Source: Planctomycetia bacterium (GTDB lineage: Bacteria > Planctomycetota > Planctomycetia > Pirellulales > JALHLM01). Taken from it: a stretch of 64,000 bases of DNA. Location of the stretch: assembly GCA_034440135.1 (NCBI GenBank), contig JAWXBP010000319.1:1-64000 (forward strand), given 5' to 3'. The notes beneath the pieces were generated by a model. The model was given only the letters and a program-made list of their open reading frames with translations. It made no database searches and was not told where the DNA came from. Shown here piece by piece: positions 1 to 64,000 of the stretch. Each line of letters opens with the position of its first letter. The first letter of the stretch is position 1. A program made the position numbers and the translations under genes.

Positions 1-2
1 AA

Positions 3-3000
3 ACGCCGCTGCCGCTCACGCTCGTCGGCGAAGCGATCTCCGTCGCGCTCTTCGGCGCATTGCTCTGGTTGGCCGGACGCTCGATCGCATCGAACTTCGC
101 CTGGGTGCTCTCCGGCGGCGTGATGCTCGCTGCGATCGCTGAGTTGCTGGTGCGACACTTCATTGCGACGAACAGCGCACCAGGGCCGTTGCTTGCCGTT
201 GGCGCGTTGCCGGTGGCGGCGATGTTGCTCACCGCCGGCGTCGTGTGGCGACGTTGGCGAGCTCAGGAGACATACACCGCTGCGGATACGCACGAGCTAT
301 TCCGACTGACGGGCCTCACCGCGTTCGCCGGGTTGGCGGCGGCGGGTCTGCTGATCTACAGCGCCGGTGCGACGGCCACGACGATGGAACGGCTGTCGCC
401 GTTGATCGCCCTGTACGCTTGCGGGCCGCTGACGATTGGCCTCGTACTGTGGAAACGCCTGCGCGAGACGGAACTCACTGGCAGCCGCATCATCGGCACC
501 GCGATGGCCGTGGCGGCGGTGATGTTGATGTTGCTGGCGATGACCTTCGCCTGGCCACAACCGGCCGTGATGCTGGCCGTACTCGCCGTCGAGGCCGTCG
601 TGTTGCTCGCCGTGGCGCGCCTGGCGGACATGCCGGCGGCCGTGCTGCCGGGTAGCTTGTGCGCGAGTTTGGCATATCTCATCGCCTGGCATGGCTTCGC
701 CGGGCGTTTGGCCTGGCGCCTGAGCGGCGCCGGGCAATTGCTGGAACAACTCCTGAGTGCCCAGAGCGGCCTCGCGCTGGTCGGTGCTGCGACCGTCTGC
801 GGCGGCGCGACCGGCTGGCTCGCGCGAACGCATCGTGAGACCGCGCGTTACTTCGGTATCGCGGCTGGATTCAACGCGTTGGCGAGTCTCGCGCTCGTAA
901 CCTGGTTCGGCTTCGCCCGCGCCGGCGATCCGCATCATGCAACCTGGGTCTATCTGTTCTACGGCGTCGCAGCGCTCGCCGCGGCGCGCTGGGCATTGCC
1001 GCGCGTGCTGGTTTGGGTCGGTGCGGCGTTGGTCTTAGCGGCGATGATTCAAGGCCTCGTGTTTGGCGGGCATTTCGCGCTCACGCAACCGTGGTTGGTC
1101 GCGCTACTCGCGCACGCCACGTTGTTCGCCTTGCTGGCCACCGTCGCGGAGAGTTGGAAAAACGTCGTTCCGCAAGCCTGGCAGGATACTGCCATCGAGG
1201 CGGCGACCGTCACCGCGGCGTTGGGCACGATGCTCGCGCTCGGTGGCTTCCTCTGGTACGACACTGCCACGGTGAGCTGGCAAGTCGCGTGGGCCAGCAC
1301 GATTTGGTTGATGCTCGCGTTCGCGTGGCGCTCCGCGGCGCTCGTCGGCGTCTTTCAGGCCGTATCTACGGCCGCACTGTTGGGCGCGGTCACCGCGTTC
1401 TTGCAACGGCACACTTGGTATCAAGCTTCTCCGCTGCCGCTGCTCGATCCCTGGACCTGGCAGGCCTGGGGCGTGACGCTGGCCGGGACTTGCCTGGCTT
1501 GGATGGCCGCTCGCGCTGGACTGCGTCGCTACATCGATGGCCCGCGCGGCGAGGCGGAAATCGCCGTCGCGCGGCCTGCCTGGATGGGCAGGTTCAATGA
1601 TCAGTTGAGTGCCAGCTCTCCGTTCATGGAACTGACTGTTGCCGGCCTGGCGATTTGCATTTTGCTAGCGATCTCCATTTACGGGATTGTTCCCGGCGTC
1701 GCGCAAGAGCTGGCGCCGCGCAGTCTGGCAATGAAGCTCGCCGGGCAAACGGCCGTCACCAATGTGCGAGTCGTACCGCCGCTGGCGGCGTTCGAGTGGT
1801 TCGGCGCTCCGCACATGCATGCCTGGAGCGCCGGCGGTTGGGCGTTGTTCGCCGCGTGCGTCGCCGCGCTCTTAGCCAAGTTGCGAGAGCGCGTGACACG
1901 AAATCGCCTGGTCACATTGGTGCTGGTACTGAGTTGCGCTTGCCTGCTGATTTCGGCCCGCTTCGAAATCGCCGTTGCGGCCGCTTCCGCGTTGCGGTGG
2001 AGCGGCGCGATCTTCCTGTTGATCATGTCTGCGCTTGTTTGGGCACGGGAACCTTTGGCGCGCTGGTTCGCTTCGCTCGGTTGGCGGCTGGAGGATCACG
2101 ACGCCGCGCCGAGCACCGGCGACGCTTGGATCGCGATCTTATTTGCCGCGCTAATGCCGTGGCTCTGCATGGGGGGCTTCGTCGGAATTGTCGCCGTGAT
2201 GCAGCGCCCGGCCGAGGCCTTCCTGCTGCGGTGGACGTTGGGAATGTTGGCTCTGTTCGCCGTGGCTGGGATTGCCGGACTCGAACTGCGCAGCGTCGGT
2301 AAGCGTGGAACCGGTGAAGCTGGTTGGCGGAGTTGGTCGGCCGATCTGGGGCGCCTGTTGACCGTGCTCGGCGCGATGCCGTTGATCGTGATGGTGCTGT
2401 ACGTGTTGAGCACCGCCCTGCGCGGCAATCCGGTCGTCGGACCCGACCCGGGCGGCTTATTTGCACGGATGGGACTGGCCACGTCCTATGCCGGGCCGCT
2501 GGCGATCGTCACGCTGACGTTGATTGGACATGCCTTGCGCGAGCGCTCGTCGGCCTTCGCGCTGAGCGCCGGGTTGGTGTTGAATCTGAGCGCGACGGCC
2601 GCCTACTTGCTGCTGCCGCGCACAGCGGGACTTAAACTGGACGCCGAGCTATGGGTCCAGCTCGCACAACTCAATGCCGGCGTATCGGGCGGATTCGCGA
2701 TCCTCTGGCTCGCACTGGTCACGTGGCGGCAACGGCGTTCCAGCGACGGAGTGCTCGCGCACGACGGCTATCGCGCCACGCAAGCCACGATGGGCCTGGT
2801 CCTGCTGGCGATCGTGTTTGTGCCCGCAGCGCTGGAGTTCTGGTGGACGATCGTCATGAGCCCGGTGCAGAAGCAAGTCGGCAGTCCGGCCGGCTGGTGG
2901 TCGCTGGCGCTGGCGGTGATCGCCGCCGTGTGGAACATTCGCCCGCTCGTGTCGTTCGGCGCGAAAACCGATGCTACGCCGGTTAGCTTGGGACATCGCC

Positions 3001-5426
3001 TGCTGTCGAAATCCACTGCATCGACCGGATTGATCGGCGCCGCGCTCTGGACGCTCAGCGTGATGACGGCCTTCAGCGTGGGGCGTGCGACGAACAACGA
3101 TTGGTACGCCTTCCACACGTTGTTGGTGAGCCACGTGGCGAGCGCCGCGATGCTGCTCGTTCTGGCGATGGCGGCCGTTTGGCGACAAGCGGTCACGCGC
3201 AGCGAAGCCCTGCGTTGTTCGAGTTGGGTGACGTTGTTCGCCCTTTTGGCCACGGCGGTCGCAGTCCGCGGTGCGCTGGAGGATGTCGCTCGCCCAGGTT
3301 GGTGGTGGAGCGTTGTCGCGCTCGCGTTGACCGCGCTGATCCTCGCCATGTTGTCGGCATTTGCCGAACGGCGTCGTTACCTTTACTTCGCCGCGGTTTG
3401 CGTCAGCGTGGCTGCGATCGCGTGGTGGTACAGCCCTGCGCAGCAAATCGCGTCGCCGGGCGGCCCCGCGAACTTCATGGAGTTTGTTTGGTTCAACGTG
3501 ATCGCGTTGGCGCTGCCGGCCATTGCGTGGCTGTGGATTGATCGGAAATACATCGCGATCAACACCTTGGAGCGCCAGCCGGGCTGGACGTTCGGTGCGC
3601 ACCGGTTCTTCACGGCCGCGGCGTCGTTGATTTTTGCCGCCACCGTGGCGATTGGGCTGGCCGCCGATGCGAATGGTTCGCCGAATCACCCCATCGAATG
3701 GTTCGGCTGGGCGGCGCTGGCCGCGACGGCCGTGGCAACAGTTGCTTGCCTGTGGGATCCCGCGGTCCGCGGCGGCGTGCCATCGCTGTATCTGCTCGGT
3801 CTCGTCGGCGTCGGCTTCGCGGTCGATCGCTTTAATCTGCCGCCCAAGTGGCTGGCGTTCAACGGTGCGGTGATCGCTGCCGCGTATGGTATCGCCACGA
3901 GTTATCTCGGCAGCCGGCGCGAAGGGCTTTCATTACTTGCCAAGCGTGTCGGCATTCCCGTCGAGACTTCACGGCGCTGGGATACCCGGCTCTGGTTAGT
4001 GCCGGCGAATTGCTTCCTCGTCGCCGGCGTGTTGACGTTGGTGACCGGCATCGTGCTGCGTTACGACGAGTTGACGCTCCGCCTGCTTGCCGGCAAGGCC
4101 GCTTGGTTCCAGGTCGTGGGGTTGGCGCTCCTCTCACGTGGATCGACGCGCAATACGTTGCGTTACCTCACGCTCGCGCTGGGCGTTTTCGGCGGCGTCC
4201 TCTGGGGTTGGGCTTGGCTCGATCCGCAGGACGGCCCGCAATTGCTCGATCGAGGCGTGATCGCCATGGCGGCGCTTGCCGGCGCCGGCGTAATCTTCGG
4301 CTTTGGACTGGTGAAGCTGCTCCGCACCGACAATCCGTGGACGGCCGTCGGGCAGCAGCTTACGCCATATTGCATCGGCGGCGCGCTGGCGGCGCTGGTG
4401 GCGATTCTCGGCGGCGAAGTCGCGTACTACCTGGCAAACGACGCTGTGCCAATTGCCGACTGGGGAAAAGCCGTCGTCGCGATTTCACTCGTTGGCCTCG
4501 CCGTCGCGGCGCTCGTCGCCGCCGTTGTTCCGGGCAAGGATCCGCTGGGACTCTCGGAACGCGGGCGACAGGCCTACGTCTATGGCGCGGAAGCGCTGCT
4601 CGCCGCCACGTTCCTGCACATCCGCATCTGCTTGCCGTGGCTGTTTACCGGATTCTTCACGCAGTACTGGCCGCTGATTCTGATGCTGATCTCGTTCCTC
4701 GGCGTCGGGTTGAGCGAATGGTTCCGCCGCCGGCAGCAAGCGGTGCTGTCCCAGCCGCTGGAGCGCACCGGCGCGCTGCTGCCGATGTTGCCCGTGGCCG
4801 GATTCTGGATGATCGATTCCGGCACCAACTACAGCGTATTGCTGCTCGTCGTCGGCTCGCTGTACGCGGCGCTCGCCGTATTGCGCAAGTCGTTTGGCTT
4901 TGGCATCCTCGCGGCGCTCGCGGCCAATGGCGGGCTGTGGTACTTCCTGCACAAGCAGCGCGGACTCGGCCTGTTGGAGCATCCGCAAATCTGGTTGATT
5001 CCGCCCGCGGTGTGCGTGCTCGCGGCGGCATATTTGAATCGCGAGCGGCTGAGCAAAGCACAGCTCACACAGATTCGCTATGTCAGCGCGATGACGATCT
5101 ACGTTTCCTCAACCGCCGATATCTTCCTGAACGGCATGGCCAATTCTCCCTGGCTGGCGCTGGTCCTCGGCGCGCTTTCCATCTTCGGCGTGATGCTGGG
5201 CATCCTGTTCCGCGTCCGGGCGTTCCTGTACCTGGGGACGACGTTCCTCTGCATGTCGCTGATGAGCATGATCTGGTACGCGGCGCACGACAAGGGACAA
5301 ACCTGGGTCTACTACGCCACGGGCATTGTCGCCGGCGTGGTGATCATCGCAGCGTTCGCCGTGGTGGAGAAGAAGCGCGAGGATTTCCAGCACCTGCTGG
5401 AACGTCTGCGCGAATGGGAAGCGTAA
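3..5426 (+). CDS. Giant polytopic membrane protein, 5' end outside window
   Basis: The reading frame is open to the left edge, so the true start is not seen. The first possible in-window start is a TTG at position 60, but the upstream codons (TPLPLTLVGEA) read as coding. More than 1,800 residues are present, made almost entirely of hydrophobic helices of about 20 residues separated by short loops with Arg, Lys and Trp. That implies several dozen membrane passes. No catalytic motif, ATP site or soluble domain was recognised. The C-terminus ends in a short charged cytoplasmic-like tail (EKKREDFQHLLERLREWEA). Large bacterial families of this look, such as DUF2339-type predicted membrane proteins, are a possible home, but I cannot confirm this. 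purE follows after about 110 bases on the same strand, with no sign of functional linkage. The protein-coding call is very secure; the function is unknown. Confidence 0.85.
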   Translation, partial: TPLPLTLVGEAISVALFGALLWLAGRSIASNFAWVLSGGVMLAAIAELLVRHFIATNSAPGPLLAVGALPVAAMLLTAGVVWRRWRAQETYTAADTHELFRLTGLTAFAGLAAAGLLIYSAGATATTMERLSPLIALYACGPLTIGLVLWKRLRETELTGSRIIGTAMAVAAVMLMLLAMTFAWPQPAVMLAVLAVEAVVLLAVARLADMPAAVLPGSLCASLAYLIAWHGFAGRLAWRLSGAGQLLEQLLSAQSGLALVGAATVCGGATGWLARTHRETARYFGIAAGFNALASLALVTWFGFARAGDPHHATWVYLFYGVAALAAARWALPRVLVWVGAALVLAAMIQGLVFGGHFALTQPWLVALLAHATLFALLATVAESWKNVVPQAWQDTAIEAATVTAALGTMLALGGFLWYDTATVSWQVAWASTIWLMLAFAWRSAALVGVFQAVSTAALLGAVTAFLQRHTWYQASPLPLLDPWTWQAWGVTLAGTCLAWMAARAGLRRYIDGPRGEAEIAVARPAWMGRFNDQLSASSPFMELTVAGLAICILLAISIYGIVPGVAQELAPRSLAMKLAGQTAVTNVRVVPPLAAFEWFGAPHMHAWSAGGWALFAACVAALLAKLRERVTRNRLVTLVLVLSCACLLISARFEIAVAAASALRWSGAIFLLIMSALVWAREPLARWFASLGWRLEDHDAAPSTGDAWIAILFAALMPWLCMGGFVGIVAVMQRPAEAFLLRWTLGMLALFAVAGIAGLELRSVGKRGTGEAGWRSWSADLGRLLTVLGAMPLIVMVLYVLSTALRGNPVVGPDPGGLFARMGLATSYAGPLAIVTLTLIGHALRERSSAFALSAGLVLNLSATAAYLLLPRTAGLKLDAELWVQLAQLNAGVSGGFAILWLALVTWRQRRSSDGVLAHDGYRATQATMGLVLLAIVFVPAALEFWWTIVMSPVQKQVGSPAGWWSLALAVIAAVWNIRPLVSFGAKTDATPVSLGHRLLSKSTASTGLIGAALWTLSVMTAFSVGRATNNDWYAFHTLLVSHVASAAMLLVLAMAAVWRQAVTRSEALRCSSWVTLFALLATAVAVRGALEDVARPGWWWSVVALALTALILAMLSAFAERRRYLYFAAVCVSVAAIAWWYSPAQQIASPGGPANFMEFVWFNVIALALPAIAWLWIDRKYIAINTLERQPGWTFGAHRFFTAAASLIFAATVAIGLAADANGSPNHPIEWFGWAALAATAVATVACLWDPAVRGGVPSLYLLGLVGVGFAVDRFNLPPKWLAFNGAVIAAAYGIATSYLGSRREGLSLLAKRVGIPVETSRRWDTRLWLVPANCFLVAGVLTLVTGIVLRYDELTLRLLAGKAAWFQVVGLALLSRGSTRNTLRYLTLALGVFGGVLWGWAWLDPQDGPQLLDRGVIAMAALAGAGVIFGFGLVKLLRTDNPWTAVGQQLTPYCIGGALAALVAILGGEVAYYLANDAVPIADWGKAVVAISLVGLAVAALVAAVVPGKDPLGLSERGRQAYVYGAEALLAATFLHIRICLPWLFTGFFTQYWPLILMLISFLGVGLSEWFRRRQQAVLSQPLERTGALLPMLPVAGFWMIDSGTNYSVLLLVVGSLYAALAVLRKSFGFGILAALAANGGLWYFLHKQRGLGLLEHPQIWLIPPAVCVLAAAYLNRERLSKAQLTQIRYVSAMTIYVSSTADIFLNGMANSPWLALVLGALSIFGVMLGILFRVRAFLYLGTTFLCMSLMSMIWYAAHDKGQTWVYYATGIVAGVVIIAAFAVVEKKREDFQHLLERLREWEA

Positions 5427-5534
5427 GCCGAAGCGTTGCCAGCGGAGGACGATTGCGTTCCTGAACCGCCTGCGCGATGATAGCCGAAGTAGCCGTCGCT
5501 ATTGCCGTTCCCAGCTCACGCGAGACCGCACGCA

Positions 5535-6035
5535 ATGTCCAGCCCGCCGGACGGGACGCCGCTCGTTGGCGTCATCATGGGGAGTAAGTCCGATTGGGAC
5601 ACCATGCGCCAGGCCGCGGAAATGCTGCGGCAATTCGGCGTGGCGCACGAGAGCCAAATCGTTTCCGCGCACCGCACGCCGGAGCGGATGCACGACTACG
5701 CCAAACAGGCGGCCGGCCGGGGCATTGAAGTCATCATCGCCGGCGCCGGCGGCGCGGCTCACCTGCCGGGCATGGTCGCGGCGCAAACATTGCTGCCAGT
5801 GCTGGGCGTGCCGGTGCAGAGCAAGGCGCTGTCGGGCTTGGACTCGCTATTGTCGATCGTGCAGATGCCGGCCGGCGTTCCGGTCGGCACGCTGGCCATC
5901 GGTGAGTCCGGAGCGAAAAACGCCGCGTTGTTGGCGATCCGCATCCTGGCCGTGAATCGGCCGGACTTACGAGCCAAGCTCGAAACCTATCGCGCGGAAC
6001 AGGCCGCGCAGGCGATCGCCGAGCCGCTCCCATGA
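5535..6035 (+). CDS. purE: PurE, N5-carboxyaminoimidazole ribonucleotide mutase
   Basis: PurE converts N5-CAIR to CAIR in de novo purine synthesis in the cytoplasm. The protein is 166 residues, the usual class I size. The N-terminal signature [13 protein letters not shown] is present, followed by the substrate-loop region [13 protein letters not shown] and the glycine-rich stretch [15 protein letters not shown]. The ATG at 5535 gives the normal N-terminus; an upstream start at 5502 would add 11 unlikely residues. The stop overlaps the purK start as ATGA, so the two are translationally coupled. The adjacent purK indicates the bacterial two-step CAIR route rather than the direct-carboxylation class II enzyme. 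Confidence 0.97.
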
Positions 6036-7171
6036 ATCAGGTCATCTTGCCAGGGGCGACGCTCGGCGTTTTGGGAAGCGGCCAACTCGGCCGGATGTTC
6101 GCAGTCGCGGCGCGCCGACTGGGTTATCGCGTGCATGTGCTGTCGCCCGACGACGACACGCCTGCTGGCCAAATCGCCGACGTGGAAATCAACGCGTCGT
6201 ACGACGACCTCGACGCCGTGGCGCGGTTCGCTCAGGGCGTCTCCGTCGTCACCTTCGAATTCGAAAACGTCCCGGCCGCGACGACCGACGCGGCCGAACG
6301 CTATGCGCCGGTGCGTCCGCGCGGCGCAGTGCTTCATGCCACGCAGAATCGCTTGCGCGAGAAGCACTTTCTACAATCCATCGGTGTACCGACCACGCCT
6401 TTTGCGGCAGTGCGATCCCAAGAGGATCTTACACAGGCGGTTGCCGAACTAGGTTTGCCAGCTGTGTTGAAAACGGCGGACTGGGGCTACGACGGCAATG
6501 GGCAACGCATGTTGCGCCCAGGCGATGATGCCGCGGCGGCCTGGCGCGAGCTGGCCACGCCGGAGGCGATTCTGGAAGCATTTGTCGACTACGAATGCGA
6601 GCTCTCGGTCGTCGGCGCGCGCGGGATCGCTGGCGACGTCGCGCTCTACGGACCGATTCACAATGACCATCGCCATCACATCCTGGACGTCTCGCATTCG
6701 CCGGCCGCACTGCCCGAGAAGATCGCAGCCGCCGCATTGGAAATCGGACGGGCCATTCTGACGCATCTCGAAGTCGTCGGCGTGCTGTGCGTGGAGATGT
6801 TCCTCACGCGCGACGGCCAGTTGCTCGTTAATGAACTCGCGCCTCGGCCGCACAACTCGGGACATCTCACGATCGACGCACACGTCACCTGCCAATTCGA
6901 GCAGCAAGTCCGCGCCGTCTGCGGATTGCCGCTCGGCTCCGCGCGGCAAATCCAACCGGCGGCGATGGTGAATCTCCTGGGTGATCTTTGGCGCGATGGT
7001 GAACCAAACTGGGCGCGCGCGTGCGCATTTCCGGAGGTCAAACTGCACCTCTACGGCAAGCAACAAGCCCGACCCGGCCGCAAAATGGGGCACCTGACGG
7101 CCCTCGCGCCCACGGCGCACGAAGCGGTGGAGTTGGCGCTGGCGGCCCGCAAAGCGCTGGCGAATGAATGA
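6032..7171 (+). CDS. purK: PurK, N5-carboxyaminoimidazole ribonucleotide synthetase
   Basis: This ATP-grasp ligase makes N5-CAIR from AIR, bicarbonate and ATP, feeding PurE. At 379 residues it has the family length. The N-terminal Rossmann-like part begins [21 protein letters not shown]. The ATP-grasp centre includes [16 protein letters not shown], and the metal and nucleotide region reads [22 protein letters not shown]. The C-terminal lid ([17 protein letters not shown]) is intact. The ATG lies inside the end of purE (4-base overlap), so the pair is one transcript. No regulatory element was recognised upstream of purE. Confidence 0.97.
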
Positions 7172-7552
7172 CGACCGTCGAAGCTCGAAAAACGAATGGA
7201 GGGCGGTTCGCCATCATATCTGTCATTCCGTCAATTGGATTTCGACATTGCCAGCGATTGTTGCCTCGTGCAGTGGCAGGTGATTCCGCTCGACAGCCGC
7301 CTCCGGCGGAGGCATCACAGCATCCATTGGGGCATTCCTAAAGGCCCCGGCGCGATTGGCCTCGACTACGTTTTTGCGCGTGCCCCCGGCCCCAGACACC
7401 CGCGCTGAACAGAAAAAACGATTGTCGAAGCTTGAGTGTCGCAGAAATCACCGGCGCCGCTGCGCGGGGCGGGGCGAAGCGGCCGATTCGGCAACTTGTG
7501 GCTGCCGGGGCCACTTTCTAGACTGATTCATTCCTCGCTTGAGAACCTAGTT
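7172..7552. other. Non-coding gap after purK
   Basis: This 381-base stretch has no convincing gene. A 70-codon open frame at 7196-7408 has no family-like content and no ribosome binding site. A short perfect stem (CCTCC GGC GGAGG) lies near 7302-7314. No repeat of the families found elsewhere in the window was recognised here. Promoter elements for the next gene could not be assigned. Confidence 0.5.
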
Positions 7553-8698
7553 ATGCCCGGCGGAATGCTGACATCGACGGAAATCGTCGTCACACCGGTA
7601 CTTACGCGGAAGCACCGACGCCAATTCGTCGAACTTCCGTGGAAACTCTATCGAAATGATCCGAATTGGGTACCGCCGCTGCGCTCCAATCAGGCGGAAC
7701 TTTTGGGGTTTAAAGCGCACCCGTTTCACGAAATCGCCGAGGTGCAGACCTTTATCGCCCAGCGCGACGGGGAAACGGTGGGGCGGATCGCCGCGATTCT
7801 GAACCACGCGCACAACAAGTATTACGATTCGCAGATCGGCTTCTTCGGCTTTTTCGAGTCGATCGACGATCAGCGCGTCGCCGACGTCTTGTTCGATGCC
7901 GCCCGGGCCTGGTTCGCCGAACGGAACATCACGCAAATGCGCGGGCCGGCGAATCCCTCAGTGAACTACGAGTGCGGCCTGTTGGTCGAAGGCTTCGACA
8001 GCCCGCCGACGTTCATGATGACCTACAACCCGCCGTACTATCCCACGTTGATCGAACGAGCCGGGTTCGAGAAGGTGCATGATCTACTGGCGTTCTTCGG
8101 GCACATCGATCAATTGCCCGCGGTGCAGGCCAAGCTGAAACCGTTGGCCGACATGGCGCAGGAACGGGCCGAAGCGACGATCCGGCCGATGAACCCCAAG
8201 CGATTCCGGGAAGACGTCGAGCTGTTTCTCGACCTTTACAACCGCTCGCTCGGCCACATGTGGGGCTTTGTGCCGATGACGGCCGGCGAAGTCCGCGCGC
8301 TCGCCAAAGCGCTGCGCTATCTGCTGATCCCGGAACTGTCGCTGATCGCCGAAGTCAAAGGCGAAAGCGTGGGCGTCGTCCTCGGTCTGCCGGACTACAA
8401 CCCGCGGATCAAACAGATCGACGGCCGGCTGTTCCCGTTCGGCTTCTGGCACTTGCTGCACAACAAGCAGGGCCTGAAACGGGTTCGCGTGGTGAGCATC
8501 AACGTCGTGCCCGAATACCAACGCTGGGGCCTCGGCCTAAGCCTGATGCGGGACCTGGTGCCCAAGGTCATCGATCTCGGCATCCAGGAGGCGGAGTTCT
8601 CCTGGGTCTCCGAAGCCAACACGATGGCCTGCTCCGGCCTCCGCAAAGGCGGCGCGAAGCTGTACAAGACGTACCGGATGTATGACAGCGTGCGGTAA
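7553..8698 (+). CDS. GNAT-fold N-acetyltransferase-like protein
   Basis: A 381-residue soluble protein. The C-terminal third carries a GNAT-like beta-alpha core: SLIAEVKGESVGVVLGLPDYN, then VVSINVVPEYQRWGLGLSLM, which resembles the acetyl-CoA pyrophosphate loop (Q/RxxGxG/A), then a final strand around EAEFSWVSEANTMACSGLRKGGAKL. The N-terminal part (PVLTRKHRRQFVELPWKLYRNDPNWVPPL) is typical of a widespread family of two-domain GNAT-like proteins whose substrate is not established. The frame is open upstream to 7436, but that part reads as non-coding. I chose the ATG at 7553; an ATG at 7565 is also possible. The stop overlaps the next gene by one base (TAATG), so the two are probably co-translated. 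Confidence 0.8.
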   Translation: MPGGMLTSTEIVVTPVLTRKHRRQFVELPWKLYRNDPNWVPPLRSNQAELLGFKAHPFHEIAEVQTFIAQRDGETVGRIAAILNHAHNKYYDSQIGFFGFFESIDDQRVADVLFDAARAWFAERNITQMRGPANPSVNYECGLLVEGFDSPPTFMMTYNPPYYPTLIERAGFEKVHDLLAFFGHIDQLPAVQAKLKPLADMAQERAEATIRPMNPKRFREDVELFLDLYNRSLGHMWGFVPMTAGEVRALAKALRYLLIPELSLIAEVKGESVGVVLGLPDYNPRIKQIDGRLFPFGFWHLLHNKQGLKRVRVVSINVVPEYQRWGLGLSLMRDLVPKVIDLGIQEAEFSWVSEANTMACSGLRKGGAKLYKTYRMYDSVR

Positions 8699-9000
8699 TG
8701 ACGAATTTCGATGCTGCACAACTCGTTGACAAAGGCGGGCTGTTCATCGCCATTGTCGTGCCCGCTATTCTAGTGTGGCGATATCGCTGGAAGGGCGTAC
8801 TGATCGACGCGCTATTCTTTTGGATCTCGCTAGCCGTGGTCGGCGAAGCTCTCCAAGTGTTGGACCCCCTTCGCGATGCGGCCTTGACCGACTCCATCTG
8901 GGTTCTCTTCGGTTGGATCGGTGGCTTGCTGTATTGCCTGGCGGTGCTATCACTACTCAGAATATTCACATGGATCGCGACCCAGCGACGGCTATCGTGA
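8698..9000 (+). CDS. Small three-helix membrane protein
   Basis: A 100-residue protein with about three hydrophobic segments: residues 12-30 (KGGLFIAIVVPAILVW), 33-52, and 66-92 (SIWVLFGWIGGLLYCLAVL). The end is basic (TQRRLS). The ATG overlaps the stop of the acetyltransferase-like gene by one base, which supports a real, co-expressed gene. No family was recognised. It could anchor or assist the upstream enzyme, but that is only inferred from the coupling. Confidence 0.65.
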   Translation: MTNFDAAQLVDKGGLFIAIVVPAILVWRYRWKGVLIDALFFWISLAVVGEALQVLDPLRDAALTDSIWVLFGWIGGLLYCLAVLSLLRIFTWIATQRRLS

Positions 9001-9074
9001 CGGCTGGGCGACGTTCGGCAATGCGCCCTCTGCCTAGGTGACCTTCTCTCGGGTCCTAGGATCACGAGCTCGAA

Positions 9075-9105
9075 CCTCCGTGTCCTCTGTGTTCTCCGTG
9101 GTGAA
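9075..9105. repeat. ACGGAG-type intergenic repeat (minus orientation)
   Basis: The stretch contains CCTCCGTGTCCTCTGTGTTC followed by TCCGTGGTGAA. On the other strand it reads TTCACCACGGAGAACACAG, matching tracts at 16645-16685 and 29191-29225. It lies just beyond the stop of the small membrane gene, within the 9001-9394 gap that otherwise holds only the promoter at 9290. Confidence 0.7.
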
Positions 9106-9289
9106 CTCTCTTTCTTGCCGCCACGTAATGGAACGTGTAACGCGACCGCCTTACCTGTCGGTCATCGCCGGCACAATCTGCGTGCCGGGCAGGAGTGTGC
9201 TAAGGCCGTTTTCCGGCCTGATGCCACCCAAGGGTAGGGCGTTTACGGATCAGGACGATTCTCCGACCCACTTTCTGGGGTCTAGTTTT

Positions 9290-9318
9290 TTGACCGTCGC
9301 GGTAACGTGATCTATATT
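9290..9318 (+). promoter_or_regulatory. Sigma-70-like promoter for the S41 protease gene
   Basis: TTGACC at 9290-9295 is separated by exactly 17 bases from TATATT at 9313-9318. Both hexamers differ from the consensus by one base. The predicted start near 9325 would leave a leader of about 70 bases before the ATG at 9395. The rest of the 9001-9394 gap has no gene. Confidence 0.6.
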
Positions 9319-9394
9319 CAATCTCGGCTAGCCGTGATCTGACCCATTTTTGGCGGCCGCGCTTGCTCCAATTCTCCCCGCGATGGAAGCTGCC

Positions 9395-11047
9395 ATGCGA
9401 TTTTGGGTCCTGGTTCGGCGTTCGGCGCCATGCTGGTTGGCCCTGACGTTGTTTGCCCTGGTTCCAGTCCGCGCCGCGGAACTGGCCGGCAGCGTCGCCC
9501 CCACCGCCGCGGTCGAAGATCTCGCCCGTGATTTCCTGGAACGCGGCAAACTGCTCGAAAACGAGCGTCGCTGGGGCGAAGCGCTCTCGCTCTATGAAGA
9601 GGCCTTGCGCGGCGCCCCCGGGCATGAGCAACTGCATCGCCGCCACGACGTGGTGAAGCTCCGTTACGACGTCGGTCGCCGCTACGGCAGTCCGGCCTTC
9701 CAGCGTTCCACCAGCAGCTTGGAATACCGTCAGGCGCTCGATCTGTACACGGAAGTTCTCCACAAGATTCAAACCAATTACGTCGATCGGCCCGATTGGC
9801 ACGTCCTGGTCGATCGCGGCACTGCGGCGCTCGATGTGGCGCTCGTGGAACCGTCGTTCGCCGAGCGTTTAATGCCCCGTATCGCGCAGGAGCGGGTCGA
9901 CCGCTTCCGCCGCCTGATGCGCGAGCAGCCGCCCAGTCGCAACGTCGACACCATCGACGAAGCCCGTGCCGCCGTGGACCGCATCGCGCGGGTCGGTCAA
10001 CGCGACCTCGGTCTCGATGCCCGTTCGGCCGTGATGGAATACCTCTGCGGCGCCGCGAATCTGCTGGACCCGTATTCGACGTTCCTGACTTCAGATCAAC
10101 TCGACGAACTTTATTCCCAGATCGAAGGCAACTTCGTCGGCCTCGGCGTCGAGCTCAAGGCCGAAGGTAACAAATTGCTGATTGTCCGCGTGATTCGCAA
10201 TAGCCCCGCCGCCCGCGCAGGGTTGTTGGCCGGCGATCATATCGTCGGCGTGGACGGCAAAAAGACCGCCGAACTGAACGCCGACGTCGCCGCCGATCTG
10301 CTGCAAGGCCCGGAAGGGAGCACCGTGGAAGTCACGGCGAAGACGCCTGGGCAAACGGAACGAGCGCTCAAGATCCGCCGCGAATATGTAGAAGTGCCGA
10401 GCGTGGACGACGTGAAGATCGTCGACGCCGACTACCATATCGGTTACCTCAAGTTGACCTGCTTCCAAAAGACCACGACCCGCGACCTCGACGAGGCGCT
10501 GTGGAAACTGCACCAGCAAGGCATGCGGAGCCTGGTGATGGATCTCCGCGGCAATCCCGGCGGATTATTGACCACGTCGGTCGAAGTCGCCGACAAGTTC
10601 CTGGACCACGGGACCATCGTCTCCACCCGCGGTCGGAATAAGCGCGAGGACTTCAACTACACGGCCGAAGCGCCGGACACCTGGGGCGTCCCGCTCGTGG
10701 TGTTGATCGACGGCGACAGCGCCAGCGCCAGCGAGATCTTCGCCGGCGCCATCCGCGACTATCATCGTGGCACCATCGTCGGCGTCCGGAGTTACGGCAA
10801 AGGCTCCGTCCAGGGGCTGTTCCCGCTCTCGATCGGCAACGCCGGGATGCGGCTCACGACGGCCAAGTTCTATTCGCCGCTAGGAAAACCCTTCAGCGGC
10901 ATTGGCGTGGAACCGGACGTGCAGGTGCAAACGGTGAACAAGCCGATTGCCCAAACGGAATCGGAAGTCGCCACGCTCCGCGTCTTTCAAGACGAAACGC
11001 TGGAAGCCGGACTCACGATCGCCCGGCAGCAGACGGCGCAGCGGTAG
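9395..11047 (+). CDS. S41 carboxyl-terminal processing protease with PDZ domain
   Basis: A periplasmic serine protease of the Prc/CtpA family, which cleaves proteins near their C-termini. It is 550 residues from the ATG at 9395, preceded by GGAAG 5 bases upstream; an ATG at 9383 is an alternative. Residues 1-27 are a signal peptide (MRFWVLVRRSAPCWLALTLF...). The region to about residue 230 is helical. A PDZ domain follows (GNFVGLGVELKAEGNKLLIV ... SPAARAGLLAGDHIVGVDG), then the S41 core. The Ser/Lys dyad is visible: the Ser of GDSASASEIFAGA (about 444) and the Lys of SYGKGSVQG (about 469), 25 residues apart as in the known family. A promoter lies upstream. The next gene is convergent. Confidence 0.93.
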   Translation: MRFWVLVRRSAPCWLALTLFALVPVRAAELAGSVAPTAAVEDLARDFLERGKLLENERRWGEALSLYEEALRGAPGHEQLHRRHDVVKLRYDVGRRYGSPAFQRSTSSLEYRQALDLYTEVLHKIQTNYVDRPDWHVLVDRGTAALDVALVEPSFAERLMPRIAQERVDRFRRLMREQPPSRNVDTIDEARAAVDRIARVGQRDLGLDARSAVMEYLCGAANLLDPYSTFLTSDQLDELYSQIEGNFVGLGVELKAEGNKLLIVRVIRNSPAARAGLLAGDHIVGVDGKKTAELNADVAADLLQGPEGSTVEVTAKTPGQTERALKIRREYVEVPSVDDVKIVDADYHIGYLKLTCFQKTTTRDLDEALWKLHQQGMRSLVMDLRGNPGGLLTTSVEVADKFLDHGTIVSTRGRNKREDFNYTAEAPDTWGVPLVVLIDGDSASASEIFAGAIRDYHRGTIVGVRSYGKGSVQGLFPLSIGNAGMRLTTAKFYSPLGKPFSGIGVEPDVQVQTVNKPIAQTESEVATLRVFQDETLEAGLTIARQQTAQR

Positions 11048-11106
11048 GCACGCTGTTTGCGCTGAGCAGAATCTTCGACGCTTCAGCGGGTTCTGCGGGC
11101 CGTGCC
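11047..11106. terminator. Possible hairpin between convergent genes
   Basis: Between the protease stop and the end of the convergent regulator, GGCACG (11047-11052) pairs with CGTGCC (11101-11106). An inner pair, GCAGAA with TTCTGC, also exists. There is no T tract, so this is only a weak candidate for a bidirectional transcription end. Confidence 0.25.
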
Positions 11107-11115
11107 TGCAAACCG

Positions 11116-11742
11116 TCACCTGTTGCGCAGCACCAGCACAATGAGCTGCGTCATATTCGCGACTTGCATCTTGTTGAGTAGCCGCGCGCGGTGATGTTCC
11201 GCGGTCTTGGGGCTGATGCCGAGCCGTGCGGCGATATCGCGGGTAGACAGCCCCTGCGTGGCGAACTCCATGACTTCACTTTCCCGATCCGTGAGCGATG
11301 CCAGGCGGCGCTCGACGCAGGCGCGTTGCACAGCCAGCTCGCGTTCCGCTTCGAATTTGGCCACGGCACGCGTGATCGACGCGCCAAGCACCTGCGCCTC
11401 AATCGGCCAGGCGTGAAAATCGAAGGCGCCTTGCTGCATCCCTTCCACCGCCATTCGCACGCTGGCGCCGCGGACAAAACCGATGATCGGCATGCGATCG
11501 CGGCGCGATCTCAACAGCTCCGCGGCGGCGTCGCCATTCGCAGCCGGCATGAGCCAGTTGAACAAGATGCAGTCGCGCGCATCCGCCGTCGATCGCTCCA
11601 AGAATGCTTCCACCGAAGAGTAGGCGACTATTTGAAAGCCTAGCTCCGCGGCCAGCAGGTTGATCGCGTCTTCCAACTCTGGGTCATGGTTCAACCAATG
11701 CACCGTGGGCGGCGCATCCCAGGCCCTCGGGCAGACATTCAC
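11116..11742 (-). CDS. LuxR/FixJ-type regulator with degenerate receiver
   Basis: A 208-residue transcription regulator with an N-terminal receiver-like domain (about 12-130) and a C-terminal LuxR helix-turn-helix (about 145-205: LTDRESEVMEFATQGLSTRD, IAARLGISPKTAEHHRARL). The receiver has lost its phosphorylation chemistry. The phospho-acceptor position in CILFNWLMPAANG is Asn62 instead of Asp, and the conserved Lys before Pro is Trp (DFHAWPI). It is therefore likely to act without phosphorylation. The start is a GTG at 11742, the only start codon after the in-frame stop. It is convergent with the protease gene. Two further receiver-like genes lie at 42.8-44 kb. Confidence 0.85.
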   Translation of the reverse strand: MNVCPRAWDAPPTVHWLNHDPELEDAINLLAAELGFQIVAYSSVEAFLERSTADARDCILFNWLMPAANGDAAAELLRSRRDRMPIIGFVRGASVRMAVEGMQQGAFDFHAWPIEAQVLGASITRAVAKFEAERELAVQRACVERRLASLTDRESEVMEFATQGLSTRDIAARLGISPKTAEHHRARLLNKMQVANMTQLIVLVLRNR

Positions 11743-12047
11743 AAACGCCTCGATAACGTCAAACGCCAGTACGACTCGTAGGAAAAAGGCGCCTTAATCA
11801 TTCGTGCGCGGAACAGCAAGCCGGCACCCAGACATTACCTAGTTGGCGGATGAACGCGCGTGCATGGGTGAAGTCACCTATGGCGCACTTGCACGTATTT
11901 TCACGCTGCTGGTTGAATTCGGGAGTAGACGCCTGTTGTCGACCTGTCACGTATGCAATAGGAGTTGGCGATCGATTACAGCGCAACGTTTACGCGCTCG
12001 GCTCGTCCTCTCCCCTCTCGCTGGCGCTTCGGGTTGGTGTTGCACAA
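11743..12047. other. Gene-free gap with a repeat remnant
   Basis: No convincing gene is present. The segment CCCTCTCGCTGGCGCTTCGG near 12014-12033 resembles one arm of the 18456-18616 and 35006-35107 elements, without a visible partner arm. It lies upstream of the regulator start, so the regulator promoter should also be here, but no clear motif was found. Confidence 0.4.
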
Positions 12048-12917
12048 CTAATTCGCCGGGTCGAAGCGGAGCTGTGCGGTGACGGGAAAATGGTCACTGG
12101 GATATTGACCGTCGCGCTCGAAGGTGATGATGTCGGCGCGTTCGCAGCGCACGGGGCCGCGCGTCAGGATCCAGTCGATGCGGCTGCCGTCCGGCTGGGG
12201 CCGATGGTAACCGTGAAACGTGGCGAAGAGCGGTCCGCGGTCCGCCGCCGCGAGCCAAGCGTCGGTCAATTTGTCATCGCCCACGAGCAAATCGTAGGCG
12301 ACGTTGTGCTGCGCCACCGCGTTGAAATCTCCCAGGACGATCACGGGGAGTTTTGTATTGAGCGCTTGAATTCGCTCCCACAGCAACGCGGCGCTCTTTT
12401 CACGGGCGAGTTGAATTTCATGATCGAAGTGCGTGTTGAAACAATAGAACTCGCGTTTTGTCGCGCGATCCCGGAAACGGACCCAGGTGACCATACGACG
12501 ATTCGAGTTGCCCCACGTCGTCGAACCGATGCGATCCGGCGTATCGGAGAGCCAGAAGTGGTCAAACTCCAAAGGCTCCAACCGTTCGGTGCGATAGTAC
12601 ATCGCCATGAACTCGCCGCGACTGCCCCCTTCGCGGCCGAGACCGATCCAATCATATCCCTCCAGATGGGACGCAAAGTCCTTGGCCTGACGGTACTGCG
12701 TTTCTTGCGTGCCGATAACATCCGGCTGCTGCTCGGCGAGCATCGCCAACGCCACGGGTAACCGTTCGCCCCAGGCATTGGGCGGAGTGTCGCTGGCGTA
12801 GCGGACGTTGTAAGTCATCACTTTCAACGAGTCTTGTTCATCGTCCGCATGAAGGACGGCAACCTCCGCACTGAATAACAAGACCAGGAACAGAACGAGG
12901 GCGCGGGGACAATTCAC
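12048..12917 (-). CDS. Secreted endonuclease/exonuclease/phosphatase-family hydrolase
   Basis: A 289-residue protein with a cleavable signal peptide (MNCPRALVLFLVLLFSAEVA, about 1-24) followed by a complete EEP (DNase I-like) domain. Visible family motifs are KVMTYNVRYASD (first metal Asn), DVIGTQET (catalytic Glu), RMVTWVRFRDRATKREFY, FNTHFDHE, VLGDFNAVA (Asp-x-Asn) and the terminal SDHFPV (catalytic Asp-His). The enzyme should hydrolyse a phosphodiester or phosphomonoester outside the cytoplasm; the family does not reveal the substrate. It starts at a GTG with GGAG nearby. Confidence 0.9.
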   Translation of the reverse strand: MNCPRALVLFLVLLFSAEVAVLHADDEQDSLKVMTYNVRYASDTPPNAWGERLPVALAMLAEQQPDVIGTQETQYRQAKDFASHLEGYDWIGLGREGGSRGEFMAMYYRTERLEPLEFDHFWLSDTPDRIGSTTWGNSNRRMVTWVRFRDRATKREFYCFNTHFDHEIQLAREKSAALLWERIQALNTKLPVIVLGDFNAVAQHNVAYDLLVGDDKLTDAWLAAADRGPLFATFHGYHRPQPDGSRIDWILTRGPVRCERADIITFERDGQYPSDHFPVTAQLRFDPAN

Positions 12918-12993
12918 GGGAGGAAGCTCCAGATGTGGGACCGGGCGACGCCGCTACGATAACGCGCCCCGGCGCGCAGGACAAATCACATTC

Positions 12994-13070
12994 TGTAGCC
13001 GAGTTCTGTGAACTCGGCCGGTGTGGACAGAGCGCCGTCCAACGCACCGAGGTCACAGACCTCGGTTACA
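12994..13070. repeat. Paired GTAGCCGAG-type hairpins
   Basis: TGTAGCCGAGTTCTGTGAAC... (12994-13017) is followed by the reverse-oriented copy CCGAGGTCACAGACCTCGGT... (13047-13070). Each copy is itself a hairpin (CCGAG ... CTCGG), and the two copies face each other. The element ends 15 bases before the stop of the CheW-REC-Hpt gene. It is the same family as 28323-28554. Confidence 0.85.
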
Positions 13071-13084
13071 GGTACGAGGGCGTT

Positions 13085-14647
13085 TTACCGAGCGGCGCTG
13101 GTCAACGCCATGGCGAGATCGCACTCCAGTTCCGGGCCGCGGGCCAAGGCGGCACGGGGATCGGACGTCGGGCCGCAGATGTCGCCAAGCCAGTCCGCGT
13201 ATTGCTCGAAAACGGCGCTCGATTGAGGCGAGGGCGTGCTCCGTACTTGATCCAGCAAGCTTTCCAGCAAGTGCGTCGCGCGGGCGACCGTGTCGATCGG
13301 CACCACCATCGCCGCACCTTTGATGCAATGCAGAATCCGGCCCAACTCTTGCATCGCGGGCGCATCGGCCGTTCCCGCACTGAGTTGTTCCGACAAGTCG
13401 CTCAATCGGACCAGGTGCGATTGCAATTCTTGCACGAACGTGCGCCAAAGCTGGCGATCGACACGGTCGAACTCCAAGTCCGTGGAAGTCGACACGGCGG
13501 CCGACGGCCTCGCGACGGTGGCCGTGCCCTGCGTCGCACAAGCGGCATGGGCGGGCACAGGCTGAACGGTGCGTTGCGGCGCAGCGCTCGTGGGAGCCGC
13601 CGTCGGATGGGGCGCTGCGAGCACTGGAGTTACCGCCGCGGCGGCGACGACCGCCGGCTGGGGCATAGGCGATGGTTGCGTCGGCGCGGCCACCGTTGTT
13701 GGCGAAGCGTATGATCCGCCACGGGCCTTGCTGATCAGTTCGTCGGCCAGTGCAACGACCTTATTGAGCTGGGGCTTGGAGATCTGCGCATCGGCGCCGA
13801 CCGATTGGCCCTTCTTGTGGTTGTCCGCCGTGATCAGCGAGGAGTACAGCACCACGGGAATGCGGCGCAGCTCGGGATGATCCTTCACGCACTTCGTGAG
13901 GTGCAACCCGTCCATCTGCGGCATTTCGACGTCGCTAACCAACAAGTCGCCGACGTCTTCCACACGGCCGCGTTGCTTGAACCGGGCCTGAATCTCGCGC
14001 CAGGCGTCGGCGCCGTTGGAGAAGGCCGTGGTATTGGTATAACCGCTGGCGCGCAACGTCTTGGTGATTGCCTCGCGCACCGTGGCGGAGTCGTCCGCGA
14101 TGAGCACGCGCATGGTATCGCGCGGCACTTGATGTGGATTCGGCGCTTCCTTGGCGTTCAATTCAAAGCCGGTCACCTGGTCGATAATCAACTCGAAATC
14201 CAGCAGCACCACCAGGCGATCGTTGCAACGCGCCACGGCCGTCAGCGGCGAGTGCGACATCGCCATCAACGGCGGCACGCTGAGAATCTGCTCCCAACTC
14301 AGGCGATGAATCCGCTCCACGTGGTCGACGAGGAACGCCGTCTGCTGCTGATTGAAGTCGGTCAAAATCATCGTGCGTTCCCCCTCTTCGCCATTGGAGG
14401 GAAGCTCCAGATGATCGACGAGTGAGACGCAGGGAATGACTCGATTGCGTAATTTGAACACACCGCGCACCGAGCGATGCGCCTTGGCAAGGCGCGTGAT
14501 CGGTTGCAGCGCGAGCACCTCGCGGACCTTGGCCACATTGATGCCGAACGTGTAATCCGCCACGCGGAACACCAACATTTCCAGCTCGTTGGTGCCGCTC
14601 TCGAGGAGGATTTGTTGATCCAAAAGGATGCTGCCGACGGTCGACAT
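13085..14647 (-). CDS. CheV-like fusion: CheW, receiver and Hpt domains
   Basis: A 520-residue chemotaxis protein in three parts. Residues about 15-165 form a CheW adaptor (ELEMLVFRVADYTFGINVAK, VREVLALQPITRLAKAHRSV, RGVFKLRNRVIPCVSLVDHL). Residues about 179-300 form a receiver with acidic pair (LIADDS), phospho-acceptor Asp239 (LLVSDVEMPQMDG) and Lys291. A linker rich in Ala, Pro and Thr follows (about 303-385). The end resembles an Hpt domain, with His440 in ILHCIKGAA matching the HxxKG phosphotransfer signature. CheW plus receiver is CheV; the Hpt addition is unusual. The ATG at 14647 begins at the family N-terminus; an upstream TTG at 14698 is less likely. The gene is divergent from motA. 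Confidence 0.88.
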   Translation of the reverse strand: MSTVGSILLDQQILLESGTNELEMLVFRVADYTFGINVAKVREVLALQPITRLAKAHRSVRGVFKLRNRVIPCVSLVDHLELPSNGEEGERTMILTDFNQQQTAFLVDHVERIHRLSWEQILSVPPLMAMSHSPLTAVARCNDRLVVLLDFELIIDQVTGFELNAKEAPNPHQVPRDTMRVLIADDSATVREAITKTLRASGYTNTTAFSNGADAWREIQARFKQRGRVEDVGDLLVSDVEMPQMDGLHLTKCVKDHPELRRIPVVLYSSLITADNHKKGQSVGADAQISKPQLNKVVALADELISKARGGSYASPTTVAAPTQPSPMPQPAVVAAAAVTPVLAAPHPTAAPTSAAPQRTVQPVPAHAACATQGTATVARPSAAVSTSTDLEFDRVDRQLWRTFVQELQSHLVRLSDLSEQLSAGTADAPAMQELGRILHCIKGAAMVVPIDTVARATHLLESLLDQVRSTPSPQSSAVFEQYADWLGDICGPTSDPRAALARGPELECDLAMALTSAAR

Positions 14648-14859
14648 GACGCGCGAAGCCTGCGGGTGGGAGGGGCGGAACGGTCCACGTTTGACCAACG
14701 CTGGGGACCGAAACCGTGCTGAAATCTAGCTTCCGATAAGTGATGTCGGGCGCACCCCGGCGGTTTCCTAAGCTATGTACTGCTAGCGGTCTCCGCGACG
14801 GCGGCGCGCCCAACCCGCGCGCAGCCGGGTTATCCCGAATATCGGAGCGCACGACAGCC

Positions 14860-15720
14860 ATGATTGCCATTATCGGATTCATCGTCGTAACCGGTGCGGT
14901 GCTGGGAGGCTTCGTCCTGTCCGGCGGGCATGTTGGCGCATTGCTTCAACCGTACGAGTTGCTCACCATCGGCGGCGCGGCCTTGGGCGGCCTGATCGTG
15001 ATGTCGACGAAAAAGATTCTGGTCGATCTCGTGAAAGGCTGTCTCGCCTGCTTGAAAGGTTCGCCGTTCGGTAAACCGGCCTATCGTGATCTGTTCAAAC
15101 TGATGTACACGCTCTTGCGGCTGGCCCGGCGGGACGGACTGCTGGCCCTGGAAGCGCACGTCGGTAAGCCGCACGACAGCAAGATTTTCCACGAGTATCC
15201 GCGCATCTCGAAAAACCACCACGTCACCGACTTCATCTGCGGCGCGTTTGCCCCAGTGCTCGACGGCACGGTGCGGCCGGAGCAACTACCTGAAATGCTC
15301 GAAGCCGAGATCAAGGTCATCGAGCAGGAACATCACGCCCCCCTGCACGCGCTGCAGAAGACGGCCGACGCCCTGCCAGGCTTCGGCATCGTGGCGGCCG
15401 TGCTCGGTATCGTGATCACGATGGAATCGATCAGCGGGCCGGTCGAGGAAATCGGCCACCACGTCGGTACGGCGTTGGTCGGGACGTTCCTCGGGATCCT
15501 GATGAGTTACGGCTTCTTCGGCCCGCTGGCTTCCCGCATGGAATTGCTGGGGCAGGAAGAACTGGTGTTCTTCCGCGCTATCGCCAGCATCGTCTCAGGC
15601 TTCGCCGGCGACGCCTCGCCGAAAGTGGCGATCGAGCGGGCGTGCCGTGGAATCGGTTCCGCGGTCCGCCCCAGCCGCGACGAGCTGGACAAGATGTTCA
15701 AGGAAGTCGAAGGAGCGTAG
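14860..15720 (+). CDS. motA: MotA, flagellar motor stator subunit
   Basis: MotA and MotB form the proton (or sodium) channel that turns the flagellum. The protein is 286 residues, as expected. The first helix is IIGFIVVTGAVLGGFVLSGG, the second follows YELLTIGGAALGGLIV, and the C-terminal pair is FGIVAAVLGIVITMESISG and HHVGTALVGTFLGILMSYGF, a MotA signature. The cytoplasmic loop contains charged residues of the rotor-contact type (RLARRDGLLALE). The frame is open further upstream to 14740, but the ATG at 14860, with GGAG at about 14843, matches the family start. motB follows after 122 bases. Confidence 0.96.
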   Translation: MIAIIGFIVVTGAVLGGFVLSGGHVGALLQPYELLTIGGAALGGLIVMSTKKILVDLVKGCLACLKGSPFGKPAYRDLFKLMYTLLRLARRDGLLALEAHVGKPHDSKIFHEYPRISKNHHVTDFICGAFAPVLDGTVRPEQLPEMLEAEIKVIEQEHHAPLHALQKTADALPGFGIVAAVLGIVITMESISGPVEEIGHHVGTALVGTFLGILMSYGFFGPLASRMELLGQEELVFFRAIASIVSGFAGDASPKVAIERACRGIGSAVRPSRDELDKMFKEVEGA

Positions 15721-15757
15721 CAGAAAAGTAAGAATGACAAAGTAGGAACCAAGCTCC

Positions 15758-15815
15758 CTACTACCTACTCCACCTACTCCACCTACTCCACCTACTACCT
15801 ACTCCACCTACTTCC
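15758..15815. repeat. CTACTCCAC tandem tract between motA and motB
   Basis: About six near-identical units of CTACTCCAC or CTACTACCT follow one another (for example CTACTCCACCTACTCCACCT). The tract lies 37 bases after the motA stop and 27 bases before the motB start. It belongs to the family also seen at 24450, 52013, 53511 and 61430. Confidence 0.9.
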
Positions 15816-15842
15816 TCATCACATCGCATCAAGGTTGTCTCT

Positions 15843-16625
15843 ATGGCTGGTGGCGGTGGTGCATGGAAAGTCGCCTACGCGGACTTCGTGACCGCGATGA
15901 TGGCATTCTTTTTGGTGATGTGGCTCGTCGGACAGGACAAGCCGGTCAAGGAAGCCGTCGCGCAGTATTTCCGCGATCCCTTCGCCGTGCCGTCGGATAA
16001 GCCGGGCACGCAAGCGCCTGGGCCGAGCTTCATGCCGCACGAAGGGACGAATCCGCCGCCTCCGCAAGGCGACGGCGGCGACAAGAAGGGCGGCTCCGGC
16101 GAAGGTACGAACAAGCGCGGTCCACAGACGGTGATTCGACGTCCGTCGAGCGCGTTCATGTATCGCGACGGCAGTCGCTCAAGCGTCGGCACGCACCTGC
16201 CATTCGCCATGGAAGGTGATGCCATCGACGATGCGGGGAAGAAGAATCTCGACGAGCTGCTGCCGATGTTGGCTGGCAAACGCAATCTGCTGGAGATTCG
16301 CGCGAACGTCTCCGAACGGCCCCTCGAATCGAACGAAAAGTTCGCCGATCGCTGGCAGTTAGCGTACGCACGGTGTGCGGCGACGCGGCAATATCTGATC
16401 GACCATGGTGTGGAACCGGACCGCATTCGCATGAGCCAAGCCGGCGGGCACGGAGGTGAAGACCCCGCCGTGTTGGACGCCAAAGTCGAGGTCTACATGC
16501 TGGATGAATTCGCTGGCGGCCCAGAGGGCGCTGCAGGCGCAGCGCCCAGTGACGCGCCGTGGAATGTCCCCGGCGCTGCGCCGGCGGCAGCCGAACCCCA
16601 TGCCGCTGAGACGCACGCTCACTAG
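15843..16625 (+). CDS. motB: MotB, peptidoglycan-binding stator subunit
   Basis: A 260-residue MotB. A short basic N-terminus leads into the single membrane helix AYADFVTAMMAFFLVMWLVG, whose Asp14 is the ion-binding residue essential in the family. A flexible segment rich in Gly, Pro and Lys follows (about 50-100). The OmpA-like peptidoglycan-binding domain then spans about 125-225, including LLEIRANVSERP, WQLAYARCAATRQYLIDHGV and RIRMSQAGGHGGEDP. The C-terminal tail is low-complexity Ala/Pro/His and may be dispensable. It is probably cotranscribed with motA despite the repeat tract between them. Confidence 0.95.
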   Translation: MAGGGGAWKVAYADFVTAMMAFFLVMWLVGQDKPVKEAVAQYFRDPFAVPSDKPGTQAPGPSFMPHEGTNPPPPQGDGGDKKGGSGEGTNKRGPQTVIRRPSSAFMYRDGSRSSVGTHLPFAMEGDAIDDAGKKNLDELLPMLAGKRNLLEIRANVSERPLESNEKFADRWQLAYARCAATRQYLIDHGVEPDRIRMSQAGGHGGEDPAVLDAKVEVYMLDEFAGGPEGAAGAAPSDAPWNVPGAAPAAAEPHAAETHAH

Positions 16626-16644
16626 CGCGAGTCCAGCGCGAGGA

Positions 16645-16685
16645 TTCACCACGGAGATCACGGAGATCACGGAGGACACGGAGAA
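16645..16685. repeat. ACGGAG tandem tract
   Basis: The run TTCACCACGGAGATCACGGA continues with three more GGAG units (GATCACGGAGGACACGGAGAA). The spacing is about nine bases per unit. It begins 20 bases after the motB stop. Related tracts occur at 9075 and 29191 in the opposite orientation. Confidence 0.85.
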
Positions 16686-16749
16686 GGCTGAGGCGCTTGG
16701 GGTTTTCTGGACAGTCCTAAACCTTATTCTCAAGGAATCAGGAAGGACA

Positions 16750-16945
16750 GTAGGGCGGGCCGTGCGCGCGCGTGGAGGTGGTTGTACTTTTATATCGCGT
16801 GAATCGCACGTGGCGTGATTTTTCTCATGACGTAAGGCTCGCCGCGCTCAGCGCGGCGGGCCTCACTTTCTGGAATCCAAATAGATCGTCGTCGTGCAGC
16901 GCCGCATCACATCGCATCGCGCAACGCGCGCACGGCCCGCCCTAC
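16750..16945. repeat. 196-bp element with 21-bp inverted ends (GTAGGGCGGGCC)
   Basis: The left end starts GTAGGGCGGGCCGTGCGCGC at 16750. A perfect inverted copy of 21 bases ends at 16945 (CGGCCCGCCCTAC). In the middle, at about 16832-16866, a strong hairpin CGCCGCGC TCA GCGCGGCG is flanked by AAGGC and GGCCT. There is no open frame of note. A second copy of the same layout and nearly equal length is at 45804-45996. It looks like a small non-autonomous palindromic element. Confidence 0.85.
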
Positions 16946-16966
16946 GCGTGGATGCGCCCCTCCTCC

Positions 16967-16990
16967 ACTGAAAACTGAAAACTGAAAACT
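16967..16990. repeat. ACTGAAA tandem repeat
   Basis: Three and a half copies of ACTGAAA lie directly before the stop of the minus-strand gene at 16994 (ACTGAAAACTGAAAACTGAA...). A single related unit, CACTGAAAACTT, appears near 24540, also beside a minus-strand stop. Confidence 0.7.
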
Positions 16991-16993
16991 CCG

Positions 16994-18406
16994 TTACTTC
17001 TTCCTCATCTTAAGTCGATACTCCACGGTCAACTCCACCGGTTGCCCCTCGGGCGCGGCGGCTCGTAGCTTGGCGGTGTCGCCGGCGAGGGAATACTCAA
17101 ACGGCTTGCCGAGCCAAGGGTCTGTCGGCACCGGTACGCACGTGACGTCCGCGAGCGACGCCGGAAGATTGCCGTCGTGCTCAGCAGCGTGCATGCGGAG
17201 GGCCTCGATCGTGCGCACCAGTGCGAATTGACGCTCCTGGCGCTGCATGGCTACACGGAAATGGGCGAGCGACGGAAGGATCAACTGCGCGAGCGGCAAG
17301 CCCTGGTCGTTGCGCGGCGTCTTGCCAACTTTCTCGATGGCTTCCAACAACCCTGTCTGCCCGGCCTCGAACGGGAGGTAGGCCCACTTGAAGACTTCAT
17401 CGCGGTGGCGATTGTAGGTATCGACGGTGAGAATCACGATCGCCTGCGCGGGACAGATCCTCTCAACCTCTTCCTGCGACATGCCGTGATCGAGCAAATG
17501 CTGTTTCGCGTTCGGATATGACTTCTCGCGGATGACGGCGAGGTCGAAATCTTCCGGCAGCTTATCGCCCATCAGCAGCATGTCGTGATGAAGCTGAGAC
17601 AGTAACGCATCCCAATACGCTTCCTCGCGACCGCTGACTCTCGGGTTGCTCCATTCCGGATACGACAATTCCATGCAGTACGTCTCAGTCGCGAGGGCGT
17701 CGCGCGTATTAAGAAATGGAGAGGGCAATTGTGTGAGCGACCAATACAGATTGGGCGCGTCGGGCAATGTACCCAACTCAGCCACTCGCTCCGAGAAAGC
17801 GCCGGCGATCGAAACGCCAACCAACACGTGAATCAACGTCGGACCCGCCGCAACTTGGCGCGCTACCGCGTAGCCGACGCGAATAGACTCGATCGCACCG
17901 TCTGCATCGCCTTCGGCGATTTGAATCTTGGTCTTCAACGCCAAAAACCACGCCTGCTGACGCAGTGGGTGCAGTTCCGGCAACAATATTGCGAAGAACG
18001 GTCGTTCTCCCAGCGGCAATTGCCACGAACAATCGCGACACATGGCCGCATGAGCGAGCCAATTGTCGCGAACGACGTTACGTTCCAACAGCTTGCGCGC
18101 CTCGTCGACCGAGAAATCGTCAAGTGGCGAGTTCAAGTACTTGTCGAGCAATTCACGGTCCGCATCATTCGTTGGCGACGGGCCAAAACCCATCGAGAAC
18201 ATGCGAGCATAAATCAACACCGCGTCCTGCGGCTGCAGCTCCGGCAGCGGCGGTAAGAGCGGGTACTTCAGCGCCGGCACCGGCGCGGCGGCTGGCGTGA
18301 GGGTGAGTTCGATGATCCGCTCGCGCGGCTCGGATTCGTCGGCTTGTGCGACGGACGCCAGCGTGAGTAACGCGCAAATGGCGAATGTATTGAGTGAGCG
18401 AAACAT
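16994..18406 (-). CDS. Secreted protein of unknown function
   Basis: A 470-residue protein beginning with a signal peptide (MFRSLNTFAICALLTLASVA, then QADESE). The rest is largely helical, with no membrane helix and no catalytic motif that I recognise. Internal features include a CRDCSW cysteine pair near residue 135 and alternating short helices (QAWFLALKTKIQIAEGDADG, AIESIRVGYAVARQVA) that resemble loosely degenerate helical hairpins. The C-terminal part (LRMHAAEHDGNLPASLADVT ... PTDPWLGKPFEYSL) resembles a segment common in planctomycete secreted proteins, but I cannot name a domain. The ATG at 18406 has an AGGAAAG upstream and is preferred over a TTG at 18457. Confidence 0.78.
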   Translation of the reverse strand: MFRSLNTFAICALLTLASVAQADESEPRERIIELTLTPAAAPVPALKYPLLPPLPELQPQDAVLIYARMFSMGFGPSPTNDADRELLDKYLNSPLDDFSVDEARKLLERNVVRDNWLAHAAMCRDCSWQLPLGERPFFAILLPELHPLRQQAWFLALKTKIQIAEGDADGAIESIRVGYAVARQVAAGPTLIHVLVGVSIAGAFSERVAELGTLPDAPNLYWSLTQLPSPFLNTRDALATETYCMELSYPEWSNPRVSGREEAYWDALLSQLHHDMLLMGDKLPEDFDLAVIREKSYPNAKQHLLDHGMSQEEVERICPAQAIVILTVDTYNRHRDEVFKWAYLPFEAGQTGLLEAIEKVGKTPRNDQGLPLAQLILPSLAHFRVAMQRQERQFALVRTIEALRMHAAEHDGNLPASLADVTCVPVPTDPWLGKPFEYSLAGDTAKLRAAAPEGQPVELTVEYRLKMRKK

Positions 18407-18455
18407 GCCTTGCTTTCCTGGAAATGGAATTCGTTGTTGACTGGGAAGCGCCAAC

Positions 18456-18616
18456 ACTAGCCCGTAGCGCCAGCGAGGGAGAGTTGACGCGGCTAGCAGC
18501 TACCGGACGAAACTCTCAACACCGCCGGATCAGCCTGCTTCCGACGACATCTTTGAGAGTTTGATCCTATCTATTTCAGCAACGTCCTCGCTCCCTCGCT
18601 GGCGCTACGGGCTAGT
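18456..18616. repeat. 161-bp element with perfect 26-bp inverted ends
   Basis: The left end (18456-18481) starts ACTAGCCCGTAGCGCCAGCG. The right end (18591-18616) is its exact 26-base reverse complement, ending CGCTACGGGCTAGT. A second inverted pair lies inside: GAAACTCTCAAC and TTGAGAGTTTGA. It lies between the starts/ends of two minus-strand genes and stops 10 bases before the end of the anti-sigma-like gene. A related copy is at 35006-35107. Confidence 0.88.
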
Positions 18617-18626
18617 GAGCTGCGAG

Positions 18627-19094
18627 CTAGCGAAGCTCTTGGGAATACTGCTCGAGCAACTGTCGATAAGACGGCGTCGCTGCGGATTTTTCCCAGCCCG
18701 TGTTCGAAGAAATCACCAGCGGCTCGCGCCAATCGCCTTGGATCGCGCGATTGCGCAGGGCCAGATACCCGAACTCCGCGTCCGCACTGCGCACGGGCGG
18801 CGCCTCGATCGCCGGTGCGGGCGGCGCGGGCGGCGCGGGCCGTTCGACAACTTGCTCCTCCGCGCGAGGTTCCGGTTGCATCGTCATCGCCACCAGCAAT
18901 CCCGCCGCGAGCGCCGAGATTCCGTTCGTGGCCGCGAGCAGCCACCAACGCCGTGGTGTCACACCGCGTTCCACGGACGCCTGACCGGCGCGGAACATGA
19001 GTTGATCGCGGCCGAGCGCCGCCGTCGGGCGCAACGATTGCAACTGTTTCTCGAACCCGCTCAGCGGATCGGGCGTGCTGGCGTCTCGTGGCAT
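18627..19094 (-). CDS. Membrane partner of the ECF sigma factor (anti-sigma-like)
   Basis: A 155-residue protein with one membrane helix (WWLLAATNGISALAAGLLVA, about 50-70), a short soluble N-terminus, and a Pro-rich stretch followed by a C-terminal domain. There is no zinc-binding HxxxCxxC motif of classical anti-sigma factors. The ATG at 19094 lies 34 bases inside the 3' end of the sigma factor gene, so translation is linked. That position and topology suggest an anti-sigma or accessory role, which is inference. The same frame is open further upstream, but that part is antisense-like overlap with the sigma gene's other frame. Confidence 0.7.
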   Translation of the reverse strand: MPRDASTPDPLSGFEKQLQSLRPTAALGRDQLMFRAGQASVERGVTPRRWWLLAATNGISALAAGLLVAMTMQPEPRAEEQVVERPAPPAPPAPAIEAPPVRSADAEFGYLALRNRAIQGDWREPLVISSNTGWEKSAATPSYRQLLEQYSQELR

Positions 19095-19570
19095 GGGACG
19101 TTGAACCTCGTGCGTAAGGCGGTCAGCCCGGCCTGATACCAGCGATGAGCGGTGCTGGTCGACGTGCCGGACAGTTCCGCGATTTCCTCGAACGACAATT
19201 GTCCCCACAGCCGGGCGACGATCGCCTCGCGCTGCTCGGCCGGCAGCGTTTCCAATGCCTGGGCGACCTCTTGGCCGTCGAGCCGATCCGCTTCGGAAAC
19301 TATGAACCAGGGGGCGCTCCGATTGGCCCGGGATTGCTCGCGCCGTGTGCGCCGCTGCGAGGAGCGCCCCAGCGAAATCGCCCCGTTCCGCACCACACGA
19401 AACAGCCAGGCCGCCGGGCGATCCGGCACGGCCGCCTGCCGCGCAAGTTGCACGAACGCCTCCTGCACGACATCCTCGGGACTCGCGCACCACTGCCGCG
19501 CATAGAGCACCAGCGCCGGACCCTGTTCGTCCAGCAATCGACCCAATTCATCCGGTCCAATCGAGGGCAT
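19061..19570 (-). CDS. ECF-family RNA polymerase sigma factor
   Basis: A 169-residue extracytoplasmic-function sigma factor. Region 2 is visible at about 15-80 (LYARQWCASPEDVVQEAFVQ, then PAAWLFRVVRNGAISLGRSS), and region 4 at about 110-160 (LETLPAEQREAIVARLWGQL, SFEEIAELSGTSTSTAHRWY). There is no C-terminal extension. The ATG at 19570 follows an adjacent GTG at 19573; either could be used. It is followed by and overlaps the membrane partner gene, the usual arrangement for a regulated ECF factor. The signal and regulon are unknown. Confidence 0.93.
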   Translation of the reverse strand: MPSIGPDELGRLLDEQGPALVLYARQWCASPEDVVQEAFVQLARQAAVPDRPAAWLFRVVRNGAISLGRSSQRRTRREQSRANRSAPWFIVSEADRLDGQEVAQALETLPAEQREAIVARLWGQLSFEEIAELSGTSTSTAHRWYQAGLTALRTRFNVPCHETPARPIR

Positions 19571-19641
19571 CACGCATGCCGGGCAGGAAAACGGCGTCAG
19601 TACTTAGAGAAGACGCCGCCAGCGTAGATATTTTCCATGAA

Positions 19642-20307
19642 CTATAAAGGATGGCCGTTGTTGTCGGTCGCATGTGCCTGCGTCTTAAACTTGTTGAGAA
19701 ACGCTGCGATGGAACCATCCTCTCGTTGAATGAGCGTGGCGCCATCCTGCCAGATGCCGTTTTCAGCCCACCATTGGCTCCCAAGGGGATCTCCCTGATT
19801 CTGGTGGATGTTATGGACACCTACTCCCACCGTGAAGGGTTCGCCAAAAATGAACAGGCGTTTCGCGCTGTTCAATAGCGGTTCTAGGTCCGCTAGCGCC
19901 TGAATGCTTGTCCCTTGCTTCCAGGGTGGGTTGATCGCCAGTTGCAGGGCTTGGCGCAGAGCTTCGAAAAGCGGATTGAAGATCGCGAATACGCAGCCTA
20001 CCTTCGGATGCAGTTCGTCCGCGCGGATGTAGTCAAGCGCCCCAGACGTACTGTTCGACAGCAACGCATGCCAGCCGTCCGCCAACGAAGTAAGTCCCTT
20101 CAAAGTCGAAAGGCCCATTTCAACTTTGCGCCATTCCACGCCGTTGGGCTGCTGCTTGCTATCGACGTCGATCGCGCAACGATATATGCCTCCCGACGTA
20201 GCAACTTCAACATTGCCGTGAAAGTATTGTCCGTAGTCGTTCGGCGGGTCGCGATAGTAATGGTGCTTCGTCCCAATGACGACGCCGTAGCCATGATTGA
20301 GTGGCAT
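19642..20307 (-). CDS. YukJ-like DUF2278 protein
   Basis: A 221-residue soluble protein that matches the DUF2278/YukJ family by pattern. The N-terminus MPLNHGYGVVIGTKHHYYRD matches the family opening. An aromatic/His-rich beta segment follows (QYFHGNVEVATSGGIYRCAI), and the C-terminal signature GVGVHNIHQNQGDP...WAENGIWQDGAT is the best-conserved family feature. The biochemical function of the family is not established. It lies between the sigma factor and purM without evident linkage. Confidence 0.8.
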   Translation of the reverse strand: MPLNHGYGVVIGTKHHYYRDPPNDYGQYFHGNVEVATSGGIYRCAIDVDSKQQPNGVEWRKVEMGLSTLKGLTSLADGWHALLSNSTSGALDYIRADELHPKVGCVFAIFNPLFEALRQALQLAINPPWKQGTSIQALADLEPLLNSAKRLFIFGEPFTVGVGVHNIHQNQGDPLGSQWWAENGIWQDGATLIQREDGSIAAFLNKFKTQAHATDNNGHPL

Positions 20308-20403
20308 GAGTCGGCCTCAAATGCGCGAGAAGACGGCAAGAAAAGAGCGGCGACTACGGAAGTATCGCCGAAACCGCTTTGCGCAGCAATTAGCGCCTCG
20401 GCC

Positions 20404-21465
20404 CTACCCCCAAACAACCCCGCGTTCCCCCTCGGCGATGTGGCCGATCGGCCAGCTTTCCAGGCCGGTCGAGGCGAGTTGCTGGCGGACGCTGTCGGCG
20501 TAGTACGCGCTCACGGCGACGACCAGGCCGATGCCCATGTTGAAGACGCGTTCCATTTCCGCTTCTTCGATTTCGCCCAGTCGTTGCAGCCAGCGGAACG
20601 CCTTCGGGATGGGCCAGCTATCGCGGCGTATCACCGCTCGCGCGCCCGTGGGAAGAATGCGTTCCAGGTTCTCGAACAACCCGCCGCCCGTGATGTGGGC
20701 GAGGCCATGCACCACGTTCTTCACCGGGTAGTGCGCCAAAAGTTGCCGCACGCCGCGCACATAAATCTGCGTCGGCTCCAGCAGCACTTCCGCCACGGAC
20801 TTACCCAGCTCGTCGACGTGATCGTTGATCTTGAGCTGCGCGATGTCGAACACGACGCGGCGGACCAGGCTGTAGCCGTTGGAGTGGAACCCGCTCGACG
20901 CTACGCCCAGCAGCGTGTCGCCAGCGGCGATGGCGCGGCCGTCGATGACTTTCTTGCGCTCCACGACGCCGACGCAGAAACCGGCCAGGTCGTAGTCGCC
21001 GCGTTTGTACAGGTCGGGCATAATCGCCGTTTCGCCCCCCAGCAGCGCGCAATCGCTCTGCAGGCAGCCGTTGCTAATCCCGGAGACGATCTGCTCCAGC
21101 AATTCCGGGTCGTCGTGGGACATCGCCACATAGTCGAGGAAAAACAGCGGCTCCGCCCCGCAGCAAAGGGCGTCGTTGACGCTCATCGCCACCAGGTCGA
21201 TCCCCACGGTATGATGCACGCCGGATTCGGTGGCCACCTTGAGCTTCGTCCCCACGCCGTCGGTGCAGGAGACCAGCACCGGGTCCTGGTAGTTCCGGGC
21301 GAACAGCTTGCTGGCAAAATCAAGCTGAAACAGCCCCGCAAACCCGCCGTCGAGCCGGATTACCCGAGGGCTATAAGTCCGCCCCATCAGCCGGGGCAGC
21401 CGAGCCATCGACTGCTCGTAAACTTCGAGGTCCACCCCGGCGTCTTTGTAAGTCGCTTTGCCCAT
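20404..21465 (-). CDS. purM: PurM, phosphoribosylformylglycinamidine cyclo-ligase
   Basis: PurM (AIR synthetase) closes the imidazole ring in de novo purine synthesis, using ATP. At 353 residues it has normal length. The signatures are intact: [47 protein letters not shown], and the C-terminal [17 protein letters not shown]. The gene stands alone; its pathway neighbours purE and purK lie 14 kb away on the other strand. The ATG at 21465 begins [12 protein letters not shown] as in other PurM proteins. Confidence 0.97.
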
Positions 21466-21571
21466 TCAAGTTGCTCACCGCGGTCGGCCGGAGAATTCCG
21501 GATTTTAGCCCGTACAGAGTGTGCCGGGAAGCGGCAGGATTGGTTGGGCTTACACAACGATGCAATGAGGA

Positions 21572-21973
21572 CTAACGCGACCAGCCGCTCCAAAACATCA
21601 TGACGGCCACGCTGGCGCCATGGACAACAAGCACTGTCATAAGTGCGATCCAGAATGGCCGCATGACGAGCACACGCGCGTAGGCCGCATATAGTACTCC
21701 TGTTCCAACGAAGTACATGCCGAGAAAGATTGTATCGTTCATGTGAAACAGCCGGGCGAATAAGAACGTTGGAGCGCCGGTTAATGCAATCCACCAATAG
21801 GTTCCGTGTCCACCGCCAGCCGTGAATGTCGAGCAGGTTGCACACGTCGCGCCGACACCGAACGCCCAAAAGTAGTTGAGCGGCGACCAGCGACTGCCGC
21901 CGTGAGACGGCTGGCGCTCCGACACTGTTTGCGGTGATTGGTATGGATTGTCGTCATCCACGGTTGGGCTCAT
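21572..21973 (-). CDS. Small membrane protein with NPYQSP tag
   Basis: A 133-residue protein from the ATG at 21973 (a TTG at 21997 would add 8 residues). Near the N-terminus is DDNPYQSPQT, a short motif often seen at the start of planctomycete membrane proteins. About four hydrophobic segments follow (PLNYFWAFGVGATCATC, WWIALTGAPTFLFARL, TIFLGMYFVGTGVLYAAYA, FWIALMTVLVVHGASVAVMM). No function was recognised. It directly follows another protein carrying the same tag. Confidence 0.65.
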   Translation of the reverse strand: MSPTVDDDNPYQSPQTVSERQPSHGGSRWSPLNYFWAFGVGATCATCSTFTAGGGHGTYWWIALTGAPTFLFARLFHMNDTIFLGMYFVGTGVLYAAYARVLVMRPFWIALMTVLVVHGASVAVMMFWSGWSR

Positions 21974-21989
21974 AAGTGGTTTCAAGCCG

Positions 21990-22424
21990 TCATTCAAACT
22001 CTCGCGACGCCCACCAGATCAGGCATGCGCCGCCGCAGACCAGGCAAATCGCCGCGGGCAGTACGAACCAACCGCTCGTCTGCGGGCCAAGCGCGATGAG
22101 CGTACCGAAGGAAACCACGACGATACCGACCAACGCCATGGCGGCGCGAATCGACAGCTGGAACCACCGCGACTTGATGAAGCGTTTCGACGAATCGCTG
22201 CTACTTTGCGGTGAGCGATACGGATTCGGGTTCTCGACGGCGGTTGCATTCGAATCTGATCTGTGAGAGACACTGTGTTCACCGGGCGTTCGACGACGCG
22301 TTCGCTCCGTGTACCGCCAAGCGATCAGCAGCAACGTGACGAAACATAGAATGAGTAGATCGGCCAGAGGCCAAGCCTCCCAGCCGATCTCGCCGCGCCC
22401 GACGCCGAGTTGAAATTCTCCCAT
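21990..22424 (-). CDS. Small membrane protein with NPYRSP tag
   Basis: A 144-residue protein from the ATG at 22424. A hydrophobic N-terminal helix (LADLLILCFVTLLLIAW) is followed by a hydrophilic stretch with ENPNPYRSPQSSSDS, then two more helices (SIRAAMALVGIVVVSFGTLI, WFVLPAAICLVCGGACLIWW). Here the NPYRSP tag lies after the first helix rather than at the N-terminus, so either the start is different or two modules have been joined. Its stop lies 16 bases before the next tagged gene, suggesting a transcript of two related proteins. Confidence 0.65.
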   Translation of the reverse strand: MGEFQLGVGRGEIGWEAWPLADLLILCFVTLLLIAWRYTERTRRRTPGEHSVSHRSDSNATAVENPNPYRSPQSSSDSSKRFIKSRWFQLSIRAAMALVGIVVVSFGTLIALGPQTSGWFVLPAAICLVCGGACLIWWASREFE

Positions 22425-22493
22425 CCCGGCGATTCTAACCACTGGCGACGATTGGGCCGAGCTCCAACGCTGAATTCCACGATTTGCGTCGCG

Positions 22494-22558
22494 AAGCCCA
22501 GGGCATGCCACCCGAGTCGTTGCCAATGGCGACGTCACCGGGGGCCTGCCCTGGGCTT
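22494..22558. repeat. CCCAGGG stem-loop element
   Basis: AAGCCCAGGGCA (22494-22505) pairs perfectly with TGCCCTGGGCTT (22547-22558). The loop carries GTTGCCAATGGCGAC, itself partly palindromic. A T run (CTTTTTCTT) follows on the plus strand, so it could also end transcription. A second copy, with the same ends and central sequence, is at 27133-27197. Confidence 0.8.
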
Positions 22559-22649
22559 TTTCTTGTTCGACGAAGCGCCGGATCCGCCGCGTCTACGGCA
22601 TGCCCCCCGCCCCTGTCCCCACCGCCGAATTCTTGGCAAACTACCTCCC

Positions 22650-23405
22650 ATGACCAAGAAACTTGCCATCGTCATGGCCGCAGGGAAGGGGACGCGGATG
22701 AAATCCGAGTTGCCCAAGGTGCTCGTGCCGGCGCTGGGGCGGCCGATTATTGACTACGTGCTGGACGCCCTGGAAGAAAGTGGCATCGACGAGACCGTGG
22801 TCATCGTGGGCTACCGGGCCGACGACGTGAAAATCGCCCTGGCTGGCCGGAAGAATCTCTCCTTCGCCTTGCAGGAAGAGCAGCGCGGGACCGGGCACGC
22901 CGTGATGTGCGCCCGGGCGGCGCTGGAGCGGCATCACGGTCCGGTGCTGGTCGTGACCGGGGACTCGCCGATGTTGCAGCCGTCGAGCGTCCGGGCGTTG
23001 TTCGAAGAATTCGAACGCCGCCCGACCGCCTGCCTGATGGGGACGGCCCATAAGGAAAACCCCTACGGCTTGGGGAGGGTGGTCCGCGATGCGAACGGCG
23101 ATTTCCTGCGGATTGTCGAAGAAAAAGACGCCTCGGAAGAGGAACGCCGGCTCACCGAGGTCAACATGAGCACCTATCTGTTCGACGCTCAGGAGTTGCT
23201 CCAGGCGTTGGGCAAACTGCAACCCAATAACAAGCAGGGTGAGTATTACATCACCGACGGTCCTGGTATCCTCAAGGACGAGGGAAAACGGGTCGCCGCG
23301 CTCGCCGTGCTCAAGCCGGTCGAGGCCCTGAGCATCAATACGGTGGACGACCTGGCGGCCGTCGAAGCCGCGCTGCGGGAGGAAGGGAAGGGAGAAAAGA
23401 AGTAA
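22650..23405 (+). CDS. GlmU-like UDP-N-acetylglucosamine pyrophosphorylase, single-domain
   Basis: A 251-residue nucleotidyltransferase matching the N-terminal half of GlmU. It has the nucleotide loop (VMAAGKGTRMKSELPKVL), the acceptor region (LQEEQRGTGHAVMCARAALE), the metal Asp (VVTGDSPML), and NMSTYLFDAQELLQAL with GEYYITD. The C-terminal left-handed beta-helix acetyltransferase domain of GlmU is absent, so only uridylyl transfer is expected. Another protein would have to acetylate glucosamine-1-phosphate. The ATG at 22650 is the family start. prs follows, as glmU-prs often do in bacteria. Confidence 0.88.
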   Translation: MTKKLAIVMAAGKGTRMKSELPKVLVPALGRPIIDYVLDALEESGIDETVVIVGYRADDVKIALAGRKNLSFALQEEQRGTGHAVMCARAALERHHGPVLVVTGDSPMLQPSSVRALFEEFERRPTACLMGTAHKENPYGLGRVVRDANGDFLRIVEEKDASEEERRLTEVNMSTYLFDAQELLQALGKLQPNNKQGEYYITDGPGILKDEGKRVAALAVLKPVEALSINTVDDLAAVEAALREEGKGEKK

Positions 23406-23503
23406 AGGAGTCGAGGAGAAAAGGAGGGGCGCTTTCGACGATTTCGAAGCGGCGGCTACTTGACTCCTATTGTCCTTTATTCCTCTACTGCTCCCCCCAA
23501 GCC

Positions 23504-24448
23504 ATGATTGATCTGAAAATCTTTAGCGGCCGCGCGAATCAGAATCTGACGCGGCGGATTTGCGATTACTTGGGGCTGCCCGTGGGAAAGATTTCGCTGG
23601 GGAATTTTCCCGACGGCGAAGTCTCCTGCAAGATCGACGAAGACGTCCGCGGTCGCGACGTGTTTCTCGTCCAGCCGACCTGCCCGCCGGTGAACGACAG
23701 CCTGATGGAGCTCTTGATTATGATCGAGAGCTGCAAACGCGCCAGCGCGGAGCGGATCACGGCCGTCGTGCCGTACTACGGCTACGCCCGGCAGGACCGC
23801 AAGGACGAAGGCCGCGTGCCGATCACGGCCAAGCTGGTCGCGAATCTGATCACCCGCGCCGGCGCCGATCGCGTGCTCTCGATGGACCTGCACGCGCCGC
23901 AGATTCAAGGTTTCTTCGACGTCCCCGTCGATCACTTGTACGCCGCGCCGGTGCTGAACCAGTACTTCGCGGAGATGGACGTCCCGCGCTACGAAATGAT
24001 CGTCGTCAGTCCGGACGAGGGGAGCATCAAACGGGCGTTGGGCCACGCCAAGCGGCTCAAAGCCCGGCTGGCGATCGTCGACAAGCGCCGCAGCAGCGCC
24101 GAGGACACGCATCAAGAGAACATCATCGGCGCCCCGGTCGACGGCAAGGTGGCGGTGATCTTCGACGACATGATCAGCACGGCCGGTTCGATCTGCGGCG
24201 CGGCGCAAAAGCTCAAAAGCGCCGGCGCGCGGGAAATCTGGGTCGCCGCCACGCACGGCGTGTTCTGCGGCCCGGCGATCGAGCGGATGGAAAAAGCGCC
24301 GATCACTCGCGTCGTCATCACGGACACGATCCCGCTCAAGCCGGGCCTGGAAAACGGGAAGATCGAAGTCCTCTCGATCGCGCCGCTGTTAGGCGAAGCG
24401 ATCAAGCGCATTCACCGGAATGAGTCGATTAGTGAGCTGTTTGATTGA
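23504..24448 (+). CDS. prs: Ribose-phosphate pyrophosphokinase
   Basis: This enzyme makes PRPP from ribose-5-phosphate and ATP, supplying purine, pyrimidine, NAD, His and Trp synthesis. At 314 residues it has the usual length. The signatures are intact: LKIFSGRANQNLTRRICDYL at the start, the flexible ATP region VVPYYGYARQDRKDEGRVPI, the metal/ATP site DLHAPQIQGFFD, and the PRPP-binding loop VAVIFDDMISTAGSI. The ATG at 23504 follows the GlmU-like gene by about 100 bases, and the two may be one transcript. The spacer has GGAG-rich and TCCTC-rich ends that could pair. Confidence 0.97.
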   Translation: MIDLKIFSGRANQNLTRRICDYLGLPVGKISLGNFPDGEVSCKIDEDVRGRDVFLVQPTCPPVNDSLMELLIMIESCKRASAERITAVVPYYGYARQDRKDEGRVPITAKLVANLITRAGADRVLSMDLHAPQIQGFFDVPVDHLYAAPVLNQYFAEMDVPRYEMIVVSPDEGSIKRALGHAKRLKARLAIVDKRRSSAEDTHQENIIGAPVDGKVAVIFDDMISTAGSICGAAQKLKSAGAREIWVAATHGVFCGPAIERMEKAPITRVVITDTIPLKPGLENGKIEVLSIAPLLGEAIKRIHRNESISELFD

Positions 24449-24449
24449 G

Positions 24450-24496
24450 GGGAAGTAGGGGAAGTAGTTGTGGGTAGGTGGAGTAGGCGGAGTAGT
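24450..24496. repeat. CTACTYCAC-family tract after prs
   Basis: On the plus strand the tract reads GGGGAAGTAGGGGAAGTAGT and continues GGTAGGTGGAGTAGGCGGAGTAG, the reverse orientation of CTACTCCAC units. It begins one base after the prs stop. Confidence 0.75.
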
Positions 24497-24551
24497 TTTC
24501 GATCGGCGTCTGTTCCGTGAATGCGCCTGTTCTTGCTTCACTGAAAACTTC

Positions 24552-27020
24552 TCACTTCGCCTCCACGCCCCACGCTTCCACGCCGCTGGCCGTCGCAATT
24601 ACCAGGGCCGGTTTGCCGACGATTTCCGTGGCCGCCAGGCCAGCTAGCGCTGCACCGTGGTGAAAGCGATCGAGGACCTGGCCTTCGCGGCTGATGAGTT
24701 GAATCGAACCGTCGGCGCCGGCGATGATCCATTGCGATTCTTCGCCTGGCAGGACTTTTCCTGAAGTGACCGCGTCGATCGGGTGGCGCTGCCAACCGAA
24801 GGGCAGCGGGAGTTCCCACTGCGCGGTGAAGTCCGGGGCGATGCCGACGAGCGATTCGTGGTTCGCCTGGTCACGGGCGATCGCGCAGATTTCCACGTTC
24901 CCATCGCCGTTCAAATCGGCCGTGAAGACCGCGTGCAGGTACCGCGTGCCGACGGAATGATGTTCGCTCGGTTGGCCGTCGTGCGCGAGTGCGACGAGCG
25001 TCCCTTGGCGGTTCGTGGTCAACAGCGATCGCTGACCGGACGCGTCGGGTGATGTCACGGCGAGTCGATACACCAACTCCAGGGATTGATTGTTCCAGGC
25101 CCGCGTGCCGTCGAGCGCCACGTTGTGAACGCCGCCGGCGCCCCAGAAGGCGACGTTCAATTCCGGCTGTCCGTCAGCATTCAGATCGCCGAATTGGACG
25201 TCGGTCAGACCGTCGGACTTGCCGCCTTCGAGTGACGGGTAGCTGAACTTAGTTTTCCAAGCGCTGTCGAACACATGTGCTTGTTGCTGCGCGCTGGCTG
25301 AGCCGGCGAAGACGCGCTGCCCGGCGCTATCGACGGCCGTGCGCAGATAGCGGACCACGGCTTCTTCGGGCAGTTCCAGCAAATGTCGTTCGACCAACTC
25401 GCCCTTGGCGTCGAGTTCAACCACCTGACGCCAACCGTCGAGGGCGTAGATCTTGGCCGTGGCGTCGCCGTCGCGCGTGACCAGCACGTTGCCTGGCTCT
25501 TTGACTGCCTTTGCGGTCCAGAGCTTCGTCAACTTGACCGTTTGCGGTTCCGAACGCGGGGCGATTTCCGCGTCGGGCAATTCTTGCGTTGCGCTTTCCG
25601 ATCCGCTCGAAGCCGTCTGGGCCTTTTGGTATTCGGCCATTTGCACTTCATAACGCTTCTGCACGTCGTTGAACGTGTCCTGGCCGGCCAGCAGCTTTTG
25701 CAGCGATTGCGACAGTTCTTCCGCGAGGTTCGAGTTCAGCCCCGCGTGGTAGTCCTGCACGCGGCCATCCGGTCCGAGGACATACAAGGCCGGCGCGCCA
25801 GGGATTTCGAAGGCGTTTTCGAAACACTTGTCGACGTCGCGGACGATCGGCAGTTTGACTTGCCAACCTTGCAGCACCTTTTGCAGTTCCAGGTTGCCTC
25901 CTGCGGGATCGGCGATGCTCACGGCGAAGAACTGCACACGATCGTCCTGCGCGTATTCCTCGAAGACGCGTTGCACGAGCGGCATCGTCGCCTGGCAGGG
26001 CTCGCACGTGGTGAACCAGAAATCGAGCACGGCGACTTTGCCGGCCAGCGATTCCTTGGTCACGCGGCGGCCGTCGAGCGTGTAAAAGGCAAACTCCGGC
26101 GCCGGCTTACCCAACAACGGCGAAGGGGGTTCCGGCCGCGGCATTTCAATGTGACTGACGAACGAATCAACCAGCTTCGCCCCTTCGGGCGTTTCGAACT
26201 GAAACGCGACGGCGTCGACCGGTGCGTTCACTTGTGCGCCCGCGAAATCGGCCACCAGTGTAAGATTGCTCACCGCGCCGGCCTGGCTCATCTGCTTCGC
26301 CAGTTCCGTCACTGGATATTCCAGCCGACGCAGCACGTGCGTTTTTTGATCGATCCAGAGCAACAACTGGCCATCGGTGCGCTCGATCACCACGCGATCG
26401 CAAGGCTCGCCGTCGATTTCGCCTGGAGACATCAGGCGAGGCGGCGCGGAACCAAGTTCCACCAATTGTTCGACGGCCTTGTCGTTAAGCAGGAACGCCA
26501 ACTGCGGCGACGAACCAGCCAGTCCGCCCGTCAGCACTCCATTCAGCAGTTCGTGGCGATAGATTTCTTCCAAGGTCAGCGCCGCGGGTGCATCGACTTC
26601 CAGAACTTCGCCGGCGAGATCGGCGATCGTGGCGCGGAACTTTTCGCCGTCGCTGACGACGAGCGCCTGATAGAGATTCAATCGCAACTTGTTCGGCTTT
26701 TCGAGCGTGACGGCGAAATCGACTGCTTCGTCGACCTTGCGTTCTCCCTGCTCGTAAAGCAGACGCACCGTGCCGCTGTCGGCGTACGTTTTGGCGTCGC
26801 GGTACGTGGCCGCCAGTTGATTCAACACCGCCTGGGCCTTGATCACTTCCGGCGACTGAGCCGGATCGCCCTTCTTGGCGGCCGACGTCACTCCCGCCTT
26901 GGCGATTTCGAGATCGCGCGGGGCGGCGTCGTTGCAGCCAATGAAGGCAAGCGGAGACAGCGCGAGGAATCCGCAAAACAGCGCGCCGAGAAGGCTGCCG
27001 CGATGATAGCATGCCAGCAT
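24552..27020 (-). CDS. Lipoprotein with thioredoxin-like and propeller-like domains
   Basis: An 822-residue exported protein. The N-terminus is a lipoprotein signal with Cys29 (LSPLAFIGCND). Residues about 70-300 resemble the LolA-like/DUF2092 fold of outer-membrane lipoprotein carriers (TYADSGTVRLLYEQGERKVD, LKLRLNLYQALVVSDGEKF-like pattern). A thioredoxin/AhpC-TSA domain follows (about 310-440: LGKPAPEFAFYTLDGRRVTK, with WFTTCEPCQATMPL, redox cysteines about 338 and 341). The C-terminal 330 residues contain repeated beta-blades with FG-GAP-like DLNADGQPE and DLNGDGNVE calcium-type motifs. The combination suggests a cell-surface or periplasmic protein with thiol chemistry; the role is unknown. 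The ATG at 27020 is chosen for the signal peptide; the frame is open upstream. Confidence 0.85.
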   Translation of the reverse strand: MLACYHRGSLLGALFCGFLALSPLAFIGCNDAAPRDLEIAKAGVTSAAKKGDPAQSPEVIKAQAVLNQLAATYRDAKTYADSGTVRLLYEQGERKVDEAVDFAVTLEKPNKLRLNLYQALVVSDGEKFRATIADLAGEVLEVDAPAALTLEEIYRHELLNGVLTGGLAGSSPQLAFLLNDKAVEQLVELGSAPPRLMSPGEIDGEPCDRVVIERTDGQLLLWIDQKTHVLRRLEYPVTELAKQMSQAGAVSNLTLVADFAGAQVNAPVDAVAFQFETPEGAKLVDSFVSHIEMPRPEPPSPLLGKPAPEFAFYTLDGRRVTKESLAGKVAVLDFWFTTCEPCQATMPLVQRVFEEYAQDDRVQFFAVSIADPAGGNLELQKVLQGWQVKLPIVRDVDKCFENAFEIPGAPALYVLGPDGRVQDYHAGLNSNLAEELSQSLQKLLAGQDTFNDVQKRYEVQMAEYQKAQTASSGSESATQELPDAEIAPRSEPQTVKLTKLWTAKAVKEPGNVLVTRDGDATAKIYALDGWRQVVELDAKGELVERHLLELPEEAVVRYLRTAVDSAGQRVFAGSASAQQQAHVFDSAWKTKFSYPSLEGGKSDGLTDVQFGDLNADGQPELNVAFWGAGGVHNVALDGTRAWNNQSLELVYRLAVTSPDASGQRSLLTTNRQGTLVALAHDGQPSEHHSVGTRYLHAVFTADLNGDGNVEICAIARDQANHESLVGIAPDFTAQWELPLPFGWQRHPIDAVTSGKVLPGEESQWIIAGADGSIQLISREGQVLDRFHHGAALAGLAATEIVGKPALVIATASGVEAWGVEAK

Positions 27021-27132
27021 GGGAAGATCCTTTTCCAAAGTCCGATCCGTCGGGCGGGCATTATGCGACACTGGCCCCGGTGGGTAAAGCTCGGATTGGC
27101 GAACTGGGCGAATTGCCGGCGCAAAGCCGTCC

Positions 27133-27197
27133 AAGCCCAGGGAAGGCCCTCGATATCGCCTCCATTGGCGAAGATTTCTGTGGCCTTCCCTGGGCTT
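27133..27197. repeat. CCCAGGG stem-loop element, second copy
   Basis: AAGCCCAGGGAAGGCC (27133-27148) pairs perfectly over 16 bases with GGCCTTCCCTGGGCTT (27182-27197). The loop contains TATCGCCTCCATTGGCGAAG. It lies in the divergent space between the lipoprotein gene and ygfZ. It shares both its ends and its central CATTGGC with the copy at 22494-22558. Confidence 0.88.
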
Positions 27198-27269
27198 AGC
27201 GCGAACAAACGTCCATTCCTGCACAGCGCCGTCTCGCCGGCGCTGGAAAAAGTGCGATAATCAAGCGCT

Positions 27270-28298
27270 ATGGACAACTGGCAACCATTCCGCGACTTGT
27301 TTCCCACGGCCGCAGCGCTGCCGCCACTCGATTTCGGCGACCCGGCCGGCGAAGAAATGGCGCTCGCGGCCGGCGTTGGCATTGTGCCGTTGCTGGATCG
27401 CTCGCAACTTGCGCTCCGCGGTGCGGATCGAGCGTCGTTCCTGCATAACTTGTCCACAAACGACATCCGCCGCCTCGCTCCCGGGCAAGGTTGCGAGGCG
27501 TTTCTGCTGAACGCCCCCGGCAAAGTTCTCGCGCACGTCTACGTCTTCGTGGAAGCAGAACAATTGGTGCTCGACACCGTTCCGGGACAGGGGGAGTTCC
27601 TGCTGCAGCACCTGGATCGCTATTTGATTCGTGAAAAGGTGGAGTTGGTCCCATTGCCGGATCGCTATGACTTGCTGTTGGCCGGGCCGAAGGCGGCGGA
27701 TCTATTGGCGCGGCTAGGCGTCACGTCAGAACCGAGCGAGCATTGCAGCCACGCAGCGACGCGCATCGCGGAACATCCGGTCACGATCCGGCGCGTGGAT
27801 CTCGCCGGCGCCGAGTCATTAATGATTACGTTGGATACCGCGCACGTCGGCTCGGTGTGGACAACATTGTGCAAAGTCGGCGCAACGCCCTGCGGGATGT
27901 CCGCTTTCACCGCGGCGCGGATCGCCGCCGGAGCGCCGCTCTTCGGATTCGACATCACCGACGCGAACTTGCCGCAAGAAATCGGCCGCGACCGGCAAGC
28001 CATCAGCTTCACCAAAGGCTGTTACATCGGCCAGGAAACGGTTGCTCGCATTGACGCGCTAGGGCATGTGAATCGCCTGCTCGTCGGCCTGCGCGGAACC
28101 GGCGACACGGCATTTCCGGCCGGCATGGAACTTAGTGCGGACGATGGCAAGACTGTGGGCACAGTCACGAGCACTGCGTATTCCCATCGCCTGAAGCAGC
28201 CCATAGCCCTGGGCTACGTGCGCCGAGCGCAAGCCACGCCAGGCACGATGTTGAATTCGACGTCCGGCCCGGTCGAGGTCGTCGCGCTGCCCATGTAA
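27270..28298 (+). CDS. ygfZ: YgfZ/GcvT-like folate-binding Fe-S protein
   Basis: A 342-residue member of the GcvT/YgfZ superfamily, whose members bind tetrahydrofolate and help assemble or repair Fe-S enzymes such as MiaB. The defining signature KGCYIGQE is at residues 249-256 (Cys251). The GcvT-like N-terminal part is also present (LRGADRASFLHNLSTNDIRR, LAPGQGCEAFLLNAPGKVLA). The N-terminus MDNWQPFRDLFPTAAALPPL follows an ATG at 27270. It may share an upstream region with the divergent lipoprotein gene. Confidence 0.92.
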   Translation: MDNWQPFRDLFPTAAALPPLDFGDPAGEEMALAAGVGIVPLLDRSQLALRGADRASFLHNLSTNDIRRLAPGQGCEAFLLNAPGKVLAHVYVFVEAEQLVLDTVPGQGEFLLQHLDRYLIREKVELVPLPDRYDLLLAGPKAADLLARLGVTSEPSEHCSHAATRIAEHPVTIRRVDLAGAESLMITLDTAHVGSVWTTLCKVGATPCGMSAFTAARIAAGAPLFGFDITDANLPQEIGRDRQAISFTKGCYIGQETVARIDALGHVNRLLVGLRGTGDTAFPAGMELSADDGKTVGTVTSTAYSHRLKQPIALGYVRRAQATPGTMLNSTSGPVEVVALPM

Positions 28299-28322
28299 TC
28301 GCAGTGATGTATGCGCTTCCTC

Positions 28323-28554
28323 TGTAGCCGAGGTCTGTGACCTCGGCGCGTTGGACGTTGTTATCTTGAACCACGAAAGGCACGAAAAACACGAACGGTT
28401 TGAATTCGGCAATTGAGTAATTGCCGCGCATTCGATCCGCTGTCGAAATCCTGTTCGTGTCTTTCGTGCCTTTCGTGGTTCTTCAATTCCAATGAGACGG
28501 GCGCTGGGTGTGATGCGGTGTCCTCTCCGGCCGAGGTCACAGACCTCCGCTACA
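28323..28554. repeat. 232-bp composite ended by GTAGCCGAGG hairpins
   Basis: The left end TGTAGCCGAGGTCTGTGACC... (28323-28346) is a hairpin. The right end CCGAGGTCACAGACCTCCGC... (28531-28554) is the inverted copy. Inside lies a second inverted pair of CACGAAA tracts (28366-28486). The composite fills the gap between ygfZ and the convergent gene at 28565. Confidence 0.88.
28366..28486. repeat. Inverted CACGAAA tracts nested in the composite
   Basis: The left tract reads TTGAACCACGAAAGGCACGA (28366-28396, with AAAACACGAAC following). The right tract is its inverse, TTTCGTGCCTTTCGTGGTTC (28453-28486 region). The two are about 55 bases apart and could form a long imperfect stem. Related GAACC-starting tracts occur at 45726 and 55285. 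Confidence 0.85.
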
Positions 28555-28564
28555 GTAGACGTTT

Positions 28565-29053
28565 TCATTCCGCGTGGGGGCGTTGCGCTACGGTGAGCGG
28601 GGAAGGCAATGCCGCGAGCCACGCTTGCACGCGTTCCAATTCCGGCGCATCGGGCGGAAAACACGTGATGCGGGATGAGCGCTCAGCGTTCGCAAGATCG
28701 TCGCAAAGCAACTGCAATCGCGACTGCAATTGCGAGAGGGCCGCGCTTCGTTCTTCCTTAGCCAATTCACGCGAGCGCAGTTCAACTTGCGTGCCGGTTC
28801 GCTCGCGGCGCATTGCGATCAGCCGTCGATCTTGCGCCTTCCAAAGTTCTCCGGCCACGTACGCGCGGCGCAGTTCATTCAACGCATTGAAGTGATACGC
28901 CGGATCCGCCCCAAAGAAGACGCTCGCGCAGCCGTTCCGGCGAAACCCGACGATGACCGACTCCGGTTCGCTCGCGGTGCGCAACTCAACGCGCTCCACG
29001 AGCGCCGTCGCCTCGCGCATCAAATCTTCACGGTCCTGCTCATCACGCGCCAT
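28565..29053 (-). CDS. Uncharacterised soluble protein
   Basis: A 162-residue, highly charged, helical protein without membrane segments. The middle part (VIVGFRRNGCASVFFGADPA, YHFNALNELRRAYVAGELWK) reads like a compact alpha/beta unit. It is followed by a helix rich in Glu, Arg, Leu and Gln (SRELAKEERSAALSQLQSRL) that could be coiled. No family is recognised. It lies downstream of the GAP1-like operon on the same strand, 184 bases beyond its end, but a repeat separates them, so I do not count it as part of the operon. Confidence 0.72.
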   Translation of the reverse strand: MARDEQDREDLMREATALVERVELRTASEPESVIVGFRRNGCASVFFGADPAYHFNALNELRRAYVAGELWKAQDRRLIAMRRERTGTQVELRSRELAKEERSAALSQLQSRLQLLCDDLANAERSSRITCFPPDAPELERVQAWLAALPSPLTVAQRPHAE

Positions 29054-29190
29054 GCGGACGATTGTCCCTCATGACACCACGTACGGCCAGCCGGATGAGG
29101 CCCGCGAAACACACGAAATGACGCGAAAGCTAGAGAGGTTCACAAAGCTACGCAGCGAGTCCTCGCGCCCAACTGAAATGCGGCTGCCTC

Positions 29191-29225
29191 CTCCTCCGCG
29201 TCCTCCGTGCCTTCGTGGTGAATCC
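29191..29225. repeat. ACGGAG-type tract (minus orientation)
   Basis: The tract includes CCTCCTCCGCGTCCTCCGTG followed by CCTTCGTGGTGAA. On the minus strand it reads TTCACCACGAAGGCACGGAG. It lies immediately after the stop of the GAP1-like gene at 29238. Confidence 0.75.
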
Positions 29226-29237
29226 TCCAGCGCGACC

Positions 29238-30632
29238 TCAGTCGCGGAAGAAGATCGCGATTGCGTCGAGCGCTCGCACGGCGACGCCGGGGCTGCGGAC
29301 TTCTTCGCCGTCGGCGCATTCTTGCCAGAGTCGCAAGGCATAGCGCACGTAGTGCTCGCGATAGACTTCGACGTCAGCGCGGCCGAGGCAATTCACCGTG
29401 TGCGGCCAGAGATTGGCCAAGCGGTCGAAGGCTTCTGGTTTGCCGGCGATTGCTTCGAACACCGTGTCGTCGAGCAGTTCCAACTGTTCTTGTGATTGTG
29501 GATGCTGGGCGCCGAGCGTATCGGCCGGGGCGCTCGCGAGCTCCAACAACGTCGCTTCGGCCACGGCGGCCGACCAGCGACTCGCGGCTCGGTCGTGCGC
29601 GGCATCGGCGCGCCGTTCCATGGGAGCGATAGTCGATACGTCCGGTTCTTTGGTCACGATCGTCTCGCGCGCCCGTTCCTCAGGGAAGGCGCTCACCGTG
29701 TCGCTGGCAGCGGACAGCGTCGAGGTATCTTCCAAGGCGCTACCATTCCCAGCCAGTTCTTCCAGCAATTGATCGCCGAGGCGATCGAGATCCTGTCCCG
29801 TTACTGCGCCCAAGCGACCGACGCGCGACGAGAAGAACGACGTCTTTCCTGCGGCCAACGCACAGGACACGAAGCCCGGCCAGCCGTTCGTGACCGAAAG
29901 GCCCGGGGTGCGTTCGGCGCTCAAATCGAGCAATTCGATGTCATGCTGCCGGAGCACGCGGCGTTGTTCCGGCTGGTGGACCGGAACGCAATTGATTTTG
30001 TAGGGACGACGCGGCGAGTATTTGAGACCGGTCGTGAACGACAGTTCCGTGCGGCAACTCGGCGGCAGACAGTTAATCAGTCCGGCCACAAGACACGCTG
30101 GCTGCGCGTGCCCGACGATGCCAAAGGGTTGCCCGGCGATCAAGTGACTCAACAATCGCGCGACCCAAGCAGGGCCGGGATCGGACTGGAGTTGCAGGAA
30201 CACTGATTGATCGACGGCCGCCGCGCGACCTGGTAAGCGGAAGGCGTCGAGCTCCTTCGGCAACTCGTCGTAGATGCGCAGCGAGCCTTGCGCTAATGCC
30301 GCAGTCAGCACGGCGAAGGGATTGTTGCCGAAGCGGGCCAGCGAATCCGGGCCGACCACGAGGCACTGCGTGTAGACTTGCGCGCCGCGACGACCGCTGT
30401 ATTCGCCGCCAGCCGGCTCCGTCTTGGAGATGCAAAACGCGCCGCTCGGCAGTTGGAAGAAGTTGACGCTCACCGCGTCGGCGCCTTCCTCGTACAACGA
30501 GTCGTGCGACGGCCCCCACACGCTGATCTCGCGCGCGTCTTCGTCGCAAATGCCGGGACTGCGGGCCACCAACTGGTAGCCCGCGGCACGGTCCGTCCGC
30601 GCCGAAGTGAAAACGGCTTGTTCGATCAACAT
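29238..30632 (-). CDS. GAP1-like GTPase-associated protein
   Basis: A 464-residue soluble protein, last gene of the four-gene operon. The N-terminal region resembles the GAP1-N2 type domains described for proteins encoded beside conflict-type GTPases: MLIEQAVFTSARTDRAAGYQ, LVARSPGICDEDAREISVWG, then VNFFQLPSGAFCISKTEPAG. The middle (INCLPPSCRTELSFTTGLKY) also fits that family. The C-terminal 150 residues are low-complexity (Ala, Glu, Thr) and then helical (FDRLANLWPHTVNCLGRADV, YREHYVRYALRLWQECADGE). The ATG at 30632 lies 10 bases after the GTPase stop; an upstream GTG at 30662 would overlap it. The domain name is from memory of the family pattern, not a search. Confidence 0.72.
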   Translation of the reverse strand: MLIEQAVFTSARTDRAAGYQLVARSPGICDEDAREISVWGPSHDSLYEEGADAVSVNFFQLPSGAFCISKTEPAGGEYSGRRGAQVYTQCLVVGPDSLARFGNNPFAVLTAALAQGSLRIYDELPKELDAFRLPGRAAAVDQSVFLQLQSDPGPAWVARLLSHLIAGQPFGIVGHAQPACLVAGLINCLPPSCRTELSFTTGLKYSPRRPYKINCVPVHQPEQRRVLRQHDIELLDLSAERTPGLSVTNGWPGFVSCALAAGKTSFFSSRVGRLGAVTGQDLDRLGDQLLEELAGNGSALEDTSTLSAASDTVSAFPEERARETIVTKEPDVSTIAPMERRADAAHDRAASRWSAAVAEATLLELASAPADTLGAQHPQSQEQLELLDDTVFEAIAGKPEAFDRLANLWPHTVNCLGRADVEVYREHYVRYALRLWQECADGEEVRSPGVAVRALDAIAIFFRD

Positions 30633-30642
30633 GCCAGGGGTC

Positions 30643-31554
30643 TCAAGACTTGATGCGCCCAATCAACCACTCGAACGGCTCGATGATGCCGCGCGGTTCG
30701 ACGCGCAACGGCACCCGAACTCGACCGAGCTTGGGCACATTTCGATACGCGCAGGAACCGGCCACACCGGAGGCAAAGAACTGTACCTCACGGAAGCGTT
30801 CCTGGCAGAGCCGGTAAAGGCCCGAGGCATGTCTTGCGGCGAAAGCGGCGGGGTCAATGAAGCAATCTTCCCGCTCGTCCGCTTTGGAGAAAATAAGCGC
30901 GATGGGACGGCTAGGCCAACCGGTCTTGGGGTCCTCGTCCAGTTCGATCAGGTAGCTGAGCAACTTCATGGCGAAGTAATCCTGCTCCAGCGTGCCGGAT
31001 CCGAGCTGCGAAGCGTCCACCAAGAGCAACACGCCGCCGCATTGGCTCAGTAGCGACCGGATCACCTGATACGAACGCGGATGCTCGATTTCTTCCAGCA
31101 GCGCTTCGCCGGCCATATCCGGCATGATCAAGTCGACCGGGTGGCGTTGTTTTTGCGCGCGGACCTGAGCGTGGACCCAATTCCAGCGATCCGGTTCGTT
31201 CGGCGTTTTGTCCGGAAACTCGCCGCGCGAGAGCGCCGCCGTCGTGATTTGTTGCAGCGTGATCGAGAACGCCCCGCGGGCCAGCAATTGCAGCCGGTCT
31301 GGCATCCGCGAGAGCATGTCCATTAACATGCCCAGGTAAACGGTCTTGCCGACGCCGCTGGTGCCGATCGCGGCGACCATGCGGGGACGCACTTTTTGCG
31401 TGTTCGCCTGGTGCGCGAGCGCCATCGGCGCGCAGCAATGCCGACACAACTCGGCGTCGAAGGTGTTGCCGCCCCCGCAGATGTAGCAGGGCACCTGAAC
31501 GGCATAACTCGCCAGGCGATAGGAGTCGAGGTGTAGCGTGCCTTCTTTGATCAT
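30643..31554 (-). CDS. Zinc-ribbon GTPase, double-GTPase (DO-GTPase2) type
   Basis: A 303-residue protein. Residues about 20-42 form a zinc ribbon (CYICGGGNTFDAELCRHCCA; two CxxC pairs). A P-loop GTPase domain follows, with Walker A AAIGTSGVGKTVYLG (about 67-73), G3-like DMAGE in DLIMPDMAGE, and a G4 of SKAD type (ALIFSKADE). The architecture matches the DO-GTPase2 family reported next to GAP1 proteins. Its ATG at 31554 overlaps the FGE-like stop by four bases (ATGA). The enzyme probably switches or powers a complex built by the neighbouring proteins, which is inference. Confidence 0.82.
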   Translation of the reverse strand: MIKEGTLHLDSYRLASYAVQVPCYICGGGNTFDAELCRHCCAPMALAHQANTQKVRPRMVAAIGTSGVGKTVYLGMLMDMLSRMPDRLQLLARGAFSITLQQITTAALSRGEFPDKTPNEPDRWNWVHAQVRAQKQRHPVDLIMPDMAGEALLEEIEHPRSYQVIRSLLSQCGGVLLLVDASQLGSGTLEQDYFAMKLLSYLIELDEDPKTGWPSRPIALIFSKADEREDCFIDPAAFAARHASGLYRLCQERFREVQFFASGVAGSCAYRNVPKLGRVRVPLRVEPRGIIEPFEWLIGRIKS

Positions 31555-32786
31555 GCTCCGGCCTCCTGAAGTTCGGCTTCCGGCTCGGCTGCTTCGCCGT
31601 TGTCGCTGAACGACACGTCGCATGCGCCCAAGGCGCAGCGAAAGCCGACGTTGTATCTGCGTGCGATGGGGTTCTCGCCGCTCTGGAATTGGCTCGTCGC
31701 CTGATTGTCGAAGTACGTGTCGAAAGCGCCGCCGCGGACGCTCTTCATCGGGTTCGGCAGCACCAGCTCCGGTCGGCCGTAGCCGCCGGCGCCGAAGTTA
31801 CTCGCGGTCCATTCCCAAACATTTCCAACCAGTTGGTAGACGCCGCCCACGCTAACGCCGGAGCCGAATTCGGTTACCGAGACGATCCGCCCCGGTCCGG
31901 AGCCCCAGATATTGGCGCGCTCGCGGTCCATGTTGTCGCCCCACGGATAGCGGCGCTGCATCCGGCTGCCCGGTCCCAAGGGCACCGGCCAACAAGCCGC
32001 CTTGACCCACTCGGCGTCGGTCGGCATCCGTTTGCCGACCCAACGGGCGTAGGCCATCGCCTCGTACCAACTCACGCCGATGACAGGTTGATCTTCGGAC
32101 CCCTCGTGGTAGCGCCCATGCCGCCAGTAGCGCGGTCCCAAGGATCCGGTTTGATCGACGAAATCGATCACCGCCGGCAGGATTTTGGCATCCCAGAGGG
32201 CCATCTGTTCATAGCCGCCGGCCATCACGAATTCGAGAAACTGCCGATTCGTGACCGAATAGCGATCCAGGTAATAGGCGTCGACGCGATAGACGGACTT
32301 GTGCGCATCGTCGTCCTCTTCCTTGGGATTGATCGAGTGTTCATCCCAAGGGCCAAGCTCGACCTCGCCAGCCGGCACAAACGCCATTTGTTCTGTGAGC
32401 TCGTCACGAGTGCGGTCGCGATGCGCCGGTGACAGGTTCGCCACGACCTGCGGACGTAGCATGAGGGCATAGCGCCCTTGCGCGAGCATCTGCTCGACGA
32501 GTCCCTCAGTATCTTCGGGGGCCACTGGGGCGCGAGGCTGCTGCACGACGGCCGGCGCAGCGGGCGCGGCCACGGCGGCCGCTGGGGCGGCACGGCTCGT
32601 GCGCCAGCCGAGTATCCACAGTGCTCCCAGCGCGAAGCTCACCGCCCCGATCCCAAAGAGCGGCAGACTATTCCACCAACCGCCGAAGACGAGACACGCG
32701 CCGCCGACGCCGGCCGATAGCCAAGCCCAGCGTTGCCGCGGCACGGCTTTCAGCTTGGTCACGAGGTCGCGGATTTTGACTCTCAC
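31551..32786 (-). CDS. Membrane-anchored FGE/SUMF1-like protein, catalytic cysteines absent
   Basis: A 411-residue protein. Two membrane helices at about 20-61 (WLSAGVGGACLVFGGWW, LFGIGAVSFALGALWILGW) are followed by an Ala/Pro linker and a formylglycine-generating-enzyme-like domain at about 135-395. Visible family motifs are MAFVPAGEVELG, DAYYLDRYSVTNRQFLEFV, PVIGVSWYEAMAYARWVGKR, RYPWGDN, GNVWEWTAS, SVRGGAFD and GFRCA. The segment after RGG (AFDTYFDNQATSQFQ) lacks the cysteines that catalyse sulfatase activation in true FGE, so it is probably a binding or structural domain. It starts at a GTG that overlaps the preceding stop (GTGA). Confidence 0.85.
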   Translation of the reverse strand: MRVKIRDLVTKLKAVPRQRWAWLSAGVGGACLVFGGWWNSLPLFGIGAVSFALGALWILGWRTSRAAPAAAVAAPAAPAVVQQPRAPVAPEDTEGLVEQMLAQGRYALMLRPQVVANLSPAHRDRTRDELTEQMAFVPAGEVELGPWDEHSINPKEEDDDAHKSVYRVDAYYLDRYSVTNRQFLEFVMAGGYEQMALWDAKILPAVIDFVDQTGSLGPRYWRHGRYHEGSEDQPVIGVSWYEAMAYARWVGKRMPTDAEWVKAACWPVPLGPGSRMQRRYPWGDNMDRERANIWGSGPGRIVSVTEFGSGVSVGGVYQLVGNVWEWTASNFGAGGYGRPELVLPNPMKSVRGGAFDTYFDNQATSQFQSGENPIARRYNVGFRCALGACDVSFSDNGEAAEPEAELQEAGA

Positions 32787-33631
32787 GGCGCTACCCCTTG
32801 ATGCCCGTTCTTGATGTTCTTCTGTTGACGACGTTTGATCATGTCCCGCTGCAGCGACTCAAATTGTTCCATCACGGAGTCGACGACCGGATCCGAAATC
32901 GTGGGCGTCGAATCGCCGCGCACCGGAACGGTCTTGCGCGTGGAGTTAGCGCCCGTTTCTTGTTGCTCGACGAGCAACATCGATTGTTTTTCCAAAGCCC
33001 GGCGCAGTTGTTTGAGCTCTCCGGACCATTCGGCCCGCTCTTCCACTTCGCGGCGTTTGTGCTCGGCCAGGGCGGAGTTCGCCTCGGCGGCCCGTTTGCG
33101 AATGTGGTCCAACTCGGTCTCGAGCGCGGCGCGATCTTGCTCGACTTCGCGGAGGCGGCGCTCCAGGTCGGAAACAATTTGCGTTTGGCTCGCGCCTTGC
33201 CGGCCTTTGAGTTCGGCAAGTTCGGCCCGGGCGTCGGCCAATTCGACCGCCATGCCGGCCATGCGCGAGGACTGAGTGGCGGCCTTTTCGAGTTCCTGCC
33301 GCAGAATGCTGATTTCCGATTCGGCCGCATTCCCCTTGGCGGCGGAGCGTTCCAGGCGTTCGATTTTCTCACGGGCCAGCGCCAATTCGGCCGTCAATTG
33401 CTCGACTTGCCGGGACGCCTCCGATTGCTCCGCCTGCGTCGCCAGGATCGTGCTCTCGGCGTCGTCCTGCAGGTGGCGCTCACGTTCGGTGAGGCGATGG
33501 AAACGCTGCTCGAGAGCTTCGAGCTGCGACGTCAGAAAGGTTTCGAATTCCTGCGCCTGCACGCTGCAATCCGCCAGCGCGCCTCGCACGGAATCCCAAC
33601 CCAAGCTCGTGAGTAAGTCTTGTTCGGCCAC
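32783..33631 (-). CDS. Long coiled-coil protein, first gene of the GTPase operon
   Basis: A 282-residue protein, mostly heptad-like coiled coil from about residue 25 to 215 (FETFLTSQLEALEQRFHRLT, ELAALEQRF-like pattern, VEQLTAELALAREKIERLER, LRQELEKAATQSSRMAGMAV, LERRLREVEQDRAALETELD). The C-terminus is basic (MIKRRQQKNIKNGHQGVAP). No membrane helix is seen. It starts at a GTG at 33631 and its TGA overlaps the GTG of the FGE-like gene. It is likely to be a scaffold for the complex, which is inferred from structure and operon position. Confidence 0.82.
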   Translation of the reverse strand: MAEQDLLTSLGWDSVRGALADCSVQAQEFETFLTSQLEALEQRFHRLTERERHLQDDAESTILATQAEQSEASRQVEQLTAELALAREKIERLERSAAKGNAAESEISILRQELEKAATQSSRMAGMAVELADARAELAELKGRQGASQTQIVSDLERRLREVEQDRAALETELDHIRKRAAEANSALAEHKRREVEERAEWSGELKQLRRALEKQSMLLVEQQETGANSTRKTVPVRGDSTPTISDPVVDSVMEQFESLQRDMIKRRQQKNIKNGHQGVAP

Positions 33632-34117
33632 TGCGTGGTTCCGTCGCTGAAGTCCGAGCCTCGACTAGGCGTTTTTCCGGCCGTCGCCTGCGATCGCAAG
33701 CTGGGACGGCGCGCCCCGGCGGAGGAGATGCCGGAACAATGTCTGGTTTTTGATAAGTGGTTTCACCATCAACTCCTTCCGGCCAAGGCGCGGGGTTTTT
33801 GATGGGGCGGGCCACCGGGGAGTCGGTTCGATCCGCCAAACGAACTCTAGGTCAAGCCGGGCCAAGGAGCAAAGTAACCAGGGCCCCTGGAGGAAATCGG
33901 CGTTCGTTTCGCCGCCGCCCAGCAGCCCTAACCGGCAAAATCGGGCGCAATCGCGGCACAAACGAACTGAGCCGGCAATCTTTGGCCCAAGTCTGCCAGC
34001 GAGTTTTCCGACTGGGTGACTTGCCTTGAATTGGCATTTTGGGCAAGATGAGCCATGTTTGGGTGGCGGGCCGCATGGCGGCTCACGCCTTTGGGCTTCC
34101 GGTACTTTCAATAGGTG
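33632..34117. other. 486-bp gap upstream of two divergent genes
   Basis: No gene or repeat of the window's families is seen here. It must hold the promoters of the GTPase operon (minus strand) and of the cysteine-rich gene (plus strand). No clear -35/-10 pair was found. Several short open frames exist but carry no recognisable content. Confidence 0.4.
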
Positions 34118-34516
34118 ATGGAAATGGTCTCGAAATACTCCCTGGCTCTGTTCGCGTTGCTGGCCGCTTTCGCTCCCGGCGCGATCTCCCCGACCACGGC
34201 CGACGCCGCGGTACTGCGTCGCGCCGCCCGGCTCGATGCCGAGGCTTGCTGCGATCCGTGCATCGACTACCGCGATCGCTCCTGCGTTCCGGCCTGCGAG
34301 CGGACCGTCAAGACGGAGCTGTGCGTGTATGATTGTTGCAGCTGCTGCGACATCAAGATCCCGGTGTGCCTGCCGTGCTGCTGCACGGGCGAGCCGACCG
34401 TTTGCTGCCGCAACGGCCTCTTCGGACGCCAGGTCGTCCGCTACGATTGGTGCTGCGGTTGCAGCGTGCAGGTGGTTATCCTCCGCTGCGGCGACGTGGT
34501 CGTCACCTATCTGTAG
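34118..34516 (+). CDS. Secreted cysteine-rich protein
   Basis: A 132-residue protein with a signal peptide (MEMVSKYSLALFALLAAFAP, then GAISPTTADA) and 20 cysteines in the following 92 residues. They cluster as CC or CCC: EACCDPC, YDCCSCCD, CLPCCC, TVCC, WCCGC. The charge is moderate and no family is recognised. The cysteine pattern suggests a disulfide-bonded or metal-binding extracellular protein. Starts at 34115 (GTG), 34118 (ATG) and 34124 (ATG) are all in frame; 34118 follows AGGTG. A strong hairpin follows the stop. Confidence 0.8.
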   Translation: MEMVSKYSLALFALLAAFAPGAISPTTADAAVLRRAARLDAEACCDPCIDYRDRSCVPACERTVKTELCVYDCCSCCDIKIPVCLPCCCTGEPTVCCRNGLFGRQVVRYDWCCGCSVQVVILRCGDVVVTYL

Positions 34517-34531
34517 TCGAAATCATCGGCC

Positions 34532-34558
34532 GTCATGCCGCCCCCGCGGCGGCATGAC
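34532..34558 (+). terminator. Strong hairpin after the cysteine-rich gene
   Basis: GTCATGCCGCC (34532-34542) pairs perfectly over 11 bases with GGCGGCATGAC (34548-34558), with a 5-base loop CCCGC. The hairpin begins 16 bases beyond the stop. A weak T stretch (GTTTTG) lies about 12 bases further. It fits an intrinsic or hairpin-type terminator, although the T run is not adjacent. Confidence 0.6.
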
Positions 34559-34629
34559 GCGCCGCGTGTTTTGCTCGCCAGCGACCGCCACGCGCCAACG
34601 CAAGCGGCGTTGAGCATCTCTTCACGTGG

Positions 34630-34974
34630 ATGGTTCCCTTGCAGAAGTCTAAGCGCCACCAAAGACCGGTCGCCGCGGCGCTCCAGGAATCGCGCAGCGC
34701 CGAAGCGCTGACGATTGGCTGGCTGCTATCGGTGATGACGACGCTGTTGTGCGTGTGTGGCGCGCTCGTGGCACGCTGGATCGGCGTCGCGCGGCTGCCG
34801 GTGCTCTCCGGGTTGCTCCTCTTCGCGGCGCTCGTGATTGGCGTCGCCTCGCTAGGTCTCGGCGTGCTCATCCGCCGGGTACGCAGCGTTCCCCCGCCCC
34901 GTGGCGTGTATGTGTTTGCCACGGTCGTGGGAATCCTGCCGATCTTGGCGGTGATTCTCGACGCGCTGCTGTAG
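34630..34974 (+). CDS. Small membrane protein
   Basis: A 114-residue protein with three hydrophobic segments: WLLSVMTTLLCVCGALVARW (about 32-50), LPVLSGLLLFAALVIGVASL (about 56-75) and GVYVFATVVGILPILAVILD (about 92-111). The N-terminus is short and basic. No family was recognised. It is separated from lutB by a palindromic repeat. The ATG is preceded by TCACGTGG, which is not a clear ribosome binding site. Confidence 0.65.
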   Translation: MVPLQKSKRHQRPVAAALQESRSAEALTIGWLLSVMTTLLCVCGALVARWIGVARLPVLSGLLLFAALVIGVASLGLGVLIRRVRSVPPPRGVYVFATVVGILPILAVILDALL

Positions 34975-35005
34975 CGATACCGATGTGTACAAATCCGGTA
35001 CACTA

Positions 35006-35107
35006 ACTAGCCCGTGGCGCCAGCGAGGGAGGACCGGCGTCGTTGAGAGTTTGGAGATCGAACTCTCAGCAACATCAACTCCCCCTCGCTGGCGCTACGA
35101 GGCTAGT
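35006..35107. repeat. 102-bp element with ACTAGCCCGTGGCGCC ends
   Basis: The left end begins ACTAGCCCGTGGCGCCAGCG (35006-35031). The right end CCTCGCTGGCGCTACGAGGC... (35081-35107) is a near inverse with a few changes. Inside, GTTGAGAGTT pairs with AACTCTCAGC. It is the same plan as 18456-18616, in degraded form. It ends 54 bases before lutB. Confidence 0.82.
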
Positions 35108-35161
35108 GTGGCGCGAAGCACGACTCGCCAGGCAATTTGATCTTCTGAGAATCACTCCGCA

Positions 35162-36592
35162 ATGCCGGGCACGGATTACGCCAGTCGCGAGCATCACGAG
35201 TTCCTCGACGCCACGACCCAGGCGTTGGCGAACGCGAACTTGCAACTGGCGCTCGCCAATCTCGGCGATACGCTCGGTCAACGGAACAAAGACGCCTTCG
35301 CGGCGTTGCCGGATGCCGACGCCCTGCGCGAGCGCGCGCGGGCGATCAAAGACGCGACGTTGGCGGAACTGGATCGCCACTTGGAAACTCTGGAAGCCAG
35401 CGTTCAGCGTCTCGGCGGCCAGGTGCATTTCGCCGGCGACGGCGACGACGCCTGCCGAATCATTGAGAGCATTTTGCGCGGTTGCGGCGCGCGGCGCGTC
35501 GTGAAAAGCAAGTCGATGACGACGGAGGAGATTCACCTCAATCGCGCGTTGGAAGCGGCGGGCGTCGAGGTCGTGGAGACAGACTTCGGCGAGTTCATCA
35601 TCCAAGTCGCCAAGCAGCGACCGTCGCACCTGGTGGCGCCGGCACTGCATCTGCGTACGCCAGAAGTGGCGCAACTCTTATCGGATCACGCGAAGCGCCC
35701 ACTGCCGGCGGACGCCGAGCAGCTCGCCGCGTATGCTCGCGAAACGCTGCGCGAGAAATTCGCCACGGCCGATGTCGGCATAACGGGGGCGAATTTTGCG
35801 GTAGCCGAGACGGGCACGATCGTGTTGGTCTCGAATGAAGGGAACGCCCGGCTCACCGTGACGATGCCGCGCGTGCAGATCGCCATCATGGGCATTGAGA
35901 AGGTGGTTCCCAAATTCGCCGACCTGCCGGCGTTCTTGAAGGTGTTGGCCCGCGCCGCGACAGGACAGACGCTGTCCGTCTACACGTCGTTGGTCACCGG
36001 CCCGCGCCGCGACGGCGAGCATGATGGCCCTGAAGAATTCCACTTAGTGCTGCTCGATAACGGTCGATCGCGGATTCTGTCGGGGCCCTTGCGCGAGAGC
36101 TTGTTCTGTATCCGCTGCGGCGCCTGCCTCAACGCCTGCCCGGTGTATCGCAATATCGGCGGGCACGCGTATGGCGGCGTATATGCCGGGCCGATCGGCG
36201 CGGTATTGACGCCGCTTTACGATGGCTTAGCGGAAAACAAGCACTTGCCGCACGCCTCAAGTCTTTGCGGCGCATGCCAAACGGCCTGCCCGGTGAAAAT
36301 TGCGATTCCTGAATTGCTGGTAAAGCTGCGCGGCGCGCTGCATGAATTGCCGGCTGGCGATTTGCGCATTGAACATTTGGCCTATCTCTTTTGGGCGCGC
36401 GCGATGCGTTCACCAAGACTCTATCGTCTCGGCACCTGGCTCGCGACACGGACGATCGGCCGCTGGACGAAAAAGACGCGCTGGCTCAAGCGGCTACCGG
36501 GCGGATTGCACGGCTGGACTGCGTCCCGCGATTTCCCCGCTCCGGCCGCGGAGCGCTTTCGCGACTGGTGGTCGCGCGAGGCGGAACAATGA
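35162..36592 (+). CDS. lutB: LutB-like iron-sulfur protein of lactate oxidation
   Basis: A 476-residue cytoplasmic Fe-S subunit of the LutABC L-lactate dehydrogenase complex. The N-terminal LUD-type part (about 100-310) includes TGANFAVAETGTIVLVSNEG and MGIEKVVPKFADLPAF. Two 4Fe-4S sites follow: CIRCGACLNACPVYRNIGGH (about 318) and SSLCGACQTACPVKIAI (about 362). The stop overlaps the lutC start (ATGA). lutA is not adjacent on either side within the window, so the subunit must be encoded elsewhere if the complex is complete. The oxidised substrate is inferred from family members. Confidence 0.9.
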   Translation: MPGTDYASREHHEFLDATTQALANANLQLALANLGDTLGQRNKDAFAALPDADALRERARAIKDATLAELDRHLETLEASVQRLGGQVHFAGDGDDACRIIESILRGCGARRVVKSKSMTTEEIHLNRALEAAGVEVVETDFGEFIIQVAKQRPSHLVAPALHLRTPEVAQLLSDHAKRPLPADAEQLAAYARETLREKFATADVGITGANFAVAETGTIVLVSNEGNARLTVTMPRVQIAIMGIEKVVPKFADLPAFLKVLARAATGQTLSVYTSLVTGPRRDGEHDGPEEFHLVLLDNGRSRILSGPLRESLFCIRCGACLNACPVYRNIGGHAYGGVYAGPIGAVLTPLYDGLAENKHLPHASSLCGACQTACPVKIAIPELLVKLRGALHELPAGDLRIEHLAYLFWARAMRSPRLYRLGTWLATRTIGRWTKKTRWLKRLPGGLHGWTASRDFPAPAAERFRDWWSREAEQ

Positions 36593-37272
36593 ACCGAGAA
36601 CAATTCCTCGCCCAAGTGCGCACCGCCGCGGCTGCCGGTCGGATGTATCGCGTGCATCCGCGACCTCATGCGCATGGCAAGTACGAACCAGCCGATGAGG
36701 CAGAAGCTCAGGCGCGTTTTCATCGCGAGGTCGTCAACGCTGGCGGCGCCTTCCATCCATTGGATGATGGCCTGGCGCTGCGAGAACTGTTGGCGTCATT
36801 GATCGATCGCCATGCGTGCCGAAGCGCGATCGTGTGGCGGCATCCGGCGCTGGAACGCCACGGCGTTTATGGAATGCTTGATCAGCTCGGCGTCACTTGG
36901 CTCGACGCGGAGCGGGCGGAACGCCTCGCGCCGACCGAGCGCCGCGCGGCCTGGCTCGCGGCCGATCTCGGCATCACGGCCGCTGATTTCGCCATCGCGG
37001 AGACCGGTTCCGTCGTGGTGCAATCGCGCCGCGGCCAGGAGCGGATGGCCAGCCTGTTGCCGAAGGTGCATCTGGCGATCGTCGAGCCGGCGATGATCGT
37101 GCCCGATTTGTTCGATCTGTTCGCCCGACTCGAACTGCACGGCCTCGACCAATTACCGAGCAACCTCACGCTCATCACCGGGCCTAGCAAGACCGGCGAC
37201 CTGGAGTTGCGGCTGGTGACGGGCGTGCATGGGCCAAAGGCCTGGCACGTGGCGATGATCAATACGCCGTAG
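36589..37272 (+). CDS. lutC: LutC-like protein (LUD domain)
   Basis: A 227-residue LUD-domain (DUF162) protein, the third component of lactate-utilisation operons. The family core GITAADFAIAETGSVVVQS is followed by LLPKVHLAIVEPAMIVPDLF and the terminal LITGPSKTGDLELRLVTGVH. The ATG at 36589 lies within the end of lutB with a four-base overlap. The N-terminus MNREQFLAQVRTAAAAGR matches typical starts. Confidence 0.9.
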   Translation: MNREQFLAQVRTAAAAGRMYRVHPRPHAHGKYEPADEAEAQARFHREVVNAGGAFHPLDDGLALRELLASLIDRHACRSAIVWRHPALERHGVYGMLDQLGVTWLDAERAERLAPTERRAAWLAADLGITAADFAIAETGSVVVQSRRGQERMASLLPKVHLAIVEPAMIVPDLFDLFARLELHGLDQLPSNLTLITGPSKTGDLELRLVTGVHGPKAWHVAMINTP

Positions 37273-37294
37273 AGCTGCGCCGCGCCACTCGCGG

Positions 37295-37528
37295 CTAGTC
37301 GGCTGGCAATTCTTTAGAGCCGACGATCGTCAGGTTCATGCCGATCTGGACGCTGACGACTTTGTCGCCGATTTTGAGCGGCATCTTGCCGTTTAAATAC
37401 CAGCCCAGCGAGCCGGTGGAGAATTCCTTCACCTCGGCCAGCTGAGGACTGCCGCCGATGGCGACTTCGATCGCCTGGGCATGATTGCGGAACTCTTCAC
37501 GCGTAATCGGACAGTTGGTCTTCGCCAT
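37295..37528 (-). CDS. Small conserved-looking hypothetical protein
   Basis: A 77-residue soluble protein (MAKTNCPITREEFRNHAQAI ... VSVQIGMNLTIVGSKELPAD) with an N-terminal helix and a beta-rich C-terminal half. It has balanced composition and a normal start, so it is probably real. No domain was recognised. It ends 22 bases beyond the convergent lutC stop and stands alone. Confidence 0.65.
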   Translation of the reverse strand: MAKTNCPITREEFRNHAQAIEVAIGGSPQLAEVKEFSTGSLGWYLNGKMPLKIGDKVVSVQIGMNLTIVGSKELPAD

Positions 37529-37642
37529 GATGGGTCATCGCTCCGTCAATAAAATGACTGCTTATTCGGGATTGGCTGGAGCCGAATGTACCAGCGCGAT
37601 CCGGCCGCGAAAAGCCGGATTAAGTGAACCTGCACCATGCGT

Positions 37643-38629
37643 TTAGAGCCAGTTCGCCACGTCTTTGGCCCAATACGTGAGGATGATGTCCGCACCGGCG
37701 CGGCGAATCGCCGCCAGGCTTTCCAGCACGACGGACTGTTCATCCAGCCACCCTTGCCGGGCGGCGGCCTTGATCATGCTGTATTCGCCCGAGACGTTGT
37801 AAGCGGCTAACGGCACGCCAGGAAATCGTGTACGTACGCGGTGAATGACATCGAGATACGCCAGCGCCGGTTTGACCATCACCAGGTCGGCGCCTTCGGC
37901 GAGGTCCTGCTCCACTTCGCGCAGCGCTTGGCCGGGGTCCGCGGCGTAATCCATCTGATAGCTGCGCCGATCGCCGAACTGCGGCGCGCTTTCGGCCGCG
38001 TCGCGAAAGGGCCCGTAGAATGCGCTGGCGTATTTCGCCGCATAGCTGAGGATCGGCATCTCAGTGCGGCCCGCGGCGTCCAGGCCGCGACGAATCGCTC
38101 CGACCATGCCGTCCATCATGCCGCTGGGCGCAATGATGTCGGCGCCAGCCTGGGCGTGGCTGACCGCCTGGCGCGCCAATAATTCGAGCGTGGCGTCGTT
38201 GTCCACGTCGGGCCCATGCGAGGTTTCCCCTATGACACCGCAATGTCCGTGGCTGGTGTACTCGCAGAAGCAAACGTCGGTGATGACGAGCAATTCCGGC
38301 GCGGCGGCCTTCATCGCCTGGACCGCGCGCTGCACGATCCCCTGATCACGACAAGCGTCGCTGCCCGCTGCATCCTTTTGCGACGGAATGCCAAACAGGA
38401 TCACTCCGCCCAACCCCAGGCGCCGCGCCTCGTCCGCTTCCTGGGCCAGGTCCGCAAGGGTGAGCTGATACTGTCCGGGCATCGAGGTAATTTCTTGCCG
38501 CGGCCCGGCGCCGTCGCGCACGAAGAGCGGCAGAACCAATTGACTTGGCGACAAATGAACGTGTCGCGTGAGCGCGCGCATCTGCGGCAAATAGCGCAAT
38601 CGCCGCAAACGTGTCGTGGGAAAATTCAT
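37643..38629 (-). CDS. hemB: HemB, porphobilinogen synthase
   Basis: HemB condenses two 5-aminolevulinate molecules to porphobilinogen in tetrapyrrole synthesis. It is 328 residues. The zinc-binding cysteine cluster is present ([14 protein letters not shown]), and so are both active-site lysine regions: [14 protein letters not shown] with [14 protein letters not shown], and [12 protein letters not shown]. The final [18 protein letters not shown]-type segment ([16 protein letters not shown]) is intact. Its ATG overlaps the stop of the upstream Ser/Thr kinase by four bases (ATGA), so the two are translated together. Confidence 0.97.
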
Positions 38630-40536
38630 GGCTCGTTCGATTCCGGATCGGCGACGGGCGCGGAGGACGACTCTGTTGAGGCCGTGGTGCTGTTCGTGTC
38701 GTCCTCAACCGGCTTCGGCGGCAGGCTGGCCATCAAGTCGTTCACAGCTTGCACCGTCTCCAACGCCCAAGGCTTATCGGCGTAAAGTTCGATAATGCCG
38801 GCGTAGATGTCCCGCGCGGCTTCGGGATCCTCGCCCCGCAGATCCGCGGCGATGTTGAGGCGCGACTCTATGTACCGCAAGTCGTCCGTCATCGTTTCGG
38901 TGACCGCCATGCGGGCGTTGAAGCGCTGTCGCCTGGCGAGTTCGAGGATCCGCTGCGTCGTGGTGCCACTCTCAGGCGACGTGCCAAACAATTTGATCAG
39001 GGCGTCGAGTTTCTCGGCGCCGGCCGCTTCGTCCTGGCGTAAAGCGCGAACCGCATCCACGTAGGCGCGCTCAATCGGCGTCAGCTTCTTCGCGCTGCCA
39101 ACGCGACGCGCTTCGCGTTCGAACTGCCGTTCGAGCTTATCAATGGCGATCTCCTCTTGATATCGCTGCAATCTCGCGCGATCCGAGAGTTCCAAGTGAA
39201 AATCCTGGCTGGACAGCAACTGCTCGATGGCGCCATCCACCGCGGCCAGTCCCTGAGTGGTGCCGGAGGCGGCCTCGACACGGGCCAGCAACGAATCCGC
39301 GTCGGGCGGTTGCAACAGCCACCAGATCAACAGTCCGAGACCCAGCAGCGTGACCGCGAGCGCCGCGGTTTGCCAAGCCACGGCGTGCGTCGATTCCTCG
39401 TCGCGCTCCGCATCTTCCTGATCGGCTTCCTCGACCGTTTTGAAAACCCGCGTCGTTTGCCGCATGATCGTCGGCGCGAGCTCGAACGCGTCGTCGACAG
39501 CGCGTACCGCGACGTGGACGTCGGCCGCTGTGGCCGCGACGCGCGTACCGGACGATTGGTCCGCGTCCCGCGAGGGTGCTCCCGGCAGAAACTCCATCGT
39601 CTCGGACGGACTGGGATGCCCGAGACCGTTCTCCGGCGCGGCCAGCGTGGCCGCGTTGGCGATATCGGCATCCGCAACGGCGCGAGGGATCTGCGGCGCG
39701 CGCTCCTCGGCGTCGGCCAAATCTTCCAGCATGCCTTCCAAGCGGCGAATCACCACGGCCGCGTTGGCCAGGCGTTTTTCCGGTTCCTTGGCGAGCAACT
39801 GCGAAATGATCTTTTCCAGTTCCGGCGGCGTGTCCGGCGCATAACGTCGTACAGGGTCCGGTTCGGCAAAACGTTGGAGTTGCAGCATCTCCGGCAAGGT
39901 GCGAGCGCGAAACGGCGGCCTTCGGGCCAACAGCGTATACATCACGCCGCCCAAGCTATAGAGATCGGTCCGCTCGGTCGCGGCGCGGCCGTCCGCCTGC
40001 TCCGGCGCCATGAATTCGGCGGTGCCGATGATGCCGCCCTCGATCGTCATGCCCGAAGCGCCAAACAACTTGGCGATGCCGAAATCGGAGAGCTTCACTT
40101 CCTCCGTCTTGTTCAGCATCAAGTTCGCCGGCTTGATATCGCGGTGGATGATCCCGCGATCATGGGCATGCCGCAACGCCCGGCAGGTTTGAATGGTGAT
40201 GCCGGTCACATCGCGCCAATCGAAACGGCGACCGACGGCCAGTTCTTCTTCCAGGCTGCGGCCTTCGACCAATTCCATCGCGTAGAACAGCAGCCCATCC
40301 TGCTCGCCGAAGCCATACAACCGGACGATGTGTGGATGCCGGAGCTTTCGCAGCGATTCGACCTCGGCCTCGAAGCGATCGCGAAAGCCCTCGTCCTGAG
40401 AGAGCGCCGCGGCCAGCACTTTCACGGCGGCAGGCTGCTGGTCCTGCTGATTGATCGCGGCATACACCGTCCCCATCCCGCCGCGCCCAAGCCGGCGGCC
40501 AATGCGATAGGGACCGAGTTGCTCCGGGACGGGCAT
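38626..40536 (-). CDS. Membrane Ser/Thr protein kinase
   Basis: A 636-residue eukaryotic-type kinase. The kinase domain spans about 10-270. It has the glycine loop [12 protein letters not shown], catalytic Lys39 (AVKVLA), HRD at 131-133 ([13 protein letters not shown]), DFG at 151, and the activation segment ending [21 protein letters not shown] Pro- and acid-rich linker leads to one membrane helix (about 389-408: [19 protein letters not shown]). A helical C-terminal domain outside the membrane follows (about 410-610). This is a typical planctomycete PknB-like sensor layout without PASTA repeats. Overlap with hemB suggests coupled expression; a direct functional link is unproven. Confidence 0.95.
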
Positions 40537-40717
40537 GGCGAGCGAATCAAGGTAAGGAACGAATCAATCCGGCACGCGTCACGCCGGAAAGGGCGTTCTG
40601 ACGCGAGCCAAATTCATCGTAACACGCCGAGGGGGCGGTCACCAGCAAGCGATGAAAGGCCTCGTCACGGGCCGGAATCATTGACATCACCCTGTCGTTC
40701 CGCCACGATCAGGTGGT

Positions 40718-40981
40718 ATGGATGAGCGAACAAAACAGAGCCCTGAGCGGCCACTGGATCCGCAGGCGGAGGGTCAACCGGCGCCCATTCCCGCAGAATG
40801 GTTGGCCGATTTTCAGGCCGCGGCAAAACGCCCGTTGGAACAACGCTTCCGATACGCGTTCATCAAAACGTACCGCCCCGTCCTGGACGACGAGCCGTAT
40901 CGTTCATTCGAGACGATGGCGGACTATCGAAAATGGTGCGAAGAGAACTTGCCAAGCTGGTTGGGATATGGGCGCGTTTGA
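40718..40981 (+). CDS. Small partner protein of the nucleotidyltransferase
   Basis: An 87-residue soluble protein, acidic with a Pro-rich N-terminus and a helical end (FQAAAKRPLEQRFRYAFIKT, YRSFETMADYRKWCEENLPS). Its stop overlaps the next gene's ATG region by 14 bases in another frame, as in many toxin-antitoxin and enzyme-partner pairs. No family was recognised. It may be a partner or inhibitor, which is inference only. Confidence 0.62.
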   Translation: MDERTKQSPERPLDPQAEGQPAPIPAEWLADFQAAAKRPLEQRFRYAFIKTYRPVLDDEPYRSFETMADYRKWCEENLPSWLGYGRV

Positions 40982-41450
40982 ATATCGTCAGGCCGAAGAA
41001 ATCCGCGATGCATTCGCCAAGAATGGCGTGCGCTACATGTTCTTGGGAAAGTCCGGCGCGATCTTGCTAGGTTTTCCTGACACGACCCAGGACGCCGACG
41101 TCTTTGTGTTGCGCGATCTCGAAAATGGCATCGCGATCACGCACGCTCTGACTGAGCTGGGCTTCACACTTACGGAGCTTCAGAGGAACGACATTCGTCG
41201 CGGAAAAGATTTTGTTCAGCTGAAGAACGGTCCTTTCGACTTGGATTTGATCTTCGCGCCCGACGGAATTGAAGGCTTCTCCGAAGCCTGGAGTCGACGC
41301 CAAGAAGTCGCTGGTTTTTTCGTATGCAGCCTAGACGATATTATCGCCAGCAAAGAAGCAACCGGGCGACAAAAGGATCGTGAATCGCTTCCTCGACTCA
41401 AAGCATTCCGCGAATACCTCAGATCCAATCCCAAGGCTTTCGGCAATTAG
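40968..41450 (+). CDS. Nucleotidyltransferase-fold protein
   Basis: A 160-residue protein with a minimal nucleotidyltransferase pattern: VRYMFLGKSGAILLGFPDTT followed by DADVFV (two Asp of the metal site), then FDLDLIFAPDGI for the third Asp. The canonical GG of the first loop is GK-SG here. A C-terminal helical tail (SLDDIIASKEATGRQKDRES) resembles DUF6036-type or MNT-type enzymes found in two-gene modules. The ATG at 40968 overlaps the small upstream gene. Possible roles include AMP-transfer in a toxin-antitoxin-like pair; this is unproven. Confidence 0.75.
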   Translation: MGAFEYRQAEEIRDAFAKNGVRYMFLGKSGAILLGFPDTTQDADVFVLRDLENGIAITHALTELGFTLTELQRNDIRRGKDFVQLKNGPFDLDLIFAPDGIEGFSEAWSRRQEVAGFFVCSLDDIIASKEATGRQKDRESLPRLKAFREYLRSNPKAFGN

Positions 41451-41501
41451 GCCGTATTGCACGCCGCGGTGACGATGGTCGCTGACAACATCCTGCGACG
41501 C

Positions 41502-42716
41502 TTACCAACTCCGCGGCGTCACGCGCCCCTGCACTCGCCCCGGCAGGCCTTGGATGCGTAGGAAACCCTCCGCGTCCGTTTGGTTGTAGCTGCCGCCGCC
41601 TTCCATGCTGGCGATGCCTTCGTCGTAGAGGTTGTTCGGGCTTTGGCGGCTGGCGACGGAGATGTTCCCCTTGTAGAGGCCGAGGGTCACTTCGCCCGTG
41701 ACGGGCGTTTGCGCCTGGCGGATGAAGGCCAGCAGGGCGTCGAGTTTGGCGTGGTACCAGAAACCGTAGTAGACCATCTCGGCGACTTCCGGCGCCAGTC
41801 GATCGCGAAGGTGCATCAGGTCGCGGTCGACAGTGAGTTGTTCGATGTAGCGATGGGCGTCGTAGAGAATCGTCATTCCCGGCGCTTCGTACACGCCGCG
41901 GCTCTTCATGCCGACGAAGCGGTTTTCGACCATGTCGATCCGCCCAATGCCGTTCCGGCCGCCGATCTTGTTCAGTTCAAGCACCAGTTCGATCGGGTTG
42001 AGCTGCTTGCCGTTGACGCTCACCGGCACGCCGTGCTGAAAGCCGACCGTCAAGCGTTCCACGGCGTCGGGCGCTTGCCTGGGGGAAACCGTCATGCCGA
42101 AATCGACCAGGTCGACGCCGCAGACGGTCAGGTCCTCGAGTTGGCCGGCCTCGTAGCTGATGTGCAGGCAGTTCTCATCGGAGCTATACGGCTTGGCCGA
42201 CGATGCCTTGACCGGAATCTTCCGTTCCTCGCAAAAGGCGATCATCTCCTTACGTCCCGGGAACGCCGCCCGGAATTTTTCGATCCGCCAGGGGGCGATG
42301 ATCTTCACTGCCGGGTTGAGCACCTCGGCCGCTAACTGGAAGCGGCATTGGTCGTTGCCCTTGCCGGTGGCCCCGTGGGCGTAGGCGTCCGCGCCGACTT
42401 CCCGCGCGACCTGGAGACACACCTTGGAGATCAACGGCCGGGCGATCGACGTCCCGAGGAGATAGACCCCCTCGTACTTGGCCTGCCACTGGAGGACCGG
42501 AAACGCGAAGTCCCGGCATAGCTCCTCGCGCGCGTCGACGATCCGGGAGCTGGCCGCGCCGCATTGCTTGGCCTTGTTGAGGATCGCCTGACGGTCCTCG
42601 CACGGCTGGCCCAGGTCGACGTATACGGCGTGAACTTCGTAGCCCTCCTCCTGCAACCAACCGAGGATCACCGAGGTATCAAGGCCGCCGGAATAGGCCA
42701 AAACGCAACTGGGCAT
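41502..42716 (-). CDS. argG: ArgG, argininosuccinate synthase
   Basis: ArgG joins citrulline and aspartate with ATP in arginine synthesis. At 404 residues it is a normal-length type-I-like enzyme. The P-loop (CVLAYSGGLDTSVILGWLQE), the citrulline/aspartate regions (YEGVYLLGTSIARPLIS, HGATGKGNDQCRF) and GIGRIDMVENRFVGMKSRG are intact. The C-terminal NLYDEGIASMEGGGSYNQTD is family-like. It stands alone between two unrelated neighbours; argH and other arginine genes are not in view. Confidence 0.97.
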   Translation of the reverse strand: MPSCVLAYSGGLDTSVILGWLQEEGYEVHAVYVDLGQPCEDRQAILNKAKQCGAASSRIVDAREELCRDFAFPVLQWQAKYEGVYLLGTSIARPLISKVCLQVAREVGADAYAHGATGKGNDQCRFQLAAEVLNPAVKIIAPWRIEKFRAAFPGRKEMIAFCEERKIPVKASSAKPYSSDENCLHISYEAGQLEDLTVCGVDLVDFGMTVSPRQAPDAVERLTVGFQHGVPVSVNGKQLNPIELVLELNKIGGRNGIGRIDMVENRFVGMKSRGVYEAPGMTILYDAHRYIEQLTVDRDLMHLRDRLAPEVAEMVYYGFWYHAKLDALLAFIRQAQTPVTGEVTLGLYKGNISVASRQSPNNLYDEGIASMEGGGSYNQTDAEGFLRIQGLPGRVQGRVTPRSW

Positions 42717-42821
42717 GGGGGTGCTCGCGAACCGAAGACAGCGAAGAAACCGCCATTTTGCGGGGAACTCAGCCCGGGAACAAGGAGTGGCCGCGAGACC
42801 GCCAGGTTCGCTGCCGCCTGT

Positions 42822-43439
42822 TCAGACGCGCGACTTTTCGAGCCGCAGCAGGGCCACAGTCAATTGGACGGCGTTCGAGACTTCCATCTTCGCGAAGATT
42901 TGGGCCCGGTGGTATTCGACGGTCTTGGGACTGATGCCGAGTTTAGCCGCAATCGTCTTCGTCTCGAGTCCTTGGAAGATCAGATCGGCAACTTCGCGTT
43001 CCCGCGGCGACAGGAGCGAAAACCGTAGCGAGAGCTGCCGCAGTTCCTGGCAGCGCTGAAGCTGTTCCGCGTCCTTGCTGACGGCACTGGTGATCAATCG
43101 CTGGAGACTGGTTGCATCGCCGGGCTTTTCCAATACGAACATCGCGCCGGCGATCATCGCGTCGACCGTGGCCCGCACCGTGGGGTTCGCCGCCAGGGCG
43201 ATGACCGGCAACGGACAACTCGCTTGCCGGATTTCCTCGATCAGCTTGACGCCGGGGCGGTCCGGCAAGGTCAGCTCGCAGATGACGCAGGCCGGCCGAC
43301 TGACTTCCGTCTGCTCCAAGAAAGCCGCTGCCGTGCGATGGGCCAGGAACTTCGGCGGATGTGCGGTGAACAATCCGCGTATGACGTTGACCGAAAGCGG
43401 ATCGGGATCAACGATGTGAATTGTCGAAGTTCGTTGCAT
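42822..43439 (-). CDS. FixJ-type regulator with Asp-to-Glu receiver
   Basis: A 205-residue regulator. The N-terminal receiver (about 5-118) has the acidic pair (HIVDPDPL, Asp11 and Asp13) and Lys105 (FVLEKP). The phospho-acceptor Asp is replaced by Glu55 (CVICELTLPDRPG), a change that often mimics the phosphorylated state. The C-terminal LuxR HTH is intact (LSPREREVADLIFQGLETKT, IAAKLGISPKTVEYHRAQIF). The ATG at 43439 has GGGAGCGGGA upstream and is preferred over a GTG at 43451. It is followed on the same strand, upstream in transcription, by another receiver-like gene. Confidence 0.87.
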   Translation of the reverse strand: MQRTSTIHIVDPDPLSVNVIRGLFTAHPPKFLAHRTAAAFLEQTEVSRPACVICELTLPDRPGVKLIEEIRQASCPLPVIALAANPTVRATVDAMIAGAMFVLEKPGDATSLQRLITSAVSKDAEQLQRCQELRQLSLRFSLLSPREREVADLIFQGLETKTIAAKLGISPKTVEYHRAQIFAKMEVSNAVQLTVALLRLEKSRV

Positions 43440-43458
43440 TCCCGCTCCCACCGCGGCT

Positions 43459-43989
43459 CTAGAAACTGGCTGTCGAAGCGGCAGAAGTCACCGTCGGTTC
43501 GGGACGCAGCGAAAATGTCGGGGCAGCGTTCCGCAGCGTTTCGACAGGTTCGCAGGAAAGCGGGAGGGGTTGCCGCAGATACTTTTTCCAGTGCTCGAGC
43601 CAGTCAAAAGCGCTCTCAATCGCCGCCACGAGGGCGGACGCATCCGGCCATGGTTTGACCACCAGACGATGTACGCCGTGCAGTCTGGCCAGCCCGGCCG
43701 CGGTCAGTCGCGCGGGATGCTCGCTATCCACCAGGGCAATCACGGGAACGCCAGCGTCATGCCGCGACAGTTCCTCCATGAATTTGGCAGCCTCGGGCTC
43801 TTCGACCTGGTCGATGACAAGCACGCACTCGCAGCGCCAGCTCGGAACTGAATCCTGGCAACGGCCCGCAGGCAGCGAGAATTGTTGCACTCGATACGAC
43901 GGCTCAGGAAAGGAGCGCAGCAGCGCATTCCAAGTTTCCTGATCGCGACCGATGTACTGTATGATTCTAGTGGCAGCGTCAAGACGCAT
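43459..43989 (-). CDS. Receiver-like protein without output domain
   Basis: A 176-residue protein with a CheY-like pattern: IIQYIGRDQETWNALLRSFP at the start, CVLVIDQVEEPEAAKFMEEL at the position of the phospho-acceptor strand, GVPVIALVDSEHPARLTAAG, and HRLVVKPWPDASALVAAIES (Lys-Pro). The acidic pocket at the first strand appears reduced. The C-terminal 40 residues are Pro/Thr/Ser-rich and probably disordered. It lies 20 bases upstream of the Glu-receiver regulator, so the two likely work together. Confidence 0.75.
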   Translation of the reverse strand: MRLDAATRIIQYIGRDQETWNALLRSFPEPSYRVQQFSLPAGRCQDSVPSWRCECVLVIDQVEEPEAAKFMEELSRHDAGVPVIALVDSEHPARLTAAGLARLHGVHRLVVKPWPDASALVAAIESAFDWLEHWKKYLRQPLPLSCEPVETLRNAAPTFSLRPEPTVTSAASTASF

Positions 43990-44351
43990 CGCCGTGGAAC
44001 TCCAGGGGGGCAGAACTGGACCACCAAGGTGGCGTATAACTAATAGCTCAGTTTGGTGTTAGGAACACCTAGGAAATACCGGGGCACAAGGACTCATGCC
44101 CCTTGACAGCGCCGCGAAAACGGCGGTCTATGCCCACGAATAACGCGGGCCGCGACGACGTGATTCGCTTAGCGGCCAAGCAAACCCGCTTCCGATCATT
44201 TTGTACCGACAAGATGCATTATTATCAATTGTGCGGTCTGGCTCATGGCCCACACCCTCCCTTCGGGGACGCCCCAACCCCTCCGAATTCCGCTGGCGTT
44301 CGTTAGCGGGTACAACGCCAACCATCTCGACCCTCCTATCTTAGATTCGCC
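43990..44351. other. Gene-free stretch before the NAD fusion gene
   Basis: No gene was recognised in these 362 bases. A stem GGGGCA ... TGCCCC (about 44081-44103) and a TTGACA (44103-44108) with an 18-base spacer to TCTATG (44127-44132) are present. The latter is a weak promoter candidate for the fusion gene. A 67-codon open frame at 44103-44306 has no coding character. Confidence 0.35.
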
Positions 44352-45719
44352 ATGAGCCAGCAAATCGCCTTGTTCGCCGGGAGCTTCAACCCGCCCGGAG
44401 CGCATCACCGTCGGATCGCCGCACGGCTGGCGGAAACATTCGACGAGGTCGTCGTGATTCCCTCGGGACCGCGCGCCGGCGAGCCCGTGGCGAACGACGT
44501 GCTGCCGATCTACCTGGCAGCGATGGCGGACGTCAATTTTCGCCACCTGGATCGGGTGCGCGTCGAGCTGTCGGATCTGGAAGCCGGACAGTTCACGCCG
44601 CTGTATCGCCTCGCCGAACAATTCGCTCCAGCGGCGGAGGCCTGGATTGTCGTGGGCGCCAACCTGATTGCGGGCGGCGCGGCGGGCCAATCAGTCATTC
44701 AGAATTCCTGGGAACACGGCGACCAGCTTTGGCGCGACGGCAGATTCGTGGTCGTCGCCGGTGGCGAACAGCCACTTTCGCCAGCCGATCTCCCGCCGCA
44801 CCATCGCGTCATCAACGCCGAAGAAATCCGCTCGAGCACCGCCGTCCGTAGCCATTTGTTCAACAGCCGCCCCGTGGCGGATCTCTTGCTGCCCGAAGTG
44901 GCGGACTACATTGCCCGACATGGGCTTTACCGCGGCGTCCCGCCCACGCGACGCTCGCGATTGCATGTGCAAGGCACGCGGCTCAAGGTCGTCAGCGATC
45001 CGCGCAATGAAGAAGCCCAGCGCATCGCGCAGAGCTTTCCGGATTCCCACGACGATCCGGAATTAATTGTCGTCATTGGCGGGGACGGTACGATGCTGCG
45101 GGCGATCCGCGAGCACTGGCGGCTGCGCGTGCCTTTCTATGGCATCAACGCGGGGCACTTGGGATTCCTGCTCAACGACGTGCCCGCCGCCTCGCTGGCG
45201 GACGAAGAGTTCCTGTTGGAGCATGTCCCTTTGCTGCGCGTCGAGATGGAAATGAAGGATGGTACTCGGGAATCCGCGTTGGCCTTCAACGACGTCTGGG
45301 TCGAACGTGCGACAGGTCAAACCGCCTGGATTGAAGTGCGCGTGAACGGCGAACAGCGCTTGGCGCGCCTCGTGGCCGACGGTGCGCTCGTGGCCACAGC
45401 CGCCGGCAGCACTTCGTACGCCCGTGCGATGGGCGCCACGCCGCTGCCGCTCGGCACATCGGCTCTGCTACTGGTGGGCTCGAACGTGTTGTCGCCGGAC
45501 GGTTGGCGGCCCGTGGTGTTGCCGCTGGAATCGGTGATCGAACTGCGCTCCGTCGATCCGGAAAAACGCCCGCTCCACGGCTTCGTCGACGGCTACGCCC
45601 ACGGTCTGGTGCGCTGGATGAGCGCCCGCATGAGCAACATCGCCGCCGCGGAACTGGCGTTCTCACCAGGCCACGATCCGGTGGCGAAACTGAGCAAGAT
45701 TCAATTCCCGGCACGTTAA
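44352..45719 (+). CDS. NadD-NAD kinase fusion protein
   Basis: A 455-residue protein joining two enzymes of the NAD(P) pathway. Residues 1-195 resemble NadD (nicotinate-nucleotide adenylyltransferase): LFAGSFNPPGAHHRRIAARL, VVGANLIAGG, and the C-terminal SST motif AEEIRSSTAVRSHLFNSRPV. The usual GxFxPxHxGH loop is altered, with Gly16 in place of the first His and His19 kept, so activity is uncertain. Residues about 200-455 are NAD kinase (PpnK): VVIGGDGTMLRA (GGDGT 243-247), INAGHLGFLLND, AFNDVWVERATGQ and ADGALVATAAGSTSYARAMG. The enzyme would complete NAD synthesis and convert NAD to NADP. ATG at 44352. Confidence 0.88.
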   Translation: MSQQIALFAGSFNPPGAHHRRIAARLAETFDEVVVIPSGPRAGEPVANDVLPIYLAAMADVNFRHLDRVRVELSDLEAGQFTPLYRLAEQFAPAAEAWIVVGANLIAGGAAGQSVIQNSWEHGDQLWRDGRFVVVAGGEQPLSPADLPPHHRVINAEEIRSSTAVRSHLFNSRPVADLLLPEVADYIARHGLYRGVPPTRRSRLHVQGTRLKVVSDPRNEEAQRIAQSFPDSHDDPELIVVIGGDGTMLRAIREHWRLRVPFYGINAGHLGFLLNDVPAASLADEEFLLEHVPLLRVEMEMKDGTRESALAFNDVWVERATGQTAWIEVRVNGEQRLARLVADGALVATAAGSTSYARAMGATPLPLGTSALLLVGSNVLSPDGWRPVVLPLESVIELRSVDPEKRPLHGFVDGYAHGLVRWMSARMSNIAAAELAFSPGHDPVAKLSKIQFPAR

Positions 45720-45725
45720 CCCACT

Positions 45726-45757
45726 TTGAACCGCGCAGGCGCGGAGACGCGGAGGGA
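45726..45757. repeat. GAACCGCG tract after the NAD fusion gene
   Basis: TTGAACCGCGCAGGCGCGGA followed by GACGCGGAGG starts 7 bases beyond the stop. It is related to the tracts at 28366 and 55285 (GAACC or TTTAACC followed by GGAGNCG units). Confidence 0.65.
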
Positions 45758-45803
45758 AGCTGACGGGAATGACGAATGACGGCGCGCATTGCCGGGCAGC
45801 GTC

Positions 45804-45996
45804 GTAGGGCGGGCCGCGTAAGCGTTAAGTCACTGCGTCTTGAATGGCGAAGCACTCACACAAAGCCGTGCCGACAGCGATCGGCAAGGCCCGCCACTGT
45901 TGAACGGCGGGCCTTACGTTTGCGAATTGCCAACCGCTCAATTCGATCCATGCTTTGCGATCAATGCGCCGAACGTGATGCGCGGCCCGCCCTACG
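45804..45996. repeat. 193-bp element with GTAGGGCGGGCCGCG ends
   Basis: GTAGGGCGGGCCGCG (45804-45818) is repeated inversely as CGCGGCCCGCCCTAC (45982-45996). In the centre, AAGGCCCGCC (45886-45895) pairs with GGCGGGCCTT (45906-45915) across a 10-base loop. The plan and length match 16750-16945. No gene lies in this gap of 321 bases between the NAD fusion gene and flgE. Confidence 0.87.
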
Positions 45997-46040
45997 CCAA
46001 CCATTCGTCATTCAGTCATTCGGATTTCGTCATTTGCCGC

Positions 46041-48452
46041 CTACCGCCTCAGGTTCAGCAATTCGTCCAGCAACTGCTGGGCGGCGGTGATTACGCGGGT
46101 GTTGCCGCGGTATTGGGTGGAAGCCAAGATCAGGTCGATCAAGTTGGCGCCGATGTCGGTGTTGGAGAGTTCCACGGCGCCGGCGACGATGCTGCCGATG
46201 CCTTGCCCCCCGGGGTCGCCTTCGATCGCCAGGCCGGAGTTCACTCCGGACGCGAAGAGGTTCTCGCCTTTTTGCTCCAAGCCGGCGGGGTTCGAGAACC
46301 GGGCCAGGCGAATCTGGCCCAGGTCGCGCGTGACGCCGTTCGAGAACACGCCGCGAATCGTACCGTCTTCGCCGATGATGAAGCTGCTCAGCGTACCGGC
46401 CGCGGAACCGTCCTGCCGCGAGGCTGCCAGCGTGCTATTCTCTTGGGCCAGGCCGGACAACTGACTAAAGTCCAAGTCGAACTCCAACGGCGAAACGCTG
46501 GAAACACTGCTGCGCGCGATCGAAACCGTTTCTTCACTGACGGAGATCACTTTGCCTTCGCCGTCAAAGGAAATCAATCCAGTGCCGACGCCGATCTGCG
46601 CGCCGCTTTGGGGATCGTTGTCGCCGGAGTCGGCGAACCAGCGATACGTCGTACTGGTGGAGTCGCGGCTTTCCAGCACGGAGGTCACGCGCACATTGAG
46701 CGGGATGCCCAACGAATCGTAGACGCGGAAGTCGGCCACCGCGCTCTGACCCAGCGCGTCCTGAATCTTGCCGAACGGTAGATTCACGTTGGTCGTGCCC
46801 GTCGACGTGGTAAATTGCAAGCCGGACAGGCCGACGTCGATGGCGTTATCTACGCCGTTGTTGCCGACCATGCGGATGCGGCCATCGGCCGTGACGCTGC
46901 CGCCCGCGGCGCCGAAGTTCGCGTCGCCGGGAATCGGGTTCACGGGATCAAACGAGGCGTCCTGAACGCCCATCGCCTGTTCCATAAAGTTGATCAGGTC
47001 AAGCACCGTCGTCGCGCCGGTGACTTCGAAATCCTTGGTCGCCAACTCGCGTCCGCCCTTCGAACCGGTGAACGACAAAGTTCCGGTTTGAAAGGTATTT
47101 GCGTACGTCGATCCGTTGCGGCCCAAGACGTTCACCAGCAGCGTATTGGCGCTGATTTTGGGTCCGTCGAGGTCGATTTCCGGCAACGCGGCGAGCGTCA
47201 CGTCACTCATGTAGTCGGTATAAGAAGCGACGGTGCCGCTCAACGGAATGGTCGTCACGCGATGGAACTCGGTGGAGTCCGTCGCCAGGTTGCGGTAGAT
47301 GCGGCGATGCGTCCAGTTGCCGCTGGTGTCGTTGGGAATGTCGTCCAACTGAATGCGCCCGCCGACGACGTTGAAGGGCGCCACCAGCGGCGCGGGCCGG
47401 CTCTCGCGACCGCTGAATTGATCGAAGAACGTCACGTAGTAGCTGTAGTTGCCGGTCAGCGTATCGGTGTTGTGCAACGTCGCGTTCGCGGCCGCCGGTG
47501 TGATCGAGCCGTCGTCCGTGAACGTGGTGACGGCGGAACCGACTTCCGACAGATACTGAAATGTCGTACCGCCGTCCGTCGAACGGTAAATCCGCTTGAA
47601 GTCAAAACGGCTGTTGGGATCGTTCGGAATGCCCGTGAGGTCCACCGCGTCGTTGGCCCCGGCCAGCGTGATCGAGACGTTGGACGACTCCAAGCTTTCC
47701 GTGCCGAGATTGGCGATCGTGTCGTCGGCAAACACGACACGATAGATGTACGTGCCGTTGGCCAATGTTCCCGTCGTGTTCGGCGCCGCGGCAGTCGTGC
47801 CGGTGGGAATCGCGGCCGCATTCGTCGTCGTGGCGGCAGCCGGCGCCGTGAACTGCGCGTCGCCGAGAATGCCGGTTTGAATGACCTGGGATTGCGTGGC
47901 GATATCGCCGGTCGGCGTCAGCGCGCCTTCGAAGAAGACGTGCTGCGTGGCTTGCGCGACGGCCGAAGCCCCGAGCGGAATCGTCAGCGGCTGCAGTGAC
48001 GTTTCCAGAATCTGAAAATTGTCGTCGACGCCGAAGCCCAGCAAGCGATTGCCGTTAATATTAACCAGCTCGTTCTGCGAGTTGGTCTTAAAGATGCCGT
48101 TCCGGCTATACAGGGTTTCGCCCTGCGTGCCTTGCACCATGAAAAAGCCGTCGCCCTGGATCGCCAGATCGGACGGATTGGCGCTGATTTCGATCGTGCC
48201 CTGCGTGAAGTCGGGCGTGATTTCCGCGACTTGCACGCCGAGGCCGACTTGGCGCGGATTGGTACCGCCGTTCGTCGAGGTCGGCGAAGAACCGAGGCCC
48301 TGCGTCTGCAAGAACTGCGTCGCAAAGATCGCCGTCGAGGCCTTGAAGCCCACGGTGTTCGAGTTGGCGACGTTGTTACCCACCACGTCGATCGTGGTTT
48401 CGGCCGCGGTCAGACCAGTCAGCGCGGTACTTAGTGCGGATGCCAGACCCAT
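46041..48452 (-). CDS. flgE: FlgE, flagellar hook protein, enlarged
   Basis: An 803-residue hook protein, about twice the size of typical FlgE (about 400). The N-terminal D0/D1 signature is TTIDVVGNNVANSNTVGFKA, and the C-terminal end is VELSNTDIGANLIDLILAST (QYRGNTRVITAAQQ). Between about residues 225 and 415 two related beta-rich units are inserted, containing TYIYRVVFADDT ... IPNDPNSRFDFKRIYRSTDG and YSYYVTFFDQFSGRESRP ... IPNDTSGNWTHRRIYRN. They look like fibronectin-III-type domains. The hook surface is therefore decorated. It is the last gene of the minus-strand flagellar cluster. Confidence 0.95.
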   Translation of the reverse strand: MGLASALSTALTGLTAAETTIDVVGNNVANSNTVGFKASTAIFATQFLQTQGLGSSPTSTNGGTNPRQVGLGVQVAEITPDFTQGTIEISANPSDLAIQGDGFFMVQGTQGETLYSRNGIFKTNSQNELVNINGNRLLGFGVDDNFQILETSLQPLTIPLGASAVAQATQHVFFEGALTPTGDIATQSQVIQTGILGDAQFTAPAAATTTNAAAIPTGTTAAAPNTTGTLANGTYIYRVVFADDTIANLGTESLESSNVSITLAGANDAVDLTGIPNDPNSRFDFKRIYRSTDGGTTFQYLSEVGSAVTTFTDDGSITPAAANATLHNTDTLTGNYSYYVTFFDQFSGRESRPAPLVAPFNVVGGRIQLDDIPNDTSGNWTHRRIYRNLATDSTEFHRVTTIPLSGTVASYTDYMSDVTLAALPEIDLDGPKISANTLLVNVLGRNGSTYANTFQTGTLSFTGSKGGRELATKDFEVTGATTVLDLINFMEQAMGVQDASFDPVNPIPGDANFGAAGGSVTADGRIRMVGNNGVDNAIDVGLSGLQFTTSTGTTNVNLPFGKIQDALGQSAVADFRVYDSLGIPLNVRVTSVLESRDSTSTTYRWFADSGDNDPQSGAQIGVGTGLISFDGEGKVISVSEETVSIARSSVSSVSPLEFDLDFSQLSGLAQENSTLAASRQDGSAAGTLSSFIIGEDGTIRGVFSNGVTRDLGQIRLARFSNPAGLEQKGENLFASGVNSGLAIEGDPGGQGIGSIVAGAVELSNTDIGANLIDLILASTQYRGNTRVITAAQQLLDELLNLRR

Positions 48453-48517
48453 GACGGGGTTCCTTCGCGATCAGGTAGATGCAAACAGAGGGTTGCGGGG
48501 CTATTCGGAACTTCTAC

Positions 48518-48922
48518 TTACGGCAAGATCTCGCCGACGTTCTTCAGCGACACGGTCTTCGCGCCAACGTGCAACGCCGGTACGCCGTCCGTGACTGTGA
48601 CGCGGTCGACTTTGCCGGTCACCTTTTTCGCGTCGATGTCGAGACCCGTGATCGTTTTTCCGATCATGCTGCTGGCGCTCGAAAGATTCTGGCCCATCAG
48701 CACGGCGTCGAGCGTCGTGGTCAATCGACTCGACGCGTCGATCTGACGAATCTGGCCGATCTGCTCGATCATTTGCGCATTGTCCATCGGATTCATCGGA
48801 TCCTGATTCTGCAGTTCGGCGATCATCAGATCGAGAAACTGCGAGGTGTTCAGGTCCTCCAGCGCATTGCTAGCCCCGGCGCCAGTGGGATTCCGCTTGG
48901 TGGAATTGATCGTGTCGATCAT
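48518..48922 (-). CDS. flgD: FlgD, hook cap assembly protein
   Basis: A 134-residue FlgD with the conserved N-terminal stretch LEDLNTSQFLDLMIAELQNQ (DPMNPMDNAQMIEQIGQI) that directs assembly, and a short C-terminal Tudor/Fn-like part (VTGKVDRVTVTDGVPALHVG). It is shorter than the 200-plus residues of enteric FlgD, as in several other phyla. It lies 14 bases downstream of fliK on the same strand. Confidence 0.93.
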   Translation of the reverse strand: MIDTINSTKRNPTGAGASNALEDLNTSQFLDLMIAELQNQDPMNPMDNAQMIEQIGQIRQIDASSRLTTTLDAVLMGQNLSSASSMIGKTITGLDIDAKKVTGKVDRVTVTDGVPALHVGAKTVSLKNVGEILP

Positions 48923-48936
48923 GTTTCGGTTCTCGT

Positions 48937-50859
48937 TTAGGCCAGCACGTTGAGCCGTCCGGGGGTCGAACGCATCGCCGGCGGCTTGGGTTCGTGGCTT
49001 CCGGTTGGTTGGGACGCAGCGCGTTCATTTCTAACTTGCCTGGTCGCCGCACGTTCGCGCGACGACTCAGCGTCCGCGAAAGATTGACGTCCTCCGCCGG
49101 AGCTGTCCGGCTGCTGCATCAAATCGACATCGAACCGCTCGATCTTGATTTCCTGTGCCGTTAAACGTTCGCGCAGCGCCGGTAAGTTATCCAGAATGGC
49201 TGCCTTCGCAGCGGGCGTCTCCGCTTCCAGCTTTGCCGAGAGCGCCCCGTCTCGCATGACGAGTTCGATCTTGAGCACGCCCAACTCCGGAGGCGTGAGT
49301 CGCAGGCGCAGCGGCGCGCCGCGATCTTGCGCCGTTTGCAGCGCCTTGGCGACGCGCTGCACCAATCGCACGCGGTCGACCTCGAGTTGTTGATCATTGC
49401 GCGTGCGCGCGGTCGTCGTCGCCTGCTTCGCGCTGTCGAGCAGCGATTTACCATTTTCGCGCGCGGCGCCGGTCGATCCGATCGCAGGCGTCGCAGCGTG
49501 ACGGTCGCCCGTCGACGCAGTTGCCTGCATCGACTTCGCATCCACCGCAGGTGTCGCACTGACGGGTTGCGCGGCGGAAACCAGCGGCGCGACATTCGTT
49601 TGCGATTGAACTGCCGGAGTAGCAGTCGCCGTAACAGGTTGCGCGACCACGGGCGCCGGACTCGTTGTTGAGTCCGCGGTGCGACTTTCAGCATTACTCG
49701 AGGTCGCGACGCGGCTCTCGCGCGAACGGCGCGTCTCGGCGACAGGCGTCGACTCGCGCGGCTTCGTGGCGGCCGTGGCAGCGACTGCCGCCGCAGAGCT
49801 CGATTGAACCGCGGCAGCCGGCTCCGGCGACTTTTCCGTCGTTTTCACGGGTGCGGACGAGACGTCCGAATTCTTGTTGGCTGACGGACCCTTTTGCGTT
49901 GCCTCGGCGGGAATGGCACGTTTGTCTAAAATCTGTCGTTCGCTTTGTGCTGGATTGTTCGCGGTAGTCGTCGTTTCGACATTTCCCTTCGGGCGTCGCG
50001 ATGATGCGGTCGCAGGCGAAGTTGTTGCTTCCGGGCTTTGTGTCACAGCCGTCGTGCCGAGCTGCGGCGCCACCACTTTCGCGTCCTGCTTGACGGTCGG
50101 CTTCGCGGCCTCGACCGCTTTTTCCACTCGCTCTTGTTGCGGCGTTTGACGGCGACCTGGAGTCGCCGTGTCGGCCTCTGCCACTTTGACGTTCGCCTTG
50201 GCTTCTTTCGTTGACGTCTCGGCGGCGCCCTTCTTGACTCGCGGCGCCGGCGGCACGGCTTCGGCTGGATTCACCGCCGGTCGCGGCGGCGCGCCGTCCT
50301 TGGCAACTGCGTTCACGATTTTCAATTTTGCTTCGCTCGACTTCTGGTCGTGCGCGGCCTTCGTCGCGGCTTCAATGTTCGTCCCAACCGATTCTCGCGC
50401 CAATTTGGGTGGGCGTTCGACCGTTCGCTGCGATGCTGGCTTGGCGCTACTAGCATGCGCGCTCGCGGCGACGGGAGCATGCTCCGTCCACTGCGCTGGC
50501 TTCGTTGTCTCCTGCGCGTGGACGGCGGGGACAGCGCGGACTGGCGGCTCCGGGCGACTCGGCGCGGCCGCATAGTTCACGGCGTCCTGGCGCTCCGCGC
50601 GACGCTCGTCGTCGGCCGAGCTTTGGTCGTCGAGCGAAGTCTCGCGCTGGGGAGCTTCCTGAAGCACTGCGTCAACGAATGGCTCGGACGCAGTTGGAGC
50701 AGACTGGGGCGCGGCTTGTTGCGCAGGCTGCGCGGCGCTGGCAAGTATTTGATCGAAGGCGGCCGTGATGTCGGTCGCCGGATGACGCGTTGCCCGGGTG
50801 GTTCGCACAGCGGAGGCAGCTCGCGATGTTTGCGGCGCTTCGACCTGCGACTCGACCAT
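48937..50859 (-). CDS. fliK: FliK-like hook-length control protein
   Basis: A 640-residue protein. About 450 residues of low-complexity Ala, Thr, Ser, Lys and Pro form the putative molecular ruler. The conserved C-terminal hook-length domain follows: RLRLTPPELGVLKIELVMRD, GALSAKLEAETPAAKAAILD, NLPALRERLTAQEIKIERFD. The position between the MotE-like gene and flgD is typical for hook-length control. The very long N-terminal part may match the enlarged hook. ATG at 50859. Confidence 0.9.
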   Translation of the reverse strand: MVESQVEAPQTSRAASAVRTTRATRHPATDITAAFDQILASAAQPAQQAAPQSAPTASEPFVDAVLQEAPQRETSLDDQSSADDERRAERQDAVNYAAAPSRPEPPVRAVPAVHAQETTKPAQWTEHAPVAASAHASSAKPASQRTVERPPKLARESVGTNIEAATKAAHDQKSSEAKLKIVNAVAKDGAPPRPAVNPAEAVPPAPRVKKGAAETSTKEAKANVKVAEADTATPGRRQTPQQERVEKAVEAAKPTVKQDAKVVAPQLGTTAVTQSPEATTSPATASSRRPKGNVETTTTANNPAQSERQILDKRAIPAEATQKGPSANKNSDVSSAPVKTTEKSPEPAAAVQSSSAAAVAATAATKPRESTPVAETRRSRESRVATSSNAESRTADSTTSPAPVVAQPVTATATPAVQSQTNVAPLVSAAQPVSATPAVDAKSMQATASTGDRHAATPAIGSTGAARENGKSLLDSAKQATTTARTRNDQQLEVDRVRLVQRVAKALQTAQDRGAPLRLRLTPPELGVLKIELVMRDGALSAKLEAETPAAKAAILDNLPALRERLTAQEIKIERFDVDLMQQPDSSGGGRQSFADAESSRERAATRQVRNERAASQPTGSHEPKPPAMRSTPGRLNVLA

Positions 50860-50875
50860 GGGACGACCTGTTCGT

Positions 50876-51556
50876 TTACTGCGAGCCCTCCGCGGGTTGC
50901 GTGAGGTCTTGCTGAGTCTGGTCGATCTCGGCGACGAGCGGTTGGCCGTCGCGAATCGCCTTGATGATCTCAGCTACGACCTGGGGCTCTTTGCCTGATT
51001 TGAACTCGGCGAAGATCTTCGCTTGTCTGTTGGGCGCCATGCCCGCGACGATCCTGACCACTTTATCGACATCCCCGCCTTCGTACATTCGCAGGATTTG
51101 GTCTTTCGCTTGCAATGGCTTCATCGTTTCCAATAATGCGCGCACGCTCTCCTGTCCGGCGGCCAATGCGCCTTCGCGATCTTCGAGCAACTTTGCCTCG
51201 AACGCCGCTCGCACGCGATCAAACGCCAATCGATTCTGCTCCAACTGCGTTTGCGCATCGCGCATGCGCAATCGCTCCGCGGCGAGCGATTGCTCGCGCA
51301 TTTCGATCTGCCGCAACTTCAACACGCGGGCTTGTTCGATTTGTTCCCACGACGGCTGTTCGCGATCGGTCGACGCGGCGTCGCCTGTCGTCGCGGCGGC
51401 GACTGTGCGAGGTTCGATGCCGTACAACACGGCCAGCACTTTCGCGATTCGTTGTCGTGTTAAGGTTCCGTTGGACCACAGCAAGGCGATGCCGGCGCCC
51501 TGCGTGAGCAACGTTGCGATGCACACGCAGGCCAACACCAAGCCGAGTTTTTTCAT
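50876..51556 (-). CDS. MotE-like flagellar protein
   Basis: A 226-residue protein with an N-terminal membrane helix (MKKLGLVLACVCIATLLTQG), a long coiled-coil region (LRQIEMREQSLAAERLRMRD, AQTQLEQNRLAFDRVRAAFE), and a C-terminal MgtE-N-like unit (GDVDKVVRIVAGMAPNRQAK, IFAEFKSGKEPQVVAEIIKA). This fits MotE/FlbB-type chaperones of stator assembly. The ATG at 51556 overlaps the fliJ stop by four bases (ATGA). The family name is by pattern; its partner here may be MotB at 15.8 kb. Confidence 0.78.
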   Translation of the reverse strand: MKKLGLVLACVCIATLLTQGAGIALLWSNGTLTRQRIAKVLAVLYGIEPRTVAAATTGDAASTDREQPSWEQIEQARVLKLRQIEMREQSLAAERLRMRDAQTQLEQNRLAFDRVRAAFEAKLLEDREGALAAGQESVRALLETMKPLQAKDQILRMYEGGDVDKVVRIVAGMAPNRQAKIFAEFKSGKEPQVVAEIIKAIRDGQPLVAEIDQTQQDLTQPAEGSQ

Positions 51557-52008
51557 GCGGGCCACTCCCGCGTCGCGGCGCGCTGGCCGGCGACGTCATC
51601 CAGGAATTTGATCTCGCGACGCGCTTCCTCCATCACAAAACGCTCCAATTGCTTCTCGCGCAACTGCTCCAACACGCGGACGTCGCGATCGGCGGCGACC
51701 AGCAATTCGCGGCGGCGCTCCACTTCGGCCGTCACCCGCTTGGCCTGTTCGCCGAGCATCGCCAATTCCGCGCGCAATATCGCTTGGTAGCGCTGTCCCT
51801 GAATCATCCGCTCCACGTTAATTTCGCCGATGGCGCGCTCTTTGGCCAACTCGCCGCCGAGCGTCACAATCTGCACGCGCTTCTCGGCCATCTGCTCCGC
51901 CAACACTTCTTCCGCCCGCATCGCCTCGGCCAGCGCAGCCCGCCGCTCGTCGCGAGCATTTTCGCGAAGATGCAGCACCGGCGTTAGTCGAAAGCGAAAG
52001 GTTGGCAT
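51553..52008 (-). CDS. fliJ: FliJ, export chaperone
   Basis: A 151-residue, almost entirely helical protein with FliJ-type heptads (FRLTPVLHLRENARDERRAA, LAEAMRAEEVLAEQMAEKRV, EVERRRELLVAADRDVRVLE). It stimulates the FliI export ATPase in known systems and lies directly downstream of fliI. The ATG at 52008 is preceded by ACTTTTCTCCCC, identical to the leader of fliI and lacking a usual ribosome binding site. Confidence 0.9.
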   Translation of the reverse strand: MPTFRFRLTPVLHLRENARDERRAALAEAMRAEEVLAEQMAEKRVQIVTLGGELAKERAIGEINVERMIQGQRYQAILRAELAMLGEQAKRVTAEVERRRELLVAADRDVRVLEQLREKQLERFVMEEARREIKFLDDVAGQRAATREWPA

Positions 52009-52012
52009 GGGG

Positions 52013-52143
52013 AGAAAAGTAGGTGGAGTAGGTGAAGTAGTTAGTACGTGAAGTAGCTAGTAGGAGGAGCCGGTGAAGGACATCTATCTTCGCACTAACA
52101 CCACTTCACCTACTTACTACTCCACCTACTTCACCTACTTTCT
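52013..52143. repeat. Inverted CTACTYCAC tracts at the fliI-fliJ junction
   Basis: A left block on the plus strand (GTAGGTGGAGTAGGTGAAGT..., 52018-52073) faces a right block (CTTCACCTACTTACTACTCC..., 52104-52143). Together they could form a long stem. The right block lies inside the 3' end of fliI and provides its last codons and stop. The left block lies just upstream of the fliJ start. Confidence 0.9.
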
Positions 52144-53449
52144 GAACAATCTGTTGTTTCAGCGCCAAGAGCGCCGTCCGCGCGGTTTCCACGTTGGCTG
52201 GTTCCTCGAAGCGTTGTTTCAGAAATTGCAGAATCGGATCCCGCAGATCGATTGCCGCGTCGACAGTGCGGTTCGCGCCGCGACGGTAGGCGCCGATCGA
52301 AATCAGGTCTTCGTGATCGCGATATGCGGCCAACAATTCGCGGACCGAGTTCGACGCGTCGAGTTGCGGGCGCGGCGAAATCTCGCTCGCCAAACGACTG
52401 ATGCTTTCGAGCACGTCGATGGCCGGGTAATGCCCTTTTCCAGCCAACGCGCGCGAGAGCCAGGTATGCCCGTCGAGCAGCCCGCGCACGCAATCGGCGA
52501 TCGGTTCGTTGTGATCGTCGCCTTCGACCAGCACGCTGTAAAATCCGGTGATGCTGCCGAGCGGACTGCGCCCAGCGCGTTCGACCAGTCGAGGCAACAG
52601 GGCAAACACGCTGGGAGGATAGCCGCGCGTGGTCGGCGGTTCGCCGGTGGCGAGCCCGATTTCTCGCTGCGCGAGTGCAAAGCGCGTCAGGGAATCCATC
52701 ACCAGCAGCACGTCTTTACGCTGGTCGCGAAAGTATTCGGCGATCGCCGTGGCGAACATGGCCGCGCGAACGCGGACCAACGCAGGTTCGTCGCTCGTAG
52801 CCACTACGACCACGCTCCGAGCAAGGCCTTGCGGCCCCAGATCGCGCTCGATGAATTCACGCACTTCGCGGCCGCGCTCGCCGATCAAGGCGATCACGTT
52901 GACATCGGCCGACGTATATTTGGCCATCATGCCCAGGAGCACGCTCTTGCCGACGCCGGAACCGGCGAAGATGCCCATCCGCTGTCCCTTGCCGCAGGTG
53001 AGCATGCCATCGATTGCGCGAATACCCGTCGTGAGCGGCGCATCGATCTTAGGGCGGTCCATCGGGCGTGGCGGCTTGCGTTCCAGCGGCACGCGTTCGT
53101 TCATGATGGGTTGAGCGCCGCCGTCGATGGCTTGCCCGCGCGCGTTCATCACGCGGCCTAGTAACTCATCTCCCACGCGGACCCAACGCGCCGTGCGTCG
53201 CAATCGCACGCGATTGCCATGCCGTACGCCAGCGAGATCATCAAGCGGGTACAACAATGTGAGATGGTCTTTGAAGCCCACGACTTCGGCGTCCAACGGC
53301 GGCCCGGCCTGTCGTTCGATTTCCGCCAGCGCGCCGACCGGCGCAGGAAAGCCTGCCACGGCGACAGCCATGCCCACGGTATGCACAACGCTGCCCTCAA
53401 GGTGCGTCGGCATGATGTCGGCGAGTTGTGAGGCGTAGGTTGTGGACAT
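52106..53449 (-). CDS. fliI: FliI, flagellar export ATPase
   Basis: A 447-residue F1-beta-like ATPase powering type III export. The Walker A loop GIFAGSGVGKSVLLGMMAKY, Walker B-like region VLLVMDSLTRFALAQREIGL, and GEPPTTRGYPPSVFALLPRL are intact. The N-terminal beta-barrel includes LGRVMNARGQAIDGGAQP. The last 11 codons (KVGEVGGVVSR) and the stop lie in a CTACTYCAC repeat tract, replacing the usual C-terminus. ATG at 53449. The neighbours fliH (upstream) and fliJ (downstream) complete the export ATPase complex. Confidence 0.96.
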   Translation of the reverse strand: MSTTYASQLADIMPTHLEGSVVHTVGMAVAVAGFPAPVGALAEIERQAGPPLDAEVVGFKDHLTLLYPLDDLAGVRHGNRVRLRRTARWVRVGDELLGRVMNARGQAIDGGAQPIMNERVPLERKPPRPMDRPKIDAPLTTGIRAIDGMLTCGKGQRMGIFAGSGVGKSVLLGMMAKYTSADVNVIALIGERGREVREFIERDLGPQGLARSVVVVATSDEPALVRVRAAMFATAIAEYFRDQRKDVLLVMDSLTRFALAQREIGLATGEPPTTRGYPPSVFALLPRLVERAGRSPLGSITGFYSVLVEGDDHNEPIADCVRGLLDGHTWLSRALAGKGHYPAIDVLESISRLASEISPRPQLDASNSVRELLAAYRDHEDLISIGAYRRGANRTVDAAIDLRDPILQFLKQRFEEPANVETARTALLALKQQIVQKVGEVGGVVSR

Positions 53450-53510
53450 GGGGAGAAAAGTCAGAACTCGGAACGCGGAAGCGAAAACCTAACGCCGTAA
53501 CTTCGTCCAA

Positions 53511-53546
53511 CTACTTCACCTACTTACTACTCCACCTACTTCCGCC
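53511..53546. repeat. CTACTYCAC tract between fliI and fliH
   Basis: CTACTTCACCTACTTACTAC continues TCCACCTACTTCC. It starts about 60 bases upstream of the fliI start and ends 4 bases before the fliH stop at 53550. Confidence 0.85.
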
Positions 53547-53549
53547 TCT

Positions 53550-54209
53550 CTACTTCTCACACAACTCCTGCTCAATGCGTGCGAGTTGTGCTTCGAACGT
53601 CTGATCGATCAGGCCAAACTCCGTTTCGACGCGGCAACCGCCGGGCGGGAGCGCGGCGTCAGGCGTGATTTCCACACTGCCGAGTCCGCCACCGGCGCCG
53701 ATGAGTTGCTGGATCTGCGTGGCGAGACCCGCATGATCCTTGTCGTTGAGCCGCAATCGCACGCGCGATTGCCCGGCGGCCAGGTCGAGGGCTTCGCGCA
53801 CAAGTTTGAGCGTGACCTTGGGATCGCGTTCCGCTTCGCGACGCAAGATGCGGCCGGCGATGGCGCAGGCCAGCGACACCGCGCGGCCTTCCCAATGGGC
53901 CAGCCAGTTCTGCCGCGCCGCGGTGATGTCCTTCGCCGCTTGCGCAAGCGCCGACATCGCCGGTTGCAATTGCGCGGCCAGGCGTTGATCGACTTGCTTC
54001 TCGGCCGCGGCCGTGGCGGCTTTTTGACCTTCTTGTTGTGCCTTCACTTTCAACGCCGCGGCTTCTTTCACGGCGTCGGAGACAATCTGCTTGGCCTGTT
54101 CGCGGACCCTGGCTAAGTACGCGTCGGCCTGTTGCGAGATATCGTCGTAGTTGAACGCCACGCCCGGCACGGCGTCGTTGCGTTCGCTGGCTTTGATCAC
54201 CGAGCCCAT
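53550..54209 (-). CDS. fliH: FliH, regulator of the export ATPase
   Basis: A 219-residue protein. An Ala-rich coiled coil (about 25-95: QADAYLARVREQAKQIVSDA, VKEAAALKVKAQQEGQKAAT) leads to a globular C-terminal domain (SLACAIAGRILRREAERDPK, LRLNDKDHAGLATQIQQLIG, GCRVETEFGLIDQTFEAQLA). This matches FliH/SctL. A GAAGGAAGG lies about 9 bases before the ATG at 54209. fliG is 16 bases upstream in transcription. Confidence 0.92.
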   Translation of the reverse strand: MGSVIKASERNDAVPGVAFNYDDISQQADAYLARVREQAKQIVSDAVKEAAALKVKAQQEGQKAATAAAEKQVDQRLAAQLQPAMSALAQAAKDITAARQNWLAHWEGRAVSLACAIAGRILRREAERDPKVTLKLVREALDLAAGQSRVRLRLNDKDHAGLATQIQQLIGAGGGLGSVEITPDAALPPGGCRVETEFGLIDQTFEAQLARIEQELCEK

Positions 54210-54225
54210 CGCACAGTTCCTTCCT

Positions 54226-55260
54226 TCAGGCGGCGGCCAAGGCCGCGGTGGATGGAACGGATGACTTCGCGACCAATTGCTCTGCGCGGGCGGCTAGTTG
54301 CGCTTGTGCGGCTTCGATATCGGACAAGCGCGTCGGATGCAGTTGCGACGTCGCGCGGCGATAGAACTTCGCGTCGTCTGGATGCATTGCCGCGGTCAAC
54401 CGCTGAAAGAAGCCTGGCGACGCGCCGGCCAACGCCAGCACGCTAATTTCCGGCGGCGTGGCCAACACGGCTTCCGTCGCGCGCCGCGCATCCCAACGCT
54501 CGAACTCATGCCAGGCCAGCGGCGAACGTTGTTCAATTTGCGGCGCGGGCGTTTCTTGAATCGGCAACGTGGCGACAGGTTCAGTGTCCAGAGCGGCGCG
54601 CCACGTGTCTGCCAATCGCGGTCCCGCGGCGTCGAGGATGCGGGCCACGATTTGCAGTCCAGCGCTGCGACGTTCGCGATTGCGCTCGTCGCGTTCGATG
54701 CGAATGCGCAGGGCGTTTTCGACTTCGAGCAGAATTTCCGGCGCGGCCTCGTCGAGGTCCGATAAACGGCACAGCACTTCGGCTCGCAACGGCTCAGGAA
54801 GCGCCGCCGCCGTGCGCGCCGATTGATCCGCGGACAGATACGACAGCACGAGCGCGACCGTCTGCGGCCGTTCGTCGCGCAGAAACGTGGCCAGGCGATC
54901 GCTGCCGGCCTGGAGCAGAAACTCAAACGGGCGTCGCGTCGCGAAGGGATTGCTCGGCGCCAGGGTTTCAGATCGACTGGCCGACTCCGAACCGCGCGCG
55001 ATGTGTTCGGCGAGCCCGCCCGCCAGTTCGACGCCGTTGTCTTGTCGGGCGTTCTTGGCGACGGGCCGATTGCCGCCGCGCAGGACGAACTCCTGAATCA
55101 CCTCGTCCCGCTCGTCGCCATCGACTTCCTCCAATCGCACCATCGCCTCGCGCACCTGCCGCGCCTGCTCGTCGGACATGCCGTCCAACAACGCGTCGGC
55201 CTGCGCGCGATCCAAGCACGAAACAAGAATTGCGGCCTTACGGATGGCGGGAGAATGCAT
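54226..55260 (-). CDS. fliG: FliG, flagellar motor switch protein
   Basis: A 344-residue rotor protein. The N-terminal domain binds FliF; the middle shows the FliG armadillo pattern (LATFLRDERPQTVALVLSYL, SADQSARTAAALPEPLRAEV, LCRLSDLDEAAPEILLEVEN). The C-terminal torque domain is represented by VLATPPEISVLALAGASPGF followed by AMHPDDAKFYRRATSQLHPT. The EHPQ-type motif of the middle domain reads ERPQ. The C-terminal torque helix with its usual charged residues is not easily recognised, so function may differ in detail. ATG at 55260. Confidence 0.9.
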   Translation of the reverse strand: MHSPAIRKAAILVSCLDRAQADALLDGMSDEQARQVREAMVRLEEVDGDERDEVIQEFVLRGGNRPVAKNARQDNGVELAGGLAEHIARGSESASRSETLAPSNPFATRRPFEFLLQAGSDRLATFLRDERPQTVALVLSYLSADQSARTAAALPEPLRAEVLCRLSDLDEAAPEILLEVENALRIRIERDERNRERRSAGLQIVARILDAAGPRLADTWRAALDTEPVATLPIQETPAPQIEQRSPLAWHEFERWDARRATEAVLATPPEISVLALAGASPGFFQRLTAAMHPDDAKFYRRATSQLHPTRLSDIEAAQAQLAARAEQLVAKSSVPSTAALAAA

Positions 55261-55284
55261 GGTCGTGAAAAAAGTGTCGTGACA

Positions 55285-55382
55285 GGTTTAACCGCGGAGG
55301 CGCTGAGACGCTGAGGGGGAAGAATTAGAATTCGTCGTTTCTCGATCTCTCTCTCTTCTCTCGCGTCTCTGCGGTTCAAAAC
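55285..55382. repeat. Inverted GGTTTAACCGCGGAGG / CTCTGCGGTTC tracts
   Basis: GGTTTAACCGCGGAGGCGCT (55285 onward) and CTCGCGTCTCTGCGGTTCAA (55360 onward) face each other across about 40 bases. They fill the 126-base gap between fliF and fliG. They resemble the 45726 tract and one arm of the 28366 family. Confidence 0.7.
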
Positions 55383-55386
55383 GAAA

Positions 55387-57072
55387 CTAACTGGCGTTGC
55401 CGATCCAGGCTCTAAGCACGTTGGCCGCGGCGTCGGGGTCTTCGCGGACGATTTCGGATAGTTCTTCGCGCAGCGACGGGCCGCCCGCGCCGCGCCGCTT
55501 GAGTCGAGGTCCGGCTGCCGCTGCTTTCGCGCCTGGCTCCGCCGGAGCGCCGTGTTCGTCGGTGGTTTCCGGCGCGATGGCTAAGCCCGGTGCGCCGGCG
55601 GCACTTGAGGTTGATGCGTCGGCGACGGGAATGCCGCGCGTCAGGCCGCGCAAAGTCATCAGCCCGAACGCGGCCAACATGAACAACGCTACCGTGCTCC
55701 ACGATTGCGACAGCCAGCCAAGCCCCGCGTCGAAGAAACTCGTTGTGGGCGCTGCTTCCGCCGGCAGTGCGGCAAACCGGCTCACCGTCACCAGGTCGGC
55801 GGCAACCCGGCCATCCGCGGGCGTCGGCAACAGCGCGGCCACGGTCGTCTTGATATTGGCGGTTTCGCTGGCGATGATCGGGTCGAGATCGGCCTGCGTC
55901 GGCGGCGTCGCGGTCTGACCTTCCGGCACCGGATTCCTCGCCCGCCACACCGCGACGAAATGGTCGTCCGGCACGCTGACCGCGACGCTCACTTGTTCCG
56001 GGATGAAGCCGGAAGTCTCCGTCGTCGTTTCCGTGAACGGTATGGCGTTCTGCACTTCCGAGCGGCTGGTGTTGTCGGTCGTGGCGGCCTGTCGCGAAGC
56101 TGCGACCGTCACGGCGTTTTGACCATTCGGCACGGGACTGTTTGCTTCAAAACCCGGTTGCCCGCCGGGGCCGCCGGTGTTGCTGGTCGATTCGGAGGTT
56201 TGCTCCGACGTGGTGAGCACCGTGGTGTTGGCTTTGTCGACCTTCATCGATTTCGACGCACTGCGCGCATCCTTCGAGACAGTCGCCTCAGTGCTGACGA
56301 CTACGCCGCGCACGAAGGACAGCGCATCGAGCGCACGTTCGCGATAACTTTGTTCGTGAATGCGTTTCGCGTTGAACCATTCATTGCCACCGCCGCCAGT
56401 AGTTTCGGAGCCAATGGCGGCGATGGTTTGCATCGTCTTGGCATTCAGCACGCTCACGTTCTTAAGTTCGATGCCACATGCGCCAGAGACCAGTTGTCGA
56501 AACGCCATGGCGTGGTCGGCGGTGATTTCATTCGTGCCGCGCGGCCAGGCAGAAACGGCGGCAGTACGACGCGGCGACCGATTCATGCCGCGCGCCTTGT
56601 CTTCATGAAGGTCGACCGTGGCTCGGTCAATACCATCCATCGCGCTGATGATCTTCGCCAGCCGCGTGGCTTGCACGATGGCGCGCTCCGCGTCCCAGCG
56701 TCGGTCCGACGTAAACATGTTGTCGTTCTTCAGCATCTCGCCGAACTCGTTTCCAAATTCCTGCGGCAGCGCATTCCCCTTGGCCATCGCGGCCAGGTAA
56801 ACGTCCTGTTGTCCGCGCGGGATGCGAATCCGCATTCCCTCGGTGTCCCAGTTGTTCAGGCCGGCCTCGCCAAAGGCCATCTGAATCGCCTGCGTTTCCA
56901 TGTCGGTAAACGACTTCCCGCCCAGCAGGTACGTGTCCGGCCCAGAAAACCCGGAATTGAACATGTAAGCCACGCTGATGACGACGACAGCGAGCAGCAA
57001 GCCCGCGGTAATCCGCGCACCCTGCGTCATCGAGCGAAACAAGTCCGTCAATTGTGCGAAGGCTTTGTTCAC
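55387..57072 (-). CDS. fliF: FliF, MS-ring protein
   Basis: A 561-residue MS-ring protein. The N-terminal membrane helix is ITAGLLLAVVVISVAYMF (about 21-38). Ring-building domains follow (GLNNWDTEGMRIRIPRGQQD, FGNEFGEMLKNDN-like region, RAIVQATRLAKIISAMDGID, RATVDLHEDKARGMNRSPRR). The second membrane helix is WSTVALFMLAAFGLMTLRGL (about 460-480), and the C-terminal cytoplasmic tail that binds FliG ends REDPDAAANVLRAWIGNAS. It starts at a GTG at 57072. All expected parts are present. Confidence 0.95.
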   Translation of the reverse strand: MNKAFAQLTDLFRSMTQGARITAGLLLAVVVISVAYMFNSGFSGPDTYLLGGKSFTDMETQAIQMAFGEAGLNNWDTEGMRIRIPRGQQDVYLAAMAKGNALPQEFGNEFGEMLKNDNMFTSDRRWDAERAIVQATRLAKIISAMDGIDRATVDLHEDKARGMNRSPRRTAAVSAWPRGTNEITADHAMAFRQLVSGACGIELKNVSVLNAKTMQTIAAIGSETTGGGGNEWFNAKRIHEQSYRERALDALSFVRGVVVSTEATVSKDARSASKSMKVDKANTTVLTTSEQTSESTSNTGGPGGQPGFEANSPVPNGQNAVTVAASRQAATTDNTSRSEVQNAIPFTETTTETSGFIPEQVSVAVSVPDDHFVAVWRARNPVPEGQTATPPTQADLDPIIASETANIKTTVAALLPTPADGRVAADLVTVSRFAALPAEAAPTTSFFDAGLGWLSQSWSTVALFMLAAFGLMTLRGLTRGIPVADASTSSAAGAPGLAIAPETTDEHGAPAEPGAKAAAAGPRLKRRGAGGPSLREELSEIVREDPDAAANVLRAWIGNAS

Positions 57073-57109
57073 AGGCGTTGGTTACTCTCTAATCGCGGTT
57101 CAAAATGCG

Positions 57110-57409
57110 TTAGACCCGGATGTTCTGCACTTCCTGATACGCCGCCACGAGTTTGTTGCGGACCTGCATCATCATTTTGAAGGCGATGTCGGCCTTTTGG
57201 ACCGCCGTGAGCACTTCCGCTGGGTTGACGTCGTCGCCGGTCATCAGGCCTTCGACCGCCTGATGCGCGTCCTGCTGCATCGTGTTCACTTTGTCGAACG
57301 ACTCGACCAGCATGTTCTTGAACGACGCGCCTTCACTCGCCGCCCCCTTCATCGAAGGCGGCGCCGGAGGCAACGGCATCTGTGTCGAGAGCGAACCGAT
57401 GTTGTTCAT
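57110..57409 (-). CDS. fliE: FliE, rod-MS ring adaptor
   Basis: A 99-residue FliE: GASFKNMLVESFDKVNTMQQ, DAHQAVEGLMTGDDVNPAEV, LTAVQKADIAFKMMMQVRNK, LVAAYQEVQNIRV. The C-terminal half matches the family signature closely. It is 78 bases downstream of flgC and 37 bases upstream of fliF in the direction of transcription. Confidence 0.95.
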   Translation of the reverse strand: MNNIGSLSTQMPLPPAPPSMKGAASEGASFKNMLVESFDKVNTMQQDAHQAVEGLMTGDDVNPAEVLTAVQKADIAFKMMMQVRNKLVAAYQEVQNIRV

Positions 57410-57487
57410 AGGGCATCATGCGGGAACGTGTAGCGAAATCGAATCATTCGACATTCGCCATTCATGGAGCGTTAAAGTAACAACATG

Positions 57488-57898
57488 TCATGCGAGGATC
57501 CTCAGCGTCTGCTGCGCCAACTCCTTGCTCACTTCAATCACGCCGACGTTCGCTTCATACGAGCGGCTCGCTTCCAAGGCGTTGACGAACTCGGACATCA
57601 TGTTGATGTTGGGATATTGCACGTAGCCCTTCGCATTGGCGTCGGGATGAAACGGCTCGTATTTCGACAACGGCGGCATGTTCGATGTTTCCACCGAGCT
57701 GACCTTCACGCCGGCTGCGCCGAGGGTGTCGCCGACCGCTTCGTCAGTCTGGAAGACCACGAACCGCGGCTGAAAGGCTTCCGGCTCGCCGAGCTCGTTG
57801 CGCGTGGTCGAGATGTTCGCCAGGTTATTCGACACGGCCGTCATCCGCAGACGTTGCGCGGCCAGGCCCGAGGCGGCGATATCCAGCGCTGGAAACAT
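57488..57898 (-). CDS. flgC: FlgC, proximal rod protein
   Basis: A 136-residue rod protein with the flagellar N-terminal motif AASGLAAQRLRMTAVSNNLA (NISTTRNELGEPEAF) and the C-terminal motif INMMSEFVNALEASRSYEAN. A GGAAGGAG lies 6 bases before the ATG at 57898. A perfect cruciform-forming repeat lies between this gene and flgB. Confidence 0.95.
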   Translation of the reverse strand: MFPALDIAASGLAAQRLRMTAVSNNLANISTTRNELGEPEAFQPRFVVFQTDEAVGDTLGAAGVKVSSVETSNMPPLSKYEPFHPDANAKGYVQYPNINMMSEFVNALEASRSYEANVGVIEVSKELAQQTLRILA

Positions 57899-57920
57899 GT
57901 GAGGCTCCTTCCAATGTCTG

Positions 57921-57960
57921 CTTTCGCTCCGCGAAAGCCTGTCCTTTCGCGGAGCGAAAG
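57921..57960. repeat. Perfect 17-bp inverted repeat between flgB and flgC
   Basis: CTTTCGCTCCGCGAAAG (57921-57937) and CTTTCGCGGAGCGAAAG (57944-57960) are exact reverse complements across CCTGTC. Each arm is also a small hairpin (CTTTCGC ... GCGAAAG). The sequence lies in the 83-base gap inside the operon, where it could form one long stem or two short ones in the mRNA. Confidence 0.9.
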
Positions 57961-57981
57961 GAGACTATGTATTGTCTCCTG

Positions 57982-58395
57982 CTACACCCGCTCGCTGATG
58001 GCGGTGTTGAGTAACCGGAATTGGCTGTTCATGATCGACAGGGCCATGTTGTGTTGGACCTGGTTCTTGGCGATTTCGGTGACCTGACCTTCGATGCCGA
58101 CGTTCACGCCGTCATGCCGGAGAATGCTCTCCAGGTTCCGGCCGGTCGCGGCCAGCGGATCAATGCCCTCTGGATGCGCGCCGCGCAGACCCTGCGAGCG
58201 CCGCAGCGCGTCGCGTTCCTGCAGCGCCTCCTTCAACTTGGCTTGAAACATTTCCGGAGAAAGATCTCGTGTTCGATAGCCGGGCGTGTCGATATTGGCG
58301 ATGTTTCCGGCCAGCACGTTATGGCGAGCCTGGGAAAAGTTGACCACTTGCTCCAACAAGGGAACCGAGGTCGCTTGAAACAAGTCCGGCATCAT
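57982..58395 (-). CDS. flgB: FlgB, proximal rod protein
   Basis: A 137-residue rod protein. The N-terminal flagellar signature is ARHNVLAGNIANIDTPGYRT (RDLSPEMFQAKLKEAL), and the C-terminus EGQVTEIAKNQVQHNMALSI (MNSQFRLLNTAISERV) matches FlgB. Two adjacent ATGs (58395, 58392) are possible; a GTG at 58407 is less likely. It is the first structural gene after the sigma-54 promoter, with a leader of about 28 bases. Confidence 0.94.
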   Translation of the reverse strand: MMPDLFQATSVPLLEQVVNFSQARHNVLAGNIANIDTPGYRTRDLSPEMFQAKLKEALQERDALRRSQGLRGAHPEGIDPLAATGRNLESILRHDGVNVGIEGQVTEIAKNQVQHNMALSIMNSQFRLLNTAISERV

Positions 58396-58434
58396 GTTCG
58401 ATCTCACTTTGAAAGAACGACTCGCTGCGCTCAG

Positions 58435-58450
58435 GCAACTCGCGTGCCAA
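58435..58450 (-). promoter_or_regulatory. Sigma-54 (RpoN) promoter upstream of flgB
   Basis: On the minus strand the sequence is TTGGCACGCGAGTTGC. It matches the sigma-54 consensus TGGCAC-N5-TTGC with GG and GC separated by 10 bases. The transcript should start near 58423, about 28 bases before the flgB ATG at 58395. The gene on its upstream side encodes a sigma-54 activator of the NtrC type. Confidence 0.88.
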
Positions 58451-58633
58451 TCTGTTCGTACGACTCAACACAACGCTGCAACACGCTGCATGCACACGCG
58501 TTGCATTGCGCGCTCGGCCAATCTTTCGCGCGACGCTAACGGCAGTCGCTGCGCTTGACCGGCAAAAACTGCGCGTTGCATTCGGCGGTTCTTGCCGATG
58601 TGTTCGGGGCGCTTCGCTCTGGATGTGTCCTGT

Positions 58634-60054
<1,421 letters not shown>

Positions 60055-60058
<4 letters not shown>

Positions 60059-60909
60059 GCGGCCGCCTCCATGCGGCGATGGGGGATTCGCAGCGTCAAT
60101 GCCGCGCCCCCTTCGGGACAATTGCCAATGCTCAACTCGCCGCCGTGTGCTTCCGCCATCCGCTGCACGATCGCCAACCCCAGCCCGGTCCCGGAGCTTT
60201 TCGTGGTGTAAAACGGTTCGCAGGCCCTGCGAAGCGCCTGTTCCTCGAAGCCCGGTCCGCTATCGGCGATCTCCAAATCGCAGCCGAACGGGCCGTCAAC
60301 CCCTGTCACCACGAGCTCTCCGCCGTCAGGCATCGCGTCGAGCGCATTGAGCACGACATTCAGTACGGCGCGGCGGAGCATATCGTGGTCGGCCCGGACC
60401 GCCAACCCCGATGGCACGTCGATGTCGAGGCGAATCTCCTGGGCATCCAATTGCGGGGCCAGGGCGTCGAGCACGTCGTCGACGAGATTGCGCAAATTAA
60501 CACGCTGATAGCGCGGATCGCGTTCGGCCGTGAAACTGAGTAAGTCATGTACCGTGGCGTCCAACGCCCGTACGCCGGAATCGACCTTCTCCAGAATGTC
60601 CACGCTGCCCCGATCTTCACTCAAACGTCGCCGCAGCAAACTCAGATAGAGGGCGACCGGCACCAGGTTGTTGCGTACTTCATGGGCCACATGCGAAGCC
60701 ATCTGCCCCAAGTCGGCGAGCCGGTTCTTGCGCGCCAATTCGCGATTCTTGATTTCCAGTTCGTCGGTCAGCCGCACCACCTGCGTGCGCAGCGCCGAAT
60801 GGGTCTGTTCCAAGCGGACTGTGGCGTCGTGCCAGGCGGCCAGCACGGCTTCCAACGAGGGATCGGGCGTCGAGGGCAAGGTTCGTTCCGCGGCAGGCTC
60901 GGAGATCAC
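60055..60909 (-). CDS. Cytoplasmic histidine kinase (FlgS/FleS-like)
   Basis: A 284-residue kinase without membrane helices. An N-terminal coiled coil (TVRLEQTHSALRTQVVRLTD, ELEIKNRELARKNRLADLGQ) leads to the dimerisation domain with His76 in the HEVRNN box (MASHVAHEVRNNLVPVA). The ATPase domain shows VLNVVLNALDAMPDGG (N box), DSGPGFE and GTGLGLAIVQRMAEAHGG (G boxes). The GTG at 60909 follows GTTGAGGATCCC, a clear ribosome binding site, and lies 7 bases beyond the FlgN-like stop. The longer frame to 61107 reads as shadow sequence of the upstream gene. It probably phosphorylates the following regulator. Confidence 0.9.
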
Positions 60910-60916
60910 GGGATCC

Positions 60917-61378
60917 TCAACTTTCCGACGCGAGGTCGAGTTGCGAGACGGTCGAATGCGGCGCCGACTGATAGGCGGAATGCGCTTGATGGGCGAAGTG
61001 CGCACCGGCCAAACGTTCAGCGGCTTCGTCGCGCCGGCGCTGGAGTTGCCCTTCGCCTTCCTTCTCTTGCGCGACGATTTCCGCCAACAGTGATTTGGAT
61101 TCTTCAATTTGCAGGCGGCAGCGGTCGCGCAGCTCGGTCGAGCGCCATTGCCGTTCTTCGGCCGATTGCGGGCGATAGGGATCGAGGTCGCGCTCGACGC
61201 GCTCCAACTCCATCATCACGCGCTGCTTGGCGGCCAATACGCGCAGCAATTGCGTCATCTCACCGCTCGCGATCAACGCCGACTGCTGCGCGCCCAAATC
61301 GCGCATTAACGTCAAATAGCGATGCCGCCGCTCAATCAGCTCGGCCAACCGCTCAGATTGTTGAAAAGCATCGAGCAT
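60917..61378 (-). CDS. FlgN-like flagellar chaperone
   Basis: A 153-residue helical protein (MLDAFQQSERLAELIERRHR, LTLMRDLGAQQSALIASGEM, TQLLRVLAAKQRVMMELERV, LDPYRPQSAEERQWR). The pattern of a long helical hairpin with a short Arg-Pro turn fits FlgN, which chaperones hook-filament junction proteins, but the family is very divergent. Alternative identity: another small flagellar helical protein such as FliT/FliS-like. It begins the regulatory part of the locus upstream of the histidine kinase. The ATG at 61378 is preferred over a TTG at 61408. Confidence 0.7.
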   Translation of the reverse strand: MLDAFQQSERLAELIERRHRYLTLMRDLGAQQSALIASGEMTQLLRVLAAKQRVMMELERVERDLDPYRPQSAEERQWRSTELRDRCRLQIEESKSLLAEIVAQEKEGEGQLQRRRDEAAERLAGAHFAHQAHSAYQSAPHSTVSQLDLASES

Positions 61379-61429
61379 GGAGATGAAACCAGAAACCCAC
61401 AGTCGCAAAAGAAGTCGTCGCTCTCCAAA

Positions 61430-61473
61430 CTACTCCACCTACTAACTACTCCACCTACTCCACCTACTTCCTC
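61430..61473. repeat. CTACTCCAC tract after the TPR gene
   Basis: CTACTCCACCTACTAACTAC continues as TCCACCTACTCCACCTACTTCCTC. It overlaps the last bases of the TPR gene's stop region (61472-61474) and lies between that gene and the FlgN-like gene. Confidence 0.87.
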
Positions 61474-64000
61474 AAAGATTCCTACTCAGCCAATCCAATT
61501 TCTCCGTCCACTCCGCACGCGAATGATTTGTCGTGGCGGCGAAATCGGCGTCGGCCGCGATTCTCGCCAGCGCCACTTTGGCTTGCTCCAACGTGCCCCG
61601 GGCGTCCGCGGCGCGATTCAATCGGCGCAGGCATTCCGCCGCTTGCACGTAGGCGTCCAGGGCCTCCGGCGCATACTGGTACCGATTCGTGGCGTCCGCG
61701 TAGGCCTGGACCGCTTCTTCATAGCGGGCCAACTGTTGCAGCATCGCCCCGCGACCGAAATAGCAATTCCGCAACGTCGACTGGTCAATGGGCGGCAAAA
61801 GCTCTCGATCGCTCCGCTGTTCGAGCAGTCCGCGGACCCGCTCGTAATTGCCAAGCGCCGTGAGGGCCAGCGTGTCGACTTCGCGCAATCGGGCGGTGCG
61901 CTCGCTGGGGACGCTCGCGGCCAAAGCGGCGGTGCGCAGCTCGTCGGTGCGCTGGCGACCGCATTCCGCCAGCAAGTAATAGGCGTCGATCGACTGGGGC
62001 GCCGTCGGCCAACGCCGGACCGCCTCGCTTAACGGCGTCAGCGCTTCCGCCGGACGCTGTTCGCGATAGAGCAAGGCGCCGAGCGCGAACAGGGAATCGC
62101 GCCATTCGTTACTTTCGGGGGCCAGTTGTCCGCCTTCCAGATTAGCCCGCAGCATTTCCTCGGCATGCGGGCCGTCACCGAGTTCGGAATAGATCCGACT
62201 GGCCAGCAACCGCGCGGCATAAACGCCTGGGTTGCGCGGATAGGAGCGAATCATTTCGGTCACGCTCTCGAGCGCATCGCTCAGGCGGCCGTCGGCCAGC
62301 AGGGCGCTGGCCAGGCCGAAGAGCGCTTCCGCGCGACGTCGCGGCGTGTTGAATTCGATGTACTTGCGGTATTGCTCGGCGGCGCTCGCGTAGTCGCGGC
62401 CGACAGCGAACGACTCCGCGCTATTCCAGATGTCTTCCGGATATTTGCGATTGGAAAAGTGCAGCGCCGCCAACTCTCGGAACGCCACGCCGGCCTGGCG
62501 CAGATGCCGCCTTCCTTCTTGAGCCAGGGGCTCCCCCTCTTTGAGCGCGTGTTGTTCGGCCTCGGTCAACAGGGCCCGGCCCCACTGCTGATAGAGCGAG
62601 GCCTTCAATTCCCAGGTCGTCTCGTCGCCGAGCGCCGGAGCGCCGGCGTTGAGCAGTTGAATGGCCGAGGTGTAGTCCGCTTTCCCCAGATAGTCCTCGT
62701 AGTTCCGCCGCACCCGGTCTTTGGGCGCCAGATCCGGCAAGTGCGGATGGTCGATCTCAGTCGAAGGCGGCAACTGCTTGATGACGGACGCCATCAAGCC
62801 GATGGCCTCTTCATGACGTCCTTGCGTACGCAACAAGTCGGCCTCTTCCAGGCCGGCGAAGAGGGCCTCGTACGATGAGGAGAACTGCCGGCGCAGGCGC
62901 GAGAACTGCGCGATGGCTTCCTCGGTTTTTCCCAATTCCGCCAGGCAGGCCCCGCTGAAATACATGCTCAACCGCCGCCAGGCCATCGCGGCGCGATCCT
63001 GTCCCGTGACTTGCCGGAGCGCTTCGAGCGCCTGTTCATAGAGCTTCGTCCGCGGACTGTCGGCTTCCACATCCGGAGCAGGTGCTGCCGGCGCCGGCAG
63101 CAAACGCGCCTCGGCCATCGCCGCTCGACCGACCAGCAAATGAGAGGCGGGCACGATTTCCTGTGCCGGATCGAAGCTGCCCAGCGTCTTGCGGCAACCG
63201 GCCAGATCCCCCTGGCCCAACTGTTGGCGAGCCAACTCGATCATGCCCCATTGGCGTTCAACATCGGTCAACGTACTGTCGGCGAGATATCCGTCGAGCA
63301 CTTGCCGAGCCTTCGCGAAATCGGGGCGCGGGTCCACCGACCAGGCCTCCGAGAGATTCAATAGCACTGCCTTCGGCGGCGCGCCGGCATCCAAGGCCTC
63401 GGTCAATACATCGCGCGCGGCGGCGAATTGGCCCGTTCGGGCCAGCACGCGCCCCAGCAGATAGAGCCCTTGCGCCGTGCGTCCTTCCGGAAAGCCGCGT
63501 TCCCGTGCTGTTTGCAGCAACTGGGCGATTCGCACATCATCGACGAGAGAGCCTTCGGCTTGCGCCTGTTCCCGCTCATACAGTTCCACGGTGGCCATGA
63601 CGAAGGGCACGCCGCCAAAGGTGTCGAAGTCGACCGTTTCATCCGCGGCGACGACTTCGACGATCCGTTTGGCTTCTGCCCAATCACTCTTATCGAGGGC
63701 CAGGAGCGCGTCTTGAATGTTTTCTGGCGGCGGCGGGGGCGCGGCCTCTTCGGTCAGCATCCACCAGGCAAAGCCATTGCCGCTGACCAGGATGACCACC
63801 AGCGCGACGATGGCCACCAGCTTGTGGCTCTTGGCCCAGGCCAGACTCTTCGGGATTACTTTCAACAGGCCGCCGAACACGGCGCCAATGCGCGCCAACT
63901 TCCCCAAGATCCCCGTCACCGCCTTGAGGGGCGCCAACAAGCGCGCGAACCGGCCGGCTTTCGGATCGGAATCCGAGGCGACGGTCGCATGGCCTTCTGG
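61472..64000 (-). CDS. Membrane TPR-repeat protein, 5' end outside window
   Basis: At least 842 residues, with the start beyond the right edge. The frame is open through 64000, reading PEGHATVASDSDPKAGRFAR, and only a TTG at 63940 lies inside. A membrane helix is present (VAIVALVVILVSGNGFAWWM, about residue 43 from that TTG). The long remainder is a series of TPR-like helical hairpins (PEGRTAQGLYLLGRVLARTG, YASAAEQYRKYIEFNTPRRR, EALFGLASALLADGRLSDAL, YFGRGAMLQQLARYEEAVQA, YADATNRYQYAPEALDAYVQ). No flagellar signature was recognised. It precedes the FlgN-like gene and may be an unrelated neighbour or a membrane scaffold of the flagellar base. Confidence 0.82.
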   Translation of the reverse strand, partial: PEGHATVASDSDPKAGRFARLLAPLKAVTGILGKLARIGAVFGGLLKVIPKSLAWAKSHKLVAIVALVVILVSGNGFAWWMLTEEAAPPPPPENIQDALLALDKSDWAEAKRIVEVVAADETVDFDTFGGVPFVMATVELYEREQAQAEGSLVDDVRIAQLLQTARERGFPEGRTAQGLYLLGRVLARTGQFAAARDVLTEALDAGAPPKAVLLNLSEAWSVDPRPDFAKARQVLDGYLADSTLTDVERQWGMIELARQQLGQGDLAGCRKTLGSFDPAQEIVPASHLLVGRAAMAEARLLPAPAAPAPDVEADSPRTKLYEQALEALRQVTGQDRAAMAWRRLSMYFSGACLAELGKTEEAIAQFSRLRRQFSSSYEALFAGLEEADLLRTQGRHEEAIGLMASVIKQLPPSTEIDHPHLPDLAPKDRVRRNYEDYLGKADYTSAIQLLNAGAPALGDETTWELKASLYQQWGRALLTEAEQHALKEGEPLAQEGRRHLRQAGVAFRELAALHFSNRKYPEDIWNSAESFAVGRDYASAAEQYRKYIEFNTPRRRAEALFGLASALLADGRLSDALESVTEMIRSYPRNPGVYAARLLASRIYSELGDGPHAEEMLRANLEGGQLAPESNEWRDSLFALGALLYREQRPAEALTPLSEAVRRWPTAPQSIDAYYLLAECGRQRTDELRTAALAASVPSERTARLREVDTLALTALGNYERVRGLLEQRSDRELLPPIDQSTLRNCYFGRGAMLQQLARYEEAVQAYADATNRYQYAPEALDAYVQAAECLRRLNRAADARGTLEQAKVALARIAADADFAATTNHSRAEWTEKLDWLSRNL

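What the first reader, a model, noticed from the sequence alone, without database searches (positions are those of the whole stretch)
29238..33631. Four coupled genes: coiled coil, membrane FGE-like, zinc-ribbon GTPase, GAP1-like protein
Seen: four consecutive minus-strand genes with start-stop overlaps (GTGA at 32783-32786, ATGA at 31551-31554) and a 10-base gap before the last. The GTPase has a two-CxxC zinc ribbon, Walker A (GTSGVGKT) and SKAD. The FGE-like domain lacks catalytic cysteines and is tethered by two membrane helices. Known: GAP1-type proteins and DO-GTPases have been described together as parts of predicted NTP-dependent conflict or signalling systems. Inference: the coiled-coil and inert FGE partners make a membrane-bound GTPase switch whose output is unknown. 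The exact four-gene combination is the best candidate here for a poorly described system.
Basis: partly seen in the sequence, partly recalled or inferred. Interest (0 to 1): 0.78.

Follow-up and report, generated by a model that had tools for sequence, protein, structure and literature searches.

The report
Bacterial GTPase switch with arginine-finger partner
A four-gene unit conserved across an order of planctomycete bacteria encodes a GTP-driven switch, and gene losses in related genomes indicate that one arginine of the partner protein is there to act on the GTPase, much as human FLCN and NPRL2 are thought to act on theirs.

Summary
Four coupled minus-strand genes (29238-33631) encode a coiled-coil protein (CC), a membrane-anchored FGE-like pseudoenzyme, a zinc-ribbon DO-GTPase and a GAP1-N2/M protein. 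The core pairing, with FGE proteins in planctomycetes, was predicted in 2020 as a conflict system (Kaur et al., eLife).

New here: (1) The order CC-FGE-GTPase-GAP1 recurs across many families of Pirellulales, usually single copy, chromosomal, under strong purifying selection. (2) FGE-GTPase-GAP1 extends to Isosphaeraceae; CC and an 85-residue helical GAP1 tail (C85) form a second module that outlives the GTPase. (3) GAP1-N2 is modelled with longin topology; its nearest solved structures include FLCN and GATOR1 chains, though hits are weak. Arg81 sits in the hairpin loop where those proteins carry their catalytic arginine. (4) Natural knock-outs: Arg81 is present in 44/44 GAP1 proteins whose genome has the GTPase and 0/28 whose genome lacks it, over at least three independent losses. 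No other of 33 conserved positions tracks the GTPase as completely.

Best reading: a GTPase switch turned off by an arginine-finger, longin-like GAP. Catalysis is inferred, not measured; the output is unknown.

The parts
32783..33631 (-). CC: coiled-coil protein, 282 aa
   Evidence: syntenic in the order, fast-evolving (median identity about 30%)
32843..32893 (-). Conserved C-terminal motif of CC (DPVxxSVxxQFxxLQxD), candidate docking site
   Evidence: motif found in 25 of 27 CC proteins; also seen in short CC genes of family f7. Docking role is inferred
31551..32786 (-). FGE-like pseudoenzyme, 411 aa
32592..32738 (-). Membrane helix hairpin of the FGE-like protein (residues 17-65)
   Evidence: absent in Isosphaeraceae homologues and in several Pirellulales
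31632..32393 (-). FGE-sulfatase domain (residues 132-385), catalytic cysteines absent
30643..31554 (-). DO-GTPase, 303 aa
31435..31488 (-). Zinc ribbon C23-C26-C37-C40
   Evidence: all four invariant in 36 homologues
29238..30632 (-). GAP1, 464 aa
30273..30632 (-). GAP1-N2, modelled with longin topology (residues 1-120)
30390..30392 (-). Codon of Arg81, proposed arginine finger
29733..30272 (-). GAP1-M, alpha/beta domain and following helices (residues 121-300)
29250..29573 (-). C85: helical C-terminal domain (residues 354-461), stand-alone gene in some lineages

Best explanation
The operon encodes a GTP-controlled switch. The zinc-ribbon DO-GTPase is the switch. GAP1 turns it off: its N-terminal longin-like domain offers Arg81, in the b4-b5 hairpin loop, to the GTPase active site, whose Ras-Gln61 position holds Glu or Asp; this is the arrangement proposed for FLCN Arg164 and NPRL2 Arg78 and seen for SMCR8 Arg147. 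The FGE-like protein is a dead enzyme, held at the inner face of the membrane by a helix hairpin in many Pirellulales, and serves as sensor or scaffold for the GTPase beside it. The helical C85 tail of GAP1 connects this module to the coiled-coil protein, the likely output or scaffold. Shown here: gene order, domains, lack of FGE catalytic cysteines, purifying selection, and the strict dependence of Arg81 on the GTPase. Inferred: longin fold (model only), catalysis by Arg81, C85-CC contact, FGE as sensor. Unknown: ligand and final output.
For: Arg81 is invariant in 47/47 GAP1-N2 of the alignment and kept in classical GAP1-N2 and N1-like relatives with the motif [DE][YH][STV]GR in nearly all. 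It is R in 44/44 GTPase-bearing genomes and absent in 28/28 that keep GAP1 but lack the GTPase (Fisher 1e-20, not corrected for kinship). Tree: 5 changes of GTPase state in the best tree, 3 forced by supported branches; Arg81 goes with the GTPase in every supported pair, control residues W39, Q5, R209 nearly never. Of 33 conserved positions R81 alone is lost in 28/28 and in the 7 less-diverged rows; next come S79 and E77 of the same loop among those 7. Recent case: G018 GAP1-N is 87% identical to its congener, but EYSSRGG became EHNGWGG; 6/10 changes in the loop against 10/110 elsewhere, p=3e-4. Model topology and Foldseek: FLCN 6nzd_H E 1.7e-3 and 8dhb_J, FLCN-FNIP2 complex chain 6ulg_N prob 0.93, GATOR1 chains 7t3a_B and 9v0j_A. 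Position of the catalytic Arg in these proteins: PMC7464330, PMC8213707.
Against: No Foldseek hit reaches E 0.001, and most of the top 50 are LOV/PAS domains of related fold. Profile comparison with single FLCN and NPRL2 sequences gives nothing, so homology is not shown. Six GTPase-bearing genomes in the first sample lack GAP1-N, so the GTPase can exist without it. Only 3-5 independent losses; sign test p 0.25. An arginine that depends on the GTPase might bind it without catalysing. In 17 of 51 loci C85 was not detected although CC is present.
Confidence: 0.66

Rival explanations
1. GAP1 is a GEF or a plain binding partner: Arg81 grips the GTPase (for example the switch region or the acidic residue at position 150) but does not take part in hydrolysis.
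For: DENN modules are mostly GEFs (PMC3521125). The loss pattern shows dependence on the GTPase, not catalysis.
Against: A single invariant arginine at the hairpin position used for catalysis by FLCN, NPRL2 and SMCR8; S79 and E77 of the same loop tend to go with it.
Confidence: 0.25
2. Conflict (defence) system as proposed by Kaur et al. 2020: FGE is a variable effector that binds an invader, GAP1 couples sensing to the GTPase.
For: Published analogy and family membership. CC evolves fast, and whole modules are lost in some lineages.
Against: The same FGE protein in all 51 well-flanked loci, dN/dS 0.012-0.058, frequent housekeeping neighbours, no plasmid or phage copies, no PADLOC match except coiled-coil noise.
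Confidence: 0.15
3. The FGE-like protein is an active enzyme, for example an iron-dependent EgtB-like oxygenase, and the GTPase regulates its chemistry.
For: Strong fold and sequence similarity to EgtB and FGE; many invariant residues.
Against: FGE cysteines missing; the match to EgtB covers only the FGE-like part (173-370 of the chain), and the DinB half with the iron-binding histidines (own knowledge) is not matched; hydrophobic anchor not conserved.
Confidence: 0.07
4. GAP1-N2 is a PAS-like sensor domain, and Arg81 binds a small ligand that is needed only when the GTPase is present.
For: Many LOV/PAS hits in Foldseek.
Against: Helix pair after b5 and no helices between b2 and b3 beyond one: longin order (criterion). 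A surface hairpin loop is an unusual ligand site.
Confidence: 0.08

Closest known systems
GAP1-N2-type DO-GTPase systems (Kaur et al. 2020, PMC7159879), planctomycete FGS variant
   Same: DO-GTPase with zinc ribbon, GAP1-N2/M encoded downstream, FGE/FGS protein.
   Different: One zinc ribbon, one GTPase, no FNIII protein among the neighbours scanned; CC protein and C85 not described there in the passages read; conserved locus rather than variable. The paper does not mention longin, roadblock or DENN.
Longin-DENN GAPs: FLCN-FNIP2, GATOR1 NPRL2/3, C9orf72-SMCR8
   Same: Modelled longin topology, an invariant Arg in the hairpin loop, a second alpha/beta domain, a GTPase partner.
   Different: No sequence-level homology shown; the eukaryotic proteins act as dimers; a DENN domain in GAP1-M is unproven; the GTPase is of the DO family, not Rag or Arf.
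MglA-MglB (Myxococcus)
   Same: Bacterial GTPase with a dedicated regulator of the related roadblock class.
   Different: MglB gives no residue to the active site (PMC11016934); roadblock proteins were not among the listed fold matches.
Formylglycine-generating enzyme and EgtB
   Same: Fold of the second protein.
   Different: Catalytic Cys pair of FGE missing; not that enzyme.

Membership tests
GAP1-N2-type DO-GTPase system | GTPase of the DO-GTPase families with acidic residue in the Walker B region | tested here: met
   both Pfam models above cut-off; D146xxG149[E/D]150.
GAP1-N2-type DO-GTPase system | GAP1 with N2 and M domains encoded downstream of the GTPase | tested here: met
   N2 in 46/49 and M in 38/49 relatives.
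GAP1-N2-type DO-GTPase system | Third globular domain GAP1-C | tested here: inconclusive
   C85 follows a linker, but no Pfam model clearly matched it.
GAP1-N2-type DO-GTPase system | FNIII-repeat component | tested here: not met
   No FNIII match in the four genes or in the eight neighbours scanned.
GAP1-N2-type DO-GTPase system | Components highly variable between close relatives (conflict hallmark) | tested here: not met
   same FGE protein in all 51 well-flanked loci, strong purifying selection. CC does evolve fast.
Longin-DENN GAP | Longin strand/helix order with C-terminal helix pair | tested here: met
   AF2 model only; criterion from PMC3521125.
Longin-DENN GAP | Significant structural or profile match to FLCN/NPRL2 | tested here: inconclusive
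   Best Foldseek E 1.7e-3, mixed with LOV/PAS; hhalign against single sequences negative.
Longin-DENN GAP | Catalytic Arg in the hairpin loop of the longin domain | tested here: met
   Position and conservation only: R81 in loop 77-83, 47/47; absent in 28/28 GTPase-less relatives.
Longin-DENN GAP | GAP activity on a GTPase | not testable with these tools
   Needs biochemistry.
Formylglycine-generating enzyme | Two active-site cysteines | tested here: not met
   alignment to S. coelicolor FGE.

The most novel reading that the evidence does not exclude
GAP1 is a bacterial arginine-finger GAP built on a longin (perhaps longin-DENN) scaffold, so that the catalytic strategy of the eukaryotic FLCN/GATOR1/C9orf72 family exists, by descent or convergence, across the GAP1-N family of bacteria and controls a conserved membrane-linked GTPase switch in Pirellulales.
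Probability: 0.5. Interest if true: 0.88.

Novelty: new variant of a known kind. Interest (0 to 1): 0.7.

Why it matters
DO-GTPase/GAP1 systems are widespread but, as far as the library searched shows, uncharacterised, and the name GAP1 says only 'GTPase-associated'. The loss pattern pins function on one residue and makes the claim testable by one mutation. If right, bacteria use a trans-acting arginine finger on a longin-like fold, unlike MglB, which gives no active-site residue; that bears on the origin of the eukaryotic longin-DENN regulators. It also suggests that at least one branch filed as a conflict system behaves as a core switch.

Tried and rejected
GAP1 or GTPase in PDB by profile: no real match. 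FGE as active formylglycine enzyme: rejected on missing cysteines. The conserved C-terminal E-x-x-A of FGE as a functional tail: it probably only encodes the ribosome site and start of the overlapping GTPase gene. C85 strictly tied to CC: rejected, 17 of 51 loci have CC without detectable C85. A first FGE dN/dS (0.229) was an alignment error caused by an indel and was redone (0.035). Mobile-element origin: no plasmid or phage hit. The last fold search was left unused because the viral library would not help.

Full report
OBSERVATION. Pfam gives FGE-sulfatase, DO-GTPase1/2 and GAP1-N2 above cut-offs; GAP1-M is weak in the window protein but found in 38 of 49 relatives. The window belongs to Pirellulales: the nearest named record is a Pirellulales MAG with a nearly identical GTPase, and the cultured Blastopirellula marina DSM 3645 has the same gene order.

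CONSERVATION. In 58 relatives the GTPase was found in 37 and GAP1 sequence in 42. Gene order CC-FGE-GTPase-GAP1 recurs in many families. Of 51 loci with enough flank, all 51 have FGE with the GTPase, 46 have GAP1-N, 43 have CC and 26 have C85. Frequent neighbours are carA, an aminotransferase, AsnRS, thioredoxin reductase and small secreted or membrane proteins (names by my reading of the sequences), although the window's own neighbours include LUD-domain (LutB/LutC-like), GcvT-like and redoxin genes. Identity medians across genome pairs: GTPase 59%, FGE about 45%, GAP1 38%, CC 30%, against 72% for CarA. Against the congener, dN/dS is 0.012 for the GTPase and 0.058 for GAP1 and 0.035 for FGE. 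Plasmid and phage records hold no relative of the GTPase at E 1e-5.

MODULES. FGE-GTPase-GAP1-N also occurs in other planctomycete families, including Isosphaeraceae (Singulisphaera, Aquisphaera), there without C85 and with FGE proteins that lack a clear membrane segment. C85 was found essentially only in this order. In family f13 and most of f19 only CC and a stand-alone C85 remain; in family f7 some genomes keep FGE, GTPase and stand-alone C85, others only C85, in at least one case with a short CC-like gene. So CC and C85 persist without the GTPase, while FGE was not seen apart from the GTPase in the loci read (loss of one gene was not surveyed separately).

STRUCTURE. AF2 gives GAP1 three parts: an N domain with order b1-b2-a1-b3-b4-b5-a2-a3, an alpha/beta M domain, and after a disordered linker (303-353) the helical C85. 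Foldseek against PDB finds nothing below E 0.001; the first two hits are folliculin chains (identity of 6nzd_H and entry 8dhb by sequence), followed by LOV/PAS domains, an FLCN-FNIP2 complex chain, GATOR1 chains and TagF. Longin and PAS are related folds; the helix pair after b5 favours longin (criterion from PMC3521125). Profile comparison with single FLCN and NPRL2 sequences was negative. The FGE model matches EgtB and FGE strongly, but both catalytic cysteines are missing.

ARG81. The loop 77-83 between b4 and b5 holds an arginine that is invariant in 47/47 sequences and, by alignment, in the readable classical GAP1-N2 and N1-like proteins of other planctomycetes (five loci whose open frame was picked wrongly were left out). 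The catalytic arginines of FLCN (Arg164) and NPRL2 (Arg78) lie in analogous loops of their longin domains, and SMCR8 Arg147 was seen pointing at the nucleotide mimic (PMC7464330, PMC8213707).

NATURAL KNOCK-OUTS. A search of 297 genomes of the order showed genomes with GAP1 but without the GTPase. Loci of 27 of them plus G018 were read together with GTPase-bearing ones. Arg81 is R in 44/44 with GTPase and in 0/28 without: Trp in G018, His in G532, loop disrupted or deleted in the rest. On a tree built without the loop columns the best tree needs 5 changes of GTPase state, 3 forced by supported branches; in every supported independent pair Arg81 changes with the GTPase, while W39, Q5 and R209 almost never do. 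The sign test cannot reach significance with so few pairs (p 0.25), and the Fisher value ignores kinship. The argument rests on specificity: among 33 positions conserved in GTPase-bearing genomes, only R81 is lost in all 28 and in all 7 less-diverged rows, followed by S79 (1 of 7 kept) and E77 (3 of 7) of the same loop; the others keep 4 to 7 of 7. In G018 the rest of GAP1-N is nearly unchanged from its congener and under purifying selection, so this is not general decay; in the second recent pair (G532 against G549) the loop changes are not significantly concentrated.

MECHANISM. Taken together: GAP1 acts on the GTPase through Arg81, most simply as an arginine finger. FGE, always beside the GTPase in these loci, is a non-catalytic partner, probably sensor or anchor. 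C85 and CC are probably the output side. The first statement is strongly supported, the word 'catalytic' is inferred, and the last two are proposals.

KNOWN AGAINST NEW. The pairing of DO-GTPase, GAP1-N2 and FGS protein in planctomycetes is in Kaur et al. 2020. That paper does not mention longin, roadblock or DENN, and literature searches found no longin assignment of GAP1 (open-licence papers only). MglB, the known bacterial GAP of related class, gives no active-site residue (PMC11016934).

LIMITS. Absence of the GTPase in draft genomes can be an assembly gap, but in the GTPase-less loci GAP1 usually lies on a contig with kilobases of flank and no GTPase. Gene calls were mechanical. The longin reading rests on one template-free model.

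Noticed in passing
L187-L193 (family f7), e.g. L190:8424-9516: Stand-alone C85 protein (118 aa), in L190 next to a short CC-like gene, in genomes without the GTPase; function unknown.
   Followed up: partly
L236-L249, L259-L265: A deeply diverged GAP1 branch in family f17 without GTPase or FGE, with open frames up to about 700 aa: the GAP1 scaffold apparently reused for something else.
   Followed up: partly
L258:2806-3957: The GTPase of G563 matches the profile in two pieces within one open frame, suggesting an insertion near residue 137.
   Followed up: no
L066, L078, L080, L091, L093, L096: GTPases of genomes without GAP1-N are the most diverged of the order (about 40-48% identity), as if released from the GAP1 contact.
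   Followed up: no
window 34115-34513 and 34630-34971, + strand: Two small genes divergent from the operon (Cys-rich, probably secreted; small membrane protein) that are syntenic with it in much of the order; no Pfam match.
   Followed up: partly
window 35162-37272, + strand: LUD-domain genes (LutB/LutC-like) beside the operon in the window and in some relatives.
   Followed up: no
L072, L077, L131, L134: The CC protein grows to about 850-880 aa in some genomes; in L072 and L077 the C-terminal motif is kept.
   Followed up: no

Follow-up and report, generated by a model that had tools for sequence, protein, structure and literature searches.

NAD kinase, as a rule a protein of its own, sets the NADP pool. 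Among the enzymes of NAD synthesis, an excerpt of PMC9503650 describes two fusions, NadR (adenylyltransferase plus P-loop kinase) and NadM (adenylyltransferase plus Nudix). The protein described here resembles them in that an adenylyltransferase of the NAD pathway is joined to a second NAD-pathway enzyme. However, NadR and NadM, as that excerpt presents them, belong to other adenylyltransferase families, have other partners and lack NAD kinase. In the bifunctional NADP phosphatase/NAD kinase (NF010678, PRK14076), NAD kinase shares one chain with another enzyme, but the partner is a phosphatase, and our protein matches this profile only at residues 233-362, in the kinase part, with 37.1 bits of 493. 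No NadD-NadK fusion was found in the open-access literature that we searched, a scope outside which most subscription papers lie; an excerpt of PMC9803151 lists nadD and nadK among the genes found in two genomes of Berkiella and makes no mention of a fusion there.

The window analysed here is a 64,000-nucleotide stretch of DNA from a Planctomycetia bacterium (assembly G000). It contains an intact open reading frame on the plus strand (44352..45719, stop included), which starts with ATG, has no internal stop and encodes 455 amino acids; all features of this gene given below lie on the same strand. The original prediction was that NadD and NAD kinase are combined in this one protein, and the reading frame, the domain profiles and eight further genomes support it. 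The motifs that it named (GSFNPPGAHH; IRSST, at residues 159-163; GGDGT; and the DGALVATAAGSTSY region, at residues 343-356 in the NAD kinase part) were all found at the residues given for them. The NadD-type nucleotidyltransferase domain covers residues 1 to about 197 (44352..44942), as delimited by TIGR00482 and by a nine-sequence profile compared with 1kam. TIGR00482 matches residues 7-193 over its complete length (1-194 of 194) with 40.5 bits, below the curated cut-off of 112.45, and the nine fusions score 41.5-70.8 bits in genome searches, all under that cut-off. A cytidylyltransferase-like Pfam match at residues 7-43 is also sub-threshold (18.6; cut-off 21). When a profile was built from the nine N-terminal halves, solved NadDs ranked first (1kam, 7.7e-14) and the best of them were matched over their whole length; human NMN adenylyltransferase followed from 1.8e-4 and phosphopantetheine adenylyltransferases from 3.6e-4. 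Because solved NadDs outrank these enzymes, assignment of the N-terminal half to another nucleotidyltransferase family, which would have refuted the original prediction, was rejected. By its sequence, this half can be placed with NadD (nicotinate mononucleotide adenylyltransferase) as a divergent member.

The NAD kinase domain covers residues about 208-455 (44973..45716), on the evidence of PF01513, NF003406 and a C-terminal profile. PF01513 (NAD_kinase) matches residues 208-274 with 42.1 bits (cut-off 25.5). The best NCBIfam match is to a short NAD kinase (NF003406, PRK04761), a kind that includes the alphaproteobacterial kinases of the tree described below; residues 225-452 align with positions 25-255 of 257. 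The fusion shares with this kinase the same side of the kinase tree; it differs in scoring below the curated cut-off (147 bits; cut-off 211), in being fused and in forming its own clade. Pfam matches to PF20143 (NAD_kinase_C; 18.5, cut-off 23.7) and, over the kinase part, to diacylglycerol kinase (19.3, cut-off 23.6) are sub-threshold. A profile built from the C-terminal halves of the nine fusions retrieves solved NAD kinases, the best at 8.2e-18. GGDGT lies at residues 243-247 (45078..45092), and its GGDG (G243-G246) is present in all nine fusions. N313-D314 (45288..45293), which we take to be the NE/D motif of NAD kinases, is Asn-Asp in eight fusions and Thr-Asp in G137. We read the C-terminal half as a functional NAD kinase. 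An AlphaFold2 model of the fusion made from three rows was poor (mean pLDDT 51.2, pTM 0.36).

The original prediction also held that the two enzymes make NAD and then NADP. This is not correct: the product of NadD is nicotinate adenine dinucleotide (NaAD), so NadE must act in between. In other words, the steps catalysed by the two halves do not follow directly on one another, because NAD kinase does not use the NadD product. A match to PF02540 (NAD_synthase, for NadE) over the cut-off was found in all nine carrier genomes, including that of the window.

For the active site, E. coli NadD was aligned against the nine fusions. In E. coli the T/HxGH motif is residues 16-19 (excerpt of PMC1249556), and therefore the numbering of the window protein coincides with that of E. 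coli NadD. The loop of the window protein, GSFNPPGAHH (residues 10-19, 44379..44408), ends in G16, A17, H18 and H19. It had been noticed correctly that the first His is replaced by Gly16 and that His19 is kept; that Gly18 is also replaced, by His, had been missed. The column of E. coli His16 contains Gly in eight fusions and Ala in one, never His or Thr, and that of Gly18 contains His in 9/9; His19 is kept in all. Because Gly or Ala at 16 and His at 18 occur in nine of nine, the altered loop is the norm of this family. In the same loop, the Thr11 column is Ser in eight and Thr in one, and the Asp13 column is Asn in eight and Ser in one. The substrate loop departs from PPH(K/R) in every fusion. 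In the window protein this region is PSGPRAGEP (residues 37-45, 44460..44486), where E44 aligns with E. coli Arg46. The Arg46 column is Lys in six fusions, Gln in one and Glu in G000 and its genus mate G001; the His45 column is Asp in six, Glu in one and Gly in the same two genomes. At VGAN (residues 101-104, 44652..44663), N104 aligns with E. coli Asp109, a column that is Asp in seven fusions and Asn in G000 and G001 only. Arg41 (aligned with E. coli Pro43), His18, His19, Trp120 and Arg166 are invariant in the nine; Trp120, before helix E, presumably corresponds to E. coli residue 117. The Ser-Ser of the SST end is kept in eight fusions and lost in G046, and the Arg of SSTxxR is kept throughout. 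Thus, the window fusion shares with NadD (TIGR00482; 1kam) a whole-length profile match, the second His of T/HxGH, the aligned Trp and the SSTxxR Arg, but differs in His16 to Gly, Gly18 to His, RAGE in place of PPH(K/R), an insert of eight columns before Trp120 and the attached NAD kinase. According to an excerpt of PMC1249556, the residual activities of E. coli NadD mutants are 0.62% (H19A), 0.038% (D109A), 4% (H45A), 2% (T11A), 23% (N40A) and 80% (S110A), and R46A is singled out as the most strongly affected mutant. The losses at positions 46 and 109 make efficient catalysis by the NadD half unlikely in the window's genus. Arg41, being invariant, could however stand in for Arg46, so the NadD half of the window protein may be active.

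Full-length fusions were found in nine genomes: G000, G001, G011, G046, G137, G225, G442, G692 and G625. The other eight proteins are 48-96% identical to that of the window. Four of 57 relatives carry the fusion (G000, G001, G011 and G046). In two larger surveys, in which four candidates were scored per listed genome and the counts are lower bounds, the window's phylum gave at least three carriers among 392 sampled genomes (G000, G137, G225), and the phylum of G442 at least three among 377 (G442, G692, G625); in another ten genomes of the latter sample only the kinase part was matched. In the class of G225 it is present in one of 29 genomes, the genus mate G112 being without it, and in the order of G692 in 3/26, all within the nine. 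We infer that the fusion is present in more than one phylum. In a kinase tree of 42 rows, the kinase domains of all nine fusions cluster as a single clade (100/99) inside a group (100/100) that contains ten single kinases of the phylum of G442, three alphaproteobacterial kinases and one from a phage. This tree has a long E. coli branch and does not place the nearest neighbour of the fusion clade within the group. The group is separate (100/100) from 18 canonical planctomycete kinases (17 of the 26 loci L005-L030 plus L060; L059 was left out). Genes resembling dapF (diaminopimelate epimerase), named by eye, adjoin short single NAD kinases at L070, L071, L074 and L079. In a NadD tree of 23 rows, the NadD domains of the nine fusions likewise group together in one clade, to the exclusion of 14 separate NadDs (100/100). 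On these trees the fusion has a single origin. One fusion event followed by transfer between lineages is the simplest reading, in which horizontal transfer and its direction are presumed. A mobile or phage origin was rejected on the following searches. By tblastn, the window protein had matches in 26 of 50,697 phage records and in 72 of 72,556 plasmid records, but no match spanned 80% or more of its length; the matches listed (20 phage and 20 plasmid) all start no earlier than query residue 167 and so leave out most of the NadD half. Of 52 candidate stretches that came from scanning viral contigs with a profile, none was confirmed.

We then consider the other NAD genes of the carriers. The fusion is the only PF01513 match in G000, G001, G442 and G692. 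In G011, G137 and G625 it is accompanied by one weak match (22.7 bits, below the cut-off, 29.2 and 26.3 bits, respectively), which may be a lipid kinase; G046 and G225 keep a strong canonical NAD kinase besides the fusion. Thus, the fusion is now the sole NAD kinase found in several lineages. Because all 57 relatives give a PF01513 match over the cut-off, a canonical kinase would be seen if it were assembled. It should be mentioned that the genomes are mostly fragmented drafts, with completeness put at 96% and contamination at 4.9% for G000 and completeness at 83% for G001, so that a kinase may have been overlooked. The fusion is very probably the only NAD kinase of the window organism. Because NAD kinase is essential in bacteria, the kinase half must work if the assembly is complete here. 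A separate NadD over the TIGR00482 cut-off was found in eight of the nine carriers. That of the window's genome, on contig C420, is canonical (169.9 bits), which answers the question of a separate intact NadD raised with the original prediction. The separate NadDs of G442 and G692 exceed it by a small margin (115 and 113.2 bits, neighbours being included in the frame). These two genes (L085, 1483-2052, and L086, 1468-2052, both minus strand) have the loop GSFNPPHVAH, with Ala for the loop Gly. In G625, the fusion is the only NadD-type (TIGR00482) match. The gene that neighbours nadD in its order mates G442 and G692 is also without a match in G625, and therefore the assembly may simply lack the nadD stretch; for this reason we no longer take G625 to prove that the NadD half is active.

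The gene neighbourhoods differ among the carriers. In the window, six of eight neighbouring reading frames scanned have a Pfam match (a protein kinase, argininosuccinate synthase, a response regulator and three flagellar hook genes), and no NAD family was found among the eight. The neighbours on the G001 contig are the same by eye. A 176-residue protein of the window (43459-43989, minus strand), beside a LuxR-type response regulator, has no Pfam match at 0.001 and looks receiver-like by eye. In G011, the fusion is the last gene of a tight one-strand operon, pncB - nrtR - pncA - fusion, with spacings of 6 bp, a 4-bp overlap and 11 bp. Here pncB encodes nicotinate phosphoribosyltransferase (TIGR01513, 511 bits; cut-off 297) and pncA nicotinamidase (236 bits; cut-off 174); the NrtR-type regulator matches the winged helix (81.9; cut-off 27) but reaches only 171 against 400 for NF050029. 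NrtR is a sensor of ADP-ribose according to an excerpt of PMC9503650. Because the G011 operon makes nicotinate mononucleotide (NaMN), this compound was most likely the substrate of the ancestral NadD half. In G046, a compact cluster on contig 68 (L050, 1-5840, minus strand) comprises an NrtR winged-helix end, nicotinamidase (PncA), KptA, ADP-ribosylglycohydrolase, NADAR, microbial PARG, Nudix and the fusion, whose start overlaps the stop of the Nudix gene by 4 bp. The NADAR gene of this cluster also matches NF053876 (NADAR family anti-phage protein; 111 bits, cut-off 240), and the ADP-ribosylglycohydrolase (L050, 3384-4234, minus strand) is split over two overlapping frames (profile positions 3-147 and 158-286 of 287). 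In G225, the start of the fusion overlaps by 4 bp the stop of an adenosine deaminase-Nudix gene. The 891-residue product of this gene (L065, 9693-12368, minus strand) contains adenosine deaminase (231-474) and Nudix (741-877) domains, and about 266 residues between them have no Pfam match at 0.001. No NAD family was found among the two neighbours scanned in each of G442, G692 and G625, and the contig of G137 begins 288 bp upstream of the fusion, so that this locus cannot be judged. Accordingly, NAD or Nudix genes stand beside the fusion in three of nine loci, five have none among the neighbours examined and one (G137) is not judgeable.

Selection was measured on one genome pair, the window and G001. 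For this pair, dN/dS is 0.047 for the whole gene, 0.061 for the NadD half (dS 0.50), 0.037 for the kinase half and 0.061 for canonical NadD. These values show that the NadD half is kept by selection despite its changed residues. On the nine-row trees, the stem branch of the window's genus is 0.72 for the NadD half versus 0.44 for the kinase half. Otherwise invariant columns are broken in G000 and G001 in 5/51 cases in the NadD half versus 3/73 in the kinase half (Fisher p 0.27). In the NadD half of other lineages the same count is 2/48 to 6/52, with G625 at 6/52 versus 5/75 in its kinase half. Therefore, although the stem branch is longer, we rejected faster decay of the window's NadD half: the broken-column count is non-significant and within the range of other lineages.

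How the protein works may be read in several ways. The original prediction left a choice between a bifunctional enzyme and a NadD domain turned regulatory. The operon of the relative G011 favours a bifunctional enzyme for the family, and the changes of Arg46 to Glu and Asp109 to Asn favour, as far as sequence can tell, a weak or regulatory NadD half in the window's genus. We thus give about an even chance to the reading that the family is a NadD-NadK enzyme of NAD salvage, which spread between lineages, and that in the window's genus the NadD half is a poor catalyst kept for binding or control; both activities and the loss of adenylyltransfer are presumed in this reading. The rival that the window organism, too, has full activity in both halves, Arg41 replacing Arg46 in function and His18-His19 replacing T/HxGH, is tentative and somewhat improbable. 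In its favour, the five residues named above, among them the second His of the loop, are invariant, and the NadD half is as constrained as canonical NadD; the lone NadD-type match of G625 also speaks for it, but there the nadD stretch may just be missing from the assembly. Against it, Asn and Glu in the window's genus stand at positions where Ala ruins the E. coli enzyme.

A change of substrate would place the chemistry in one chain. If the NadD half had switched to nicotinamide mononucleotide (NMN), one protein would convert NMN to NAD and NAD to NADP and the NadE gap between the halves would be removed, and a substrate loop unlike PPH(K/R) in all nine is in line with this. However, the nicotinamidase and nicotinate phosphoribosyltransferase of the G011 operon make NaMN, not NMN, and every carrier has a NadE match, so we regard the switch as improbable. 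An assembly or gene-calling artefact that joined nadD and nadK was rejected as practically without chance, nothing having been found in its favour. The identical join recurs in nine assemblies without in-frame stops, and the canonical nadD of the window's genome is on another contig; the original prediction had treated the join as real, and it holds.

In the preferred reading, that of a salvage enzyme, the family would have arisen once. Nicotinamide would be converted to nicotinate by PncA, then to NaMN by PncB and to NaAD by the fused NadD half. NadE, encoded elsewhere, would form NAD, and the fused kinase half would form NADP. The fusion would then have spread to distant lineages and become the sole NAD kinase found in several of them. 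In the window's genus, where the fusion lies outside a salvage operon, the housekeeping step would be performed by the canonical NadD, and the NadD half, from which two additional catalytic side chains are gone, would most likely retain the binding of a pyridine (di)nucleotide or ATP and assist the kinase in binding, regulation or assembly. A more specific form of this idea, which we consider unlikely, is that the former adenylyltransferase is a built-in sensor of the sole NAD kinase: it would bind NaMN, NaAD or ATP without adenylylating and would set NADP formation according to NAD synthesis two steps upstream.

The fusion, an unusual pairing that is sparse in distant bacteria, may connect the salvage of NAD with the supply of NADP. 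Where the only NAD kinase is attached to a NadD-type domain, and in G011 also lies within an operon with pncB, nrtR and pncA, the coupling between NAD supply and the formation of NADP can be approached directly. Since nine genomes keep the altered T/HxGH loop, nature itself offers a test of what this loop is required to contain. Given the patchy spread and an ancestral kinase that was apparently replaced, the family would clearly exemplify the exchange of an essential gene for a foreign, fused one.
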